From NCBI GenBank assembly GCA_947474855.1, contig CANJKV010000003.1, positions 1 through 64,000 of the forward strand: DNA of 64,000 nt, read 5' to 3'. Position numbers and translations under genes: made by a program. Origin of the DNA: Aurantimonadaceae bacterium (lineage in GTDB: Bacteria; Pseudomonadota; Alphaproteobacteria; Rhizobiales; Rhizobiaceae). How positions within the stretch are numbered: the first letter of the stretch is position 1; every line of letters begins with the position of its first letter. The notes beneath the pieces were generated by a model. That model was not told the origin of the DNA. It did no database searches and was given only the letters and a program-made list of their open reading frames with translations. Below are positions 1-64,000 of the stretch, one piece after another.

Positions 1-260
1 ACGCCCTCGCCGCCGTGCGCTGGGCGACCTGGCGCGAGAGGACTTTGGCGACATCGCCGCGCAGACAACCCCGTACGAAACCCCGCTTCCGACTGCCAAG
101 CCCCTGGGCCTACGCCCTCTGTCACGCCGCATGAATGGCCAAAGTCGAGTCAAGGGCACATGACGCAAGGATGCCTCGCAAAATCACGACGTCGCGACGG
201 TTACACATGGAATTCGACCAGCACGCCGCTTGCTGCATTCTTTTTCTGTTTCGTATCCAC

Positions 261-542
261 ATGCCCACGGACAGACGGAAACAGATGTCACTCGCCCATC
301 CCGACGTATCGCCGCTCGCGAGGCAGCTCCTGGCGCGGCTCGGCCGCTGCGGCCCTGCCGAGGACGATGTTGGCGAGCAACTTGCCGAAATGGGACCTTC
401 CGAGATGGAGGCCGTCGCGGAATTGATCGATCGACGCCTCTGCGTCGTCATCGTCGGATGGAAGGAACTGTTTTGGGTCCGCCTGACGGACAAGGGACGT
501 GCCGCAATCGATCGACGCTCCGAAGCAACAACTCAGGCCTGA
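261..542 (+). CDS. small hypothetical protein
   Basis: ORF 135..542 with a plausible internal start; C-terminal part (LARLGRCGPAEDDVGEQLAEMGPSEMEAVAELIDRRL...LTDKGRAAI) reads as a compact, winged-helix-like protein. Confidence 0.45.
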   Translation: MPTDRRKQMSLAHPDVSPLARQLLARLGRCGPAEDDVGEQLAEMGPSEMEAVAELIDRRLCVVIVGWKELFWVRLTDKGRAAIDRRSEATTQA

Positions 543-578
543 GTAACTGAATGGCGTGCTTGACCGGCTTGCAGGGAC

Positions 579-1058
579 CTAGCGTAAGGGGGCCAACCGG
601 GCAGCCAGCACGTCGGCCAGCCTGTCGATGGACTGCCCTGTCGCGGCGAGACTTCCCTCCCTCGCCAAGGCGTCGGAGAGATCGCCTTCCAGTTCCGCCC
701 AGATGTTCCGGACACGCGCCAGCGCCTCCTTGCCCGAGGGCGTCAGCGCCACGCATGTTCGACGTGCATCCCCAGCATCCCGAACTCTGACAAGAAGCCC
801 ATGGTCCGCCAGCTTGTCGACCATCTTCGACGCTGTCGACGGCCGGATGTTGAGCCTCGCGGCAAGTTGCCCGACCGGAACGGGCGCTCCCGGTCCCAGC
901 GCATCGAGAAGCTGGTCCTGGCCCGCCATCACGCCGAGGGCGGAGAGCTTTATCTGCATCAACTGTCGGCAGGAGCGGCTCACGGCGATGAGCGCCGGCA
1001 GCAAGGCGGGCGCCTCGTCACTTTCCGCGACCGAAAAGGGCTGAACAAGGTCGGACAT
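579..1058 (-). CDS. MarR-family transcriptional regulator
   Basis: MSDLVQPFS...GPGAPVPVGQLAARLNIRPSTASKMVDKLADHGLLVRVRDAGDARRTCVALTPSGKEAL, classic MarR winged helix; start trimmed from the longer ORF. Confidence 0.85.
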   Translation of the reverse strand: MSDLVQPFSVAESDEAPALLPALIAVSRSCRQLMQIKLSALGVMAGQDQLLDALGPGAPVPVGQLAARLNIRPSTASKMVDKLADHGLLVRVRDAGDARRTCVALTPSGKEALARVRNIWAELEGDLSDALAREGSLAATGQSIDRLADVLAARLAPLR

Positions 1059-2054
1059 CCATGGCTCCGCTTCGAGGATCTCGACCAAAATCCTACCCGG
1101 CAGGCACCGATGGCGTCGGTCGGGGAGCCGATGGAATTCCAACGGTTGGCAACGGTCTACCTCCTCACGGTTGCGGCATGATCCCGAGTCAATCAGCCGC
1201 TTCATCCTTGTTCTTGCTGCCCCAGCCGCGACCGCGGGCACAAGCCGCGTCCGGGATACACCCGCTTGCGGTAACCAGGGCTCCGCAAAGGCGCCGCTCG
1301 CGGAGCCGGCCCCGTGCCCATCCGATAGGATGTGGGCACCATAATCATGCCAAACCGCGGCGAGGAGTTCACGCGAACAGGTGGTCGCGTGCCATGTCGC
1401 CCATCGATCGGAGCAGCCCTCCTCGGCGACAAGACTGCGGTTTGCCGAAACCAAGCCACCGCAAACGAGGTGACCCAAGTCGACTGCCACGTCCCCTTGC
1501 CTTTTCACGCCGTCGACATCGGGGCACCCTTCCGGCAGGAATGGGGCCGAACGGGCCCGATCCGGTTGCGTCACGGTTAACGCGGGGCGCTCCACCGCAC
1601 GACCGGTGACCGCAATCGATGATCGGCCAGCCTTCTCTCGTCCTCGATCGCCCGGTCAATCACTTCGGTCCCTTCCTGAAGGTTAACGAGGTGCTGGAGG
1701 TTGGTGGAGTCGGATGCGATGCGGACCGCACATTGGCGTCGTTGCTCCACCTAGCGGTGCGCTCGTTCGTCACCGGCACGTTGGCGCATGGTCGGAGACA
1801 CATCTTCGCGGGACGATGCTCAGCTTGAACCGCGGGGCACAGACCTGATGGACGCGAGCGCGTCGCGTCCGTCAGGTCGCGCTCGGCCTGATCAGGACGC
1901 AGGTGCATGGAGGTCTGCCCCCACCTAAACCGTCGGAGACAGGCTCGTGACAGCAATGGCGCGGCGTATGTTGCGACTCCTTGCGAACTGGATAATTGTG
2001 CATGAGTTCGAGTGTCCATCGGCAAGTCGGATGCCACAGGGTCAAGGTCACGAC

Positions 2055-3275
2055 ATGTTGCCTGCGAGCGAACGGCAAGAACATGGTGCCCGAGAGTCAC
2101 GAGCGGACGCCCTGGGGTTGGATGCCGCCCCGGCGAGGGCTGTGGGCATGGCGGCCCTGGTGAGTTCCCTCGACTGGTCCGCGACGCCGCTCGGTCCGAT
2201 GGAGGCTTGGCCGGAGCGGCTCAAGCTCATGGTGGAGCAGGTGCTCGCCTGCCCGGTGGTGTCGGCGCTCGTGTGCGGTCCCGAGCGGATCCTGATCTAC
2301 AACGACGCGGCCGCCCGCAACTATGGCAACCGCCATCCCGGTGCCCTGGGTAAGCCCCTGCCCGAGACCTTCCCGGAAGGCTGGGCGAGCGTCGGCCCGC
2401 TCTACGAGCGCGCCTTTGCCGGCGAGAGCGTGCACGTTCCCGCGCAAGGGCTCGACGTCGACGGCGGCGGCAGGACCTCGACCTTCGACGCCGTGCTCAC
2501 GCCCGTGCACGACGGGGACGGCCGCATCGCATACGTCCACATGAACGGACGGGCGGTCCTTGAGCGTGACGGCAGGCGGGCGGAGACGCTCGAGATCCTC
2601 GTAACGGAACTTCGACACCGCGCACGCAACTCTTACACCCTGATCCAGTCGATCGCGAACGAGACCGCCCGGGAGTCGGGCGCGGCCGACGGGTTCCTGG
2701 CGAGCTTTTCCGAACGCTTGGCGAGCCTCGCCCGGGTTCAGGACTTGCTGAGCTTGCGCGACGACGAGAGCGTCAGCGTCCGCGACTTGGTGGAGCGCGA
2801 GCTCGAGGCGCTGGGTAGCGCCCGGGGCGAAGACCGGGTGGAGGTCGACGGGCCGTACGTCCCGCTGCGAAGGGGAGCGGTCGAGGCCCTTGCTCTCGTG
2901 GTCCATGAATTGGCGACCAACGCGAGGAAGTACGGTGCACTCGCGGACGGGGACGGGCGCCTGTCGGTGCGTTGGTCGGTTGCCGATCCCGACGGGAGGG
3001 AGCGCCTCCTTCGCATCGAGTGGACCGAGGGCGGCGGGAACGAGCGCGACCGTCGGGGCAGCGGGATGCGTGCGCCCGACGGAGGCGGCTACGGGCGCAA
3101 GCTGATTGAGCGGGCCCTCCCATCCATGCTCGGCGCCAGCACTCTCTACGAGATCGGCACCGGTGGCGTTCGCTGCGTCATGGAAATCCCCATCGCCGCA
3201 ACGGAAGCGGAAAATGGCGAGGAAAGGCCCGGCGCCGGCCCTGTCACGAACGAAGCTTCGGCCCAATCCGTTTGA
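2055..3275 (+). CDS. HWE/HisKA_2-type sensor histidine kinase with N-terminal PAS-like domain
   Basis: ETLEILVTELRHRARNSYTLIQSIA...LVVHELATNARKYGAL, typical of the HWE kinase family. Confidence 0.88.
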   Translation: MLPASERQEHGARESRADALGLDAAPARAVGMAALVSSLDWSATPLGPMEAWPERLKLMVEQVLACPVVSALVCGPERILIYNDAAARNYGNRHPGALGKPLPETFPEGWASVGPLYERAFAGESVHVPAQGLDVDGGGRTSTFDAVLTPVHDGDGRIAYVHMNGRAVLERDGRRAETLEILVTELRHRARNSYTLIQSIANETARESGAADGFLASFSERLASLARVQDLLSLRDDESVSVRDLVERELEALGSARGEDRVEVDGPYVPLRRGAVEALALVVHELATNARKYGALADGDGRLSVRWSVADPDGRERLLRIEWTEGGGNERDRRGSGMRAPDGGGYGRKLIERALPSMLGASTLYEIGTGGVRCVMEIPIAATEAENGEERPGAGPVTNEASAQSV

Positions 3276-3519
3276 TCCCGCCAGTTGGAACCTCCTGGCC
3301 ATCCCGTTGGCATGGGAGGATCGCACGGAATGCGATCGTCAATCGAAGAGCGGCGAACGACCACGCCTCGGATGGAAGCACCCAGCCCACCGGAACGGAG
3401 TCTGACTGAAATCCCGCCCCAGCCGGGGGGTGCCAGAGCCGCCGTCCCGGTCCAAGGTCCGGCGGAAGCTGCACGCGGCCCCATCGCTCGAATGTCCGGG
3501 CACGGGTCGTGTCCCCGGC

Positions 3520-4053
3520 CTATCCCGTGAAAGCTGTTCGTCCGCTCGGACCTCGGCCGCACGCCTCGAGCCGGAGAGCCGCCTCGAGCCGCGCGCGGTC
3601 GGCCGGCGTGAAGCGGGCACGCGCCTCGGGGAGCAACACCTCCAGGTCGAGCGCGTGGTGCCGCCTCAGGGCGACGAAGAGGGACCGAAGCTGGTAGGCG
3701 AGCGTGTCCGAGCCGACGCCGCCTTTCGCCTCTGAGAACCGAAGCAACGCATCCGCCAACTCGGTTGCGGCGTCGACGTCCTCGAGATGCTCGCAGCGCA
3801 TGCGCTCGAGGGTCGCCTTGAAGGGCGAGCCCTGCGGCAGACGGCCGGCAAGCGGTGTCAGGAGGCATCGCTCCTCAACTGAATGCAGGAGGGCGAGGGT
3901 CGACGGGAGCTCGCGCGCGAGCACGCGGCACTCCTCCGGACTCGATCTTGGCAGCGCATCCGCGATCGCCTCCAGCCGGTCGGCAAGCCGGGTCTGCGCG
4001 ACCATGAGATCGGCGATGGCTTCCAATTCCTCGAATCCTTCGCGAAGGTCCAT
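3520..4053 (-). CDS. hemerythrin-like (HHE-type) four-helix protein
   Basis: MDLREGFEELEAIADLMVAQTRLADRLEAIADALP...ERMRCEHLEDVDAATELADAL...FVALRRHHALDLEVLLPEAR. Confidence 0.65.
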   Translation of the reverse strand: MDLREGFEELEAIADLMVAQTRLADRLEAIADALPRSSPEECRVLARELPSTLALLHSVEERCLLTPLAGRLPQGSPFKATLERMRCEHLEDVDAATELADALLRFSEAKGGVGSDTLAYQLRSLFVALRRHHALDLEVLLPEARARFTPADRARLEAALRLEACGRGPSGRTAFTG

Positions 4054-4187
4054 GGCTTTTCTCCGCTCGGGCAGCAGCGCCCCGGGCGCTCGCCATACCC
4101 CGGGGAACGGCAGCGACGCCTTGACCACGGTCAAGCGTCGGGTACTCGGCGGGGGCGTTCCCCGCGAGCATCCCTCGCGTCCGGGTT

Positions 4188-4922
4188 TCAGCCGCCGGCG
4201 GCTTGGTCGAGGCGCGTCTGTGACAGGATGCGCAACGATGCCGCGTTGGCGAAGTCGACGATCTTCGCCTTGCGAAGCTCCGTCATCTTGCGGGAGACCG
4301 TCTCGATGGTCAGCCCCAGGAAGTCCGCCATCTCGCCCCGGCTCAGCGGCAGGGGGATCTCGCCCGGTTCTCCCGGGGATCCCACCGGTCTCGCGTGCCG
4401 CACGACCATATTGATGTAGGTCGCCACCCGCTCGAGCGCCGTCTTGCGCGCGAGCGTCACGAGGAGGTCCCGCGTCTCGTCGAGCTGGCTCAGCGCCTGC
4501 GAGAGCACGCGGCGCTCGAAGGCCTGGTTCGCGGTTAGGACGCCCTCGAAGGCCGAGCGCGGGATCGTGCAGACGCGCACGGGACCGGCGGCAGTCGCCT
4601 CGATGGCGTCGTCCCCCGCGATGGGACGGCCAACGAGGGTCGGCGCGAACTGAAGGCCGACGATCTGCTGGCGCCCGTCGGGCAGGCGCTTGGCCAGGCT
4701 GACGACGCCGGACAGGATGTTGGAGACGCTCTCGGACTCTCCGGCAGCGCGCCCGACATGCTCGCCGGGCCGGATCACCCGGCGATCCGACACGCGCGAG
4801 AGCGAGACGAGCTGGTCGCCGGCCAACGCGCCGCACACGCCGCGCGCCCGCGCCTCGCAGCCGACGCAGGCGATTGGCTCGCCGCAGATGCCGGACCTTT
4901 CGATCGACCGAAGTGCCTGCAT
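4188..4922 (-). CDS. Crp/Fnr-family regulator, FNR/FnrN type with N-terminal Cys cluster
   Basis: CGEPIACVGCEARARGVCGAL Cys cluster; cNMP-binding-like beta roll; C-terminal HTH LSRGEMADFLGLTIETVSRKMTEL. Confidence 0.92.
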   Translation of the reverse strand: MQALRSIERSGICGEPIACVGCEARARGVCGALAGDQLVSLSRVSDRRVIRPGEHVGRAAGESESVSNILSGVVSLAKRLPDGRQQIVGLQFAPTLVGRPIAGDDAIEATAAGPVRVCTIPRSAFEGVLTANQAFERRVLSQALSQLDETRDLLVTLARKTALERVATYINMVVRHARPVGSPGEPGEIPLPLSRGEMADFLGLTIETVSRKMTELRKAKIVDFANAASLRILSQTRLDQAAGG

Positions 4923-5424
4923 GGTTTCGTTGTCCAGGGTCGTGGGCGGTCTGCCGCCCGATCAAGGCAGGCGCGTCGATGCGGAGACTACGGAGGGTCC
5001 GGGGCGCCTGCGGTTCCCTTTACCATCCCGGCCGGGACGGGAACAAGCGGGGAGACATGCAAGCGCCCGTCCGCAGCGATGCATCGAGCGCCGGCATCGG
5101 CATTGGTGTTGGCATTGGAAATGCACGCCGAACTGATCCGGATGGACCCAGGAAAGGGGCCTCGGAGATCGAGTGCGTGGATCGTGGCCCGCTTGGCGTT
5201 CGAGCGCCGGAGCGTCGGCATCGTCGAACGCTTTCCGGAAGCCTTTGTCCCCGCGCCCGGGGAACCGGCCACAACTCCCGGGCAGCCACGAACGCTAACC
5301 GGAGCTCTTACGGCGAAGCTTCGCTGCATCATCCCGCGGGTGCTTTCCACGCGAGATCGTGCCCCTCCCTCGCCCGGAGCCGGCCGGAGCGCTAGGACGA
5401 GCCCGACACGACCGAGGTGCAGCC

Positions 5425-7119
5425 ATGCCGTCCCCCACTCCCCATGCCGATTCCATCCTGTCAGACATCCTGATCTTCCTGTCGGCCGCGGTGATCGTCG
5501 TTCCGCTCTTCCGCGGCATGCGCACCAGTCCCGTCATCGGCTATCTGCTCGCCGGGGTCGTCCTCGGTCCCAACGCACTCACACTGATCGGCAACGCGGA
5601 GGGCGCCCATCGCCTCGCCGAGTTCGGCATCGTCTTCATGCTCTTCGCCATTGGGCTGGAGATGACGATGGAGCGCCTGAAAACCATGGCGCGTTACATA
5701 TTCGGCCTTGGCCTCGCGCAGGTCGCCGTAACGGGGACGCTGCTGGGCGGCGTGGCGATGCTGGCCGGCGCAGCGATGCCGACGGCGGCGGTTCTCGGAG
5801 GCGCGCTGGCCCTGTCTTCGACGGCCTTCGTCCTGCAGATCCTATCCGAGCGGGGCGAGCTGGCGAGCCGCACCGGGCGCGTGATCCTGTCGGTGCTGCT
5901 TCTCCAGGATCTCGCCTCCGTTCCCGGTCTCGCGCTCGTCGCGGCCCTGGGCTCGCCGCCCGAGGAACTCGCTCCGGCGCTCCTCGCCGCCGGGACGAAG
6001 GCCATCGCGGCGATGCTGGTCATATTGGCCGCGGGTCGCCTGCTGCTCCGGCCTCTCCTGCGCATGGTCGCCGGCGCGCGCAGCCCCGAGCTCTTCGCCG
6101 CGGCCACGCTGCTCGTCGTCCTCGGCACGGCCTTCGCGACATCACAGGCCGGGCTGCCAATGGCGCTCGGCGCCTTCCTGTCGGGTCTGATGCTGGCGGG
6201 CACCGAGTACCGCCATCAAGTGGAGGCCGACATCCGGCCCGTGCGCGGGATCCTTCTCGGCCTCTTCTTCATGTCGGTCGGCATGCTGATCGACCCCGCT
6301 TTCGTTCTCGCCCGGCTGCCGGAGATCCTAGGCCTCGCTGCCGGGCTGATCGCTGTGAAGGCGCTCGTCCTCGCGCTGCTGGCAAGGCTTTCGGGCCTTG
6401 CCCTGCCGCAGGCCGCCCATGTCGGCCTGCACCTGGCGCAGGGCGGCGAATTCGCCTTTGTGCTACTCGCCATCGCCACCCAGCAAGGTGTCGTGACCTT
6501 CGAGGGCAGCCAGCTTCTCATCGCCGTCGTCGCCTTCAGCATGGCGGCGACGCCCCTCCTCGCATCGGCGGGCCGGCGCGCGGCGCACGCCCTCGAGCGC
6601 CGCGCGCAAGGGCACCGGCCGATCGCCGCCGCGATCGACCCGGCCGGCGGGATCGTCCTCGTCGCCGGCTTCGGGCGCGTGGGCCGTACGGTGGCGGCAA
6701 TGCTGGACGCGCGGGGCGAGGCGTGGGTCGGCCTCGACCATGACGCGGCCATGGTCGCGCGCGCACGCCGCGAAGGGCAGCCGGTGGTCTATGGCGACGC
6801 TTCGCGGGAAGCCGTTCTTCATGCCCTCGGCAGCGGCCGTTTCTCAGCCGCCATCCTGACCATGGACGATCCGTCCGGTTCGCTCTCGATCGTCTCGACC
6901 CTGCGGCGCGAGCGACCGGACCTCGTCATCGTGGCGCGCGCGCACGATGCTGCCCACAGGGCCGCGCTTCTTCGCGCGGGAGCCAATGAGGCGGTCGTCG
7001 AACTCCTGGAGGCTTCGATCATCCTCGGCAGCGCCCTCCTGCACCGAACCGGCGCATCCGGCGACGAGGTCCGGTTGATCGCCGCTCGCCTGCGCGAGAG
7101 CGCCACCGATCTGGCCTGA
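5425..7119 (+). CDS. KefB/KefC-like monovalent cation:proton antiporter (CPA2) with TrkA-N domain
   Basis: SPVIGYLLAGVVLGPNAL...EFGIVFMLFAIGLEM; multiple TM segments; C-terminal VLVAGFGRVGRTVAAMLDARG Rossmann motif. Confidence 0.93.
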   Translation: MPSPTPHADSILSDILIFLSAAVIVVPLFRGMRTSPVIGYLLAGVVLGPNALTLIGNAEGAHRLAEFGIVFMLFAIGLEMTMERLKTMARYIFGLGLAQVAVTGTLLGGVAMLAGAAMPTAAVLGGALALSSTAFVLQILSERGELASRTGRVILSVLLLQDLASVPGLALVAALGSPPEELAPALLAAGTKAIAAMLVILAAGRLLLRPLLRMVAGARSPELFAAATLLVVLGTAFATSQAGLPMALGAFLSGLMLAGTEYRHQVEADIRPVRGILLGLFFMSVGMLIDPAFVLARLPEILGLAAGLIAVKALVLALLARLSGLALPQAAHVGLHLAQGGEFAFVLLAIATQQGVVTFEGSQLLIAVVAFSMAATPLLASAGRRAAHALERRAQGHRPIAAAIDPAGGIVLVAGFGRVGRTVAAMLDARGEAWVGLDHDAAMVARARREGQPVVYGDASREAVLHALGSGRFSAAILTMDDPSGSLSIVSTLRRERPDLVIVARAHDAAHRAALLRAGANEAVVELLEASIILGSALLHRTGASGDEVRLIAARLRESATDLA

Positions 7120-7157
7120 CGCTCCCGCTCCGCCGCCGCGCCGGTCGGCTCGGAGCG

Positions 7158-8006
7158 TCAGTGCGCGAGCAGCAGCGGGACGGGGCAGCGGTCGAGAAGG
7201 GCGGTCGTGACACCGCCGAGCACGGCCTGCTGAAGCCTGGAATGGGCGTAGGCGCCCATGACGATCATGTCGGATCCTGCCTCACCGGCGTGATCGCGCA
7301 GCGTTTCGGCGACGTCGCGATGCGGCGCGGTGAGGATGGTCTGCTGCGTCACCACGCCGTGATGGTCGAGATAGGTCGCCAGTCTCTCGCCCGGAGCGAT
7401 GTCGGACACGTCCTTCTCGCCCCGCACGGTGACGATCTCGACCCGTTCGGCCGTCCGCAAGATGGGCAGCGCCTCGCGCACCGCCCGCGCGGCCGGAACG
7501 CTTCCGTCCCAAGCCACCAGGACGTTGCGCGGCATGCCCGGCGCCGGCGCTGCCGGCACCCGGATCAGCGGCCGTCCCGTGCGGAATAGGAAGGCCTCCA
7601 CGACTTCCCGCTCCTCGCGCAGGGCGCTCGCTCCGGCATCCATGACGATGACGTCCTGGAGCTGGGCGCGAAGCGCCGCGCGCCCGAGAAGCGCGAGGAA
7701 GTCGAGGGAGATCAGCTGCTTCTCCACCGAGATGCCGGCATCCGAGATCGCGTCGGCTGCGAGTCTCAGACTCGCCTCGGCGCCCTCCTCCAGCCGCTTG
7801 GTCTCGGCCGTCAGGAGCTGGCGTGGCATGTCGGTCAGGAGGCTGTAGGGCACCCAGGCCGCCAGCGGCAGGAGGAAGTCGACGCTGACGAAGCCGGAGA
7901 AGCGCTGCGCCATGTCGATCGCGAACTTCGTGGCGGGGCTCGGCGAACCTCGGGCCTCGACTTCCGGCAGGAGCGGGAGGAGGATGTTCTTGTAACCGTG
8001 CGACAT
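7158..8006 (-). CDS. universal stress protein (tandem UspA)
   Basis: MSHGYKNILLPLLPEV...VLVAWDGSVPAARAVREALPIL...DMIVMGAYAHSRLQQAVLGGVTTALLDRCPVPLLLAH. Confidence 0.9.
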   Translation of the reverse strand: MSHGYKNILLPLLPEVEARGSPSPATKFAIDMAQRFSGFVSVDFLLPLAAWVPYSLLTDMPRQLLTAETKRLEEGAEASLRLAADAISDAGISVEKQLISLDFLALLGRAALRAQLQDVIVMDAGASALREEREVVEAFLFRTGRPLIRVPAAPAPGMPRNVLVAWDGSVPAARAVREALPILRTAERVEIVTVRGEKDVSDIAPGERLATYLDHHGVVTQQTILTAPHRDVAETLRDHAGEAGSDMIVMGAYAHSRLQQAVLGGVTTALLDRCPVPLLLAH

Positions 8007-8107
8007 GATGTTGTCTCTCACTCTTGGTCCGAGATGCCGATCTCCGGTGGATCGGGATCTGTTCGAAGCACGCTCCGCTCGGCTGATGATCTTGCCGTTC
8101 CCGGGTC

Positions 8108-8557
8108 TCAGCGGATGACGAGCACCGGAACGGGGCTGGTGACCAGGACCTCCGAGGCCGCGCTCCCCAGGATCAGGCGTTGCAGTCCGCGGCGGCCGTT
8201 GGAGGCGACGACGATGAGGTCGCAGCCTTCCCTCCGTGCCGTGTCGACGATGCCCGAGGCGGGTTCCGCGTCGGCCACGTGGACGATTCCCGCCTCGAGA
8301 TCCGCCTCGGCCGCCAAGCGCCGGGCCTCGGTCAGCACCTGCTCGGCAGCCTGCTTGTTGACCTGCCTGAACCGGGCGATGTCCTCTGCCGCCACTCCCC
8401 ACCCCGCCTCTGTCCCGGCTGCCAGAAACGGGAACGGCTCCGTCACCGTGACGAGGGTGAGCCGCGCCCCGAGTGCCTTGGCCAGGCGGACGGCGTGCGT
8501 CACGCCTCGGGACGCGAGGTCCGATCCGTCCGTTGCTGCGAGGATATGGGCGTACAT
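8108..8557 (-). CDS. universal stress protein (UspA family)
   Basis: MYAHILAATDGSDLASRGVTHAVRLAK...DLIVVASNGRRGLQRLILGSAASEVLVTSPVPVLVIR. Confidence 0.93.
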   Translation of the reverse strand: MYAHILAATDGSDLASRGVTHAVRLAKALGARLTLVTVTEPFPFLAAGTEAGWGVAAEDIARFRQVNKQAAEQVLTEARRLAAEADLEAGIVHVADAEPASGIVDTARREGCDLIVVASNGRRGLQRLILGSAASEVLVTSPVPVLVIR

Positions 8558-8825
8558 GGTCGCTCTCCTGATGACCGTGCGGTGCCGGCTCTCCTTTGGG
8601 AACGCTCGATCGAACCAAGGGGACCATCACCGCGCGAGGTGCGGTTCCGGGCGGTCAGGCCCGGGATCGTGTTGCGTGCGGCCGAGTCGGATCCTTCGGG
8701 TGGAAGCCCACGTCGAAGCGTTCGGGAAAACGATGACCGTTTCGCCTTGCTGCCTTTTCGGCGACGAGAGCACCGGTTGCCGCCTGCTGACGGGGGATCC
8801 ATAAGCCCCGGCCGCGCGGAGCGCC

Positions 8826-8839
8826 TTGATCGGGATCAA
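8826..8839. promoter_or_regulatory. FNR/FixK-type box, perfect palindrome TTGATCGGGATCAA
   Basis: exact match to TTGAT-N4-ATCAA about 270 nt upstream of the usp gene ending at 8108. Confidence 0.8.
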
Positions 8840-9092
8840 GGGCAGGGCGCTTTGTCGTCCGGTCGAACGTCCGAGCAAGAAGCGGCTCGTCCATGCACCA
8901 GCGGTGACCGCGAGGGCGAAGTCGCACCGGGTCCGTTTCCGCCTCTTGGGCGCGGGCCCGAGCGCGATGTTTTCCGTGGGAGCCGGGTTCATGTGTGCCG
9001 GCGCCGCTTCGCGTTCGCCCGCGCCCGGTGGGTGAGGGACGCGCGGGATCCACGCCTTGCGAACCTGCATCGGCGGGGCGGAGCGGCCCCTT

Positions 9093-9136
9093 CACGGTGA
9101 CCGCCGCTCCCAGGCCGGGTACCGGCGGTCACCGTG
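9093..9136. repeat. 14-bp perfect inverted repeat (CACGGTGACCGCCG / CGGCGGTCACCGTG), 16-nt spacer
   Basis: read directly from sequence. Confidence 0.9.
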
Positions 9137-9247
9137 CCTCCGCGATGGCCTTCCCGATTCATCTCAAGGAGCGCGGCATCCTTCGCCGCATCGACCTGTC
9201 CCCGGAGCGGCTGGATCTGGCGGGCGCCCACGCCGCATCGAGGAGGT

Positions 9248-9690
9248 TCAACGGATGCGACGCAGACGCGCCCACAAGGCCTCGTGCACTCGATCCATGG
9301 ACCGGATTGCATGGCGTCGCTCCTCGCGGGAGAAGCTCTCAAAGACGGTTCCAACCTTCGCCTCACCTCTCGAATGCGCTCTTGCGCGTCCATGCCGGCG
9401 GGAGTGATGGAGACCATCGTCCGGCAGCCCTCGGCCGGATCGGGCTCGCGGACGGCAAGCCCGGCCACCAGCATGCGGTCGAGCATCTTGGACACCGTCG
9501 AGGGGCGAACGTTGAGCACGTCGGTCAGGATCGAGACCGACACCGAACCTCCCGGGTAGAGTGCGAGAAGCAACCTGTCCCGTCCCGGATGAAGGCCGAA
9601 TTCGGCGAGTTGCAGCCCCATGTAGGCGCGCGCGGTCTTGCCGATCGCGAGGATCCTCGGGACGAGATCGAGGTTGTTGGGGGCATCAGC
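9248..9690 (-). pseudogene. MarR-family regulator with frameshift
   Basis: N-terminal frame ...MGLQLAEFGLHPGRDRLLLALYPGGSVSVSILTDVLNVRPSTVSKMLDRML...GMDAQERIREVRRR; MarR-like C-terminus continues in another frame: VGTVFESFSREERRHAIRSMDRVHEALWARLRRIR*. Confidence 0.75.
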
Positions 9691-10138
9691 AAGGGGACAT
9701 CCGTATGGTCGGGATTGCCTCCGTCATGTCGCATCGTCGACGCAGACGCGAACTAGCGCGGATGGGCGTTTGAACAGCCCCGCCCATAAACTTGCGGCAT
9801 GCTGGCGCGGCGCGATTGTCGCCTCCCGTTCAGGCTGCACGTCCCCACTCCGTACGCAGCTTCATGAATTGAGGTCTTCCGGCCGCCTCGCAACATCGGA
9901 CCGGGAAGACGACCACCTTCGTGCCAACTCCCTGCCGAGGGCCAACTCCGAGGTGGCGGAACGGCAAGCGTGGCTCGGTCATCGGCACACCGGTTGTCAA
10001 GGATCATGCCGATTAGGCGGATGGCGAATCATGCCAGGATCCATGCACCTGCGCATCGATCGGATGTCGAACGAGAGCGGAGGCAATGCTCGGGGCGTTT
10101 GATCCGGCGCAAGGCGCTCCTTGGCGACTGCCGCTACT

Positions 10139-10167
10139 CGGCTCCTGAGCCACAATCTCAGGAGCCG
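10139..10167 (+). promoter_or_regulatory. 11-bp perfect hairpin containing the Shine-Dalgarno of the DUF2249 gene
   Basis: CGGCTCCTGAG-CCACAAT-CTCAGGAGCCG, AGGAG at 10160-10164, ATG at 10170. Confidence 0.85.
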
Positions 10168-10169
10168 AC

Positions 10170-10472
10170 ATGTCGCAGTCGAACGATCATGCCCGAAGCT
10201 TGGACATCCGTCCCCTCACCGGTACCGAGCGCCACGTCGCCGTGTTCCGAAATTTCGACATCCTCCCTCCGGGCGGGCACTTCGAGCTCGTGAGCGATCG
10301 CGAACCCGTTGACCTCCTCCGTCGCTTCGAAACCTTCCAGGGAGGCTGCTTCACGTGGGAGTGCCGCATGCGCCGGCGCGACGAGTGGCTCGTCACGATC
10401 GGCCGACGGAGGGCACCGGCGAACGCGGTGCGGAACGGCTGCGGCGAACGCAACGGTCGCGGCTGGCAATGA
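10170..10472 (+). CDS. DUF2249-like small protein
   Basis: LDIRPLTGTERHVAVFRNFDILPPGGHFELVSDREPVDLLRRFETFQGGCFTWECRMRRRDEWLVTIGRR. Confidence 0.8.
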   Translation: MSQSNDHARSLDIRPLTGTERHVAVFRNFDILPPGGHFELVSDREPVDLLRRFETFQGGCFTWECRMRRRDEWLVTIGRRRAPANAVRNGCGERNGRGWQ

Positions 10473-10473
10473 G

Positions 10474-10555
10474 CTGCCTGTTGATCGGTTACTCGTGGCG
10501 ACCAGCTTGAGGTCGGCACGTTCAACAGGTTACCGCGCCGATCGGCGGCGAAGCC
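10474..10555 (+). repeat. dispersed ~80-nt repeat, copy A
   Basis: ctgcctgttgatcgg...ccagcttgaggtc...caacaggttaccgcgccgatcggcggcgaagc; close to copy C at 39032. Confidence 0.85.
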
Positions 10556-10874
10556 GCTTCTCGTTTCACGCTATGGCCCGGGCAGTGGCGTAAGGGTCAT
10601 CTTCCAAACGGGCGCCTCGGCCAACTCGATGGCCCCGCCCCTCTCGAGGCCGGAAAGCATCGCACCCTCGAAAGCACGTGAGAGTTCGGAGGCATAATCA
10701 CGACCTGCAGTCCGGCGTCTGCCAATCGCGGAACATGTGCTCGTAGGTGGTTCTGACGATCGCGGAGCTCGTGCGCCTCGATGAAAGGCAGGGTGGTGCT
10801 ATCGGGCGTTGCGACAGCCCGCTTGCGGAGGGCGAGGTTCTGGCTAAGCCTCCCGAACGATGGCTGGGAGGGTG

Positions 10875-11309
10875 TCAGCCGCCGAGTGCAGAGGTTTCAT
10901 GCGAGCTCTCGCCGAGTGGCATGGGCCTGAACAAGAGTCCCGCCTTGAGGCTCTCGGCGATGCGCTCGGCCTTCCGAACGATCGCCGCACTACGCTGGTC
11001 GCCTAGTTCGCGCGCCGCAACCTCGCGGAAGACGGACAGCCAACGCTCGAAGTGGAACGGGGCGAGGGTGTCGCGAAGGGGAAGATGGGCGCCGAACGGG
11101 TTGCCCTTATAGGTGCCGGTCCCGAGCATGACCGAGCACCAGAAGTCGCCGAGACGGCCGGTGTGTGCCGCCCAGTCCGTCACCTGCCGAGCGAAGATCG
11201 GCGCAAGGAGATCGTCGGCTCGAACCTGTTCGTAGAAGGCGACGACGAGGCGGCGCAACTCAGCTTCGCTGAGCGGTTGCGGGTCAGGGCAGGAGGTGAG
11301 CGGGGTCAT
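10875..11309 (-). CDS. group III-type truncated hemoglobin
   Basis: LRRLVVAFYEQVRADDLLAPIFARQVTDWAAHTGRLGDFWCSVMLGTGTYKGNPFGAHLPL...HFERWLSVF. Confidence 0.9.
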   Translation of the reverse strand: MTPLTSCPDPQPLSEAELRRLVVAFYEQVRADDLLAPIFARQVTDWAAHTGRLGDFWCSVMLGTGTYKGNPFGAHLPLRDTLAPFHFERWLSVFREVAARELGDQRSAAIVRKAERIAESLKAGLLFRPMPLGESSHETSALGG

Positions 11310-11326
11310 GGGAGGAGGCTCGCTGA

Positions 11327-11349
11327 AAGATGCCTAAGCCTTGCATCTA
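11327..11349. promoter_or_regulatory. putative NsrR operator O1
   Basis: AAGATGCctaagccttGCATCTa, inverted half-sites just upstream of the hemoglobin start. Confidence 0.7.
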
Positions 11350-11375
11350 TAACGGCGGCGTAGCACGCTGCCGAA

Positions 11376-11398
11376 AAGATGCAAACGCCTTGTATGTT
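11376..11398. promoter_or_regulatory. putative NsrR operator O2
   Basis: AAGATGCAaacgccttGTATGTT, 49 bp from O1 and 27 bp before the Rrf2/NsrR-like start codon. Confidence 0.6.
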
Positions 11399-11424
11399 TT
11401 CGGCGAAGCGAAGGACCTCTATTC

Positions 11425-11907
11425 GTGCGGCTGACCCTCTACACAGACTATTCGATCCGCGTGCTGGTGTTTCTGACCGCCCGAACCGAGCGCCTGTCCT
11501 CGATTTCGGAGATCTCTCAGACCTATGGCATCTCGAAGAACCACCTCATGAAGGTGGTGCACGATCTCGGCCGGGCGGGCCTCGTCACGACGGTGCGGGG
11601 GCGATCGGGCGGCATCAAGCTGGCGCGTCCAGCGAGCGAGATCACGGTCGGCGAGGTGGTGCGCTTGACGGAGGACGGCTTCGATCTCGTCGATTGCAGT
11701 TCCGGCTCCTGCATCATCGCACGGGCGTGCGGCATCCGAGGCATTCTCAAGGAAGCGACGAGAGCCTTTCTCGCCGTGCTCGACGGCTACACCTTCGGCG
11801 ACCTGCCCAAGAGCGAACTCGACATCCTGGACGTGCTCGCAGCCTTTCCGGATGCCCGTGCCAAACCGGGCGCGGATGTCGCCGCGCTCGAGCCGGCAGC
11901 AGGCTGA
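11425..11907 (+). CDS. nsrR: Rrf2-family regulator, NsrR-like
   Basis: MRLTLYTDYSIRVLVFLTAR...ISKNHLMKVVHDLGRAGLVTTVRGRSGGIKLARP...DCSSGSCIIARACGIRGILKEA with the three-Cys pattern. Confidence 0.85.
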   Translation: MRLTLYTDYSIRVLVFLTARTERLSSISEISQTYGISKNHLMKVVHDLGRAGLVTTVRGRSGGIKLARPASEITVGEVVRLTEDGFDLVDCSSGSCIIARACGIRGILKEATRAFLAVLDGYTFGDLPKSELDILDVLAAFPDARAKPGADVAALEPAAG

Positions 11908-12149
11908 CCGCCTTGCCAACGTGCCAAACCGTGCTGAACCGCCAACCTGGCCGTACTCGGGCGGAATGCGGGATCGTTGGCTGAGCCGCCCAGCTGCCGT
12001 TGCCCTGTGCGCGGCGCCACGACTGCCGCATCGCGGCGATCACCTGAGGCTGCGGCCGGTTCCTCCGCCGATGGGTGCGGAGCGTCCCGGGACTGGCGAA
12101 GCTCGACCGCGTCGGCGATCGCGGTGCCGAACCCTCGATCCCGCAGCAT

Positions 12150-12163
12150 TTGATCCCGCTCAA
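12150..12163. promoter_or_regulatory. degenerate FNR-type box TTGATCCCGCTCAA
   Basis: 9 of 10 half-site positions match; 35 nt upstream of the hemN start. Confidence 0.5.
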
Positions 12164-12197
12164 TGACCCGCGACGGCGGCTGCGGGACAAGGCGTGC

Positions 12198-13562
12198 ATG
12201 AACGCACCCTTCGCTCTTCCGCACGCACTTCGCGACCTCGCCCGTCGCTCGGTTCCACGCTACACCTCCTATCCGACCGCGCCGCACTTCACGTCCGCGG
12301 TGACGGCGGAGGTCCATGCCGAGTGGCTGCGGCGTGTGGCTCGAGCTGGCTCTCCCGTATCCCTCTACCTGCACATTCCTTTCTGTCGGACGATCTGCAA
12401 CTACTGCGGCTGCACCACCAAGGCTTCGTTGCGCGACGAGCCGATCAGGGCCTACGCCGCGGTGCTGCACCACGAGATCGCCCTTCTCGCCGCGCACCTG
12501 GGGCGTGCCGAGGTGTCCCGCATCCATTGGGGCGGCGGCACGCCGAACATCCTGCCGCCGGACTGCTTCGAGGCGATCGTCCGCGACCTCGGCGACCGCT
12601 TCGCGTTTCGTCCGGACATGGAGCACGCAGTCGAGCTCGATCCGCGTCATGTGACGCCCGAAGGCGCGCGGGCTCTGGCAAGCCTCGGCGTCAACCGCGC
12701 AAGCCTCGGGGTCCAGACCCTCGATCCGGCCGTCCAGGCCGCGATAGGGCGCGTGCAACCGCTTCCTACGGTCCGGGCCGCTTTCGAGTCCCTGCGCTCG
12801 GCCGGCATAGAGGCGATCAACGCGGACCTCATGTACGGTCTGCCGTTCCAGGACGTCGACAGCGTCGCGGCCACGGCGGAACTCATGCTGTCCTTGGCGC
12901 CCAGCCGCTTTGCCATCTTCGGCTACGCGCACGTCCCATGGATGAAGACCCACCAGAGGCTCGTCGACGAGGCTGCCCTTCCGGGGCCGGAGGAGCGTCT
13001 CTCCCAAGCGGCAGTAGCGAGGCGGATCCTGGAGGGCGGAGGCTACGTGGAGATCGGCATGGACCACTTCGCGCATCCGGATGACCCGCTTTCCGTCGCC
13101 CAGGCCGGGGGGCGGCTGCGGCGCAACTTCCAAGGATACACCGACGACGACGCGGAGACCCTCGTCGGCATCGGCGCATCCTCGATCAGCCGAATGCCCT
13201 GGGGTTATGCGCAGAACGCCGCCGACGTTCCCGGATGGCGCCGGGCGATCGAGGAAGGACGTTTCGCGATCGCCCGGGGGAAGGCTTTCGATGGTCAGGA
13301 TGCCATGCGCGCCGACGCGATCGAGGCCGTGCTGTGCCGCTTCGAGGTTGACCTTGCCGCGGTCGCGGCTCGGCATTCGGCTCCCGTATCGGTCTTCGAC
13401 GAAGATGTCCGCCGGTTGCGGCACTTCGTCAACGCGGGCTGGGTCGACGTCGACGGCAGTCGGGTGTCGATCCGCGTGCACCGTCACGAGATCGCGCGCC
13501 TCGTCGCTTCGGAGTTCGATGCCTACCTCGGCCACGGCGGGAAACACTCCGTCGCGGTTTGA
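12198..13562 (+). CDS. hemN: oxygen-independent coproporphyrinogen III oxidase
   Basis: radical-SAM motif SLYLHIPFCRTICNYCGCTT; HWGGGTPNILPP; RASLGVQTLDPAVQAAIGRVQP; NADLMYGLPFQD. Confidence 0.95.
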   Translation: MNAPFALPHALRDLARRSVPRYTSYPTAPHFTSAVTAEVHAEWLRRVARAGSPVSLYLHIPFCRTICNYCGCTTKASLRDEPIRAYAAVLHHEIALLAAHLGRAEVSRIHWGGGTPNILPPDCFEAIVRDLGDRFAFRPDMEHAVELDPRHVTPEGARALASLGVNRASLGVQTLDPAVQAAIGRVQPLPTVRAAFESLRSAGIEAINADLMYGLPFQDVDSVAATAELMLSLAPSRFAIFGYAHVPWMKTHQRLVDEAALPGPEERLSQAAVARRILEGGGYVEIGMDHFAHPDDPLSVAQAGGRLRRNFQGYTDDDAETLVGIGASSISRMPWGYAQNAADVPGWRRAIEEGRFAIARGKAFDGQDAMRADAIEAVLCRFEVDLAAVAARHSAPVSVFDEDVRRLRHFVNAGWVDVDGSRVSIRVHRHEIARLVASEFDAYLGHGGKHSVAV

Positions 13563-14144
13563 GGGATCATCGGGCATCCGGGCAAGTCAGGCTCGCGCAG
13601 GCAGGCAGGCCCGGCACATACGCTATTCCGTTGAGGGCGGCCTGCCTCCGTCACGGCGGCGATCGGCTCGCCGGCCGGCGCTTCGCCGGTCTTCGGCGCA
13701 ACCATGCCCTTGCCGTCCTCCCACAGGCCACGCGCCTTCAGGTCGTCCACGACTTCCTTCGGCATGTAGGTCTCGTCGTGCTTGGCGAGCACCGTATCGG
13801 CGAGAAAGACGCGGTCGGGCCCGAGCGTCCCTTCCGCGATGATCCCCTGCCCCTCACGAAACAGGTCGGGCAGCAAGCCGGCATAGACCACGGGCACCGT
13901 TTCCACCGAGTCCGTCACGCGGAAGCGCACCTTGGAATCGGCGCCGCGCTCCACCGAGCCTTGCTCGACGAGTCCGCCGAGGCGGATGCGCTGGGTAGGC
14001 GCCGGCGTGTTGGATACGATGTCGGTCGGCGAGTTGAAGAACGCGATGCTCGTCGACAGGCTCTGGAGCACGAGCCCGACCGCCACCGCGACGACGCCGA
14101 CCATGCCGCCGATCCCCGCCAGCCGCTTCTGCTTGCGCGTCATT
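13523..14144 (-). CDS. ccmE: cytochrome c maturation heme chaperone CcmE-like, extended C-terminus
   Basis: MTRKQKRLAGIGGMVGVVAVAVGLVLQSL...FFNSPTDIV...VRFRVTD...VPVVYAGLLPDLFREGQGIIAEG...VLAKHDETYMPKEVVDDL. Confidence 0.9.
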
Positions 14145-14445
14145 GAACCGTGGTTCCCCCGTCCTCGCCGATGCCCAGCCCCTGCCAGAAGCTCGCGATC
14201 CCCCGCCGTTCTGCGGAGCCTGCCGGGGAGACCCCGGAGATGGGTCCTTCTCCGTATGAGGCGGAAGCCTCCAGCCGACAACCGAGCAAGCCGATGGCGC
14301 CGACCACCTTCGCCAGGGACGGCGACAGAGCCCGGCTGGTGTCCATGACCACGCCGAGGGCAGTGATCGCCATGTCGGAAGGAGTGGGCGTCAGCGGCAC
14401 GACGCGGGAAGCGTCGACGCGGCAGGTATGGACGAGGAGAGACAT
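14140..14445 (-). CDS. small hypothetical protein overlapping the ccmE start (ATGA)
   Basis: MSLLVHTCRVDASRVVPLTPTPSDMAITALGVVMDTSRALSP...; 4-nt stop/start overlap with ccmE. Confidence 0.5.
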   Translation of the reverse strand: MSLLVHTCRVDASRVVPLTPTPSDMAITALGVVMDTSRALSPSLAKVVGAIGLLGCRLEASASYGEGPISGVSPAGSAERRGIASFWQGLGIGEDGGTTVQ

Positions 14446-14536
14446 TACGAACCAGGGACGCGTTGGAGGGACTGAGTATGCGCGCCTGGCGAGAGACGTG
14501 CGAGGATGATCCAATCCGAGACGGATCGACGGCGCC

Positions 14537-14550
14537 TTGATCGAGATCAT
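14537..14550. promoter_or_regulatory. FNR-type box TTGATCGAGATCAT
   Basis: 9 of 10 half-site positions match TTGAT-N4-ATCAA; ~92 nt upstream of the ccmE operon start. Confidence 0.6.
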
Positions 14551-14817
14551 CGACCCAGCGGTTTGCCGTCCGTTGTTGGCCGCCCGTGGGGTGGTGTACG
14601 CCGATCAAGGCTTTCGGCCTGGGGCGGCGATTTGCTCCGCCAAACCTTCCCTGGTCCACGTATCCGGCAGGCAATCGACCACGCCTGAGACGGCGTTCGC
14701 GGCGAATGGACGTAGCCGACGCAACGCTGGAGCTGGCGCTGATGGGTTTCCGCTCCCGGCGGGCAAGGTGAACGACAGGCAGCGGTTTTCCCGGGGGATC
14801 GATTCTGCTCTTGTGGC

Positions 14818-16578
14818 GTGGGGTTTTCGAAGGGGCGATTCGTGGGAAGCAAGGCGCGCGGCTCGCTGGGCCTGCCGACGTCGTTGACGTCGCGCCTCTT
14901 CCTGTTCGCCCTCCTGGCGCTGCTGCCCGTCTTCGGCGTTCTCTGGATGCTCGAGCAACAGCTGCAGGCGGGCCGGGAAGCGGAGATCCGCGATCTTGCC
15001 CGGCGGCGGACGGCGCAGGCGAACACACAGATCGAGCGCGTGATCGAGGGGCAGAGGACGCTGCTTCTCGCGGTCTCCTCGTCGCCCACCGTCATGGAGC
15101 TCGATGCCGGTCGGTGCGCACGCTACCTTTCGTCGCTCGTCGAGGCCCTGCCCCATCTCCAGGGCATTGCCGTTCTCGGCCTCGACGGTCGCCCACGCTG
15201 CGGCGACGATCCCGTCCGCCCCACGCCCAACTATGCCGATCGCCCCTATTTCAGGGCGGCGATCGACACCGGACGGTTCGTCGTAGGCCGCTACACCGTC
15301 GGCCGCGCCGATCCTTCGGCCAGGATCCTGCCGTTCGCCGCCCCGGTGCGGGAAGAGGACGGGCGCATCGTCGCCGTGGCGGCGGCGGGGCTTCGCCTGT
15401 CGCACCTCCAGTCGATCGTCCAGGCCTTCAGCCTGCCCCCGAATGGATCGCTGACGATCGCAGACTCCGAGGGCACGATCCTCGCCCGCACCCCGCTGCC
15501 GGAGCGGTTCGTCGGGACCCGCATACCCGACGAGTTCGTCGACCGGTGGGTCAAGGCCACGGCTGCCGGCGTGGAGGAGGTGCAAAGCCAGGACGGCACC
15601 TGGCGCATCGTTGCCTACAGCCCTGCCGCGCTTCCTCCAGAAGGCATCTACGTCTCGAGCGGCTATGCCCTGGCCGAGGTCCAGGCCATGGCCGGCGAGG
15701 GCTGGCGGTGGAACCTCGCCCTGCTGACCGCCGGCCTGGTCGGCGCTGCGCTCACCTCGTTGGCGGCGGGCGCCGCCCTGATCCAGCGTCCGGTCCGGAA
15801 GCTCGTCGAACTCGCGCAGGCATGGTCGGGCGGAACGCCTCCAGCAACCCGCCGGCCGATCCCGACGCGGGAGTTCGAGACCGTGACGGCCTCCCTCGAC
15901 GCGATGGGGCAGGCGATCGAGAAGCGGTCGCTGGCGGCCGCGCGCCAGCAGGAGCTCCTGGTCGCGGAACTCCATCACCGCGTCAAGAACCTCCTGGCGA
16001 TGGTGCAGGCCATAGGGACGCAGACAGCGGCGGGCACGTCCACCCCGGCCGAGTTCCGGTCCGTCTTCTCGCAGCGCATCCAGGCGCTGGCGCGCACCAA
16101 CGAGCTTCTGACGGCGCGGAACTGGGAGGGCGTCGAGTTGCGCTCCCTTCTGCGCGCCGAGGTCGAAGCGATGCCGCGACCTGAGGACGTCGAGCTGTCG
16201 GGCCCGGCTATCGTCCTACCGTCCTCGCTGGGCATGCCGCTCACCCTGATCGCCCACGAACTTGCAACCAACGCGGTCAAGTACGGTTGCCAGGCAGGGC
16301 CCGGCGGACGGCTCGACATCTCCTGGCAACTGGAGGTGCGTGAGGACGGCGGAAGGATGCTGGATCTCCGATGGCGGGAGCACGGCACCGCCCCCCTCGA
16401 AGAGGCACCCGGTCCACCCCGCGACGGCGGCGGCTTCGGCTCGAGGCTGATCGCGCGGCTGGTCGAGTCCCTCGGCACCGGGACGACAACTCTGGCGCCG
16501 GACGGCCTCGTCTTCACCCTGCGCATCGACTTTGAGTCCGCTGGGACCGGGAACGATCCGGATCCGCCCGCGGGTTGA
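14818..16578 (+). CDS. membrane-bound HWE/HisKA_2 sensor histidine kinase with Cache-like sensor and HAMP-like region
   Basis: N-terminal TM; NYADRPYFRAAIDTGRFVVGRYTVGRADPSARILPFAAPV Cache-like; ELLVAELHHRVKNLLAMVQAIGTQ. Confidence 0.92.
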   Translation: MGFSKGRFVGSKARGSLGLPTSLTSRLFLFALLALLPVFGVLWMLEQQLQAGREAEIRDLARRRTAQANTQIERVIEGQRTLLLAVSSSPTVMELDAGRCARYLSSLVEALPHLQGIAVLGLDGRPRCGDDPVRPTPNYADRPYFRAAIDTGRFVVGRYTVGRADPSARILPFAAPVREEDGRIVAVAAAGLRLSHLQSIVQAFSLPPNGSLTIADSEGTILARTPLPERFVGTRIPDEFVDRWVKATAAGVEEVQSQDGTWRIVAYSPAALPPEGIYVSSGYALAEVQAMAGEGWRWNLALLTAGLVGAALTSLAAGAALIQRPVRKLVELAQAWSGGTPPATRRPIPTREFETVTASLDAMGQAIEKRSLAAARQQELLVAELHHRVKNLLAMVQAIGTQTAAGTSTPAEFRSVFSQRIQALARTNELLTARNWEGVELRSLLRAEVEAMPRPEDVELSGPAIVLPSSLGMPLTLIAHELATNAVKYGCQAGPGGRLDISWQLEVREDGGRMLDLRWREHGTAPLEEAPGPPRDGGGFGSRLIARLVESLGTGTTTLAPDGLVFTLRIDFESAGTGNDPDPPAG

Positions 16579-16712
16579 CGAATGGCGGCAGCCGCCTAGT
16601 TCAGTCCGACTGTTCTCGGAGAACGACGAACCACGGGACAAGAGGGGGTCCGCGTAACGGCGGAGGCTCTCGCGTGTGGGCAGTGTGACGGACGATCGGA
16701 GGTCGGCAGAAA

Positions 16713-17102
16713 TTGGAGTCGCGAAGCCGAGAGGTGGTGCTCGTCGTGGACGACGAGCCTTTGGTTCGCATGTACGCCGCGGACATGTTCGAGGACCTGG
16801 GCGTGGAGGTTCTGGAGGCGCGCGACGGCGTCGAGGCGCTCGAGATTCTGGAGAGAAGGCCGGACGTGTCGCTCCTGTTCAGTGATTGCCGCATGCCCCG
16901 GATGACGGGCCCCGAACTCGCCGAGGAGGCATCCAAACGGTGGCCCTCCCTGCGCATCGTGCTCGCGTCCGGGTACACGGATGTAAGGCCGACGCGCTGG
17001 CCGTTGATCGCCAAGCCCTACGACGCCGCCATCCTCGCCGGGATCGCGCAAGGGCAACCTCCCTGCCATGCGACGATGATGGCTGCCGCGCCGCGAGGGT
17101 AG
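16713..17102 (+). CDS. single-domain response regulator
   Basis: VVLVVDDEPLVRMYAADMFEDLG...LLFSDCRMPRMTGPELA...LASGY...IAKPYD. Confidence 0.9.
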   Translation: MESRSREVVLVVDDEPLVRMYAADMFEDLGVEVLEARDGVEALEILERRPDVSLLFSDCRMPRMTGPELAEEASKRWPSLRIVLASGYTDVRPTRWPLIAKPYDAAILAGIAQGQPPCHATMMAAAPRG

Positions 17103-17313
17103 CCCATCAGGCTCCGTACCCCCGGCAGGCGCATGGCCCCAAAACGAGGTCGGTGCTCCCCCATACCGTTCCGCCTCCGCAGACCGACGTGTTCCTGCCT
17201 TCACGAATGCCGACCCCGGAGGACCCGGGAAGCCGCCGGACGGCGCCCGCTTCTCCGAAGAGCATCTCCCAAGTCATTGCCGGCGCTGCCGCTTTGCCTT
17301 AGATGCGCCTGAC

Positions 17314-20007
17314 TTGGAAACCGGGGTCGACAGCTTGCAGAACGAACCCATCGAAGCCGCTTGGGACGAGGACGAGCGGGTGGCGGCGCTGGACCGCTAC
17401 CGCATCCTCGACACGCCCCCGGAGACGGAGTTCGACGACATCGCCCGGATCGCGGCGGACGTTTGCGGGACGCCCATCGCCGTCGTCAACCTGGTCTCCC
17501 GGGACCGGCAGTTCTTCAAGGCCGAGGTTGGCCTCGGGGTGCGCGAAACGCCCCTGGACACCTCGTTCTGCCGACATGCCCTGCTGGAGCGTGACTTCCT
17601 GGTCGTGCCGGATGCCAGGAAGGATCCCCGCCTCCAGCACAATCCCTTGGTCACGGGCGAGGCGGGACTGCGCTTCTACGCGGGTGCGCTCCTCAAGACC
17701 GAGGAGGGCCTGCCGCTTGGCACGGTCTGCGTCCTGGACTACGAACCCCGCCATCTCACCGAGAGGCAGCTCGGCACGCTGCGGGCACTCGCCCGGCAGG
17801 CCATGAGCCAGATGCGCCTGCGCCTCGCGCTTGCCGAGCGGGAGGAGAACGCGGGGATGTCGCGCCGCCACGCCGCGCAGCTCCAGGCCCTGGCGCAAGC
17901 CTCCCTCGAGGTCGGCGCGGCACCGACGATGGAGGCCAAGCTCGAGGCCATCACCGGAATCGCCCGGCGGATCGTCGGCGCCCACCAGTCCGTCGTCAGC
18001 ATGACGCGGGGTCCCGACTGGAGCCAGGCCATCAACGCCGTCTCCATGTCCGAGCGCTACGACCGCTGGCGCGACTACGGCAGGATGCCGGACGGGTCGG
18101 GCATCTACGCGTGGGCGTGCGAGGTGAACGAGCCCATACGGATGACGCAGGCCGAGCTGGAGGCGCACCCTCGCTGGCGCGGCTTCGGGGGCCATGCGCC
18201 GGACCACCCGCCGATGCGGGGCTGGCTGGCCGCGCCGATGATCGCCCGGGACGGACGGAACCTCGGCCTGATACAGCTCTCCGACAAGGAGGGCGGAGGC
18301 GAGTTCGACGCCTCCGACGAGGCCATCCTCCTGCAGTTGGCGCAGCTCGCCTCGACGGCAATCGAGGAGGCGCGCACGGAGGCGAGGCTCAGGGAGACGA
18401 CGCGGCGCCTCGACGCGGTGCTGAACAACGCGTCCGTCTCCATCTTCCTGATGGATGAGCGCCAGCACTGCGTCTACATGAACGCGGCGGCCGAGCGGCT
18501 GACGGGCTACTCGCTGGACGAGGTGCAGGGCCGCCCGCTCCACGACGTCATCCACCACACCCACCCGGACGGACGGCCGTTCCCGATCGAGGATTGCGCC
18601 ATCGACCGCGCCTTCCCCGAGAACAACAACACGAGGGGCGAGGAGGTGTTCGTCCACCGGGACGGCAGCTTCTATCCGGTCGCCTTCACCGCCAGCCCCA
18701 TCCGGGACGAGGCGGCCAAGACGGTCGGCACCATCATCGAGGTCAGGGACATCCGGGACGAGAAGGCGGCGCGCGAGGCGCTCGCCCGGCACGGGGAGGA
18801 ACTGGAGACGCTGGTGGCGGAACGGACGGAGGAGCTCGAGCGCACGCACGAGGCACTCCGCCAGAGCCAGAAGATGGAAGCGGTCGGCCAGCTGACGGGC
18901 GGCGTCGCCCACGACTTCAACAACCTCCTCCAGATCGTGATCGGCAACCTGGACCTCATCCAGCGCAACCTCCCGGAGGAGGCGGCGCGCCTGCGCCGTG
19001 CCGCGGGCAACGCCATGACGGGCGCAAAGCGCGCGGCAACCCTGACCCAGCGGCTGCTCGCCTTTTCCCGGCGGCAGCCGCTCGAGCCGAGACCCATCAG
19101 CGTCAACCGCCTCGTCACGAACATGTCGGACCTCCTCGACCGCACCCTCGGCGAGACCATCGAGATCGAGACGATCCTCTCGGGCAGCCTGTGGCAGGTG
19201 GAGGCCGATCCCAACCAGCTCGAGGCGGCCATCCTCAATCTCGCGGTCAACGCCCGGGATGCCATGCCGGGAGGCGGCAAGCTGACGATAGAGACGGCCA
19301 ACACCTATCTCGACCACGGCTATGTCGCCCACAATGCCGAGGTCCAGCCGGGCCAGTACGTCGTGATCTGCGTGTCCGACACGGGAACCGGCATGGACAA
19401 GCAGACCATGTCGAAGGTGTTCGAGCCCTTCTTCACGACCAAGGAGGTGGGCAAGGGCACCGGGCTCGGCCTGTCCCAGGTGTATGGCTTCGTCAAGCAG
19501 TCCGGCGGCAACGTGAAGATCTACTCCGAGGTGGACGAGGGCACCACGGTCAAGATTTACCTGCCGCGTCGCGTCGGGTCGGCTGCCGAGGAACAGGCCG
19601 GGGGCGAGGGAGTGGCTCCCGAGGGGAACCGACTCGAGACGATCCTGGTGCTCGAGGACGACGACGACGTGCGCGCCTACTCGGCGGAGGTGCTGCGCGA
19701 ACTCGGATACCGGGTCCTCGAGGCGGGCGAGGGAGCGTCCGCGCTGCGGCTCCTCGATCGCGAGGACGGAAAGGTGGACCTCCTCTTCTCGGACGTGGTG
19801 CTTCCAGGCGGCATGAGCGGCGCCGTCGTCGCCGAGGAGGCAAGGAAGCGCCAGCCGAAACTGAAAGTCCTCTTCACGACGGGATATGCGCGGAACGCCA
19901 TCGTCCACCAGGGACGCCTCGACCACGGCGTCGAACTCCTGACGAAGCCGTTCACCTTCACGGCGCTCGCCACCCGTGTGAGGGACATCCTCGACAGGCG
20001 GGACTGA
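17314..20007 (+). CDS. hybrid sensor histidine kinase (GAF-GAF-PAS-HisKA-HATPase-REC)
   Basis: two GAF-like regions, PAS (LDAVLNNASVSIFLMDERQHCVYMN), VGQLTGGVAHDFNNLLQIVIGNLDLI, HATPase, C-terminal VLVLEDDDDVRAYS REC. Confidence 0.93.
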   Translation: METGVDSLQNEPIEAAWDEDERVAALDRYRILDTPPETEFDDIARIAADVCGTPIAVVNLVSRDRQFFKAEVGLGVRETPLDTSFCRHALLERDFLVVPDARKDPRLQHNPLVTGEAGLRFYAGALLKTEEGLPLGTVCVLDYEPRHLTERQLGTLRALARQAMSQMRLRLALAEREENAGMSRRHAAQLQALAQASLEVGAAPTMEAKLEAITGIARRIVGAHQSVVSMTRGPDWSQAINAVSMSERYDRWRDYGRMPDGSGIYAWACEVNEPIRMTQAELEAHPRWRGFGGHAPDHPPMRGWLAAPMIARDGRNLGLIQLSDKEGGGEFDASDEAILLQLAQLASTAIEEARTEARLRETTRRLDAVLNNASVSIFLMDERQHCVYMNAAAERLTGYSLDEVQGRPLHDVIHHTHPDGRPFPIEDCAIDRAFPENNNTRGEEVFVHRDGSFYPVAFTASPIRDEAAKTVGTIIEVRDIRDEKAAREALARHGEELETLVAERTEELERTHEALRQSQKMEAVGQLTGGVAHDFNNLLQIVIGNLDLIQRNLPEEAARLRRAAGNAMTGAKRAATLTQRLLAFSRRQPLEPRPISVNRLVTNMSDLLDRTLGETIEIETILSGSLWQVEADPNQLEAAILNLAVNARDAMPGGGKLTIETANTYLDHGYVAHNAEVQPGQYVVICVSDTGTGMDKQTMSKVFEPFFTTKEVGKGTGLGLSQVYGFVKQSGGNVKIYSEVDEGTTVKIYLPRRVGSAAEEQAGGEGVAPEGNRLETILVLEDDDDVRAYSAEVLRELGYRVLEAGEGASALRLLDREDGKVDLLFSDVVLPGGMSGAVVAEEARKRQPKLKVLFTTGYARNAIVHQGRLDHGVELLTKPFTFTALATRVRDILDRRD

Positions 20008-20232
20008 GCCCTGTTCGAGGCGCGCCCTGTTCGCGGCGCGGGGGCGTGTCCCAGCATTCGATCTGCCGGAATTGGTCGAGCGGTCGCGCGGATGCGGACG
20101 TGGGCCCCGCACCCGACCCAAGCCCTTCGGTGGACGTGGCCGCTGGATGGCTTCACATCGCGTCTGCCGTCCTGCTGGCCCGGGGGATGCATCCGCGTCG
20201 TCCCCTTCCGATCGATCGGACACGCCACGACA

Positions 20233-20258
20233 CCGCATGGCGATCAACCGCCATGCGG
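20233..20258. terminator. 10-bp perfect hairpin between convergent genes
   Basis: CCGCATGGCG-ATCAAC-CGCCATGCGG; no U-tract, so terminator role uncertain. Confidence 0.4.
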
Positions 20259-20366
20259 GATCTCGAGACAGGGGAGATGATCGGCAGCGGGGAGGCTGCC
20301 CGGCAGCTGGACATGTCGGCCACTCCGATGCGCCGCCCGATCGCCGCGGCGCCGGCCGCCGCGCGT

Positions 20367-22166
20367 TCAGGCCGCCGCGGCCCCGATTTCCTGACGCAGC
20401 CACGCTTCGAGGGAGGCGGCGGGCATCGGCCTGGCCATCAGGTATCCTTGCCCTTCCTCGCAACCCCATGTCCTGAGGAGCTCGAAAGCGTCCCTCGTCT
20501 CGATGCCCTCGGCCACGACGCGGTAGCCAAGGTCGTGCGCCATGTCGATGACGGAGCGAACGAGGGTTCGGTCACGCTCGGAACTCTCCAGGTCGCCGAT
20601 AAACGCGCGGTCGACCTTCAGCACCGAGGCGGACAGAGTCTGGAGATAGGACAGGTTGCTGTAGCCGCTGCCGAAGTCGTCGATCGCGATCGCAACCCCA
20701 GCCGAGCGGATCGCCTCGAGCTGCCTCGCCGCGCGAGTCGGGTTCCGCGCCACTGCGCTTTCGGTGAACTCCAGCTCCAGCATCTCTGGGCGCACGCCGG
20801 ACCGCTGCACGAGCGCAAGGATCCGCGCCGCGAAATCCGGCTCGTCGAGGTTCAGGGCCGACACGTTGGCCGACATCCGAAGGTCGAGACCCTGAGCCTG
20901 CCAAGCGGCGATCTGCGCAAGGGCGGCGGAGACCACCCACTCCGTCATCGGCTTGGCGAGCGCCGTCTGCTCCACGGCCGGGATGAACTCGACCGGCGGA
21001 ATCGGCCCGAGGAGCGGGTGCGTCCAGCGCATCAGGGCCTCGGCACCGAGGCACCTACCCGTGGTGAGCTCGATCCGCGGTTGGTAGTCGAGACGGAGCT
21101 GATCGCCGCTCTCGAGCGCCGTCCTGAAGTCGTTGAGGAGCATGAAGCTGCGGGCGTGCCGCAGTTCGTGGGCCGGGCAGTACTCGGCACGGGCGGTGTC
21201 GGACAGGGAGGCGTCCTCCACCGCGTTCAGCATGCGCCGCAGGACGTCCCGGGGCGCCAGATCGCCGAGCACGAACTCGCACGAGCCGAGGGCCGGCGTC
21301 GGCAGGACGGGGATGCCGTCGCACTCCAGCGGCTCGCGCAGAAGCTCGATGATCCTGTCCACCATGATTGGCACTTCCAGGCCGGTTTCCGGCGTGAGGA
21401 GGACCGCGAGGCGTGTCGGACCGACATGGTAGAGCTTCGACGAGTTCCCGAAGGCGGGCCGCAGCCGGGCCGACGCGCCGCGGATCAGGGACTCGGTGAA
21501 GCTGCCGCCGAGCACCCGCTGCCCTTGGCCGTACTGCTGCTGGGACACAAGCTCGACCATCAGGCCCGATGCCGCCGCTCCCTTGTGACGACGCGCAAGG
21601 TCCTCGACGTCCTCGAACATCTGGTGCTGGTTCGGCAGCCCCGTGGCGGCGTCCGTGCGGCCGATGGTGTTGCTGAGCTCGATCTGGCTCATGACCATGC
21701 CCGCCAGGTCGCGCAACACCTGACGTCCCTCGTCGTCGAGTTCGCGCACCCTCTCGTCGACGACGCACAGCGTTCCAAGGCCATGGCCTTGCCGGGTGAA
21801 AAGCGGAGCGCCCGCATAGAAGCGGATGCCGGCCTGCGCGAGGGGGCTGCCCACGAACCTCGGGTCGGCCGTGAGGTCGGGAACCACGAAGATCTCGTCG
21901 TTCCCGATCGCGTAGCTGCAAGGTGCCTGCTCGCGCGGGATCTCCGTGATGTCGACGCCGACCTTCGACTTGAACCATTGGCGGTCGCGGTCGGTGAGCG
22001 AGATGGTCGAAACCGGGGCGTCGAGGAGCTTGCTTGCCAGCCGCGTCAGGCGGTCGAAGCTGTCGCTGGGCGAGGTGTCGAGCAGGTTCAGGTCCCGCAG
22101 CGCGTTGAGGCGCGCCTCCTCGTTCTGGATGGCGTCGACGATGTAGGGGAGCATGGCAAGTCTCAC
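20367..22166 (-). CDS. GAF - degenerate GGDEF - EAL protein (putative c-di-GMP phosphodiesterase)
   Basis: GAF N-terminus; LGAEALMRWTHP, AIDDFGSGYSNLSYL, LKVDRAFI, VAEGIET; GGDEF signature missing. Confidence 0.9.
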   Translation of the reverse strand: MRLAMLPYIVDAIQNEEARLNALRDLNLLDTSPSDSFDRLTRLASKLLDAPVSTISLTDRDRQWFKSKVGVDITEIPREQAPCSYAIGNDEIFVVPDLTADPRFVGSPLAQAGIRFYAGAPLFTRQGHGLGTLCVVDERVRELDDEGRQVLRDLAGMVMSQIELSNTIGRTDAATGLPNQHQMFEDVEDLARRHKGAAASGLMVELVSQQQYGQGQRVLGGSFTESLIRGASARLRPAFGNSSKLYHVGPTRLAVLLTPETGLEVPIMVDRIIELLREPLECDGIPVLPTPALGSCEFVLGDLAPRDVLRRMLNAVEDASLSDTARAEYCPAHELRHARSFMLLNDFRTALESGDQLRLDYQPRIELTTGRCLGAEALMRWTHPLLGPIPPVEFIPAVEQTALAKPMTEWVVSAALAQIAAWQAQGLDLRMSANVSALNLDEPDFAARILALVQRSGVRPEMLELEFTESAVARNPTRAARQLEAIRSAGVAIAIDDFGSGYSNLSYLQTLSASVLKVDRAFIGDLESSERDRTLVRSVIDMAHDLGYRVVAEGIETRDAFELLRTWGCEEGQGYLMARPMPAASLEAWLRQEIGAAAA

Positions 22167-22640
22167 AGTTGACGATGCCAGCTTCGGCAGGGATGCTTAA
22201 GGACTCCCGGTTCCGGATGAGCCGATCGATGAGCATCGTGAACGCATCCTTGCGTGTGGGTCGGCGACGCATGCTGACCGTCCTGAGGCCGATAGCCTCC
22301 ACAGGTTGCGGCGCCGGCCGGCATCGAAACGGCGAGCTGTTCCACAAGTTGGCACCTGCCGTCGATCCACAGCCCTCCCCTCGGGCGACTTGAGCGGCCT
22401 GCATGGACCGATCCTCCAAAGCATCAAGAGGATCAATCTCGAGCACCCGCGCAACCGGGGGATACAAGGGCAAGTCAGGTGCTCGGCAAGCACATTCCTG
22501 GATCCGTAAACAAATCCAAGGGAACAGTACTGTTTCGAAGATGTCGTGGGGGGCATAAGGGCTCGGCGCCCGGATGAAGGAAGAGAATTTTAGGGAGGCG
22601 CGCCGATACTGACCCGGCAACCGATCGGATCGCGCAAGAC

Positions 22641-23171
22641 ATGCAAGCTCTCACAACGCGCCGCCAAGCCTTGACGCTCCTCGCATCGGGTCTTCTCATG
22701 CCGTTCGCCAGCGGTCGCTCCGCAGCCGCTGCCTCCCTCCCCTCGCCTCTCGGCAAGCCGATCCTGCGGGTTGGAGGTGGGGTCAAGATCGTGAACGACG
22801 GCTGCGATGCCGTCTTCGACATGGACATGCTGGACGCGCTCGGCACGCGCAGCTTCGCCACCGCCACGCCGTGGACCGACGGGGCACCTTTCTGGGAAGG
22901 TGTGCCCCTCTCCGTCCTCATGGAGCATCTCGGCGCCGAGGGCACGGCGATCCGCGCCACCGCCCTCAACGACTACGTCACCGAACTGCCGATGGACGGA
23001 CTGGCCGAGGACGGGGCCATACTTGCCATGCGCCGCAACGGGCGACCGATGCCGGTCGCCGACAAGGGGCCGATCTTCATCATGTACCCGTTCGACCAGC
23101 GCGAGGAGCTGAAGCGGCAGGAGGTCTTCTCCCGCTGTGCCTGGCAGCTCGCGCGGCTCGACGTCCTCTGA
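22641..23171 (+). CDS. periplasmic protein with oxidoreductase molybdopterin-binding-like fold
   Basis: signal peptide; ATPWTDGAPFWEGVPLSVLMEHLGAEGTAIRATALNDYVTELPMDGLAEDGAILAMRRNGRPMPVADKGPIFIMYPFDQ. Confidence 0.75.
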   Translation: MQALTTRRQALTLLASGLLMPFASGRSAAAASLPSPLGKPILRVGGGVKIVNDGCDAVFDMDMLDALGTRSFATATPWTDGAPFWEGVPLSVLMEHLGAEGTAIRATALNDYVTELPMDGLAEDGAILAMRRNGRPMPVADKGPIFIMYPFDQREELKRQEVFSRCAWQLARLDVL

Positions 23172-23182
23172 TCGCGCGACCC

Positions 23183-25171
23183 ATGTCCCGCATGCCCGGC
23201 AGGTTCCGCTTCCGAAGCGGTTGGGAGATCCCGCTCGTCGCGGCGACGTCGGCCATGGCCCTGGCCGCCGTCGGCATGCTGTTCGTTGGCGCCCACCAGG
23301 TCGGCCGGATCTCACAGTCGGCCGAGAACAACGTCGTCTACCAGGTGATGGCGACGGCACCGGAGCTGACGCGCCTCCAAGCGACGATCGCCGCGCGCTT
23401 CATGCCCGACCCCAAGGTGACCGACGACGACGTCGGACTGCGCCTCGACATCGTCCTCAATCGTTTGGACGTGCTGACGGCGAACGACGCCCGCAAACTA
23501 CGGCGGAACGATCCCGAAGCGTCGAAGCTCGTCGAGGAAATGGTGGGGGCGGTACGCTCCGTCGCTCCCACGATCCGGAACCTGCGCACCGAGTTCGACG
23601 CAACAAGAACCTTGGAGGTTCTCGAGCCACTAAACGCCAGGGCGGCGCGGCTGGCCTCCCTGACGACCGCGATGGCGTCGCGCAGGATCGCGGATGGCGA
23701 ATGGCGCCTGGCGTGGATCTTCCGGACGGTCTCGGCTCAGGTCGTCGGCCTGACGCTCTCGGGCCTCGCCCTCGTCCTCCTCCTGCGCCGCATGCGGCAG
23801 CAGGCCAGAACCGCCGCGGAAATCGACGCCCTGACCGGCCTCGCCAGCCGCGGCTCGTTCAACGCAGCCATCGAACTGGCCGCGCACCGCAGTCGGGCGC
23901 CCGGTTCCATGGCGGTCCTCATGCTGGACCTCGACCTCTTCAAGCACGTCAACGACACCTTGGGACACGCCGCGGGCGACGCGTTGCTGCGCGAGGCCGC
24001 GGACCGCCTGCGCCCGGTCCTCAAGGATGCCGCATCGATCTCGCGTCTTGGCGGTGACGAGTTCGCGGCGCTGTTTGTGGGAGAGCGTGCGAGGGAGGCG
24101 GCAAGCCGGGGTGCGCAGCGCGTCCTGGAGTGCTTCGCCCGGCCGTTCATGCCGGCGGACGTGCCCGTCACGATCTCGACGAGCATCGGCCTTTGCGTGC
24201 TCGAGTCCGGGGACGAGGGGGCGGCCGACCTCCTCAAGGGCGCGGACCTCGCCCTCTACGCCGCAAAGGAGGGACAGCGCGGCACCTTGCAGGTCTGCGA
24301 TACATCGCTCAAGCGGGCCTACGCCGCGCGCCGCAGCCTTGCCAAGGATCTCGAACACGCCGTCGCGCGCGACGAGCTGCGTCTCGCGTTTCAGCCGATC
24401 GTATGTCTCGCAACCCGGCGCACCGCGGGTTTCGAGGCACTCCTTCGCTGGCAGCATCCCTGCCGCGGATCCGTTTCGCCCGCCGAGTTCATCCCCATCG
24501 CCGAGGACAGCGGCCTCATCCTGCCGATCGGACAATGGGTAATCCGGGAGGCTTGCCGCACGGCCGCCAACTGGCCCGGGGACGTGAGGATCACCGTCAA
24601 CATCTCGGCCCGCCAGTTCTCCGATTCCGGCTTGGTCGATTGCATCACCGCGGCCCTGGCCGACAGCGGGACCGAGGCGGAGCGCCTGACGCTGGAGATC
24701 ACCGAGTCCACGTTGATCCGGGACGACGGGGGCGTCCTCGGCGCGCTCGAAACGCTCCGCGGAATGGGGATCCGTGTCGCGCTCGACGATTTCGGGACGG
24801 GATACGCCTCGCTGAGCTACCTGACGCGCTTTCCCTTCGACGTCATCAAGATCGACCGGAGCTTCGTGCAGGGCTCGAGCGGCGGGGCAAACCACCAGGT
24901 GGTCGTCCAATCGATCTGCGACCTGGCGGGCAAGCTCGGCGTCGGCACTGTGGCCGAGGGCATCGAGACCGAGGAGCATGCGCGGCTCGCGCGCGAGGCG
25001 GGATGCGACCTCGGACAGGGCTACCTGTTCGACCGCCCGCTTTCGGCCGTCGACTGCGCCGCGCGTCTGGCGGCGGAGCGGCTCGGCGACGTTCTCGCGC
25101 TACGCCTTGCCGAGGGCGGCACCGGGGGCAATCCGGGAACGGCGCGGCAAGCTGCCCTGACGGTGCCCTGA
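23183..25171 (+). CDS. membrane-anchored GGDEF-EAL protein
   Basis: ISRLGGDEFAALFVG; GFEALLRWQHP; VALDDFGTGYASLSYL; VAEGIETEEHA; two TM segments bracket the sensor region. Confidence 0.93.
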   Translation: MSRMPGRFRFRSGWEIPLVAATSAMALAAVGMLFVGAHQVGRISQSAENNVVYQVMATAPELTRLQATIAARFMPDPKVTDDDVGLRLDIVLNRLDVLTANDARKLRRNDPEASKLVEEMVGAVRSVAPTIRNLRTEFDATRTLEVLEPLNARAARLASLTTAMASRRIADGEWRLAWIFRTVSAQVVGLTLSGLALVLLLRRMRQQARTAAEIDALTGLASRGSFNAAIELAAHRSRAPGSMAVLMLDLDLFKHVNDTLGHAAGDALLREAADRLRPVLKDAASISRLGGDEFAALFVGERAREAASRGAQRVLECFARPFMPADVPVTISTSIGLCVLESGDEGAADLLKGADLALYAAKEGQRGTLQVCDTSLKRAYAARRSLAKDLEHAVARDELRLAFQPIVCLATRRTAGFEALLRWQHPCRGSVSPAEFIPIAEDSGLILPIGQWVIREACRTAANWPGDVRITVNISARQFSDSGLVDCITAALADSGTEAERLTLEITESTLIRDDGGVLGALETLRGMGIRVALDDFGTGYASLSYLTRFPFDVIKIDRSFVQGSSGGANHQVVVQSICDLAGKLGVGTVAEGIETEEHARLAREAGCDLGQGYLFDRPLSAVDCAARLAAERLGDVLALRLAEGGTGGNPGTARQAALTVP

Positions 25172-25484
25172 AGGCCATCCCTGCGGCCGGGAACGGCCCT
25201 GCCCCGCTCATCGCGGCTTTGACCTGTTGCGGGGCCGGGCGCAGGACGTGCCATGGGAACGTCGAGGCATGAGGTGCTTCAAGACATCGACGAGCAGCCG
25301 ACTTTCCGAGGCCGAAGCATCGAGGTGGCGACCGTGTTCGGGCGCCTGGATGTGTTCCACCGCCGCCCCCAGAGGCCCGGCGCAATAAGCGTAGGTGGGT
25401 GCACGAGCGGTGGGATCAGCATCGGAGCCCTCTAGGTTATACGGACCGGCCCTTGTGGCCGTCGACGATCCTGCTGCCCCGGGA

Positions 25485-25925
25485 ATGCGCGTGAATGAAC
25501 TGGTCGAGGTTGGGACATGGGTCCGGCTCAGACGGGACCCTTGTGGCTTCGGCTCGATCGGGATCATCGTCCGCCGGGAAGCAACCTACGTCATCGTCCA
25601 AACGGACGGAACGCCGCCCAGCGGCTTGGCCGCCACGCGGCAGGACTTCCTGATCCTGGAGGATCAGGCGCCACCGCACGACTTCTTCCCCATGCGCAAG
25701 AAGCTGCCCTATGGCGCCTTCATCCTCGCCGACGGTTCGCAAGTTCTGCTCAACCGAGACTACGAGCCCCTGGTTCATCGCAGGCCTGGCGAGGCGGATC
25801 GGCCTTGGCCGAGAGACAAGCCGATCGACTATGTTCGGGAAGTGCGTTTCTACACGCCCTCGAACGGACCATGGCGCAGCGGCGAGGCCTACATGGAGTG
25901 CCTCATGATCCTGCATGGTATCTGA
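25485..25925 (+). CDS. hypothetical protein
   Basis: MRVNELVEVGTWVRLRRDPCGFGSIGIIVRREATYVIVQTDG...; protein-like composition. Confidence 0.6.
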   Translation: MRVNELVEVGTWVRLRRDPCGFGSIGIIVRREATYVIVQTDGTPPSGLAATRQDFLILEDQAPPHDFFPMRKKLPYGAFILADGSQVLLNRDYEPLVHRRPGEADRPWPRDKPIDYVREVRFYTPSNGPWRSGEAYMECLMILHGI

Positions 25926-26185
25926 TCGTACCTTGTCTCCACGCGCCAAGCCGCGCGTCCGGGCATCAGGACCGCATGTGGGTTCTCCCGATCCGTCGGC
26001 CGGAAAAGGGTTTGGCCAGGGCGGCCATGACGATGGTCAAGCGGCCGCTCCGAACTGATGGATCAGGTCACTCGCCCCGGAGGCCTTGAGCCGACCGGAT
26101 GGCAGTTGCCTCCCCATCGCTGCTCGCCGGCGTGCAGATGCCCCTTTAAGGAGTCAGGGTACAGCCGGAGGCATCGCTCCTGCTC

Positions 26186-26594
26186 TTGATGCTCCTCGCC
26201 GCGATCTACTTCGTCGGCTTCAACGCGGCGCTGGGCGGCACGCCCGGCAAGCTGATGCTTGGGCCTGCGCGTCGTCGACGCCGGAACGGGCGACATGATC
26301 GGCGCCGACCGCGCCCTTGTCCGCTGGCTCATGTCGATTGTCTCCGAGATCGTGCTTCTCATCGGCGTGATCTGGGCACTTTTCGATCGACAGAACTGCA
26401 TCGGCCATGCCCTGCGTCCCCATCTGATGTCGCGCAAGTTGGCGGAGCGTCTCGGAGTTCCCGGCAAGCAAGAGGGAAGGCTTGGGATCGGTGCCGCCGC
26501 TGGTTCCGGCACATCCGACTTGGTCGACTACCTCGCGGGCAACCCGCATCGCACGCTGGAGCAGGAGGAGATCGACCCGACGTTGCCGGTCTGA
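26186..26594 (+). pseudogene. RDD-family membrane protein remnant with frameshift
   Basis: MLLAAIYFVGFNAALGGTPGKLMLG in one frame, LRVVDAGTGDMIGADRALVRWLMSIVSEIVLLIGVIWALFDRQNCIGHAL in the next; N-terminal RDD helix absent. Confidence 0.7.
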
Positions 26595-26923
26595 GCGAGA
26601 ACAGGGTCCGGCATGACCGCCGTTCCGATCTCAACCGTGCCCGTCGGCTTCGACCGGCCTCTTCAGGGCGCCGCGTGCATCGCCGAACCCCCTCATCCAC
26701 TCGCCCCGCAACTCGCGTTGGTCATGCAGGTAAGGACAATCGCGTGCCGAACTGTCGAGGTCGGAGCCGAGGAAACTTCCCTTCGCATATGCCACGGCTG
26801 GTGTATCTGGGGACTTTGGGGATTTCATGGGGCTCCACAACCATTGCCCGGCGTCAGGGACGGCTTGTCGTGAGTTGGGGACCGGCATCCCGGAGGCGCC
26901 CAGATCCCGGATGCGCCGCATGC

Positions 26924-27307
26924 TCACCGCCTGCCGCCAAGCACCCGCAGGAGCGCTTCCAAATGCTGGCGGATCTCGGGATCCGCGATGTGTGCAAACG
27001 CGTCGTCGCGAGCCTTCGCATCGTCGCCGGGGCGTGGCGTGCCTGCGTTTGCCCGGACTGGAAGGTCCCTGAAGAACTCCGCCACGTCGACGTCCAGAAG
27101 CTGGGCCACCCGGTAGAGGCTCGATGCACTGATCCGGTTTTCTCCTGATTCGTACTTGCGGACCTGCTGGTAGGTGGTGCCGACTCCCCTGCCCACCGCT
27201 GACAGAGACAGCCCCTTCTTCTTGCGCATTTCGGACAGTCGCGCCCCTATCGAGACATCCAAAGGGTTTATTGCCATGGCATGCCTCCGGGTGTTGATGC
27301 GCGTCAA
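26924..27307 (-). CDS. XRE-family transcriptional regulator
   Basis: SIGARLSEMRKKKGLSLSAVGRGVGTTYQQVRKYESGENRISASSLYRVAQLLDVDVAEFF. Confidence 0.92.
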   Translation of the reverse strand: MTRINTRRHAMAINPLDVSIGARLSEMRKKKGLSLSAVGRGVGTTYQQVRKYESGENRISASSLYRVAQLLDVDVAEFFRDLPVRANAGTPRPGDDAKARDDAFAHIADPEIRQHLEALLRVLGGRR

Positions 27308-27343
27308 GCATCGGCTGTGGCGACGACGAGGGAGCCCATACTT

Positions 27344-27800
27344 CTAGGCGGTGTGGACGGATTTGACCAAGATGAAGCCGGCGGCGAGAGAGACGATGGA
27401 GGCGAAGTTCCGCTTTGTTTTCTCGCAGCGCAGGGCGACGCGCTTGAAGCGCTTGAGCTTGCCGACGGTCTGCTCGATGCGAGCGCGACCCCTGTAAAGC
27501 GCCTTGGCGAAGAAACCCGGTTTCGCTTTCTCGTTGGCCTTGTGCGGGATGACAGGGATGATGCCGCGCTTGCGAGCCGCCGCCCGGTTGGCCTTGCTGG
27601 CATAGCCCTTGTCGCCGATAGCAGCCCGAGGATCGGTGTCGGGGCCAAGGCCAAGAAGGATCGGGAAGTGCGGTGCGTCGCCTTTCTCCCCGCCGGTCAG
27701 GTCGAAAGCGATGGGATGCCCGTCGAAGTCGGTCTTCAGATGGATCTTGGTGGAGAAGCCGCCGCGCGATCGGCCGAGCGCGTGCCTCGTCTGCCCCCCT
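27344..27800 (-). CDS. IS5-family transposase, ORF B (-1 frame; DDE C-terminal part)
   Basis: GRSRGGFSTKIHLKTDFDGHPIAFDLTGGEKGDAPHFP...AAIGDKGYASKANRAAARKRGIIPVIPHK...ARIEQTVGKLKRFKRVALRCEKTKRNF...FILVKSVHTA*. Confidence 0.88.
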
Positions 27801-28220
27801 TTGCGCCTGCCGCCGAGACGTGGGCTCGAACAACGGTCGAGTCGAACATCTGCACCAGATGCGCCGAGGATGAGAGTGAGGCGAGATGATCGAAGAAGAT
27901 CTCAAACACGCCCGCCTTGCTCAATCGATCGAAGCGCTTCCAGACGCTGTTCCACTTGCCAAAGCGCTCCGGCAGCGCTCGCCAGGTGATGTTGTGGGTG
28001 GAGAAGTAGTGCAGCGCTTCGAGGAACAGCCGGTCGTTGCGACCCTTGTCGCCCCGGCGCGGCAACGAGGCACGAAGCACCTCCAGCGCAACCGCCATGT
28101 CCCGCTCGGTCATCGTCGTAGACATCGCCGACCTCCAATCAGTCGGCCACCTATGAATCAGATCGGATGCCGAACCGGAATCCCTGCGCGATCAACAGGA
28201 CGTAATCCGTCCACACCGCC
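27347..28220 (-). mobile_element. IS5-family (IS427-type) insertion sequence, complete
   Basis: terminal inverted repeats GGCGGTGTGGACGGATT at both ends, CTAG at both junctions (TA duplication), two overlapping transposase frames. Confidence 0.9.
27736..28125 (-). CDS. IS5-family transposase, ORF A
   Basis: NDRLFLEALHYFSTHNITWRALPERFGKWNSVWKRFDRLSKAGVFEIFFDHL. Confidence 0.92.
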   Translation of the reverse strand: MSTTMTERDMAVALEVLRASLPRRGDKGRNDRLFLEALHYFSTHNITWRALPERFGKWNSVWKRFDRLSKAGVFEIFFDHLASLSSSAHLVQMFDSTVVRAHVSAAGAKGGRRGTRSADRAAASPPRSI

Positions 28221-28509
28221 TAGGTAGAAGCCATTTGGCGCGCAATCGCTCATAATGACGTAAGGTTAACCCGAAGAAGGCGCGATCGTCGCTCGACCTG
28301 TCGGGGTTCTTGGGAGCGCTCGAAAGATGGCCGGCGACTTGCCATCCCCCTCGTCACCCGCGGCCTCGCGCGGGACATCCAGGCGACGATGAAGACGACG
28401 AGAAGCTGTTGAGCCTAGCGGAGCCGTTGACTTGGAAGCCGATCCCGTTACGCCGCCTCGCGCCGATGTCGTTCGCCTGCTGCCGAGCCACGTCTCCTCC
28501 GAGAACCCA

Positions 28510-28815
28510 ATGCATCTTGTCCAAATCCTTCTTCCAACCGCCGACAACGATGGTCTGCCGTTCCTGACGGAACGGTTCGAGACGCTTCGAAGCGAGCTGA
28601 CGGATCGTTTCGGCGGCGTGACCGTATTCGCTCAAGGCCCCGCGGAAGGCTTCTGGAAAGGTGACGACGGCACTGACCGCGACCAGATCGTCATATTCGA
28701 GGTGATGGCGGAGGAAGTCGACGGAGGGTGGTGGTCCGCCCTTCGCGAGCGCCTCGAGCGCGAGTTCCGGCAGGACGAAATCGTCATCCGGGTCCAGGTG
28801 ATCCTACGCCTCTAG
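28510..28815 (+). CDS. conserved-looking hypothetical protein
   Basis: MHLVQILLPTADNDGLPFLTERFETLRSELTDRFGGVTVFAQGPAEGFWKGDDGTDRDQIVIFEVMAEEVDGGWWSALRERLEREF. Confidence 0.75.
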   Translation: MHLVQILLPTADNDGLPFLTERFETLRSELTDRFGGVTVFAQGPAEGFWKGDDGTDRDQIVIFEVMAEEVDGGWWSALRERLEREFRQDEIVIRVQVILRL

Positions 28816-29383
28816 CCACTCCACCGAACCTGCGGGCCGCGGCCGACATCGTGCGTGGTCCCTCGCCGCAACCGAGTCGGGAGGTGGTGCGGCGAACCGT
28901 ATGGCAAAATGGCTTCCGCAAGCAACGTGCGACGCAGATCGATGGTCTGTGGGCTGAACTGCTGGAGACCGTCGCAAGCCTGGCAATCCGCCCTCCGGCA
29001 GGCGGCAGCCATGTTGACGCAACGTTGGGGAAACAAGCACCCACCGATGCAGCAACCGCCTGAAATCTTGGTGACACCGGGATCGGTTAGAGAAGGCACT
29101 CGTGGAAGAGGCCCGGCTCCGGGCAGCGCCCGGTATTCCAAAGCTTGAGATGCGCCCATCCGAGTCGCCGATCCCATGAATAAGATGAACGCAGCCCATG
29201 GAAGTTGACAACGTCGTCTTCTCGGCCACCGAGCCTCGGCCGTTTGAAGGGAGCCGGACCTTCCCGGCGACTTGACGTTCAGTTGCAAGATCGTCGCACG
29301 ATCGCATCGGCGCGTCGATGAACCATGCTGGCGACTTCTTGCCAACAACATCGTCGGCACGCCTGTCTGAAAGGAGCTCACCG

Positions 29384-29539
29384 ATGTTCCCGGTGTCGAT
29401 CAACGCATTCAAGAAGCGGCAGCGCGCCCGCGCTGGCCAACTCGCCCTAAGCGAACTCAGCGACTACCTGCTTCGCGACATCGGCCTGACGCGAAACGAC
29501 GTCCGGCACCGCCTCGCCAGCAGGCAGACGATCGAGTGA
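29384..29539 (+). CDS. DUF1127-like small protein
   Basis: LALSELSDYLLRDIGLTRNDVRHRLASRQ. Confidence 0.8.
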   Translation: MFPVSINAFKKRQRARAGQLALSELSDYLLRDIGLTRNDVRHRLASRQTIE

Positions 29540-29610
29540 CTTCGCGGTGCCAGCTCTCACCTCGGATCGCTCCGCCTGCTCCCCTAAACGCAGCTACGCG
29601 AGGTCACGAC

Positions 29611-30558
29611 ATGAGCACGCAAATCAGTGAACTGCATCTTCCTGTCTCTGGATCGCTCCTGACCGACGGCGGTCTGGAAACCACGCTGGTGTTTCATCGC
29701 GGCATCGAGCTGCCACACTTCGCGGCCTTCGTGCTCCTCGCCTCACCAGAGGGCCGCCGGGAGCTCGAGGGCTACTATGAACCCTACCTTGCTCTGGCCC
29801 GCCGCCACCGCGTCGGCTTCGTTCTGGACACGCCGACTTGGCGGGCCAACACCGATTGGGGTGAGAAACTCGGTTACAGCCCTGCCGCGCTCAGAACAGT
29901 GAATCAGGACGCCGTCACCTTCGTCAAAGACCTGAGCTCGCGCTGGCAGACGCCGCTCAGCCCCTGCGCAATCAACGGGGTGATCGGACCCCGAGGCGAC
30001 GGTTACAAGGCCGGCGATGTGGACGCAGACGCAGCCGAAGACTACCACGCGCCTCAGGTCGAGGCCTTCGCGGCCTCTGCGGTCGATCTGATCTCAGCCA
30101 TCACCATGAACACGGTCGGTGAAGCCATCGGAATTGCCCGCGCTGCCAAAGCACAAGCGGTACCCTGCGTTGTGTCCTTCACAGTCGAGACAGATGGACG
30201 GCTCGTCGGAGGCGAGAGCCTGCGCGAGGCAGTCGAGCACGTCGACGAGGCAACCGACGGCTCTCCCGCTTACTACATGGTGAACTGTGCGCATCCGAGC
30301 CACTTCGACGGCTCACTGGCGGAGGGTGCAGGGTGGACCAAACGGCTCGGAGGCATACGCGCCAATGCTTCGACGAAGAGCCATGCCGAACTTGACGAGG
30401 CCGAAACGCTCGACATCGGCGATCCCCTGGATCTGGGCCGCCGCTACGCGAGGCTGCGCGGCCGCTTTCCCAATCTTCGGGTTCTCGGCGGCTGCTGCGG
30501 GACGGACCATCGCCACTTGGCTGCGATCTGCGAAGCCTGTCTGCCGGTTCCCGAATGA
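29611..30558 (+). CDS. homocysteine S-methyltransferase family protein
   Basis: LLTDGGLETTLVFHRGIELPHFAAF...YYMVNCAHPSHF...RVLGGCCGTDHRHLAAI with Zn-binding Cys motifs. Confidence 0.93.
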   Translation: MSTQISELHLPVSGSLLTDGGLETTLVFHRGIELPHFAAFVLLASPEGRRELEGYYEPYLALARRHRVGFVLDTPTWRANTDWGEKLGYSPAALRTVNQDAVTFVKDLSSRWQTPLSPCAINGVIGPRGDGYKAGDVDADAAEDYHAPQVEAFAASAVDLISAITMNTVGEAIGIARAAKAQAVPCVVSFTVETDGRLVGGESLREAVEHVDEATDGSPAYYMVNCAHPSHFDGSLAEGAGWTKRLGGIRANASTKSHAELDEAETLDIGDPLDLGRRYARLRGRFPNLRVLGGCCGTDHRHLAAICEACLPVPE

Positions 30559-31009
30559 GGGAGGCGGATCGCTCCCAAACATAATCCGGTTCAAATCCGG
30601 CGAGGGCCGGGCTTACAAGCCACGTTCGAGGTGAGCGGCAGTGTGGGCGAAGTTTGCCTTGGACAGCCACGGCATGCCGGGCGGCGTCGGCGGATGCCGG
30701 GCGAGGACGTGAATGAGTGTGCCGAATGGCACGCTGAGGGCGCCGACTGTCGATCACTGTCCGCGCCCTCTGGCTTATTCCTCCGCCTCGGTACATGTGG
30801 TCGACGAACGCTCCACTCTTTCGGGAGTGGATGACGAACACGAGCCCTCGCTTCCAAAGGGAGGGGCCGCGCGGCATCCCCTCCAGCCTTGTCAGGATCC
30901 CAGGGAAGCAGCAACCGTACGGAGCTGCCGTACGATGTCGAGCGCGACACTGGGCGCCACGACGCGTCGGCAGGTTCCCTGCGTGAAGGCGACCCCCGGG
31001 ACCCGCGCG

Positions 31010-31339
31010 GGAGATCGCGATCTTGAAGAGCGTCACCGCCGAAACAGGCTCCGCCCTCTCCGACGCACCCGCGGCCACCTCGATGGCGTCGGCAAGCCGG
31101 CGGGATTCCGCTGCGTTCAGGAAGCCGCCCCGGATCGTTCCCTCTCTCTTCGCGGCGATGCTGAACAAGACGTGGCCACCGTCGACCGCCAGGGACACGC
31201 CATCGGCGCGGTCATCGATGGTGCCGTTCCCGACGTAGCCGAGGATCAACTCACCGATCAGGTCGGCCGGCGACCTGCCGAGTCGTTCGGCAATTTGGGG
31301 GAGCATGGCTTCGCGTTCCGGCGGAAGTGCGATGGCCAC
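31010..31339 (-). CDS. small hypothetical protein (3' end uncertain)
   Basis: N-terminus MAIALPPEREAMLPQIAERLGRSPADLIGELILGYVGNG looks like a real protein; downstream part of the ORF does not. Confidence 0.35.
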
Positions 31340-32274
31340 TTGGCTTCAAGCCATCCTAGAGCAACGCGTGACCGACAAAGGCGAACGCCAGCCCCATGAC
31401 GGCGCTCGTGACCAGGACGATGAAGAGAGGGGAATCGTCAATCATGACACCACCATGGCACGATTGCTGGAGCCGTGCCACAAACATGAATATGTCAGTC
31501 ATATTCTGGCGGGTGACACAGCGCCCTTGGAGTTCGATGGCAAGGTGCCCCAGCATTCCCAAAACCATCGTCAGGGAGGAGCGAGCGCGACTTACTGGAT
31601 GGGTGCAGGCAGGATACGAGCTTGGCGACCGCAAGCCAGCACCGCTCTGATGTCGGCTCACTTCCACCATGGCGGGCGCCACCTGCGCGGACGATGTTCC
31701 GATGGCCCGTCGCGGATCGTTGACTCCGGCATCCTCCCTGCCCTAGCTTGGCGTCATGGTTGAAGCTCGATCCCAGCTCCGCATCCCGATGCGCAAGGCG
31801 CGCATCTCGGGTGGGCGTGCGTCGACCGCCTCCCGCATATCCGCTCGCTGATTTCGACATCCCATTCCGGATGCCGGACGAGAGGTCGCCTCCGTCCGCA
31901 GGAGCGTGCCCGATGTGCCATTCACGTCTCTATTGTCGGCCCAAGGGCCCGCCACCCTCAGAGGCCTGCGTCCGGCGCACTGAGACAAGCGGTGCGGCTG
32001 TTCGCTCAAGCGCCCCCGATTCCCGCATGGACGCCGCCGACCATCGCCGACGCGCACACGAGGGTACGCCCGGCTTGTTCGGGAGGCCGAAGGTCGCGAA
32101 GATCGGGAACGGTCCCGAAGCATGCCATCCACTCCCCTCACCGACGGGGCACGCGTGCCGGGCACATCGTCGCCCACCACACTGGCGTTCCCGTCACATA
32201 GGCCTCTCCCGCTGACCCGATCCGCCGATCGTCAGTCCCGTGCCGCTTGAGCGGCCAGAGCGAGAGCCTCACCC

Positions 32275-32610
32275 ATGCCGGTACTCCTCACCGCCGCGGT
32301 GCGGTCGGACGAGCTCGACATCGAGATCGAGCGCGCCGCCGAACTCCTGCGTGACCTGAAACACCTGCGCGAGCATGTCCGCCCGTCGATGGAGACGCTC
32401 CACCAAGCGCCCGTTCTCCACGGCTGGTCACCCGCCTTCCGTCCCGTCGCCTGCCTCCATGGCCGACCGTCCGGGCATCCGCGGCTCTCCGGCCGCCAGG
32501 ACGCGCTTACCTCCCCGCTGTACGTCCTGTCGCTCGAGCTCGGCTTCGCACGAACGGAGAGCCGCTTCTGGCGCCTCGGCACGCCGGCGGTGGAGGCGAG
32601 CGATGCTTGA
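32275..32610 (+). CDS. hypothetical protein overlapping the start of the AAA protease
   Basis: SDELDIEIERAAELLRDLKHLREHVRP...; stop at 32610 overlaps the next ATG at 32603. Confidence 0.7.
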   Translation: MPVLLTAAVRSDELDIEIERAAELLRDLKHLREHVRPSMETLHQAPVLHGWSPAFRPVACLHGRPSGHPRLSGRQDALTSPLYVLSLELGFARTESRFWRLGTPAVEASDA

Positions 32611-34561
32611 CGATCTCTCCCTCCCGTCACACAGCCCCTCCCCGTCAACCGCGAGGCTGCTCACACCCGCTGCCCGCCTCGCCAACGAGATCCTGCGCCT
32701 CACGCTTGTCGACGGCGGCATGGAGCGCGTGCTCCGGGGCGCGGCCGGCATTGTCGTGATCCACGGGGTGAGGCCTGAGGACGGCTCGATCCTGCACGAC
32801 GCCGCTGAGTACCTGGTCTCGGACGACCCGGCCGGCCCTCCGAACATCCACGCTCTCGCGCGCGACTGGACCGAGCCCAAGCGGCTGCGCGAGGACCATC
32901 TCGATCGCCTGATCCTCGAGATCTCCCGCACCTCCAGGCCAGTCATCGTCCTGTGTTCCCGACGCTCCGTCATCCCTCCGGTGCTCGCCATCCTCGCGGA
33001 CGCCGTCCTGCCCCTTGCGGATCGCGTGACGCTCGTCGCCGATGTTGCGGAGGAGGTCGGCGGCTTCCGGCCGGACGGCAAGCTCCTCAAGAACCTGACG
33101 TCCCTTCCGCTCGAGGTCACCAACCTGATCCTGCGGCCGGGCGTGGACCGCCAGCGGATGGAGCTGCTGGCGAGAGGGCTGCGCCGACACGGTTTCGACA
33201 CCCACCCGTCGCGCCAGCGGCGCTCGCACGAGGGCGAATCGGGGAAGAAGGTGGCGCCTGCGGCCGCTCCCCCGCCACCGTCAGTCCGGCCGGAGCGGCT
33301 GGAGGACCTGCCCGGCATGGGCGAGGCGCAGCGCTGGGGCCTCGCCCTCGCGCGCGACATCGAGGCGTTCCGAGCCGCGGAACTCCCTTGGCAGGACATC
33401 GAGAGCGGCGCCCTCCTTCATGGCCCCCCCGGAACGGGCAAGACGATGTTCGCGGCCGCTTTCGCAGGATCCTGCGGGCTTCCGCTCCACGCCCACTCCG
33501 TCGCGGCCTGGCAGGCGCGCGGGCATCTCGGCGACATGCTGAAGGCGATGCGGGCGGCCTTCGACGAGGCCCGGAAAGCCGCACCGTGCGTCCTCTTCGT
33601 GGACGAGCTCGACTCGGTCGGCAGCCGCGACGAGCCGCTCGGCGAGCACGCCTCCTACCAGAGGCAGGTGGTCAACTGCCTCCTGGAGTGCCTTGACGGT
33701 TCCGTGGGGCGCGAGGGCATCGTGGTTGTCGGCGCCACGAACAACCCGTCGGCGATCGACCCGGCGATCAGAAGGCCGGGACGCCTGGGGCGGCAGATCG
33801 AGATCGGCCTTCCCGACCTGCGGGGACGCGTCGGCATCCTCCGGCACCACCTGCGCGGCGACTTGGCCGACATGGACCTTGAATGCATCGCCGAGGAGAT
33901 CGGCGAGGCATCCGGGGCGACGCTCGCCCAGGTCGTGCGCGAGGCGCGGAGCCTGGCCCGTCGTGAGCGCAGGTCGTTGCGGGCGGACGACCTCCGGACC
34001 GCGAGCCCTCCGGGGATCACTCTGTCGGATGCGGCCTTCAGGCGTCTGTGCGTGCACGAGGCCGGCCATGTCGTCGTGGGTCTCGAGCTCGCCGAGAGCT
34101 CCGGTCTCGTCCCGGTCAGCGCAACCGTGCGCCGGACCGTCAGGAACGGCAGGGAACCACGCACCGACTTCCGATGCGTCGAGGGGCACGACCGCACGAG
34201 GCGGAGTTTGGATGCCAACATCGTCGTCCTGCTCGCCGGCCTCGCGGCCGAGGAGGTCCTGCTCGGCTCGCGCGGAAGCGGCTCGGGCGGGACGGCGGAC
34301 GCCGACCTGGTGCGGGCGACGCAGCTCGCGGCCTCGGCGGAGCGTTCACTCGGCCTTGGCTCGGAGTTGGTCTCGGTGTCCTGGACCGATACGACCGGCC
34401 CCGCCGAACTGATCATGGGCGACCCCTGCCTACGCCTTCGGGTCGAAGCTATGCTGGCTGGGTGCCTCAGGGACGCGAGGCTGATCGTCGAACGGCGGCG
34501 GGATGAGGTGGAGGCGCTCGCCCGGCGTCTGGCGGAGAGCCAGTCCATCGATCTGGCATGA
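32603..34561 (+). CDS. FtsH/M41-like AAA+ metalloprotease lacking N-terminal TM segments
   Basis: Walker A GALLHGPPGTGKTMFA; Walker B CVLFVDELDSVG; RRPGRLGRQIEIGLPD; HEAGH in CVHEAGHVVVG; GTADADLVRATQLA resembles the FtsH third ligand region. Confidence 0.9.
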   Translation: MLDDLSLPSHSPSPSTARLLTPAARLANEILRLTLVDGGMERVLRGAAGIVVIHGVRPEDGSILHDAAEYLVSDDPAGPPNIHALARDWTEPKRLREDHLDRLILEISRTSRPVIVLCSRRSVIPPVLAILADAVLPLADRVTLVADVAEEVGGFRPDGKLLKNLTSLPLEVTNLILRPGVDRQRMELLARGLRRHGFDTHPSRQRRSHEGESGKKVAPAAAPPPPSVRPERLEDLPGMGEAQRWGLALARDIEAFRAAELPWQDIESGALLHGPPGTGKTMFAAAFAGSCGLPLHAHSVAAWQARGHLGDMLKAMRAAFDEARKAAPCVLFVDELDSVGSRDEPLGEHASYQRQVVNCLLECLDGSVGREGIVVVGATNNPSAIDPAIRRPGRLGRQIEIGLPDLRGRVGILRHHLRGDLADMDLECIAEEIGEASGATLAQVVREARSLARRERRSLRADDLRTASPPGITLSDAAFRRLCVHEAGHVVVGLELAESSGLVPVSATVRRTVRNGREPRTDFRCVEGHDRTRRSLDANIVVLLAGLAAEEVLLGSRGSGSGGTADADLVRATQLAASAERSLGLGSELVSVSWTDTTGPAELIMGDPCLRLRVEAMLAGCLRDARLIVERRRDEVEALARRLAESQSIDLA

Positions 34562-35079
34562 GGTCCGCCAGCGGACCTTCCAAGACGTTGCGGGGTCTCG
34601 TTCGGCTTTCCGGAAGCGGATGTTCGCTTTCGGACGTCGTCCGTTCACCTGTCCTCACACAGGTCACGCACGCGCTGTCGGCGACGATCCGGTGCCGCTT
34701 GCGCCGTGCCGATCAGCAGGTAAAGCTCTGCTCAGCGCCGTGCTGAGGAGTGAGGGTGCAGATCATCGATTACTTCTGTTCAACGATGAAAGCCACGCCT
34801 TTCAAAACGTCGCAGGACAGAAGCCCAACCTTTGCCGAGGCGGCAAGTGAGGGTTGCACGGCAGCAATCAGGATTGTCGCAGCCAGCAGCAGATTTCGGT
34901 TGTTCATGCCCATCCCCATTTTAGAAACTGCTTATCCCCCTCGCTCAGCCACCTACCGTATGTAGTGACGGCCGACGACGATTATGCGTAGTCTCCAACG
35001 CCTTTTGGTGATGCACCGAGGGGGAGGCGATTGACAATTTTTGCCAATCCGTCATCTCTTGGGTCCATGGAGGTCCGAC

Positions 35080-35346
35080 ATGGCAACGATGAACGTGAGC
35101 TTACCCACCCCGATGGTGGAGTTCGTAGAGGACATGGTGGCCAGCGGCGGTTACAGTTCGTCCAGCGAGGTGGTGCGCGAGGCCCTGCGTCTACTCCGCC
35201 ACGAGCGGGCCATCGAACAGGAGAAAGCTGCCATCCTGCGGCGTGAGGTCGGCATCGGCCTCGAGCAGGCCCGCGCGGAGCGCTTTTCCGACCGAACCGT
35301 GTCCGAGATCGCGGAAGGGGTGATGCAAAGGGCGACGCGGCGTTGA
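35080..35346 (+). CDS. parD: ParD-like antitoxin (ribbon-helix-helix)
   Basis: MATMNVSLPTPMVEFVEDMVASGGYSSSSEVVREALRLLRHE. Confidence 0.9.
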   Translation: MATMNVSLPTPMVEFVEDMVASGGYSSSSEVVREALRLLRHERAIEQEKAAILRREVGIGLEQARAERFSDRTVSEIAEGVMQRATRR

Positions 35347-35765
35347 GGCTACGACTCACCGAGGCAGCCGACCGAGACATCGAGCGCATCCTCGAGGATA
35401 CGTTGGAGTTTTTCGGCCCGAACCAGTTGAAGGCCTATTCAGCATTGATCGAGCAGGCGCTCGGGCGGGTCGGGACAGATCCAAGGGGGCTCGTCACGTC
35501 GGAGCGCGAGGACATCGGCCCCGGCGTGCGCTCCCTACGGTTGGCCGACGTGGCGAGGCGCAGGGGTGCGGCATCCCACAGCCTCTACTTCCTGCCCCGG
35601 GCCGACGATGCGGACGCTGTCACGGTCGTCTTGCGCGTGCTCCACGATCGGATGGAACCCCGGCAGCGTGTCGCCTTGGCCATCCTCGACCGGGCACCCA
35701 ACGCTCCTCCCGACGAAGGCGACGAGCCGCTCGACGCGCAGGGAGCGTCCCCGGGTCTCCGCTAG
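35343..35765 (+). CDS. parE: ParE/RelE-superfamily toxin, TTG start overlapping parD
   Basis: LRLTEAADRDIERILEDTLEFFGPNQLKAYSALIEQALGRVGTDP...SLRLADVARRRGAASHSLYFLPR. Confidence 0.88.
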   Translation: MRLRLTEAADRDIERILEDTLEFFGPNQLKAYSALIEQALGRVGTDPRGLVTSEREDIGPGVRSLRLADVARRRGAASHSLYFLPRADDADAVTVVLRVLHDRMEPRQRVALAILDRAPNAPPDEGDEPLDAQGASPGLR

Positions 35766-36360
35766 TCCCGCAGGGCCACGCCCGATCCGGGGAGAAGGTG
35801 TCGCCAGAGGCCCGCGACGACCTCCTCCCTGCTGGCGCGGGGCGGATGTCGGTAGCGGGCGGTCGAGCGCTCCTCGCCCGCCCGCCGCGTCGGCAATGCC
35901 GGGCGCGTCGGCTTGCCCCTGACGTAGCGCACGTCGGTGCGCGGACCGATCTCGTCGAGCGCGTCGAGGAGGTCCATGCCCTCCTGCCGCGCCAGCGCCT
36001 TGGCCATCGACAGGCGGTCCGGCGACACCATGGCGAGGATCTGAGCCCGGTGCGCCCGCCGCCATTCCGAGGTGTCGCCGACGATGTCGCGGTAGGTGGT
36101 CCGCGGCAGCGACTGCCCGACGCCGAGGAGGCGGTCCATGGCCGACTGGAACGAGCGCCTGCGGTTCCAGCGGAAGACGAACTCGTTGAGGTAGGCGTTC
36201 ATGTGCTTCTCGCGGAAGCCGTGGAAGGTGCCGAGCGCCCAGCGCTTCTGGTTCGAGAAGACGCGGTGGACGCGCTCGAAGGTCACGTGCGCGGGCAGCG
36301 CGTTGCGGCCGCTGAGGTTGCGCGGCACGTGGCGGCGCGCCGGGATGTGGATCGGCGCAC
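35762..36360 (-). mobile_element. IS1595/ISXO2-like transposase 3' remnant
   Basis: VTFERVHRVFSNQKRWALGTFHGFREKHMNAYLNEFVFRWNRRRSFQSAMDRLLGVG; N-terminal half missing. Confidence 0.75.
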
Positions 36361-36361
36361 A

Positions 36362-36437
36362 GCTTCGACGCCGATAGGGGCAGTAACCTGTTGAGCGGAT
36401 TGACCTCGACCTGGTCGGCGCGCATCTCCGATCAACA
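36362..36437 (-). repeat. dispersed ~80-nt repeat, copy B
   Basis: reverse complement tgttgatcgg...gaccaggtcgaggtcaatccgctcaacaggttac...atcggcgtcgaagc. Confidence 0.75.
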
Positions 36438-36516
36438 ACAACGATCTTAGAGAGCGACGGAACCTTGATCGTCTCACAAAGACGTCCGCGGGTCGCAAGC
36501 GCCTTAAGACTTCTCG

Positions 36517-36924
36517 ATGACACGCAGAAAGCAGTATGCCGCCTTGCCTTATCGGGAGGAGGAGGGAAAACTGAACGTCCTGTTGATCACCTCGCGCGAG
36601 ACCGGACGATGAGTCATTCCGAAGGGCAGGCCGACGAAGAACCGCAACCCGCACAGGGCGGCCGCGATCGAGGCCTACGAGGAAGCGGGTGTGATCGGCA
36701 CGGCTGACAAGCGGCCGCTCGGCGCTTACGACTACGAGAAGCGTCTTGAGAGTGGCGCAACCATTCCTTGCAACACCACTGTTTTTCCGCTGCCCGTTGA
36801 GCGGCTGGAGGATAGGTGGCCCGAAGCCGGCCAGCGTGAACGCCTATGGTTCGAGCCTGAGAAAGCGGCCGGCGTCGTGAATGAGCCCAATCTGGCGTTG
36901 ATCCTGCGCTCGTTGCGAGCATAG
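36517..36924 (+). pseudogene. NUDIX hydrolase with in-frame TGA at 36610-36612
   Basis: MTRRKQYAALPYREEEGKLNVLLITSRETGR*VIPKGRPTKNRNPHRAAAIEAYEEAGVIGTADKRPLGAYDYEKRL...; same frame before and after the stop. Confidence 0.85.
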
Positions 36925-36947
36925 GAGCAACGGAGCCCATCAGTGGA

Positions 36948-36967
36948 AAGGCGGCTTGAGCCGCCTT
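36948..36967. terminator. 9-bp hairpin AAGGCGGCT-TG-AGCCGCCTT
   Basis: perfect palindrome 24 nt after the NUDIX stop. Confidence 0.55.
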
Positions 36968-37130
36968 CATGATGTCCCTCAGGGTACCCAGTCCTCGACA
37001 CCCGGCCGCTGTGTGTCGTCAAGCCTTCGGAGGAACAAGCACCTCTCGGTCCCGTTGTCCTCGCATCCCCTACGAGACCAAGCATCCTGAGTGGGCTTGC
37101 GGGACAATCGGCAAGACAAGGGAGGCCACA

Positions 37131-38162
37131 ATGGCCGATGAAAGGCGCTATGGCGGCTATGGCCGCGACTGGAACGGCCGCCGGGACGATGAGTACCGCA
37201 GTTCGGATCGCTCCAGCCGATCAGGCTATGGAGGCGAAGGCCGCTCAGGTGGGTACTACGGCGATCAGGATCGTGATCGCTCCAACCAATATGGGCGCGG
37301 TGGCCAGAGTGGCTACGGCGAAGACGATTATGGATTTGGCCGCAGCCGGTCCGGCGACTCTGGCAGATTGAGCGGCTATGAAGCCTGGGATCGGGATTAT
37401 GGAAGCGAACGCTACGGCGGCGGTTCCGAAGGTCGCGGTTCCGACTACGACGCCTCGCGGAGCAGCTACCCTTCAGACTATTCACGCGGCTACGGACAAG
37501 GCAGCTACAGCGGCGTGGATTTCGACCGCTCGCGCTCGGGCTCCTACCGTGCAAGCTCCTATGGCGAGCGCTCAGGTTCTTATGACCGCGACTATGGCGC
37601 TCGCACTTCGAGAATGGGTCAATCGCCCGATTACGGCTATGGCCGCGACCGTGACTACTCGGAACGTGGCCGCGGCGAGCGCGGCTTCATGGATCGCATG
37701 GGCGACGAGATCTCGTCCTGGTTCGGCGACGAGGATGCCGCCCGGCGGCGCGAGCAGGACCAACGCCATTCCGGCAAGGGTCCGCGCAGCTACACCCGCT
37801 CGGACGATCGCATCAAGGATGACGTCAACGACCGCCTGACCGACGACCACTACGTCGATGCTTCTGACATCGAGGTCAGCGTCAAGGATCGCGAGGTCAC
37901 GCTGAACGGTTACGTCTCAAGCCGGGACGAGAAGCGTCGGGCAGAAGATTGCGCCGAGCGCGTGTCCGGCGTCACCCATGTCCAGAACAACCTACGCGTC
38001 CAATCCAGCGCCGGCTCGACCATATCGGGAACGGGAACAGCTATGGGCATGGGGGCTGGGACCAGCACAGGCAGGACCAGCGGCAGTTCTCTGTCCGAGA
38101 CCGGTTCCGCGACGGGAACAAGTTCGGCTTTGGGCACCACCAAGTCAGGCACCAGCTCGTAG
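37131..38162 (+). CDS. BON-domain protein with low-complexity Y/G/R/S/D-rich N-terminus
   Basis: DDRIKDDVNDRLTDDHYVDASDIEVSVKDREVTLNGYVSSRDEKRRAEDCAERVSGVTHVQNNLRV; SWFGDEDAARRREQD. Confidence 0.9.
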   Translation: MADERRYGGYGRDWNGRRDDEYRSSDRSSRSGYGGEGRSGGYYGDQDRDRSNQYGRGGQSGYGEDDYGFGRSRSGDSGRLSGYEAWDRDYGSERYGGGSEGRGSDYDASRSSYPSDYSRGYGQGSYSGVDFDRSRSGSYRASSYGERSGSYDRDYGARTSRMGQSPDYGYGRDRDYSERGRGERGFMDRMGDEISSWFGDEDAARRREQDQRHSGKGPRSYTRSDDRIKDDVNDRLTDDHYVDASDIEVSVKDREVTLNGYVSSRDEKRRAEDCAERVSGVTHVQNNLRVQSSAGSTISGTGTAMGMGAGTSTGRTSGSSLSETGSATGTSSALGTTKSGTSS

Positions 38163-38189
38163 GTCGCCACAGACATATAGCACATCAGG

Positions 38190-38219
38190 ACGCCTCCCGC
38201 TTCTCGCTGGAGGCGTTTT
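38190..38219 (+). terminator. rho-independent terminator-like hairpin
   Basis: CGCCTCC-cgcttctcgct-GGAGGCG followed by TTTT, ~30 nt after the BON gene stop. Confidence 0.7.
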
Positions 38220-38288
38220 GCCCGCTGCGCATTCCCGCAGCTCTCACTCGCTGAAAGCTTTCAACAGATACTGCAAGGGACGAGTACG

Positions 38289-38792
38289 ATGGGCCTCTTC
38301 ACCAAAGACATCGAGACGCTGAACGACGCATTCGTTCACGTGCTCCAGACAACCTACTACGCTGAAAGGCAGATCACCGAGGCGTTGCCGACGATGATCG
38401 ACAATGCAACTTCTCCCGAGCTCAAGCAGGGCTTCCAGACGCATTTGCGGGAAACCGAGAACCAGATCAAGCGACTGGAGCAGGTATTCCGTATGCATGG
38501 TGCCGAGCCTGAGGAGGCGACCTGCCCGGCGATAGACGGCATCATCAAAGCCGGCAACTCCATGGCCGGCAACATCGCCGATAAGCAAGTACTCGACGCC
38601 GCGCTCACCAACGCCGCACAAATGGTCGAGCACTACGAGATCGCGCAGTATGGCACTCTGATCGCGTGGGCGCGAGAACTGGGCCGTGAAGACTGCGCCA
38701 GCGTCTTGGCGGAAACGCTCTCTGAGGAGAAGGCGACAGACGCCAAGCTCACTCAGCTCGCGGAGAGCCGGGTGAATCGCAAGGCGGCGTAA
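38289..38792 (+). CDS. DUF892 / YciE-like ferritin-like protein
   Basis: LNDAFVHVLQTTYYAERQITEALPTMIDNATSPELKQGFQTHLRETENQIKRLEQVF...MVEHYEIAQYGTLIAWARELG. Confidence 0.93.
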   Translation: MGLFTKDIETLNDAFVHVLQTTYYAERQITEALPTMIDNATSPELKQGFQTHLRETENQIKRLEQVFRMHGAEPEEATCPAIDGIIKAGNSMAGNIADKQVLDAALTNAAQMVEHYEIAQYGTLIAWARELGREDCASVLAETLSEEKATDAKLTQLAESRVNRKAA

Positions 38793-39031
38793 GCCAGTCT
38801 GGGATACCGTACCGGCTTTCGGGACAGCGGTCGAGAGCTGCTGCCCCGCCGTGGGGGTCAGTTCCTCATGTCGTTGAGGGGCCAGTTTACCGTGTCGTCG
38901 GACATGGAGCGCTGCACCGCATGACAGCGTGATCCAGTAAGCTGACCGTCCGCTCCGTGGCGGCCCCTATGAGGTGGTGAAGGACGCCGTTCGGACCCGC
39001 GGCGGAGCCCCCCGAATGTCCAAGCCTTTGT

Positions 39032-39112
39032 CTGCCTGTTGATCGGCGATTCGTGACGACCAGCTTGAGGTCAGTGCGCTCAACAGTTTACCGCGCCGAT
39101 CGGCGTCGAAGC
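39032..39112 (+). repeat. dispersed ~80-nt repeat, copy C
   Basis: ctgcctgttgatcggcgattcgtgacgaccagcttgaggtcagtgcgctcaacagtttaccgcgccgatcggcgtcgaagc. Confidence 0.85.
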
Positions 39113-39187
39113 TACGCACCGATCCACAGATGGCTGACCTTTGGCGCGAGCAGGATGGCCCCAAGCCGATCCTGCCCCGCCTTCATT

Positions 39188-39845
39188 CGGACAATTGGCA
39201 ATCGCGCAAGCGGGGTTGCTCGAGCGGCTCCATCGTCCCGCGAGCGCAACCGCTGTTCCCGCTTGTCCGGGGTCGCTGGCCGGGTCACCCTGGATGCATG
39301 AACGTCCAGGTCCGCACCTTCCACGACCGCCTCGACGACCATCCCGCCCCGGGGCGCGATGGCGGCCGACTTCGGCAGGGCGCAGCGCTGGCTCCACGCC
39401 CAGTCGCGCAGGGGCCGGACGAGGACGGGCGACCCTGCCAAGGACCACGGGCGCGGCTACGGCGCCCACGGCATGATCGCCAAGCAGTGGGAACACTGCT
39501 GGCGCGACCTCGTGGGCAAGGCCCCGAGTGGATCGGCCGAGGCCACGCGTGGGCGCAGTGGAGGAAGGTCGCAATCGGCAGGAGGCCCGTCCTGACAGGA
39601 CGCACCGGGCCGGGAGTACGTCCCGTCCGACCCGTCGTGAGCGCGGGGGGCGCGAATCCCTCGTCCGCACGGCGAGGCGGAGCCCAGCGCCCCGTCCGGT
39701 GGGGGCGCCGCGATGCGCCTCGGGCGGACCCCGGCCATGGCCTCGAGCCCCGGCCGGACCGCCGCTCGGAGACCCCCGCGGTGCTGGGGGCGCAAGGGAG
39801 CGCTCAGATCCTTGAGCAACCCCGTTTGCGCGATAGCCGGACAAT
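39188..39845. mobile_element. ~0.65-kb inverted-repeat-bounded element (MITE-like or decayed IS)
   Basis: atcgcgcaagcggggttgctcg near 39201-39222 is inverted as tgagcaaccccgtttgcgcgat at 39812-39833; no intact transposase seen. Confidence 0.55.
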
Positions 39846-40147
39846 GACGTTGCCGGGATGGTCTACAGTGCCTACGAACGCGCGGCTTCCGCGCCGATTG
39901 GCGCGACCACCTGTTGCGCGGGCTGAGCTCGCAACGGTCGTCTCGCACCCTCAATGAACGCTCTTGCGCGACTGCGCAGTCATGAAAGCTGGCTGACGTC
40001 GCGAAGTCGAGCTCCCAAGGTCAGCCTGGCTCCTTGCAGAGTTCGCGCAATCACTTGCAACGGCCCCGCAAATCCTTGAATTCACGGCTGCCGGGGTCAG
40101 CGATGCGGGTGGGTCGGCAGGGTGCCGTTGACGCCCGCCGGATGGCG

Positions 40148-43100
40148 TCATCCCACACCCGGGGCCGGGACGCCGTCCCTGTACCGCCTGAACCGCTCGT
40201 GTTGAAGGCGGGCGAGGATCCGCCAGAGCGGGAGCGGCATCGGCTCGGCGAGAGACCTCAGGCGATTGACGTCGAACTCCCATTGCAGGAGACGCCTGCG
40301 CCTCTCGTCCTCCTCCAGCTCGGTGTTCTCCACGAAGGTGCGGTTCATCTTCGCGCGCTCCAGCCGGAGCCGCAGGCCGGCCCGGACCCGCCGCCCGAGG
40401 CCGACGAGCAGCGCGTCCGCCTCCGCCAGGAACGCCTCGGCGATTCGCAGGCGTGTCGCCAGGTTGTCGCCGTTGCTCAGGAGCCGGAGCATGGTGGCCT
40501 CGAGGACGATCTGGGCCGAGCGCTCCCTGCTGAAGCGGAACAGGTTCCGCGAAAGTCCGTCCAGGGTCCGTCGGGCCTGCTGGCTGAAGACGCTCGGTTC
40601 GTTGCCGGCACGGCACCGCTTGGCCGCAGAGCGACGTCCCTCAAGCTTCAGGGCGACGCGCACGATCTGTCGGGCGGCGTTGCCGGACGCGAGGTAATGG
40701 ATTCCGAGCGGATCCATCGAGAAGGTGGCGAGCCGCAGTTGCTCGGACAGGACGAGCCGGGCGAACGACGAGCAGAAGAGTTCGTCGATGCGCTCCTCCA
40801 GCGTGTCCTCCGGACCCGACAGGAACGCCCTCATGATCGGCAGCCTGCCCTCGCCCGATGAACCGACGTCCGCCGGGCGGTTGAGCTTGCCGGCCGCCCC
40901 CGCAAGGTCCGCGACGGTCGCCCCGAGCTCGCCGAGGCGGGCATAGACGTCGCTGATCTCGTGGAGGACCGCCGCCGCGCTTCGGCCGTCCCCGAGGCGA
41001 GCCGCGACCTCGCCGATCTCGGGGGGCATCGCGAAGGCGTTGGGGGGCAGTCTCGGCGTGGCGGTCCCGAGTCTCGGGTCCGGCGGCCTCAGCACGGCCA
41101 GGTACCTGCGGGCCTGCCGCTCCAGCGCCTCGTCCAGCGCCGCCTTGAGCCCCTCGCCGTCGCCGCACGCCGTGAGCGCGCGCGAGATGCGGCTCTCGAC
41201 GGCCGCGGCATCGATGCTCTCGCCGCTCAGGAGCCTGATCTCGAACAGCCGCTTGAAGGCCCCGTGCGGGATCTCCGGTCCGAGGGAGGCCCGGGCTGAC
41301 GAGGTTCCGACATCCGGCGCGGACAGGAGGGTCCCCTCGGCCGTCGGCACCTCGCCGACCGCGAGGTAGCTCTGCGCGAGGGCGGCCCGGTGGTCCGCGG
41401 GAATGTCGGCGAAGCCCCTTCCGAGCCGCCCCATCCACTCGACCAGCCCCGCGCCCATGGGCGGAGCCGGGTCCGGCCGGATGGCCTTCGGCCAGAGCTG
41501 CCAGGGTTCGTCGAAGTAGGTGAGGATGTCCCCCTTCAACTCGTCGAGGCCGTAAAGCCGCGACAGGTTCCACGCTGGGGGGTTCTCGATCAATCTCCGA
41601 TAGCAGAAGGCGTAGAGATACAGCCAGAACTGCGAGGGCCTCGAGGAGGTCACCAACGACCGGGTGCCGAACTCGAGGTCGTCGTCGACCGACATCGCGC
41701 CGGACGCGTCGATGGACACGGGGATGCTCTGGAGGCCGCTGTAGATCACCGAGAGCATGCGCCGCCACGGCCGGATCGACTGGAGGCCCGTGTTGTCGAG
41801 GTGTCGGAGGGAGATCGTCTGCTGGGTCAGCGCGTCCTCGGCGAGGAGGCGGTGGACGGCGTGGAAGTCCCGCCGGGAAAGCCGCCTTGCGGCCGCGTCG
41901 CGCGCGAGGAGCTTCGTCTCCGGGAACAGGTAGTCGACCGACCGGGCGGACGTGTCGTCGCCGTCCGTGGCCGACAGGCCGTACTCGAGCGGGTGGGACG
42001 ATCCACCCTTCGGGGAGGTCCCGTCGAGGCCCTCGAAGGCGTCGTTGCGCACCAGCCCGAGGATGGGAAGGGCGTGCCCGCACAGGCGGTCGATCTCCGC
42101 CGCCAGCTCCCCCCGCCCCTCGCTCGCGGCCATCTCCGGCAGCACCGTCCACGGGACGGTGCGCCCGGCCCGCGCGAGGCGGCGCAGCGTGCCTGGCCGC
42201 AAGCCGTCCGGGGTCATCGACACGACGAGTGCGATCTCCAGCCAGAGGGGCGAACGCTCGGCAAGGATCGCGAGGAAGGCCTCGACCGCTTTGTCGACAA
42301 TGACGAGGCGGCGCCCGCTGAAGCGCCGGACGAGCTCGTCTACGCGCGCGGGGAACCTGTCGGGATCGAGTTCCAGCGCGACGCTCAGGACCGCCTCGAC
42401 GAGGTTGATGGCGTCCGTGCCGTCCGACTTGAAACCGTCGGCTTGCGAGACGCGCCGCAGGGCGTGCCCGATGGTGTCGCCGTCCCTTCCGTCGCCCGTC
42501 GGCGGGTGCACCCGGTTCCTGTCGACCGCGCCCGACCACTCCGCCCCGTCGAGGATGGGCAGGCGGAACGTCTGGGGCGAGACGGCTCCCGGCACCCGGG
42601 CCAACCGCTTGAGGCGGACCTCGTCGAGGCGCTCGTTGGACGTCACCACGATCCGGTTGTCGCGGAACGTCGCCAGGTCCAGGGTCGGGTCCCCGCCCAT
42701 CGGCGGCTCGAGAAGGCGCGCCCAGAGCGAGTCGAGGTAGTCGTCGGCGATCCTGCGTTCCAGCAGCGTCATCCGGTCGTCGACGTGGTGACCGTCGAAG
42801 ACGAGGATCGCGGGCCGCTCGGCGAGGGAGAGCCGGATGCGATGGACCACGTCAAACAGGCCATCGGCATCCGACATCGGCGCGCCGCCCCCGGCATCCC
42901 CGCTGTCCCGCCCCTCTGCGAAGGCGCGCAGGCGGCCCAGCACCTGCGAGATGTTGAGGATCTCGAACCCGCCCGAAGCGGTCCGCGTCCGCGTCGGCAG
43001 GAGGAGGGTCCTCCTCTCCTCCCGCGCCAGGTCGCCGACCCACCGCGCGCAGGCGGAGAGCCCGAACCAGAGGCCCTTGCCGTGGATGTTGACGAAGGTC

Positions 43101-43756
43101 GGCTTCCCGGCCCCCTTCGCGAGCGCGCCCTCCACCCATGCGGCGAAACCCGCGCGATCGGGTGCCGACATGAGGAAGTCCCCACCGCCCCTTCCACCGC
43201 TCCCCGCGCCCGCCGCCTCCACGGTCGGCGGATCCTGCGACCCGTCGACGGCCCCGGCATCCCCGCGCAACCAGGCGACATAGGCGTCGATCGCGTCTGG
43301 TCCGACGAACGGGCGCCCGAACATGGCCCGCTCGGTCTCCTGATCCAACGAGGGAAGCCCGCGGCGCCTCGCCACGAGGGTCGAGATGCCGCGCTCGAAC
43401 CTCCGGAGCTTGAAGCCGCCGACGCGATGATGGGCGATCTGGACGATCTTCTGGATGTTGCCCCCGTGCGTCGGCATCCGCCGCTGCCTGCGCTCGTCCG
43501 GCTCGAGCTTGCGGGCCTCCCTCGCCACGTCGCCAAAGAAGGTGCCGCGCTGCTCGCCGACGAGGGCCTCGATGCAGAGGAGGCGCGGGATGATCCCGAG
43601 ATCGCCTCCCGTGGCCATCAGCAGCCCCAGGGGTTTGCGGCAGACGATCCGCGCGCCACCCGCCTCCACCTCGAGCGGCTTCTCCCCGAGGCTCTCGGGA
43701 AAGCCCCTGCGCGCGAGCTCGGCCCACAGGAGACGCACGTCATCGAGATCGGCCAT
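40148..43756 (-). CDS. large (~1,200 aa) uncharacterised protein, possibly a degenerate NTPase
   Basis: MADLDDVRLLWAELARRGFPESLGEKPLEV...FVNIHGKGLWFGLSA...AILVFDGHHVDDRMTLLERR...RIVVTSNERLDEVRLKR; motif-like but non-canonical. Confidence 0.85.
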   Translation of the reverse strand: MADLDDVRLLWAELARRGFPESLGEKPLEVEAGGARIVCRKPLGLLMATGGDLGIIPRLLCIEALVGEQRGTFFGDVAREARKLEPDERRQRRMPTHGGNIQKIVQIAHHRVGGFKLRRFERGISTLVARRRGLPSLDQETERAMFGRPFVGPDAIDAYVAWLRGDAGAVDGSQDPPTVEAAGAGSGGRGGGDFLMSAPDRAGFAAWVEGALAKGAGKPTFVNIHGKGLWFGLSACARWVGDLAREERRTLLLPTRTRTASGGFEILNISQVLGRLRAFAEGRDSGDAGGGAPMSDADGLFDVVHRIRLSLAERPAILVFDGHHVDDRMTLLERRIADDYLDSLWARLLEPPMGGDPTLDLATFRDNRIVVTSNERLDEVRLKRLARVPGAVSPQTFRLPILDGAEWSGAVDRNRVHPPTGDGRDGDTIGHALRRVSQADGFKSDGTDAINLVEAVLSVALELDPDRFPARVDELVRRFSGRRLVIVDKAVEAFLAILAERSPLWLEIALVVSMTPDGLRPGTLRRLARAGRTVPWTVLPEMAASEGRGELAAEIDRLCGHALPILGLVRNDAFEGLDGTSPKGGSSHPLEYGLSATDGDDTSARSVDYLFPETKLLARDAAARRLSRRDFHAVHRLLAEDALTQQTISLRHLDNTGLQSIRPWRRMLSVIYSGLQSIPVSIDASGAMSVDDDLEFGTRSLVTSSRPSQFWLYLYAFCYRRLIENPPAWNLSRLYGLDELKGDILTYFDEPWQLWPKAIRPDPAPPMGAGLVEWMGRLGRGFADIPADHRAALAQSYLAVGEVPTAEGTLLSAPDVGTSSARASLGPEIPHGAFKRLFEIRLLSGESIDAAAVESRISRALTACGDGEGLKAALDEALERQARRYLAVLRPPDPRLGTATPRLPPNAFAMPPEIGEVAARLGDGRSAAAVLHEISDVYARLGELGATVADLAGAAGKLNRPADVGSSGEGRLPIMRAFLSGPEDTLEERIDELFCSSFARLVLSEQLRLATFSMDPLGIHYLASGNAARQIVRVALKLEGRRSAAKRCRAGNEPSVFSQQARRTLDGLSRNLFRFSRERSAQIVLEATMLRLLSNGDNLATRLRIAEAFLAEADALLVGLGRRVRAGLRLRLERAKMNRTFVENTELEEDERRRRLLQWEFDVNRLRSLAEPMPLPLWRILARLQHERFRRYRDGVPAPGVG

Positions 43757-43820
43757 GGCGGCACCCGGCGAGGTGGAGACGTCGCACCTTACCCTACGTC
43801 CGGTCCGCGGCAAGCGCGTC

Positions 43821-43935
43821 GGTACGATCGGTACGGATTTCCCGCCGGAGCCGCCCGGTCGCGGAAAGCGGACGCGCGAAAGGTACGGACAGTACGTTGA
43901 GATCGCCGCGCCGCCGGCCGGGACGCGAAGGTACC
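43821..43935. promoter_or_regulatory. GGTACG direct-repeat array in a divergent intergenic region
   Basis: GGTACG at 43821, 43830 and 43882; AGTACG at 43891; GGTACC at 43930; paired motifs spaced 9 bp. Confidence 0.5.
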
Positions 43936-44033
43936 CGCCGAACCGACGAATCTTAACGGATTACCGACGATATCGGACGACGCGGCCCCGCGGTCCGCCG
44001 ATGATGCGGCCATCGAAGACCAAGGAGGTCGAG

Positions 44034-45395
44034 ATGGCGAAAAGGGTAGACGATACGACTGCTCACATCTGGGGGCATTCCCCCGAGGATCTGAGGAACG
44101 CGTCCTTCGGCGAGCGCTCGAAGGCGAGACTGTTCACCGGCACGCTCCTCCTGGGAGGGGCCTTCCACGCAACCGTCACGGCCTTCTGCTTGCAGGGGCT
44201 CGGCCTGTCGCTCGCTGCGTCGGTCGCCACCGGTACCCTGAGCAGCCTGCTCTGGATGAGCACCGACCTGACGATCGTCCGCGTGGAGCGGGAGCACAGG
44301 GCGGCCAAGGAGCACTGGGAGGTCGCGGGCGGCGCGCCTCCGACACCGCCGGGACCGGCGAGATACGTCAGGTACGCGGCGGCCTTCGTCTACATGGCGG
44401 GCATCGGGGTCGGCGGCACCATCCAGTTCATGGACGGCAGCATCGACCAGCGCCGCGCCGAGATGCAGGAGGCCATCGACGAGCCGTACAGGACCGCTGC
44501 GGAGCGCGAGTTCGGCAAGATACGCGCGTCCGCCGAGGCGGCCGAGACCTCCGCCGTCGCGGAACTCGGGTCCTTCGACGCCGGGGAGGCGGAAGCCGCC
44601 TCGGCCCATGGGTCCGCCATGGAGGCGCACCTGGGCGAGGCCCGGCGCCTGACCGCGGCGAGGTCCGCCCTTGAGCAGCAATGGGACGCCGTCAGCGCGG
44701 ACGTGGCGAGGCATCGGGCGCTGGCGGCCTGCGAGGTGGAGGGCGTCTCCGCCAACCCGCTCTGCGAGGGCGCCACGGGGGCCGCCGGTCCCGGCGGCAA
44801 CTTCAGGCTCGCGACGCTGGCGGCCGAGGCGGGCGAGGCCCGCCTCCGGGAGATCGACGGGCGGATCGCGGAGACGAAGGCGGCTCTGACCTCCCTCGCC
44901 CCTCCGGTGGCGCCGGAACCGGATCACGCTCGGCGGGACCGGCTCGTCGCGGACGTGAGGGCGGCCGCCGCCGCCAAGGCGGAGACGATCGAGGGCGGGA
45001 ACGCCTTCGTTGAGGCCGCCGTCGCCGGAAACCCCGGCCGGCGCGTCCTCACCGACAACCTGTTCACGAGGATCTCGATCCTCGGCGACCTCTTCGCCGA
45101 GTCCTGGGCCTTCAAGCTGTACGCGTTCCTCCTGGAGGCCGGCATCGTCGCCGTGGAGCTCACCGTCCTCATGGTGGGCGGGATCGGCAGGCCGGGTCTG
45201 CTGGACCTCGCGGCCGAGCACCGGCGGCGGGCCGGGCTGCTGCGGCTGGCCAAGGATTCACTCGGCCTCGCCGCCGACATCGCGGCCGAGCGCAACAACG
45301 TCGTCTTCATGGACAAGTTCCGCCGCGAGACCGAGGCGGACGGCTTCACGATCTTCGGGCGCGGCGACGGGGATGGTCCCCCTGCCGCAGAGTGA
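44034..45395 (+). CDS. DUF4407-like membrane protein (TM pairs around a long coiled coil)
   Basis: LFTGTLLLGGAFHATVTAFCLQGLGLS...AAFVYMAGIGVGGTIQFMDGSIDQRRAEMQ; Ala/Glu-rich middle; AFKLYAFLLEAGIVAVELTVLMVGG. Confidence 0.8.
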   Translation: MAKRVDDTTAHIWGHSPEDLRNASFGERSKARLFTGTLLLGGAFHATVTAFCLQGLGLSLAASVATGTLSSLLWMSTDLTIVRVEREHRAAKEHWEVAGGAPPTPPGPARYVRYAAAFVYMAGIGVGGTIQFMDGSIDQRRAEMQEAIDEPYRTAAEREFGKIRASAEAAETSAVAELGSFDAGEAEAASAHGSAMEAHLGEARRLTAARSALEQQWDAVSADVARHRALAACEVEGVSANPLCEGATGAAGPGGNFRLATLAAEAGEARLREIDGRIAETKAALTSLAPPVAPEPDHARRDRLVADVRAAAAAKAETIEGGNAFVEAAVAGNPGRRVLTDNLFTRISILGDLFAESWAFKLYAFLLEAGIVAVELTVLMVGGIGRPGLLDLAAEHRRRAGLLRLAKDSLGLAADIAAERNNVVFMDKFRRETEADGFTIFGRGDGDGPPAAE

Positions 45396-45409
45396 GAAGG
45401 AGAAGGCAG

Positions 45410-45982
45410 ATGAACAACGACCGACTCGGCGGCGGCGGGCGTGGGACGCTCGTCACCGTCCGCGGGCAGGGAAGCCATGACCTCGCCCGTGCCCCCGTCG
45501 CCAGGCGCGACTCGGGCCTCGGCTACTTCGAGAACAGGCGGAACAACCGCCAGCGGGCGCTGGACCACGCCGAGATCGTGCGCGAGGTCGACCGCCGCAA
45601 GTGGGAGCAGGCCGCGGACGTGGAGCTCCTGGACGGCGAGGCCCGGGCGGAGGAAGCCAAGCTCCTCATCGTGGGGCGCGTCTTCGAGGCGACAGGCGAG
45701 GCGTCCGAGCAGATCCGCGCGCTCGGTGGCGACACCAAGCGGAGGATCGTCGAGGCGACGGGCGACTCCGTCGTCGCGCTGGGCGAGGCGGGAACCAGGA
45801 TCGACGCCAAGATCTCGTCGTCGGACATGCATCCCGCCGTGAAGGGCTTCGCCCAGAACGCCATGGCCGGGATGATGGCCGCGGCTGCCGAGGGGATCGT
45901 CGCCAGCGGGTACGAGGCGATCAGGAACGTCGACCGCAAGGTCGACAGCATCAACTCCTCGCGCTTCGCGCCGAAGGACTGA
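45410..45982 (+). CDS. helical hypothetical protein
   Basis: MNNDRLGGGGRGTLVTVRGQGSHDLARAPVARRDSGLGYFENRRNNRQRALDHAEIVREVDRRKWEQ...; RBS gagaaggagaaggc. Confidence 0.75.
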   Translation: MNNDRLGGGGRGTLVTVRGQGSHDLARAPVARRDSGLGYFENRRNNRQRALDHAEIVREVDRRKWEQAADVELLDGEARAEEAKLLIVGRVFEATGEASEQIRALGGDTKRRIVEATGDSVVALGEAGTRIDAKISSSDMHPAVKGFAQNAMAGMMAAAAEGIVASGYEAIRNVDRKVDSINSSRFAPKD

Positions 45983-46067
45983 GACGTGCGGGGCGGACGA
46001 TGTGCCGCCCCGCATTCCCGCTGCCGGAAACGGCCCGGCAGTCCCACCGGAACGAAGGATCCGAACC

Positions 46068-46907
46068 ATGACCGGACCAGCGGATACCCTGCCAAGCCCT
46101 CCCACCGCACCACACATCGCGGGCGCTCTCTCCCGCCGCGTAGCGGTCATGGCGCGCGCGATCGCCCAGATGCTCCGCGTTGCGGGCGCCATGCTCCTGT
46201 TCTGGGCCGGAGGTCCGGCCGCGGCGGGTCCGTCGGTGACGGTGACGGCGAACGGCCGCCACCCGTCGCAGCTCCAGTGGGACGGCGTGCGCGTCTACTG
46301 GCTGCCCTTCGACGTCAGCACGATCTCGGCCGCCGACCTCGTGGCCTGCGCCGTGCAGGACCGGGTGGCGTGCTCCGGAGTGCCCTGCCCCGACGCCGAT
46401 CGATGCGAGTTCGAGCTCCCGTCCGTGGACGCGTCGCGGCCGTTCGCCCTCATCGTTTATGACTGGGACGGGCTGCTCGAGGACGAGGTCTCGGCCGCCG
46501 CCCGCGGCCTCTCGGTCGGTTCCGACGCAGTGGCCTCTCTCAAGGGCCTCGTCGCCGACCCGGCCTGGGGCGCGCGCGCCGACGGCGCCGCCGACGCGGC
46601 CTCGGGCCTTCTCGCGGCGGCCTCGGACGCGCTCGGCGAGGCGAACGGGCGGCGCCTCGAGTTCATGGACGCGGCCATCCTCGTCCCCTCGCCCGACATG
46701 GCGGACCAGCCCGCCCTCGCCGCGCTCGTCCGCGAGCACGTGGGGGCCGCCGCCCGCCTCGACGGCTCGGTCCTCGGCGTGCGCCGCCTCCGGGGCCCGA
46801 TCGCAACCCTCACCTACGCCGACTGCGTGTGGCCGAGCCCGGCCTGCGCCCTCGCCTACGCCGACATCGAGTTCAAGGAGAAGGAGAAGGACCATGAAGC
46901 GGACTAG
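46068..46907 (+). CDS. secreted/exported hypothetical protein
   Basis: signal-peptide-like MLRVAGAMLLFWAGGPAAAGPS; then PSVTVTANGRHPSQLQWDGVRVYWLPFDVSTIS...RPFALIVYDWDGLLEDE. Confidence 0.75.
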   Translation: MTGPADTLPSPPTAPHIAGALSRRVAVMARAIAQMLRVAGAMLLFWAGGPAAAGPSVTVTANGRHPSQLQWDGVRVYWLPFDVSTISAADLVACAVQDRVACSGVPCPDADRCEFELPSVDASRPFALIVYDWDGLLEDEVSAAARGLSVGSDAVASLKGLVADPAWGARADGAADAASGLLAAASDALGEANGRRLEFMDAAILVPSPDMADQPALAALVREHVGAAARLDGSVLGVRRLRGPIATLTYADCVWPSPACALAYADIEFKEKEKDHEAD

Positions 46908-47562
46908 ACGCGAATTCCTCGTCGGCGCGGCCATCCTCGGAGCGGCGGCCCTGTTCGGGTTCGGCGGGGACGCCCGGGCGGCGCCCCGGGGCGGGAGTGG
47001 CCCCAAGGTCATCACTCCCCCGACCGTGAGGACGGCGAGGAGCTCGGCGGTGCGGGCCTCGGCCGCCGCGGGGGGACACCTCCACAAGCACGTCGGCGCC
47101 TCGCCCGCGTACCTCGCCTCCCGCACGCAGTCGATGGACATGAGGTTCTCCTTCGAGGCCGCGGCGAGGCGGGGGCGGAAGGGACGGAAGGCGGCCGAGG
47201 CGCTCTCCCAGTTCAGGGCGCGGCCCTCCCGGATCAGCTCGTTCCGCAACGGCCCGACAATGGACCGGATCTACGAGCAGGCGATGCGCCGCGAGAGGGC
47301 GCAGGTCGCGGCCTGGGCACGGACCGCGAAGCCGGGCGACAGCTATAGGCTCGGGTTCTCGTCCGCAAAGCCCGTCGGCACGGTCTACACGACGATGCCG
47401 GGATCCGGCACGGGCCGCCACGCGCCTGCTTCGCGGGGCGAGTTCATCCTCCGCAAGGGCGGCTCCGCGGGTGTCTACCCGCACACGGCCAAGCTCTTCG
47501 TCGGACGCGAGGCCCCGACGCGCCGGGCGGGCGCCGCGACCGACCGCAAGGCGGCAAGGTGA
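46894..47562 (+). CDS. Tat-signal protein with RNase A-like / CdiA-CT-like C-terminal domain (putative toxin)
   Basis: MKRTRREFLVGAAILGAAALFGFGGDARA Tat signal; GGHLHKHVGASPAYLASR...SSFRNGPTMDRIYEQAMRRERAQVAAWARTAKPGDSYRLGFSSAKPVGTVYTT...GEFILRKGGSAGVYPHTAKLFVG. Confidence 0.7.
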   Translation: MKRTRREFLVGAAILGAAALFGFGGDARAAPRGGSGPKVITPPTVRTARSSAVRASAAAGGHLHKHVGASPAYLASRTQSMDMRFSFEAAARRGRKGRKAAEALSQFRARPSRISSFRNGPTMDRIYEQAMRRERAQVAAWARTAKPGDSYRLGFSSAKPVGTVYTTMPGSGTGRHAPASRGEFILRKGGSAGVYPHTAKLFVGREAPTRRAGAATDRKAAR

Positions 47563-47574
47563 GGGAGAGGCGAG

Positions 47575-47847
47575 ATGGAAATCGGACGCGAACTGCTCGA
47601 GCGCCTTTCCGGCGAGGTGTTCCACGAGACGGCGGACCTCGACGGCGACCTCGGTCCCACGCTCGACGCCTTCCTCGACACCCTCGACCCGACGGAGCGA
47701 CGCGCCCTGCGAGACGAGCTCGTTTCGCTGGCGGGGGCGGGCGAGGAGGAGCGGCGGGAGCGCCTCGACGAGATCGGCTTCGCCTGGGAGTTCGACGACG
47801 GGGCGGGCTTCCTCTCGACCCTCGCGCAGGTCCTCGACGACGAGTGA
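47575..47847 (+). CDS. small acidic protein, candidate immunity protein for the preceding toxin-like gene
   Basis: 90 aa, Asp/Glu-rich, starts 12 nt after the toxin-like stop: MEIGRELLERLSGEVFHETADLDGDLGPTLDAFLDTLDPTERRALRDEL...AWEFDDGAGFLSTLAQVLDDE. Confidence 0.7.
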   Translation: MEIGRELLERLSGEVFHETADLDGDLGPTLDAFLDTLDPTERRALRDELVSLAGAGEEERRERLDEIGFAWEFDDGAGFLSTLAQVLDDE

Positions 47848-47967
47848 GGCCAAGGGGGCGGGTTCCGACCCGTCTCCACGACCGCCCCTCAGCGGATCGC
47901 CGCAGGCCAGCGGCGGTCCGGCCAACGGCAGCTTTCCGCACGAACGGGCACGACGAAGGGAGAACGC

Positions 47968-48714
47968 ATGATGCCGCCCCTCAAGCCGCCGCTCCGCGGG
48001 ATCGGCGAACCGCCCCCCTGGCCCGCGCCGCCACTCTATCCCGGCGACTGGCTCGACCTGCCCGACGATGTGGTGGCGCGGACGGGGAGCCTCCTGGAGC
48101 GCTTCGCGGACGCGCGGGCCTTCCCGAACCTGACGGGACGCTTCCTGCGCATGCGGGCCCTGCGCCTGCCCTTCTATCCCGGCTGGACGCTCCTGGAGAT
48201 CCTGGGCCGGCCGCTCGGCAAGCGCCTCGGCGTGGCCCGCGTCCTCCTTGGAAGCGAGAGGCCCCTGCTCCTCAACGGATCGGCGGGCATCCTCCACATG
48301 GTCAACTCCAAACATCTCGAGGGCCTCGACGACCCGGCGACGGTCCGGCACTACCTGCGCTTCTTCTGTAGCTGCGTCCACGGCGAGGAAGGGGGCGGCA
48401 CCCGCTTCCAGGTCGTCGAGGGCATGGACGAGATCCCGCCGGAGATGGTGCGTCCCGGCAAGGTCGAGACCGTGTCCGCTGCGGTCCGCCCGATCGAGGA
48501 GGTCGACGGCCCGTCCGCCCTCCTCGCGACGCTCGTCTACGGAGGGAGCCTCTTCCGCTCGCTCATGAGGATCGACTCCTCGGGAATGGTGGTGATGGAG
48601 GACGACGAGCCGATCGCGGAGGACGTGTTCCGCCTGCGCGAGTGCTTCGACGGACCCTGGCAGATGCACCCCCACGAGATCGTGCCCCACCAACCCAAAC
48701 CGGAGACGGAGTGA
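47968..48714 (+). CDS. hypothetical protein
   Basis: ORF with protein-like composition between the immunity-like gene and the VirD4-like gene. Confidence 0.7.
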   Translation: MMPPLKPPLRGIGEPPPWPAPPLYPGDWLDLPDDVVARTGSLLERFADARAFPNLTGRFLRMRALRLPFYPGWTLLEILGRPLGKRLGVARVLLGSERPLLLNGSAGILHMVNSKHLEGLDDPATVRHYLRFFCSCVHGEEGGGTRFQVVEGMDEIPPEMVRPGKVETVSAAVRPIEEVDGPSALLATLVYGGSLFRSLMRIDSSGMVVMEDDEPIAEDVFRLRECFDGPWQMHPHEIVPHQPKPETE

Positions 48715-48719
48715 TCGCC

Positions 48720-50186
48720 ATGGCAGACGGAACGAACGGGCCGGGGACGCGCCGGGGCGTGATCGTGGGGCGAGAGGCCGCCGGGAGGCCGTCCATCGGC
48801 TTCGCGACCCGGCCGCGGCCGGAGGGTCCCGGCACGGCGGTCGGGGCGCCGCTCGACGGGCACGCCATCGCGATCGCCCCGACGGGCGCCGGCAAGCTGC
48901 TCTCCCTCGTCGTCCCCTGGACGCTCGGCTGGCCCGACGAGGGATCGGTCCTCGTGGTCGACCCGAAGGGCGAGGCGGCGGCGGTGACGGCGCGCGCCCG
49001 GGCACGGCGCGGCTCCGCCGTCCACGTCGTCGACCCGTTCCGCGTCAGCGGCCTGCGCCCATCGCCGTGCAACCCACTCCGGTTCATCGATCCCGACAGC
49101 GAGGACCTCCTCGACGACGCGAGAGCCGTGGCGGAGATGATGCTTCCTGAGCGTCACGACGTGCGGGACGCGTTCTGGCGCAGCCGGGCGCTTTGGTTCG
49201 TGACGACGGCGATCGTCCACGTCATGAGGGAGCGCAAGCCGCCGGAGCGGACCCTCGTGTCGGTTCGGGACGTCGTGTTCGGGTGGGCGCGGTCCATGAG
49301 GCGCGGCGAGCAGTTGCCGGGGGCGGCGGCGACGGCCCTGAAGCTTGAGGGCGACGATCCCGAGGTGAGGCGCGCCGCGGAGACGATGGAGCTCGGGTCG
49401 CCGGAGACGGTCGGCGGGATCCTCCACTACGCGCTCGAGGCGGTCGGCTTCATCCGCGGGGAGCCCGTGGAGCGCAGCCTCGAGTGCGGGGGCGTGGACT
49501 TCGAGTCCTTCGCGAGGGGCGATCCGACGACCTGCTTCCTCGTCCTGCCGCCCCACCTCCTGAAAACCCACGCGCCGCTGCTGCGCCTGTGGTCGTGGGC
49601 GTTCCTTTCGTCGGTCCAGCGGCGGACCCGCCCGCCCGCGGGCAGGACGCTGTTCGTCGTCGACGAGGCCGCCCAGCTCGGTCACTACGGCCCCCTCCTC
49701 ACGGCGGTCACGTTGCTTCGCGGCTACGGCCTGTCCACCCTCTCGCTCTGGCAGGACGGGGCGCAGCTCCGCTCCGCCTATCCCGACGATTGGAGGACGA
49801 TGGTCAACAACTGCCGGACGCTCGCCTGCTTCGGGGCGCGGACCGATGCGGGCTGGCGCGACGCGCTCGACACGCTGGGGATGGCGGGGTGCACCCGGTC
49901 GGAGGCGGAGGGACGGATCCTCGTGCTCTCGGACGGGCGGGAGCGGCTGCTCGACCGCATCGACTACCGGACGGATCCGCTCTTCGAGGGCGAGTTCGAC
50001 CCGAACCCGTTCCACGAGGCCGACGCGGGACCGATCGTCAGGCCGCGGACGAAGCGGCGCAAGCCGCGACGCCCGGCGGCCCGCCCCGGAGGCACGAGGA
50101 GACGCGTCGACCCCGACCTCGCCCGCGAGTACGATGCCGTCAAGGCGCAGGTGATGGCGCTCTGGGAGCCGGAAGCCGTGTTCTGA
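48720..50186 (+). CDS. TM-less TraG/VirD4-like (type IV coupling protein family) ATPase
   Basis: DGHAIAIAPTGAGKLLSLVVPWTLGWPDEGSVLVVDPKGEAAAVTARARA; TLFVVDEAAQLGHYGPLLTAVTLLRGYGLSTLSLWQDGAQLRSAYPDDWRTMVNNC. Confidence 0.88.
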   Translation: MADGTNGPGTRRGVIVGREAAGRPSIGFATRPRPEGPGTAVGAPLDGHAIAIAPTGAGKLLSLVVPWTLGWPDEGSVLVVDPKGEAAAVTARARARRGSAVHVVDPFRVSGLRPSPCNPLRFIDPDSEDLLDDARAVAEMMLPERHDVRDAFWRSRALWFVTTAIVHVMRERKPPERTLVSVRDVVFGWARSMRRGEQLPGAAATALKLEGDDPEVRRAAETMELGSPETVGGILHYALEAVGFIRGEPVERSLECGGVDFESFARGDPTTCFLVLPPHLLKTHAPLLRLWSWAFLSSVQRRTRPPAGRTLFVVDEAAQLGHYGPLLTAVTLLRGYGLSTLSLWQDGAQLRSAYPDDWRTMVNNCRTLACFGARTDAGWRDALDTLGMAGCTRSEAEGRILVLSDGRERLLDRIDYRTDPLFEGEFDPNPFHEADAGPIVRPRTKRRKPRRPAARPGGTRRRVDPDLAREYDAVKAQVMALWEPEAVF

Positions 50187-50375
50187 ATGTTGACCGCAGT
50201 CGCGCTGCACAACCGATCAGAATGCAAAGCTGTCGGGGATCTGAATGACGAACTCGAGGCACGATGTTGATCGACAGAGCCTATTGACACGCTTGCAGCC
50301 AACTCGCTCCACAGGTCATCGCGCTGATCGACGTCGAAACTGCGGCCCCATGCCAATCGCACAGCCAAAGGAAAC

Positions 50376-51428
50376 ATGACGGTTGCACCAAACGACTTTC
50401 GCCGGGACAAACCCAAGATATGGGTCGGGATGAACACGTTGAATCAAAGCCGCCCCTCCGCGAGGAATGAGCAGCTGTCACAAGCTTTGATCGACCCCGA
50501 TAAGATCGCCTTCCTTGCGCTGGCTTCGATCGAAGGTGTAGGCGCGGAAAGCCTCGCCTCCATTGCAGGCAGCGGGCAGACGTTTGAGTCGGTCTTGTCT
50601 GTCGAAATCCAGCATGAAGCGATCGAGCTTTTGCGGCGGCACGGCGCTCGGATCGACAGCGCCTCTTGGGCTGATTGGCGGAGCGTACGGGCTCGAGCCA
50701 TTGCAAGAGCTCGCCACTGGGCTGATGGTTTTGCCCGAGACGGCACACACGTCGTGTTCCGGCATGAAGATGCGTTTCCGAAACGCCTGCTGGATCTGTC
50801 CAGTCCTCCGTACTGGCTGTTCGTCAGGGGTAGCCTATCGGCTCTGTCGGTACCGTCGATTTCCGTCGTCGGCACGCGAAACCCGAGCGAGGACGGCCGA
50901 TGGCTGACGAAGTACGTTGGTGCAAGCCTGTCGATCTGGAACGCGGCAACCGTGAGCGGCTTGGCGGTCGGCGTTGACCAACTCGCCCACGAAGCTTCCA
51001 TCCGCGCTGGCGTTCCGACTGTTGCCGTCCTCGGATCAGGAATTCTCTCGGACCATGCCCCGGGCGCAGGAGATCTACGCGGACGCATCATCGAAGGCGG
51101 GGGCGCGATCGCGACGGAGTACCTGCCTGATGAAGGCCACAGTGCGAAGAACCTCGTTCGCCGAAACCGACTTCAGGCGGCGCTCGGAAGGGTTCTCATA
51201 CCAACCGAGTGGAATTCAAGGAGTGGAACCGCCCATACGGTAAGGTTCGCCACCCAGCTCCGAAGGCCGATAGCGCTCCTTCGACTGCCGGACTGGGATG
51301 AAGGCCGCGTAACGCCGACGATGGGTTGCGGCCTGGAGACCGGACGCATGTTTACGATCCCCGGAGAGGATGAGGCATTCCGCAGCTTCGTTCGAGACGC
51401 ACTTGCCGGGCCTTTGGGATCGGCTTGA
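50376..51428 (+). CDS. DprA/SMF-like DNA-processing family protein
   Basis: SISVVGTRNPSEDGRWLTKYVGASLSIWNAATVSGLAVGVDQLAHEASIRAGVPTVAVLGSGI...GGGAIATEYLPDEGHSAKNLVRRNRLQAALGRVLIPTEWNSRSGTAHTVRFA. Confidence 0.88.
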   Translation: MTVAPNDFRRDKPKIWVGMNTLNQSRPSARNEQLSQALIDPDKIAFLALASIEGVGAESLASIAGSGQTFESVLSVEIQHEAIELLRRHGARIDSASWADWRSVRARAIARARHWADGFARDGTHVVFRHEDAFPKRLLDLSSPPYWLFVRGSLSALSVPSISVVGTRNPSEDGRWLTKYVGASLSIWNAATVSGLAVGVDQLAHEASIRAGVPTVAVLGSGILSDHAPGAGDLRGRIIEGGGAIATEYLPDEGHSAKNLVRRNRLQAALGRVLIPTEWNSRSGTAHTVRFATQLRRPIALLRLPDWDEGRVTPTMGCGLETGRMFTIPGEDEAFRSFVRDALAGPLGSA

Positions 51429-51429
51429 A

Positions 51430-51508
51430 GCTTCGACGCCGATCAGCGCGGTATCCTGTCAGCCGGGTTGACCCGAGGCGGCTTGGCCCCGCTCGACGAT
51501 CAATCGTC
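51430..51508 (-). repeat. dispersed ~80-nt repeat, copy D (divergent)
   Basis: cttcgacgccgatcagcgcggtatcctgtcagccgggttgacc...cgacgatcaatcg on + strand. Confidence 0.6.
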
Positions 51509-51609
51509 AGAGCGAGCCGTGCATCTGCGTTGCACCGCCGATTCCCTGAAACGAAGAGCTTCGCCGCCGAGCGTCATGGAATCCAGCCTGCCTTGGACGG
51601 CCTGCCCTG

Positions 51610-51789
51610 TCATTTCACTTCGTAGACCCTCACGACATCGCTCTCGACGTCTTCGCGATCGAATATGAACGCATCAGGATCGGTGATGTAGCCGAGCTCC
51701 GCTTCGCTCGCGTCCTCAGCCTCCACTTCCCAGATCTCCCGGACGATCACGCGCAGCTCGACTCGGTACTTCTTCATTGCCCTCGGCAT
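51610..51789 (-). CDS. small hypothetical protein
   Basis: MPRAMKKYRVELRVIVREIWEVEAEDASEAELGYITDPDAFIFDREDVESDVVRVYEVK. Confidence 0.65.
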   Translation of the reverse strand: MPRAMKKYRVELRVIVREIWEVEAEDASEAELGYITDPDAFIFDREDVESDVVRVYEVK

Positions 51790-52165
51790 GGAAGCGGCCT
51801 CCTGACATCGACAAGTGGGAACTCGCACTCGATCCGATGCGCCCGGCATCTCGCCGTCCATGCATCGGGATGGTCAGCTTTCTTGGATGGCCCCTGTTGC
51901 ACCCCGGCATCGGCACGCTCGACAGGTCACCATGCCGATCGGCAACTTGCGCATCCTGGCGGCGGCGCACGGGCTTGACCCCATCCTGTTCCCGAGGAGA
52001 TCGTTCCGGAAGCGCGATTCAAGCCAGCCTGCGTTCACGCGCCATGCGGGCTCCCAAGCGACCTCCTGGTGATGCCGCACGTGGACAAGGCGGCTCGCAA
52101 CCGTCGCCGCGCGAGCGCACCGCAGCGGTGAGATCCTCGAGGCCGCAAGCTGCGGAAATGCCCCG

Positions 52166-52459
52166 CTAGGCCTCCGTCGCCGCGGATGGACTTCCCATGG
52201 CGACAGGTTTCGAACTGCCGGATACCCCGACGAGGATCGTCCCGTCGCCGGCATCGAGAAAGATGGCTCCCGCCATCTCGAGCGCGGTCCTGATGCGGGC
52301 GACGCTCGACGCCCGCGGGACGTGGCCGCTTCCCTCGAACTCGTTGAGCAGGTTCCTGCCGCACTCGGCCAGGCGGCACAGCTCCGTCTGCGAGAGCCCG
52401 AGCATCGCGCGGGCGCCGCGGCAGGCGATCCCGTCGATGCGTCCGGCGGGGCGCAGCAT
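52166..52459 (-). CDS. XRE-family HTH protein
   Basis: GARAMLGLSQTELCRLAECGRNLLNEFEGSGHVPRASSVARIRTALEMAGAIFLDAGDGTILVG. Confidence 0.82.
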   Translation of the reverse strand: MLRPAGRIDGIACRGARAMLGLSQTELCRLAECGRNLLNEFEGSGHVPRASSVARIRTALEMAGAIFLDAGDGTILVGVSGSSKPVAMGSPSAATEA

Positions 52460-52594
52460 TCCCGGAAAGGGCGAGGAGCGCTCGCGAACGTCGGCATCCA
52501 CGCGGGACGACCCGGCCCCGAACGTGGACAGGATGCCGTCTTTCGTCAAAGGCCCGCATCCGGTGTCCACCGGGCGTGGCGCCGGGCGCCGACG

Positions 52595-52666
52595 CTTCCG
52601 GCGAACGTCGACCAGTTGTGCCTCGTAGGATTCATCGCTCCAAGCGTTCCGTCGGCTTGCGGCGCC
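52595..52666 (+). repeat. ~70-nt direct repeat, copy 1 (27-nt identical core)
   Basis: core ttgtgcctcgtaggattcatcgctcca at 52616-52642. Confidence 0.88.
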
Positions 52667-53002
52667 ACTGCCCGTGTCCGCCGGACCTTCACGAGTCCGC
52701 CCCAGCCCCGTAGGCCGCGGCAGGGCCATAGTGCCCCAAGCACGGCGCGGCGTCGACCCGGCACGGTCGCAAGGCGGGCCGCGACGCCCGGCCGCTGGTC
52801 GAATCCTTCGTCCAATCCTTTCCCGCTGACCGCGCGGCCCGCGGCGGCGGTCCTTCCGCCCTCCCGTCCACCTGGCCCGAACGGAGCGTGGGTTGACCCC
52901 GCCTCCCCGTACGGCAACGCGAGCGCCCGAAGGGGCGGTCGTCCCGCGTCGGCGGAGCCGACGCGCACCGGGAATGCCGACGATCGAGGCGATGCCGGCT
53001 TC

Positions 53003-53371
53003 CTAAGCCATTCCGGTGCGCAGGGAGGGTGCGGTCGCGCTGTCGGGATCGCCGGGGCTCTCCTCGACCCCGCCGTATCCGCCGATCGGGAGGTCGGGGT
53101 CGATGTCCGCGTCGGCGTCGAACCGAAGCAGCCAGCAGCCGCTGCCGCCCGCCGCCGTCGCGGCGGCGAGGAACGGCTCCGAGAAGCCGAAGCGGCGCAG
53201 CCGCGCCAGGGTCTCGTCCCGGACGTCCTCGGACGCCAGCGACGCGGTCGAGACGATCCACCCGTGTTCGTACGGGATGACCGTCACGGGATGGTCGGCC
53301 CCGTCCAGGATCGCCGCATCCCCGTCGGTGAGGTGGCCGGTCGAGATGTCCTTGAAGCTCAGAATGGTCAT
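53003..53371 (-). CDS. hypothetical protein
   Basis: MTILSFKDISTGHLTDGDAAILDGADHPVTVIPYEHGWIVSTASLASEDVRDETLARLRRFGFSEPFLAAATAAGGSGCWLLRFDADADI. Confidence 0.7.
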   Translation of the reverse strand: MTILSFKDISTGHLTDGDAAILDGADHPVTVIPYEHGWIVSTASLASEDVRDETLARLRRFGFSEPFLAAATAAGGSGCWLLRFDADADIDPDLPIGGYGGVEESPGDPDSATAPSLRTGMA

Positions 53372-53728
53372 GCGCGCTCCCCCGTCTGCCACCTCAGGGT
53401 CGCCCAGGGGAATGTGGCCCGCAAGCGGCGCCGCACGGAAGCGAACGGGCCACGGGACTTCGACTCCGCCAATCGAAGGCCATCCCGCATTGACCGTTGG
53501 CGCACCGCCTCCGCTTCGGTGCAAGCGGCCTTCGATCTCACCGCCCCCCCACGCGACCGCGCGCGGCAACGCGCGCCGTCCGCGCCCGATCCGGGATGCG
53601 GCAATGGCCGGACCCGCAGCCCCGCCGCACAAGCCGCAGGACCCGGCCGGAGCGCCGAATGCGCGGAGATCGACCACGCATCGTGAACAGCCCTTTCTCT
53701 CCGAAGCCGACCGCGGATCGGCCCGGGG

Positions 53729-54133
53729 TCAGCCGAACAGGGCTCTTGCGACCTCGGCCGTGACGACCGGCTTCTGGAGGAGCGGAACGCTCTGGTAGTC
53801 GGTTGGAACCGTCCACCGGTCGTAGCCCGTCGCGAAGACGCAGGGCACGCCCCGCCTGCGCAGGACGTCGACCAGAGGAAAGACCCTCTCTCCCAGAAGG
53901 TTGATGTCGAGCACGGCGCCATCGATGGCCTGCCCGTTGAGGACGACATCGAAGGCAAGCGTCAACGAGGACACGGGCCCCACCACCTCGGCGCCGAAGT
54001 CCTCGAAGTCGCGGACCGTCTCCTCGGCCACGAAGAAGTCGTCCTCGACAACCAGGACGCGCTTGTTCCTCAAGCTGGGCGGCTGGGGCCGGAAGGCGTT
54101 CCGGGGCTCCTGGTCCATGCTGTCATGGGTCAT
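53729..54133 (-). CDS. single-domain response regulator
   Basis: KRVLVVEDDFFVAEETVRDFEDFGAEVVGPVSSL...DGAVLDINLLGERVFPLVDVLRRRGVPCVFATGYD...LLQKPV. Confidence 0.9.
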   Translation of the reverse strand: MTHDSMDQEPRNAFRPQPPSLRNKRVLVVEDDFFVAEETVRDFEDFGAEVVGPVSSLTLAFDVVLNGQAIDGAVLDINLLGERVFPLVDVLRRRGVPCVFATGYDRWTVPTDYQSVPLLQKPVVTAEVARALFG

Positions 54134-54529
54134 GATCGGTCCATCCGCCGCAGGTTGTCCGCGCTCAAACAGGCACGGTGGGCAAGTCATGGCAATCATT
54201 TGATGATGGCTGGACAGATGATGGCCCGCAAAGCTTCGCCGGCTGATACAAGCCGACCTAACATGTTGTCGCTCATGCATTTCCTCCGGAACGCGCAACT
54301 CGCGTCCGCCATTGCTCCGACGCGCGGGTGACCTCCCGACCCACGCTCATCGGTAGACCGAAATGCATGATGGTTGGTCCAGCCCGCCGTCGCGTCTCTC
54401 CCGCGACGGCGGGTCCTTGCCGCAATGCGGCGTCCGGCGAAGCGAAGCGCGCCGCAGCCTGCCATCGCCGCCGACCCCGGAACCATCGGCGTCAACGACA
54501 AGACGAAGCCGGCCTGCTACTTCATCCGA

Positions 54530-54772
54530 ATGGATCGGCGCTCCATCCTGCAACGCCTTGCACAGGCCCACCAACACATCGCCTTGGCCGACCGCCTCGT
54601 CATGCGGCAACGCGATCTCGTGGAGAGATTGGAGCGTGCAGGTCACGACGCTGCCGAGGCACTTAGAATGCTCGCGAACCTCGAGGACCTTCAGCGCCTT
54701 CACCTCGCAGACCGCATCCGCCTCGAGCGGGAACTCGCCAACCTCGATGAAGGGCGACATCCACGCACATAG
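54530..54772 (+). CDS. small helical hypothetical protein
   Basis: MDRRSILQRLAQAHQHIALADRLVMRQRDLVERLERAGHDAAEALRMLANLEDLQRLHLADRIRLEREL. Confidence 0.6.
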   Translation: MDRRSILQRLAQAHQHIALADRLVMRQRDLVERLERAGHDAAEALRMLANLEDLQRLHLADRIRLERELANLDEGRHPRT

Positions 54773-55319
54773 ATGCGTTCAGGCGGTTCCGTCCGGCATC
54801 TTCCCGATGGTTGGCGGCGAGGCGGCGGCCCGCCTCCAGGAGGACGGCCTCGATGAGCCGGGACAGGATGTCCTCGTCGAGCTCCCGCGCGAGGTCGAGG
54901 GCGGCGATGAGGTGGTTGACCATGTCGATGCGCGCGTGGCCCTGTGGCTTCGCGGGTCGTGCCTCGAAGAGAGCGTCGGCATAGTACCGCGTTACCTCTC
55001 CCTGGCCATGGAAGGCGCGGCCGAGCCCAGACACGGGCTGCGGTTCCGGATGGCCGTCGACGATCCTGTAGGTGGGGGCGAAGGTCGTTCCGTTCTCGTA
55101 CGCCTCCCGCAGGCTGGCCGCGAAAGGCTCCGGATCCTCTGGGTGGATCTTGGCGGCGAAGCGCGAAAGCGCTGTCCTGGCGTGCCCCTCCTCGGGTGCC
55201 ACGCCGAAGGCCGCGCAGACCCTCTCGTCGGCATGCACGACCTGCGAAGTCGGGTCGAGGCGCCAGAAGCCGAGCAGGTTGTGCCCCGATCCCCCGCCGA
55301 CCTTTCGCGCCGGCGCCAT
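54663..55319 (-). CDS. PAS-domain protein (C-terminal extent uncertain; overlaps the gene on the + strand)
   Basis: GFWRLDPTSQVVHADERVCAAFGVAPEEGHARTALSRFAAKIHPEDPEPFAASLREAYENGTTFAPTYRIV. Confidence 0.65.
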   Translation of the reverse strand: MAPARKVGGGSGHNLLGFWRLDPTSQVVHADERVCAAFGVAPEEGHARTALSRFAAKIHPEDPEPFAASLREAYENGTTFAPTYRIVDGHPEPQPVSGLGRAFHGQGEVTRYYADALFEARPAKPQGHARIDMVNHLIAALDLARELDEDILSRLIEAVLLEAGRRLAANHREDAGRNRLNASMCVDVALHRGWRVPARGGCGLRGEGAEGPRGSRAF

Positions 55320-55575
55320 CGACCGCCCTCCACCAACGTTCGTTGACCCACGCGCCGCGTCCGCGAGCGCTGCCCGGCGACAGATGATCTTGCCGGAAGG
55401 GCCGCGGGTCCAATGCCGCCCGGGTGTTCGCCGGAGCCGCCGACCCATGTTGCCCGCGGCGCGATGAATGGTTCCGGCAACGTGGTGGGCACCGGGAGCA
55501 AGGTGCCGCATCCGCCCGAGCCCGCACCCCGGACTTGCTCCGATTGAACGGCTGGGTTCGGCCTGCCCGCTCCTG

Positions 55576-55968
55576 TCAGCCGTCTCCGAACAGGGAGCGC
55601 GCCAACCACGCGGCTTCTTGGGGCTTCTGGTGGTAGGGCACGTGACGGAAGGCGGCAGGGATGAGCTGTTCCTCATAGCTGGTGGAGAAGACGAAGGGCA
55701 CGCCCAGCCGTTGCAGTTCCTCCGCCGACGGAAAGACCGCCCCGTCCGGCAGGTTGATGTCGAGCGTCGCCCCATCTACGGCATCGTCGGCGGCGAGGAG
55801 GGCGAGCGCCTGCGCCATGGACGGGACGGGTCCCAGGACCACCGCGCCCAGGTCCTGAAACTCACAGGCCATGTCGAAGGCGATGAAGTAGTCGTCCTCG
55901 ACGATCAGGATGCGCTTTCCCGATAGGTTCATGGGCCTGGGCTGACGCGACGGATGCTGAGCGGCCAT
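55576..55968 (-). CDS. single-domain response regulator
   Basis: KRILIVEDDYFIAFDMACEFQDLGAVVLGPVPSMAQAL...DGATLDINLPDGAVFPSAEELQRLGVPFVFSTSY...YHQKP. Confidence 0.9.
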   Translation of the reverse strand: MAAQHPSRQPRPMNLSGKRILIVEDDYFIAFDMACEFQDLGAVVLGPVPSMAQALALLAADDAVDGATLDINLPDGAVFPSAEELQRLGVPFVFSTSYEEQLIPAAFRHVPYHQKPQEAAWLARSLFGDG

Positions 55969-56657
55969 GCGGCTCCCCTTCATGAAGGCTCCGAATGGAC
56001 CACGATTAACGGCATCGAGCCAGGTGGGGCAAAGACTTACATGGTGAGTGCCTGACATACGTCCGGCAAAGGGTCAGCCACATGAGGCTCGGCGCCTCCT
56101 TCCACGAAGCGGCCGCGGAGCAGTTCGCAGACGGAAGGATCGGCCGGCGAGCTGCCGGCATGGCTGGGTAGGCTCCTGGCTGCCTGAGCTGAACACCTGG
56201 CTCTGAGTTGCGACCCGTCGGGGGGTGGGGGCGCGGCAACATCGCCGTGGGCAGAGGCCCGACGCCGATGAGGGTCGCGATAGGTGCGTTCGTTGCCGCG
56301 TCGTCGGTCGTGGCTGAAGTGTCGAGGGCTGCTTGGCAGGGGCGCTTTCCGTGGTTTGCACGAGGCGCGTCTTTAGCCCGGACTGCCGACGACAGGAGCC
56401 CGCCGGCAGCAGCCCGGTGGGTCGGGTTGTCGAACCGGAGGGTTGGCACGGCTTGATGGGCCCCGACGACAAGCCGGGGCGTGCCGCTCGTGCACCCGAT
56501 GGCTGTCCCGCTCCGGAACGCCTGGCTCAGCCGTCCTTGCTCGGGCCTGTTGCCTACGCAGCTCATTGCCGCGGCGCAGGGCGGTTCTCCGATCGAGGAC
56601 GTTAGCGGAAAGGGCGAAAGGGAGCCCGATGCCTAACTGGGCAGGGCGTCTCCCTTG

Positions 56658-57119
56658 TCATCTCTTCGGGAGCAAGCCCTTGGCTATGCTCGTCTTGACC
56701 GTGCGGAGCCGATCGGCCACCTCGCCCGCGATCCGCGCCTCCACCCTGTCGACTGCCTTGGCGTGGAAGCGCCTCAGAACGGCGCCGATCGGCTTCGTGG
56801 TGAAATGGAGGTGATTGTTGATCTCCAGGTATGCCACATGGTCGGCATACTGGATCAGGTAGAGGAGCTCGTTGCTATCCCTGCTGCCCAGGTGGAGGTG
56901 CATGATCCCGTCCTCCTCCAGAAGCTCGTCATGCGTGACGCCGATACCCTTTCGGTAAGCCCATCGGGGAAGTTCGTGCCCGCTTTCGATGCAATCCTGG
57001 ATCACGTCGAAGAACGGCAGCAGGTCAGGACGCTGGGCCATGCCGATCGTGTCGCGCCAACTGTCAGCGATATAGACGAGCTTCGGTCTCCGCTGGATGC
57101 GCGGCAGCTTCAAACGCAT
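56658..57119 (-). CDS. hypothetical protein
   Basis: MRLKLPRIQRRPKLVYIADSWRDTIGMAQRPDLLPFFDVIQDCIESGHELPRWAYRKGIGVTHDELLEEDGIMHLHLGSRDSNELLYLIQYADHVAYLEINNH. Confidence 0.72.
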   Translation of the reverse strand: MRLKLPRIQRRPKLVYIADSWRDTIGMAQRPDLLPFFDVIQDCIESGHELPRWAYRKGIGVTHDELLEEDGIMHLHLGSRDSNELLYLIQYADHVAYLEINNHLHFTTKPIGAVLRRFHAKAVDRVEARIAGEVADRLRTVKTSIAKGLLPKR

Positions 57120-57134
57120 GAGGAAGGTCGGGGA

Positions 57135-57401
57135 TCAGCGGCCGAAGAGACGCTTGTGCAGTTCGGTGCGGTCCATCCCGGTCGCCAGCCACGCCTTGCC
57201 CTCGTCGACCTCGTCGGCCACGCGAACCAACCTCTTCCTCGTGGTCTCCGTGTCCGCTGCCGCACGGGGCATGGCGACGGAAGACCTCTTGCCACCTACC
57301 GACGTAGCTCCATCGCCGACGCTCACACGACGTTGAGCCGGCGCAGGAATTCCTCGCTCCAATGTCAGGGTAGGCATCATCAATCTCCAGGACAGGCTCA
57401 T
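57135..57401 (-). CDS. small hypothetical protein upstream of the 56658-57119 gene
   Basis: C-terminal part RAAADTETTRKRLVRVADEVDEGKAWLATGMDRTELHKRLFGR is protein-like; same strand, 15 nt before the next start. Confidence 0.45.
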   Translation of the reverse strand: MSLSWRLMMPTLTLERGIPAPAQRRVSVGDGATSVGGKRSSVAMPRAAADTETTRKRLVRVADEVDEGKAWLATGMDRTELHKRLFGR

Positions 57402-57998
57402 GTCTAGCCCGCGACCGTTTCCAAATCAACAACTCCTGGACCCTGCCGCGGTTGCCGGCGTGGACGTGCCCAGTCGAGGTAAGATGCGGACCCGACCCCA
57501 TCTGAAGAACGGGTGGGGCCGCCGAAGCGACGTTGTCGCACGAGCGAACTGCGACGCGGTCCTGAAACCCACCATGGGCATCGCTTGATCCGACATGGAT
57601 GATCGTACGATAAGTCCGAGCCGGCGGCATGGTCGAACGTGCCAACAGGCATGACCTGCTCACCGCATCAAATGGATGCCTCCCGCAAGGGTCGCAAGAA
57701 CCGCATGTCGTCAGACAGTCTTGCCTCGACCTGAAGGAACTGCGCGGTGAGGTGCGAAGCGGGCAGCAACTGCCGGCAAGTTCGATAGGCTTGAGGATGC
57801 ACAAGCCGAGGCTTGGAACTCCGTCTTTCCTTCCCCGACCATCGCGCCACCGCCCCGTTCTTCGGACGCCGCGACTTCGCGGCGATGTCCAGCCTTGCCT
57901 GGATGGCGGATTGGGTGGCCGCCCAAAGCAAGCGCGCGCTCAGACCCTGCACAAGGTGACGGCAGCATTCGGCACCGCGCGTGTGAGCCCCTCCCCAC

Positions 57999-58025
57999 GC
58001 TCTCGGCTCTCCTCAAGCCGAGAGC
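57999..58025 (-). terminator. 10-bp perfect hairpin containing the GAF gene stop codon in its loop
   Basis: GCTCTCGGCT-CTCCTCA-AGCCGAGAGC. Confidence 0.6.
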
Positions 58026-58558
58026 GGCATCAGCCTGGCTTTGTTGGCCTCGATCACGTCGCGCGTCATCATCCGCAAGACCACCATGCGGGCAAGCTTC
58101 TGGAGCGTCGTGCGCTCGTGCTCGGACAGGTCAGGGCGCGGCACCCTGTCGATGATGCACAGCGTCCCGACCGGCTGACCGCCGATGCCGATCAGGGGCG
58201 CACCTGCATAGAAGCGGATGTGCGGCGCGCCCGTGACAAGTGGGTTTGTCGCAAAGCGCGGGTCCCGCCTCGCATCGGAAACAACGAGAACCTCGTCCCT
58301 GCGGGTGATCGCGTGGGCGCAGAAGGACACGTCCCGGCTTGTCTCGCAGACATCGAGGCCGACGCGTGCCTTGAAGATCTGCTTGTCGCGGCCGACAAGC
58401 GAGACCAGCGCGATCGGAGCCTCGAAGAGGTGGGCAGCGAGGTCCACGATGATGTCGAAGGCACGATCGGGCGGCGTGTTGATGACGGCCATGGCTGCCA
58501 GGGCGGAGAGGCGGGCTTCCTCGTCGTGAGGAACAGGATAGGAAGGGCAGTTGCTCAT
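58013..58558 (-). CDS. solo GAF-domain protein
   Basis: EEARLSALAAMAVINTPPDRAFDIIVDLAAHLFEAPIALVSLVGRDKQIFKARVGLDVCETSRDVSFCAHAI...IRFYAGAPLIGIGGQPVGTLCIID. Confidence 0.9.
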   Translation of the reverse strand: MSNCPSYPVPHDEEARLSALAAMAVINTPPDRAFDIIVDLAAHLFEAPIALVSLVGRDKQIFKARVGLDVCETSRDVSFCAHAITRRDEVLVVSDARRDPRFATNPLVTGAPHIRFYAGAPLIGIGGQPVGTLCIIDRVPRPDLSEHERTTLQKLARMVVLRMMTRDVIEANKARLMPLSA

Positions 58559-58889
58559 CGGTCTCGCATCCGTTCAGTCCGGCTGATGACGTGCCAGAAG
58601 CTCAACGGTTGCCGCTCGCACCGGCTTTCCTCGTGGCATCGGCTAACGGATGGTGTTCAGCGCCCGGACGATGTGAAGTGCCTTCGCCAAGGTTGAGCGC
58701 CCCTTCCACGATCCAGCTACGGATGGTGATCGGTCGCAGCACAAGATTATTCCCGACGATCCGCTGGCTCTGACGTGATCAAGCAGCCCCATGCATGCTT
58801 GACGAGCCAGAAGCATCTTCCACGAGGCGCACGCCAGAGTGCTGGCAGGGGGTTCGTGATCGGTGGGAGGAACTCACGGCCTACGGATG

Positions 58890-59393
58890 AGGTGCATGAT
58901 GAATAGGATCCTACCAGGCAGCGAACTGAACTTCCTGTTGGGCGACGCGGCGCGGCTGTGGCGGCAAGCCGTCGAGCGCGCCCTCTCCGACGCCGACCTG
59001 GGCCTCACGGGCAGCGAAGTTCGCACCCTGACCTACGTGGCGCGCTTCGAAGGCACTCGGCAGCGCGACCTTGCAGGCCTCATGGGGATCGAGCCGATGA
59101 CCTTGTCCGCCATGCTGGAGGTGCTGGAGAAGCGAGGCCTCGTCGATCGCCGGATTGATCCCCGGGATCGTCGCGCCCGCTGCATCCACCTGACGGCCGA
59201 GGCTACAGCCGTGTTCGAGCGCATCGCCCCGGCGTCCCGCCTTGTGCAGGACCATGCCTTGGACGGATTTTCCATGGAGCAGCGGCGAGCGTTCGAGAGC
59301 GCGTTGAGGGTCGTCCGCGGCAATCTCATGCGTCACGTCTGCTCGGCTGGCAGGATCGGTTCGGCGGCCGGAAATCGCCCTGAGGCTGCTTGA
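58890..59393 (+). CDS. MarR-family transcriptional regulator
   Basis: LGLTGSEVRTLTYVARFEGTRQRDLAGLMGIEPMTLSAMLEVLEKRGLVDRRIDPRDRRARCIHLTAEA. Confidence 0.92.
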   Translation, partial: RCMMNRILPGSELNFLLGDAARLWRQAVERALSDADLGLTGSEVRTLTYVARFEGTRQRDLAGLMGIEPMTLSAMLEVLEKRGLVDRRIDPRDRRARCIHLTAEATAVFERIAPASRLVQDHALDGFSMEQRRAFESALRVVRGNLMRHVCSAGRIGSAAGNRPEAA

Positions 59394-59951
59394 GGAACCG
59401 AGATCGTCGGCACGAAGCGGCTGTCCACGATGACGCCGCAACGTTCCCTATCGTGAGGCCGCTCACCACACCGACCTGAAATGACGCGCGGTGCTTGAGG
59501 GTCGTGGCGCCATGGCATGTTGGGCAGCCGGATCAACCACACCGGGATAGGTTCCCTCCTCGCCGCCCGTCCGCCGTTGTACCGAGGGGTGGCCCTACCG
59601 GCCGCACCTATCCCCAATCCGTCATCGATCAAGCACGCGGATCGGCGTCAATTGTCAGCGCCGATGCTCGCCTCGGGTCATGCCTACCGCCCCGAGCCCG
59701 TTGAGGAGGCTCCCGCGCCAACCGGCCGGGCTCGATTCGATCCGGGAGATCCCGGCCATCAACCGTTTGCCCGGCAAGGGGCGCCCACACGGTGCTCGGT
59801 GTCGGCCGCAACGCCGGATGTGATGTCGGACTGACAACCCCGCTGAACGACATGTCGCGAATCGTACTTGACTCAAGCGACGACAAAATGTTTGCTTTCG
59901 TCAATGGCATTCACCTGAAGCCCACAGGAACTGCGCCGGGCGGCAACGCAC

Positions 59952-60023
59952 CTCCCGGCGAACGATGACCGATTGTGCCTCGTAGGATTCATCGCTCCAT
60001 GCGTCCCGTCTTCCCGCGGCGCT
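59952..60023 (+). repeat. ~70-nt direct repeat, copy 2 (27-nt identical core)
   Basis: core ttgtgcctcgtaggattcatcgctcca at 59973-59999. Confidence 0.88.
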
Positions 60024-60259
60024 CCGGCCGGCCGCTGTCCCGATCCAGGATCCATACCCCCGGCGTTCCAGCACGCGCCGTCCCGACGATATCCCGGGAC
60101 TGACCCGGCCTCGCCCGGGTGCGCCGTCGGCACTCGGCCGTCGGTCCCTGCCGCCCGCCGGATTCCATCCTCCCTTTCCCCTCCACCCTCCCGGAACGCG
60201 CGGCCTCCCGCCGCCGTCGCCCGCGCTTGCCCTCCGACACCGCCAGACAGGAGCATGCG

Positions 60260-61039
60260 ATGCCCAGACACCCCGCAGACCCGCGACCAGTCCTCCCACC
60301 AAAGCGCACCGACAGGAGGCGGCCGTGCCGCGGCGGCCGCGACGCCGCACGCAGGCCCGTCGGTCCGCTTCGCTCGTCCGTTCGGCTCGCGGACCTCGAG
60401 GCGACGCTCGCCGCGCGGCTCCTCGCCCTCATGAAACGGGAGGCCGGAGTGACCGGCGTCAACGAATATCCGGAGGCGTTCGAGTGGGTCGACGGGCGGG
60501 ACGGGCGAGACCACCTGCACCTGCCGCTCGCCCTCGTGTCGCGCGTGAACGGCGACCTGGCCTTCGTGGACGCGATGCCGCGCATCCTCCTTCGCCGGGA
60601 TCCCGAGCTCGGGGGCACGCGGCGCAGGATCGAGCTCGAGTGCATGGCCCGCGGCGCGTCGTACGAGATCTGGACCGAGGACGAGATCCTCGAGGACCGA
60701 TCCGCCGTGCAGGTCCTGCGGGTTGCGGGCACGGCGGAACGGGCGTCGCACGCAAGCGCCCTCCGGTCGCTCCAGGCGCCGATGGCCGGCGACGTGCCGA
60801 TCCTGACGGCGATGGCGGGGCGGCTTCTCGTCGACGACCTGCGGGCGGTCGGCGCGGGCTGGGTGGGGCGCTCGAGGCTGACCGGCATCCCCATGGCGCT
60901 CCTCTGCGACATGGAGGTCGATCCCGAAACGCGCATGTTCGTCTGGCGGCCGCGTTCGCCGGCCGGCGCCGGACAGCGGGCCGCCGGCAACCATCCGGGC
61001 GGGGAGGCTTCCGCCAGCGCCCGGGACGATGCCCCGTGA
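60260..61039 (+). CDS. hypothetical protein, possibly a degenerate TnsA-like/nuclease-fold protein
   Basis: HLHLPLALVSRVNGDLAFVDAMPRILLRRDPELGGTRRRIELECMARGASYEIWTEDEILEDRSAVQVLRVAG. Confidence 0.7.
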   Translation: MPRHPADPRPVLPPKRTDRRRPCRGGRDAARRPVGPLRSSVRLADLEATLAARLLALMKREAGVTGVNEYPEAFEWVDGRDGRDHLHLPLALVSRVNGDLAFVDAMPRILLRRDPELGGTRRRIELECMARGASYEIWTEDEILEDRSAVQVLRVAGTAERASHASALRSLQAPMAGDVPILTAMAGRLLVDDLRAVGAGWVGRSRLTGIPMALLCDMEVDPETRMFVWRPRSPAGAGQRAAGNHPGGEASASARDDAP

Positions 61040-61692
61040 GCCGGCCGCCGCTATACCTGCTCGACACCAACGTCGTCTCCGAGTTGGGCAAGCCCCGTCC
61101 CGACCCGCTGGTGCTCGCCTGGATCGAGTCCGCGCCGGCGGGCTCGCTCGCCATCTCCTGGAATACCGTCTTCGAGCTCCAGTTCGGCGTCGAGATGGCC
61201 CGCCTCGCCAAGTCGCCCCGCGCGGAGGCTTACGAACGCGCCCTCGTCGACCTCCTCGCGGACACCCGGTTCCGGATCCTCTGCCCCACCCCCCAGGCGG
61301 CCCGCATGAGGGCCCGCATGCACGCGGCGCCCGACCTTTGGGCACTTGTCGCGGGACCGGCCTCCCCGAAGCGCTCGCCGCGAGGCGAGGACATCGCCAT
61401 CGCCGCCACCGCCATCTCGGCCGGTGCCGTTGTCGCGACCCGCAACGTCCGCGACTTCGTGGCCATCGCGCGGCTCTTCGACCTGCCGGGCGTCCTCGAT
61501 CCGGCGAGCGGCGAGTGGGCGGTCGGGCACGCGCCGGGCGGCTCCGACTCCCTGCCGGTCGCCGCCCGGACCGCTCGCCGGCGCTCGCGCCTCGGCAAGG
61601 GCGACCCTCGGGCGGCGGGCTGTTTCCGTCCGGGTGCCGGGCAGGCCTGGAGGCGGCCGGACGGGATACCGCGCTTTTCGGTCGGCGCCTGA
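61036..61692 (+). CDS. PIN-domain (VapC/FitB-like) protein, GTG start overlapping the preceding stop
   Basis: PPLYLLDTNVVSELGKPRPDPLVLAWIESAPAGSLAISWNTVFELQFGVE...EDIAIAATAISAGAVVATRNVRDF. Confidence 0.88.
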   Translation: MSRPPLYLLDTNVVSELGKPRPDPLVLAWIESAPAGSLAISWNTVFELQFGVEMARLAKSPRAEAYERALVDLLADTRFRILCPTPQAARMRARMHAAPDLWALVAGPASPKRSPRGEDIAIAATAISAGAVVATRNVRDFVAIARLFDLPGVLDPASGEWAVGHAPGGSDSLPVAARTARRRSRLGKGDPRAAGCFRPGAGQAWRRPDGIPRFSVGA

Positions 61693-62144
61693 AGGATCCG
61701 GCAACCATCCGGCTGGAATTTGGCACCCTTGAAACGTCCTCGAGCGGACGAAGGTCAGGGATCCGTAAAATTGCTTCCCCCAGGGCAACCGTGCCGCAAG
61801 ATTTCGCCGGCACAAGCGCAATTCCTGGCAAGGTGCTGCCGCAATCGATCGGATCGATCGGTTTCGGAGGCTCCGGAGGGATCGGAAACGGTCGCCTCCC
61901 CGGGTCCGCGGTCGGCTCCGGCCACGCGGGAACATCGGGCGGAAGGCATGGTGCCCCGCCCCCTCGGACAGCCCGGCGGGCGTCCCAGGACAAGGGAGGC
62001 AGACCACATGACGCATCGTTCCGGCTCCGCCTCCCCGACGCTCCCCTCTCCCCTTCAGGACCGCCCGGTCCGCTTCCCCCTGTCGTCCATATCGGCCTGA
62101 GGCCGGGCTGACGCCCGCCTCCGGCACGACACGCCCCGCCTAGT

Positions 62145-62170
62145 GGTTCCGGATCTGCCGATCCGGAACC
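62145..62170. repeat. 11-bp perfect hairpin GGTTCCGGATC-TGCC-GATCCGGAACC
   Basis: read directly; intergenic, upstream of the gene starting at 62278. Confidence 0.85.
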
Positions 62171-62277
62171 GTACGGATCCACGGCACGGACGCATGACGC
62201 AAGACGACGTTCACCCCCATGCACCTCGGTGCCGGCGGGCGATGTCGGGAAGCCTCCAACAGGGACAGGGGGAGACC

Positions 62278-62757
62278 ATGATCGATTTCATCCAAGGCAT
62301 CGACGTCGACGACGCGATCGAGCTGAACGGCGGCAGGCACGTCGTCCTGCGCCGCCTCGACGACGCGCTCGTTGTCCGCGGCGAGGACGGCGCGGAGCGG
62401 ACGCTGAGCTTTGCCGCCCTCGAGCGCAACGAGGATGGCACTCCCGCGCAACTGGTCGTGTACCCGTTCCGCGACAGGGAAGCCGAAGAGGCCCTCTGGA
62501 AGGCCATCCTGGACACCTTCCGCGAACTCGAGTCCACGGGTTGCGCCAATCGTTCCGATGCCTCGATCGCAAGGACGATCCCCCGCTTGATGGACGCGCA
62601 GCTCCAGGCGGCTCGCCGGATGCGCGCCGAGGGCGGCAGGACCAGGAAGATCAGGTTCATCGCGATCTCCACCAACGAGCTGCTGAATCGCTTGGCCGCG
62701 CGCGAGCGCCGCCCGTTCCTCATCGCCATCCCCGGCGGGCGGGACGACAGCGCCTAA
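62278..62757 (+). CDS. hypothetical protein with small beta-rich N-terminal domain
   Basis: MIDFIQGIDVDDAIELNGGRHVVLRRLDDALVVRGEDGAERTLSFAALERNEDGTPAQLVVYPF; RBS gggggag. Confidence 0.78.
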   Translation: MIDFIQGIDVDDAIELNGGRHVVLRRLDDALVVRGEDGAERTLSFAALERNEDGTPAQLVVYPFRDREAEEALWKAILDTFRELESTGCANRSDASIARTIPRLMDAQLQAARRMRAEGGRTRKIRFIAISTNELLNRLAARERRPFLIAIPGGRDDSA

Positions 62758-62947
62758 CCGCACGGAAGCGGCTCCTGCCTTCAGCCCACCCAACCAGCGT
62801 TCGCCTTCGGCACGGTCGGATCCAGCGGCCGTGAAGGGTACGGCTGCGGCTCGAGCCGGCCTCATCGGCCTCGCGGCGCATCGCTCCCCCCACCGACACC
62901 TACCGCATCAAACGGACAACGACGTCCACACGCACAAGGAGATCGAC

Positions 62948-63682
62948 ATGTTCGACATCAAGCAGGGCCGCATCTACGGCATCGACGGCGACGACTACCG
63001 CCTGGACGGAAAGACGGGCGACGGCTTCCTCATGCGGAGCGTCGACTGCCCCGGCGTGACCCAGCACTTCACCGAGGCGGAACTCGCCGAGATCATGGAA
63101 CGGGGCATGCTCTCGGTCAGGATGGCGCCCGTCCTCGACCGCAAGGATGGAACCGTCGGCAGCGTCTGCGAGGGGACCGCGCGGCGGCGTCTCTGCCGAG
63201 CCTTCCTGGCTCTCCGGGACGCCGGGGAGGCGAGCCTGTCCGAGCGCTCCATGGAGGACGCGATCGCGACGATCATCGGGGGTGACACCTACCTCGCCGG
63301 GCGTTTCGAGGGTGCGATGCGCGGGCACGGACCCGGAACGGGACGCATCCGGGTGACGCCCGCCAAGCTCCGTCGCTGGCTGCGCCGCTACGCGGACGGG
63401 CAGCCGACGCGGCCTGTCCGGTCGCCGGCTCTCGTCACGGGAGGCGAACGGAATGCGGCTTGGGAGGCCCTTGCCTCCCGGGCGGCGGATATCGGGCGCT
63501 CGCCGGACCATATCCATCCCTCGCTGCTGAGCCTGGCGCGCCGCCACGGGACCGAACGCGCCCTTCGCGTGTGGTCCATGTGCGTCTCGCCCGACGCCCG
63601 GCTCGACGGCGTCGGCATCGGCGGGGCCGGGCGCACGGAAGCCGGGCGCATCGGCGGCCACCCCGCGGACGAGGTGGCCTGA
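62948..63682 (+). CDS. hypothetical protein resembling the N-terminal (pre-catalytic) part of TnsB/Mu-type transposases
   Basis: MFDIKQGRIYGIDGDDYRLDGKTGDGFLMRSVDCPGVTQHFTEAELAEIMERGMLSVRMA...RIRVTPAKLRRWLRRYADGQ. Confidence 0.72.
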   Translation: MFDIKQGRIYGIDGDDYRLDGKTGDGFLMRSVDCPGVTQHFTEAELAEIMERGMLSVRMAPVLDRKDGTVGSVCEGTARRRLCRAFLALRDAGEASLSERSMEDAIATIIGGDTYLAGRFEGAMRGHGPGTGRIRVTPAKLRRWLRRYADGQPTRPVRSPALVTGGERNAAWEALASRAADIGRSPDHIHPSLLSLARRHGTERALRVWSMCVSPDARLDGVGIGGAGRTEAGRIGGHPADEVA

Positions 63683-63768
63683 AGATGCCCACGGCGAGCG
63701 AGTTCCGCCCCGACGTGACGCATGCCGAACGGGGCCGTTTTCGAAACCACAAAGAAGGAGGGAAGCAC

Positions 63769-64000
63769 ATGAAGCGGTTGCGCATCGCGATCGACGACCT
63801 CGTGGGCATGGCAGGTGCCGAGCACCGCGTCGCGCGGCAGCTGCCCGAGGGTTTGCTGTTGCGCGACGTTGAGGACCCCGCGCGTCTGACGTTCCTGGCC
63901 TCGGCGGACGTCGAGCGGGCCTGGCGCGAGGGAGCGCTCGTCGTCCGCCCGGCCGCCGCGGCTCCCGGCAGCCGTCAGGAGGAACGGGCACGTTTCCGCC
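63769..64000 (+). CDS. partial ORF (runs off window) with a similar N-terminal domain
   Basis: MKRLRIAIDDLVGMAGAEHRVARQLPEGLLLRDVEDPARLTFLASADVERAWREGALVVRPA. Confidence 0.7.
   Translation, partial: MKRLRIAIDDLVGMAGAEHRVARQLPEGLLLRDVEDPARLTFLASADVERAWREGALVVRPAAAAPGSRQEERARFR

What the first reader, a model, noticed from the sequence alone, without database searches (positions are those of the whole stretch)
40148..50186. Candidate undescribed effector/translocation locus: orphan 1.2k-aa protein, DUF4407-like membrane protein, secreted protein, Tat-RNase-A-like toxin plus immunity, VirD4-like ATPase
Seven tightly spaced co-directional genes (44034-50186) are divergent from one giant orphan gene (40148-43756). 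The operon combines a coiled-coil membrane protein, an exported protein, a Tat-signal protein with a CdiA-CT/RNase-A-like tail, a small acidic protein directly after it, and a TraG/VirD4-type ATPase. No VirB, relaxase or conjugation genes are visible. I know of no described system with this composition; the inferred function is contact- or envelope-associated antagonism, or defence.
Basis: partly seen in the sequence, partly recalled or inferred. Interest (0 to 1): 0.9.

Follow-up and report, generated by a model that had tools for sequence, protein, structure and literature searches.

The report
Modular toxin locus with VirD4-like ATPase
A bacterium carries a tight gene cluster combining an exported RNase-like toxin, its probable antidote and a cytoplasmic motor protein related to those of DNA-transfer machines; only the motor and its neighbour recur together elsewhere, each time beside a different weapon, which suggests a little-known plug-in conflict system.

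Summary
The genes are real and placed as described: one 1202-aa gene (40148-43756, -) diverges from seven tightly packed genes (44034-50186, +). The cluster is compositionally uniform (GC3 0.90-0.94). It holds DUF4407; a Tat-signal protein with a RNAse_A_bac domain above Pfam's cut-off; a small acidic protein whose best Pfam hit is CdiI_2 (sub-threshold); and a VirD4-family ATPase. The whole cluster was found only in a 99.99% identical Antarcticirhabdus assembly, so 'one eight-gene system' is not shown. What recurs is the last gene pair, 47968-50186: an unannotated domain protein plus a VirD4-like ATPase without membrane helices. It was found in three lineages (this one, Sinorhizobium plasmids, genome G734), beside different effectors each time: RNase-A toxin plus immunity-like gene; patatin plus nSTAND1-ankyrin; CHAT-TPR plus DUF4384. 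These ATPases form a clade (98/94) inside a soluble group separate from the conjugative MOBQ coupling proteins. I read it as an accessory conflict locus built on a repurposed, soluble T4CP-like ATPase with swappable effectors, not a T4SS, CDI or conjugation module. Function and mechanism are inferred; single-sequence AlphaFold models were useless. Interest moderate; most likely a new variant of a known kind.

The parts
40148..43756 (-). 1202-aa orphan protein (P0001), divergent; possible degenerate STAND-like NTPase plus helical repeats (by eye only)
   Evidence: No Pfam/NCBIfam/PADLOC/PHROG hit; one near full-length homologue, Rhodovulum sp. P5 pRGUI01, 26%; hhalign to nSTAND regions negative
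43757..44033 (.). 277-bp divergent intergenic region, presumed to hold both promoters
   Evidence: sequence; no sigma70-type consensus found in scan
44034..45395 (+). DUF4407 membrane/coiled-coil protein (P0002)
   Evidence: PF14362, 52.5 bits over cut-off 31.3; no homologue in 188 other sampled genomes of the family or in plasmids
45410..45982 (+). 190-aa cytoplasmic protein of unknown family (P0003)
   Evidence: coding model and RBS; no family hits
46149..46907 (+). 252-aa exported protein (P0004); start could be 46002 or 46068
   Evidence: hydrophobic N-terminus with AAA cleavage-like site, by eye; no family or plasmid hit
46894..47562 (+). 222-aa Tat-signal protein with bacterial RNase A-like toxin domain (P0005)
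   Evidence: PF18431 29 bits over cut-off 27; aligned with relatives, GGH and the C-terminal Thr kept, the following Tyr/Phe is Lys
47575..47847 (+). 90-aa acidic protein, probable cytoplasmic immunity protein (P0006)
   Evidence: best Pfam match CdiI_2, E 0.0011, below cut-off; RNase A toxins in the same order are usually followed by a ~90-aa gene
47968..48714 (+). 248-aa protein of an unnamed family (P0007); recurring partner of the ATPase; same domain ends an nSTAND1-ankyrin and another NTPase-TPR protein
48711..50186 (+). VirD4/TraG-family ATPase without membrane helices (P0008); start GTG 48711 overlaps the stop of P0007
   Evidence: T4SS-DNA_transf 130 bits; Walker A APTGAGK and B conserved in its clade; no TM; clade 98/94

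Best explanation
An accessory bacterial conflict locus assembled from modules. Core: P0007 (adaptor-like domain) translationally coupled to P0008, a cytoplasmic ATPase derived from type IV coupling proteins but without a membrane anchor; the pair is carried with different effectors in different lineages. Here the effector is an RNase A-fold toxin (P0005). Inferred steps: the toxin folds in the cytoplasm, is held inactive by P0006, and is exported folded through Tat, leaving the antidote inside; cells with P0006 are protected. P0002 and P0004 would be envelope components and P0001 a large regulator or sensor. P0008, recruited through P0007, would act as an ATP-driven motor or switch on DNA or protein during deployment or sensing. 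Shown: gene content, toxin family, lack of anchor, recurrence of the pair, change of neighbours. Inferred: everything about action, including that all eight genes act together.
For: P0007-P0008 pair adjacent and same-strand in three lineages at 37-45% ATPase identity: window (4-nt overlap), Sinorhizobium plasmids (3-nt gap), G734 (4-nt overlap). Neighbours differ and are conflict-type: patatin plus nSTAND1-ankyrin whose C-terminus is the P0007 domain; CHAT-TPR, DUF4384 and caspase; RNase A plus CdiI_2-like (patatin also matches PADLOC phospholipase effectors). ATPases of the pair form one clade (98/94) within a soluble group apart from MOBQ coupling proteins (100/100); the P0007 tree does not reject co-inheritance (window plus G734 93/97; p-AU 0.32). 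Sporadic: among 398 family genomes the close relatives are the two near-identical Antarcticirhabdus and G734; 1 of 6 in G734's genus. Uniform GC3 and tight spacing.
Against: Only three independent pair loci. P0007 relatives also stand alone beside housekeeping genes in many alphaproteobacteria, so the domain need not be about conflict. Soluble VirD4-like relatives occur alone, and one near a MobA/MobL relaxase. P0005 lacks the Tyr/Phe of its relatives' active-site end and P0006 is below the CdiI_2 cut-off. A Tat-exported toxin and a cytoplasmic ATPase need not meet. A 120-nt gap separates P0006 from P0007. No functional data.
Confidence: 0.42

Rival explanations
1. Chance neighbours in a genomic island: an independent RNase A toxin-immunity cassette (P0005-P0006), an envelope cassette (P0001-P0004) and a P0007-P0008 pair, sharing location and perhaps transcription but not one function.
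For: The full cluster is found in no independent genome; P0001, P0002, P0004 and P0005 are absent next to the other P0007-P0008 pairs; the RNase A relatives in the order occur with a ~90-aa neighbour in unrelated settings; 120-nt gap before P0007.
Against: Co-directional with 12-14 nt gaps and overlaps, the same GC3 (0.90-0.94) and repeated RBS motifs; effector-type genes also flank the pair in the other two lineages.
Confidence: 0.33
2. P0008 is a relic or minimal mobilization coupling protein of a mobile element; the locus is cargo, and P0008 helps recruit DNA to a T4SS encoded elsewhere.
For: Nearest wider relatives are coupling proteins of MOBQ plasmids; TMD-less coupling proteins that work in conjugation exist (TraJ of pIP501; PMC7434980); the genome has a Trb-type T4SS on contig C10; one soluble relative lies near a MobA/MobL relaxase.
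Against: No relaxase recognised next to the pair here, in Sinorhizobium or in G734; separate clade from the MOBQ proteins; the contig with the own T4SS has its own coupling protein.
Confidence: 0.13
3. A protein-translocation machine in which P0008, anchored by the DUF4407 protein, drives secretion of P0005.
For: TMD-less coupling proteins can pair with separate membrane proteins; DUF4407 membrane protein and exported proteins are in the same cluster.
Against: No channel genes; no DUF4407 hit among the neighbours scanned at the other two pair loci; P0005 carries its own Tat signal, so it would reach the periplasm without P0008.
Confidence: 0.07

Closest known systems
VirD4/TraG type IV coupling proteins (MOBQ-plasmid T4CPs; TMD-less T4CPs such as TraJ of pIP501, PMC7434980)
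   Same: Same ATPase family with Walker A/B and most of the T4SS-DNA_transf core; TMD-less members are known
   Different: No membrane anchor, no relaxase or T4SS beside it, separate clade (98/94 for the pair, 100/100 from MOBQ), coupled to P0007
Bacterial RNase A-superfamily toxins: CdiA-CT Ykris/CdiI (PMC9086364) and P. aeruginosa Ribocin (PMC13189344)
   Same: PF18431 domain; small gene behind it with CdiI_2 resemblance; like Ribocin a stand-alone nuclease-type protein with a signal peptide
   Different: Not the tail of a CdiA; carries a Tat-type signal; active-site Tyr/Phe position is Lys; Ribocin acts on eukaryotic ribosomes and no immunity partner is mentioned in the passages read
NTP-dependent bacterial conflict systems (Kaur et al. 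2020, PMC7159879; Kaur et al. 2021, PMC8195603)
   Same: Constant part plus swapped effectors; STAND, TPR, CHAT, caspase-type neighbours at related loci
   Different: The terms VirD4 and TraG do not occur in the text of those papers; the constant part here is P0007-P0008
Sinorhizobium plasmid loci (CP050559, NZ_CP148088, NZ_CP149879) and G734:C18
   Same: P0007-P0008 pair, 37-45% ATPase identity, adjacent or overlapping genes
   Different: Effectors patatin/nSTAND1-ankyrin and CHAT-TPR/DUF4384 instead of RNase A; no DUF4407 or P0001 found there

Membership tests
VirD4/TraG type IV coupling protein | T4CP nucleotide-binding core with Walker A and B | tested here: met
   T4SS-DNA_transf 130 bits; APTGAGK and VVDEAAQLG conserved
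VirD4/TraG type IV coupling protein | N-terminal transmembrane domain | tested here: not met
   no hydrophobic segment in P0008 or its clade; the full-length MOBQ relatives from alphaproteobacteria have 2-3
VirD4/TraG type IV coupling protein | Relaxase or T4SS genes in the same locus | tested here: not met
   gene content of the window, L014 and L063
RNase A-superfamily bacterial toxin (PF18431) | Domain score above Pfam cut-off | tested here: met
   29 bits versus 27
RNase A-superfamily bacterial toxin (PF18431) | His, Thr, Tyr, Arg active site (as in Ykris, PMC9086364) | tested here: inconclusive
   GGH His and C-terminal Thr kept; Tyr/Phe position is Lys; Arg not mappable
CdiI_2 immunity protein (PF18593) | Score above Pfam cut-off | tested here: not met
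   20.1 bits versus 26.7, E 0.0011, yet the top hit of 24736 families
Contact-dependent inhibition (CDI) | CdiB/CdiA two-partner secretion genes | tested here: not met
   no such genes in the cluster; toxin is 222 aa with its own Tat-type signal
STAND-based conflict system | STAND NTPase in the locus | tested here: inconclusive
   P0001 matches no family; hhalign to nSTAND regions negative; nSTAND1 is present at the Sinorhizobium locus
STAND-based conflict system | Conserved core with exchanged effectors | tested here: met
   three loci, three effector sets, though n=3
Known anti-phage defence system | Match to PADLOC models | tested here: not met
   only a weak mad8 hit for P0008 (3.8e-5) and a weak LeoBC hit for P0002 (0.014)

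The most novel reading that the evidence does not exclude
P0007-P0008 is the core of an undescribed class of bacterial conflict system in which a soluble, repurposed coupling ATPase serves interchangeable effectors (RNase A toxin, patatin, CHAT protease), with P0007 as the docking domain that is also fused to STAND proteins.
Probability: 0.3. Interest if true: 0.75.

Novelty: new variant of a known kind. Interest (0 to 1): 0.5.

Why it matters
If right, a DNA-transfer motor has been detached from membrane and channel and built into conflict loci as a general engine, and the unnamed P0007 domain becomes a marker for finding more such loci and their effectors. It would also give a Tat-exported RNase A-fold protein next to an immunity-like gene, a delivery route not described for this toxin family in the papers read.

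Tried and rejected
1) 'One conserved eight-gene system': rejected as shown; the only other copy is 99.99% identical over the whole region, so it carries no evolutionary information. 2) P0001 homologue in G048: spurious match to an unrelated protein. 3) P0001-P0007 shared domain suspected by eye: no support. 4) Phage origin: no relatives in viral contigs in six scans, only weak T4CP-type hits in phage records; PHROGs hits only for the neighbouring DprA-like gene, apart from a marginal one for P0002. 5) AlphaFold of P0007 and mature P0005 from single sequences: mean pLDDT 33 and 43, unusable, so no fold search was run. 6) PDB sequence searches for P0007, P0001 and P0005: nothing significant. 7) P0006 against the immunity-position genes of relatives: no significant profile match. 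8) Searches for papers on anchor-less coupling ATPases in conflict loci: none found. The gene caller used for unannotated loci is my own simple model, so small genes there may be missed.

Full report
WHERE IT LIES. The window is part of contig C3 of a draft genome of a Hyphomicrobiales bacterium. The same stretch is 99.99% identical in Antarcticirhabdus aurantiaca R10. That copy is essentially the same strain or species and says nothing about conservation.

THE OBSERVATION. The eight genes are real. A codon and amino-acid model picks them over the long antisense ORFs of this 68% GC window. Their GC3 is 0.90-0.94, against 0.655 in the DprA-like gene that follows. Most starts have strong ribosome-binding sites, with a recurrent GAGAAGGAGAAGG-ATG motif. 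The seven + strand genes are spaced 14, about 166, -14, 12, 120 and -4 nt. The giant gene is divergent across a 277-bp gap.

THE PARTS. P0002 has DUF4407. P0004 has a Sec-like signal by eye. P0005 starts MKRTRREFLVGAAILGAAALFG...ARA, a Tat-type signal seen directly, with Tat models just under cut-off. It carries PF18431, the CdiA-CT RNase A domain, above cut-off. Aligned with eight relatives from the same order it keeps GGH and the C-terminal Thr, but has Lys where most have Tyr or Phe. In the Ykris toxin the active site is His175, Arg186, Thr276 and Tyr278 (PMC9086364), so catalytic competence is open. P0006's best Pfam hit is CdiI_2, a CDI immunity family, below cut-off; a ~90-aa gene usually follows the RNase A toxins of relatives. 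P0001 matches nothing and has one near full-length homologue, at about 26%, on a Rhodovulum plasmid. There it again diverges from genes for exported proteins and one predicted by eye as a coiled-coil membrane protein (sequences), which is suggestive only.

WHAT RECURS. P0007 belongs to an unnamed family (no Pfam match in any of 12 members) found in 21 of 385 sampled alphaproteobacteria in varied settings. It is also the C-terminal domain of a Sinorhizobium nSTAND1-ankyrin protein and of a Thiodictyon NTPase-TPR protein. P0008 is a VirD4/TraG-family ATPase with intact Walker motifs but no membrane helix. P0007 and P0008 lie together in three lineages: here (4-nt overlap), Sinorhizobium plasmids (3-nt gap) and genome G734 (4-nt overlap). 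Around them are, respectively, RNase A toxin and CdiI_2-like gene; patatin and nSTAND1-ankyrin; CHAT-TPR, DUF4384 protein and a caspase. The paired ATPases form one clade (98/94) inside a group of anchor-less relatives, separated from the MOBQ coupling proteins with support 100/100. The P0007 tree puts the window and G734 together (93/97) and does not reject all three as one clade (p-AU 0.32). Distribution is sporadic, as expected of accessory loci.

INTERPRETATION. A constant pair with changing effector-type neighbours is the signature of modular conflict loci. I therefore favour a conflict locus whose core is P0007 and P0008, with the RNase A toxin and its probable immunity protein as the local effector. 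A Tat substrate folds before export, so a cytoplasmic immunity protein is what a Tat-exported RNase would need; this is inference from general knowledge of Tat. How the ATPase contributes is unknown. My guess is an ATP-driven motor or switch recruited through P0007. The main rival is that the cluster is several unrelated cassettes in one island; three pair loci are too few to exclude it. A mobilization role is less likely: no relaxase or T4SS genes lie beside the pair, and the contig with the genome's Trb-type T4SS (C10) has its own coupling protein. But soluble relatives occur on mobile elements, one near a MobA/MobL relaxase, and coupling proteins without a membrane domain are known (PMC7434980).

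NOVELTY. No library or paper searched describes the pair. The pieces are known families, so 'new variant of a known kind' is the fair class, with a real chance that the core is an undescribed class.

Noticed in passing
window:50376-51428 (+): DprA-family gene, best PADLOC match ShosA (4.4e-69); GC3 0.655 against 0.90-0.94 in the cluster before it, so a separate import; no ShosT partner recognised.
   Followed up: partly
window:35080-36328: ParD/ParE toxin-antitoxin pair beside an IS1595-type transposase fragment.
   Followed up: no
L010:7311-14931 (Rhodovulum sp. P5 pRGUI01): Distant P0001 homologue again divergent from genes for secreted proteins and a predicted coiled-coil membrane protein; possibly a second recurring layout.
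   Followed up: partly
L057:11154-16595 (G415): Stand-alone soluble VirD4-like ATPase next to a CHASE2 membrane protein and an M48 peptidase-TPR protein.
   Followed up: partly
L087, L091, L092 (G897): Several RNase A-type toxin domains with small neighbour genes on the same short contigs, looking like tandem arrays.
   Followed up: no
L015:15142-19727 (Sinorhizobium medicae T10): Beside the P0007-P0008 pair: a DUF4062/AAA/TPR protein and a TrkA-N plus RyR-like (sub-cut-off) protein.
   Followed up: no
L036 to L053: The unnamed P0007 domain occurs as single genes beside housekeeping genes in many alphaproteobacteria; a wide uncharacterised family with no Pfam entry.
   Followed up: partly
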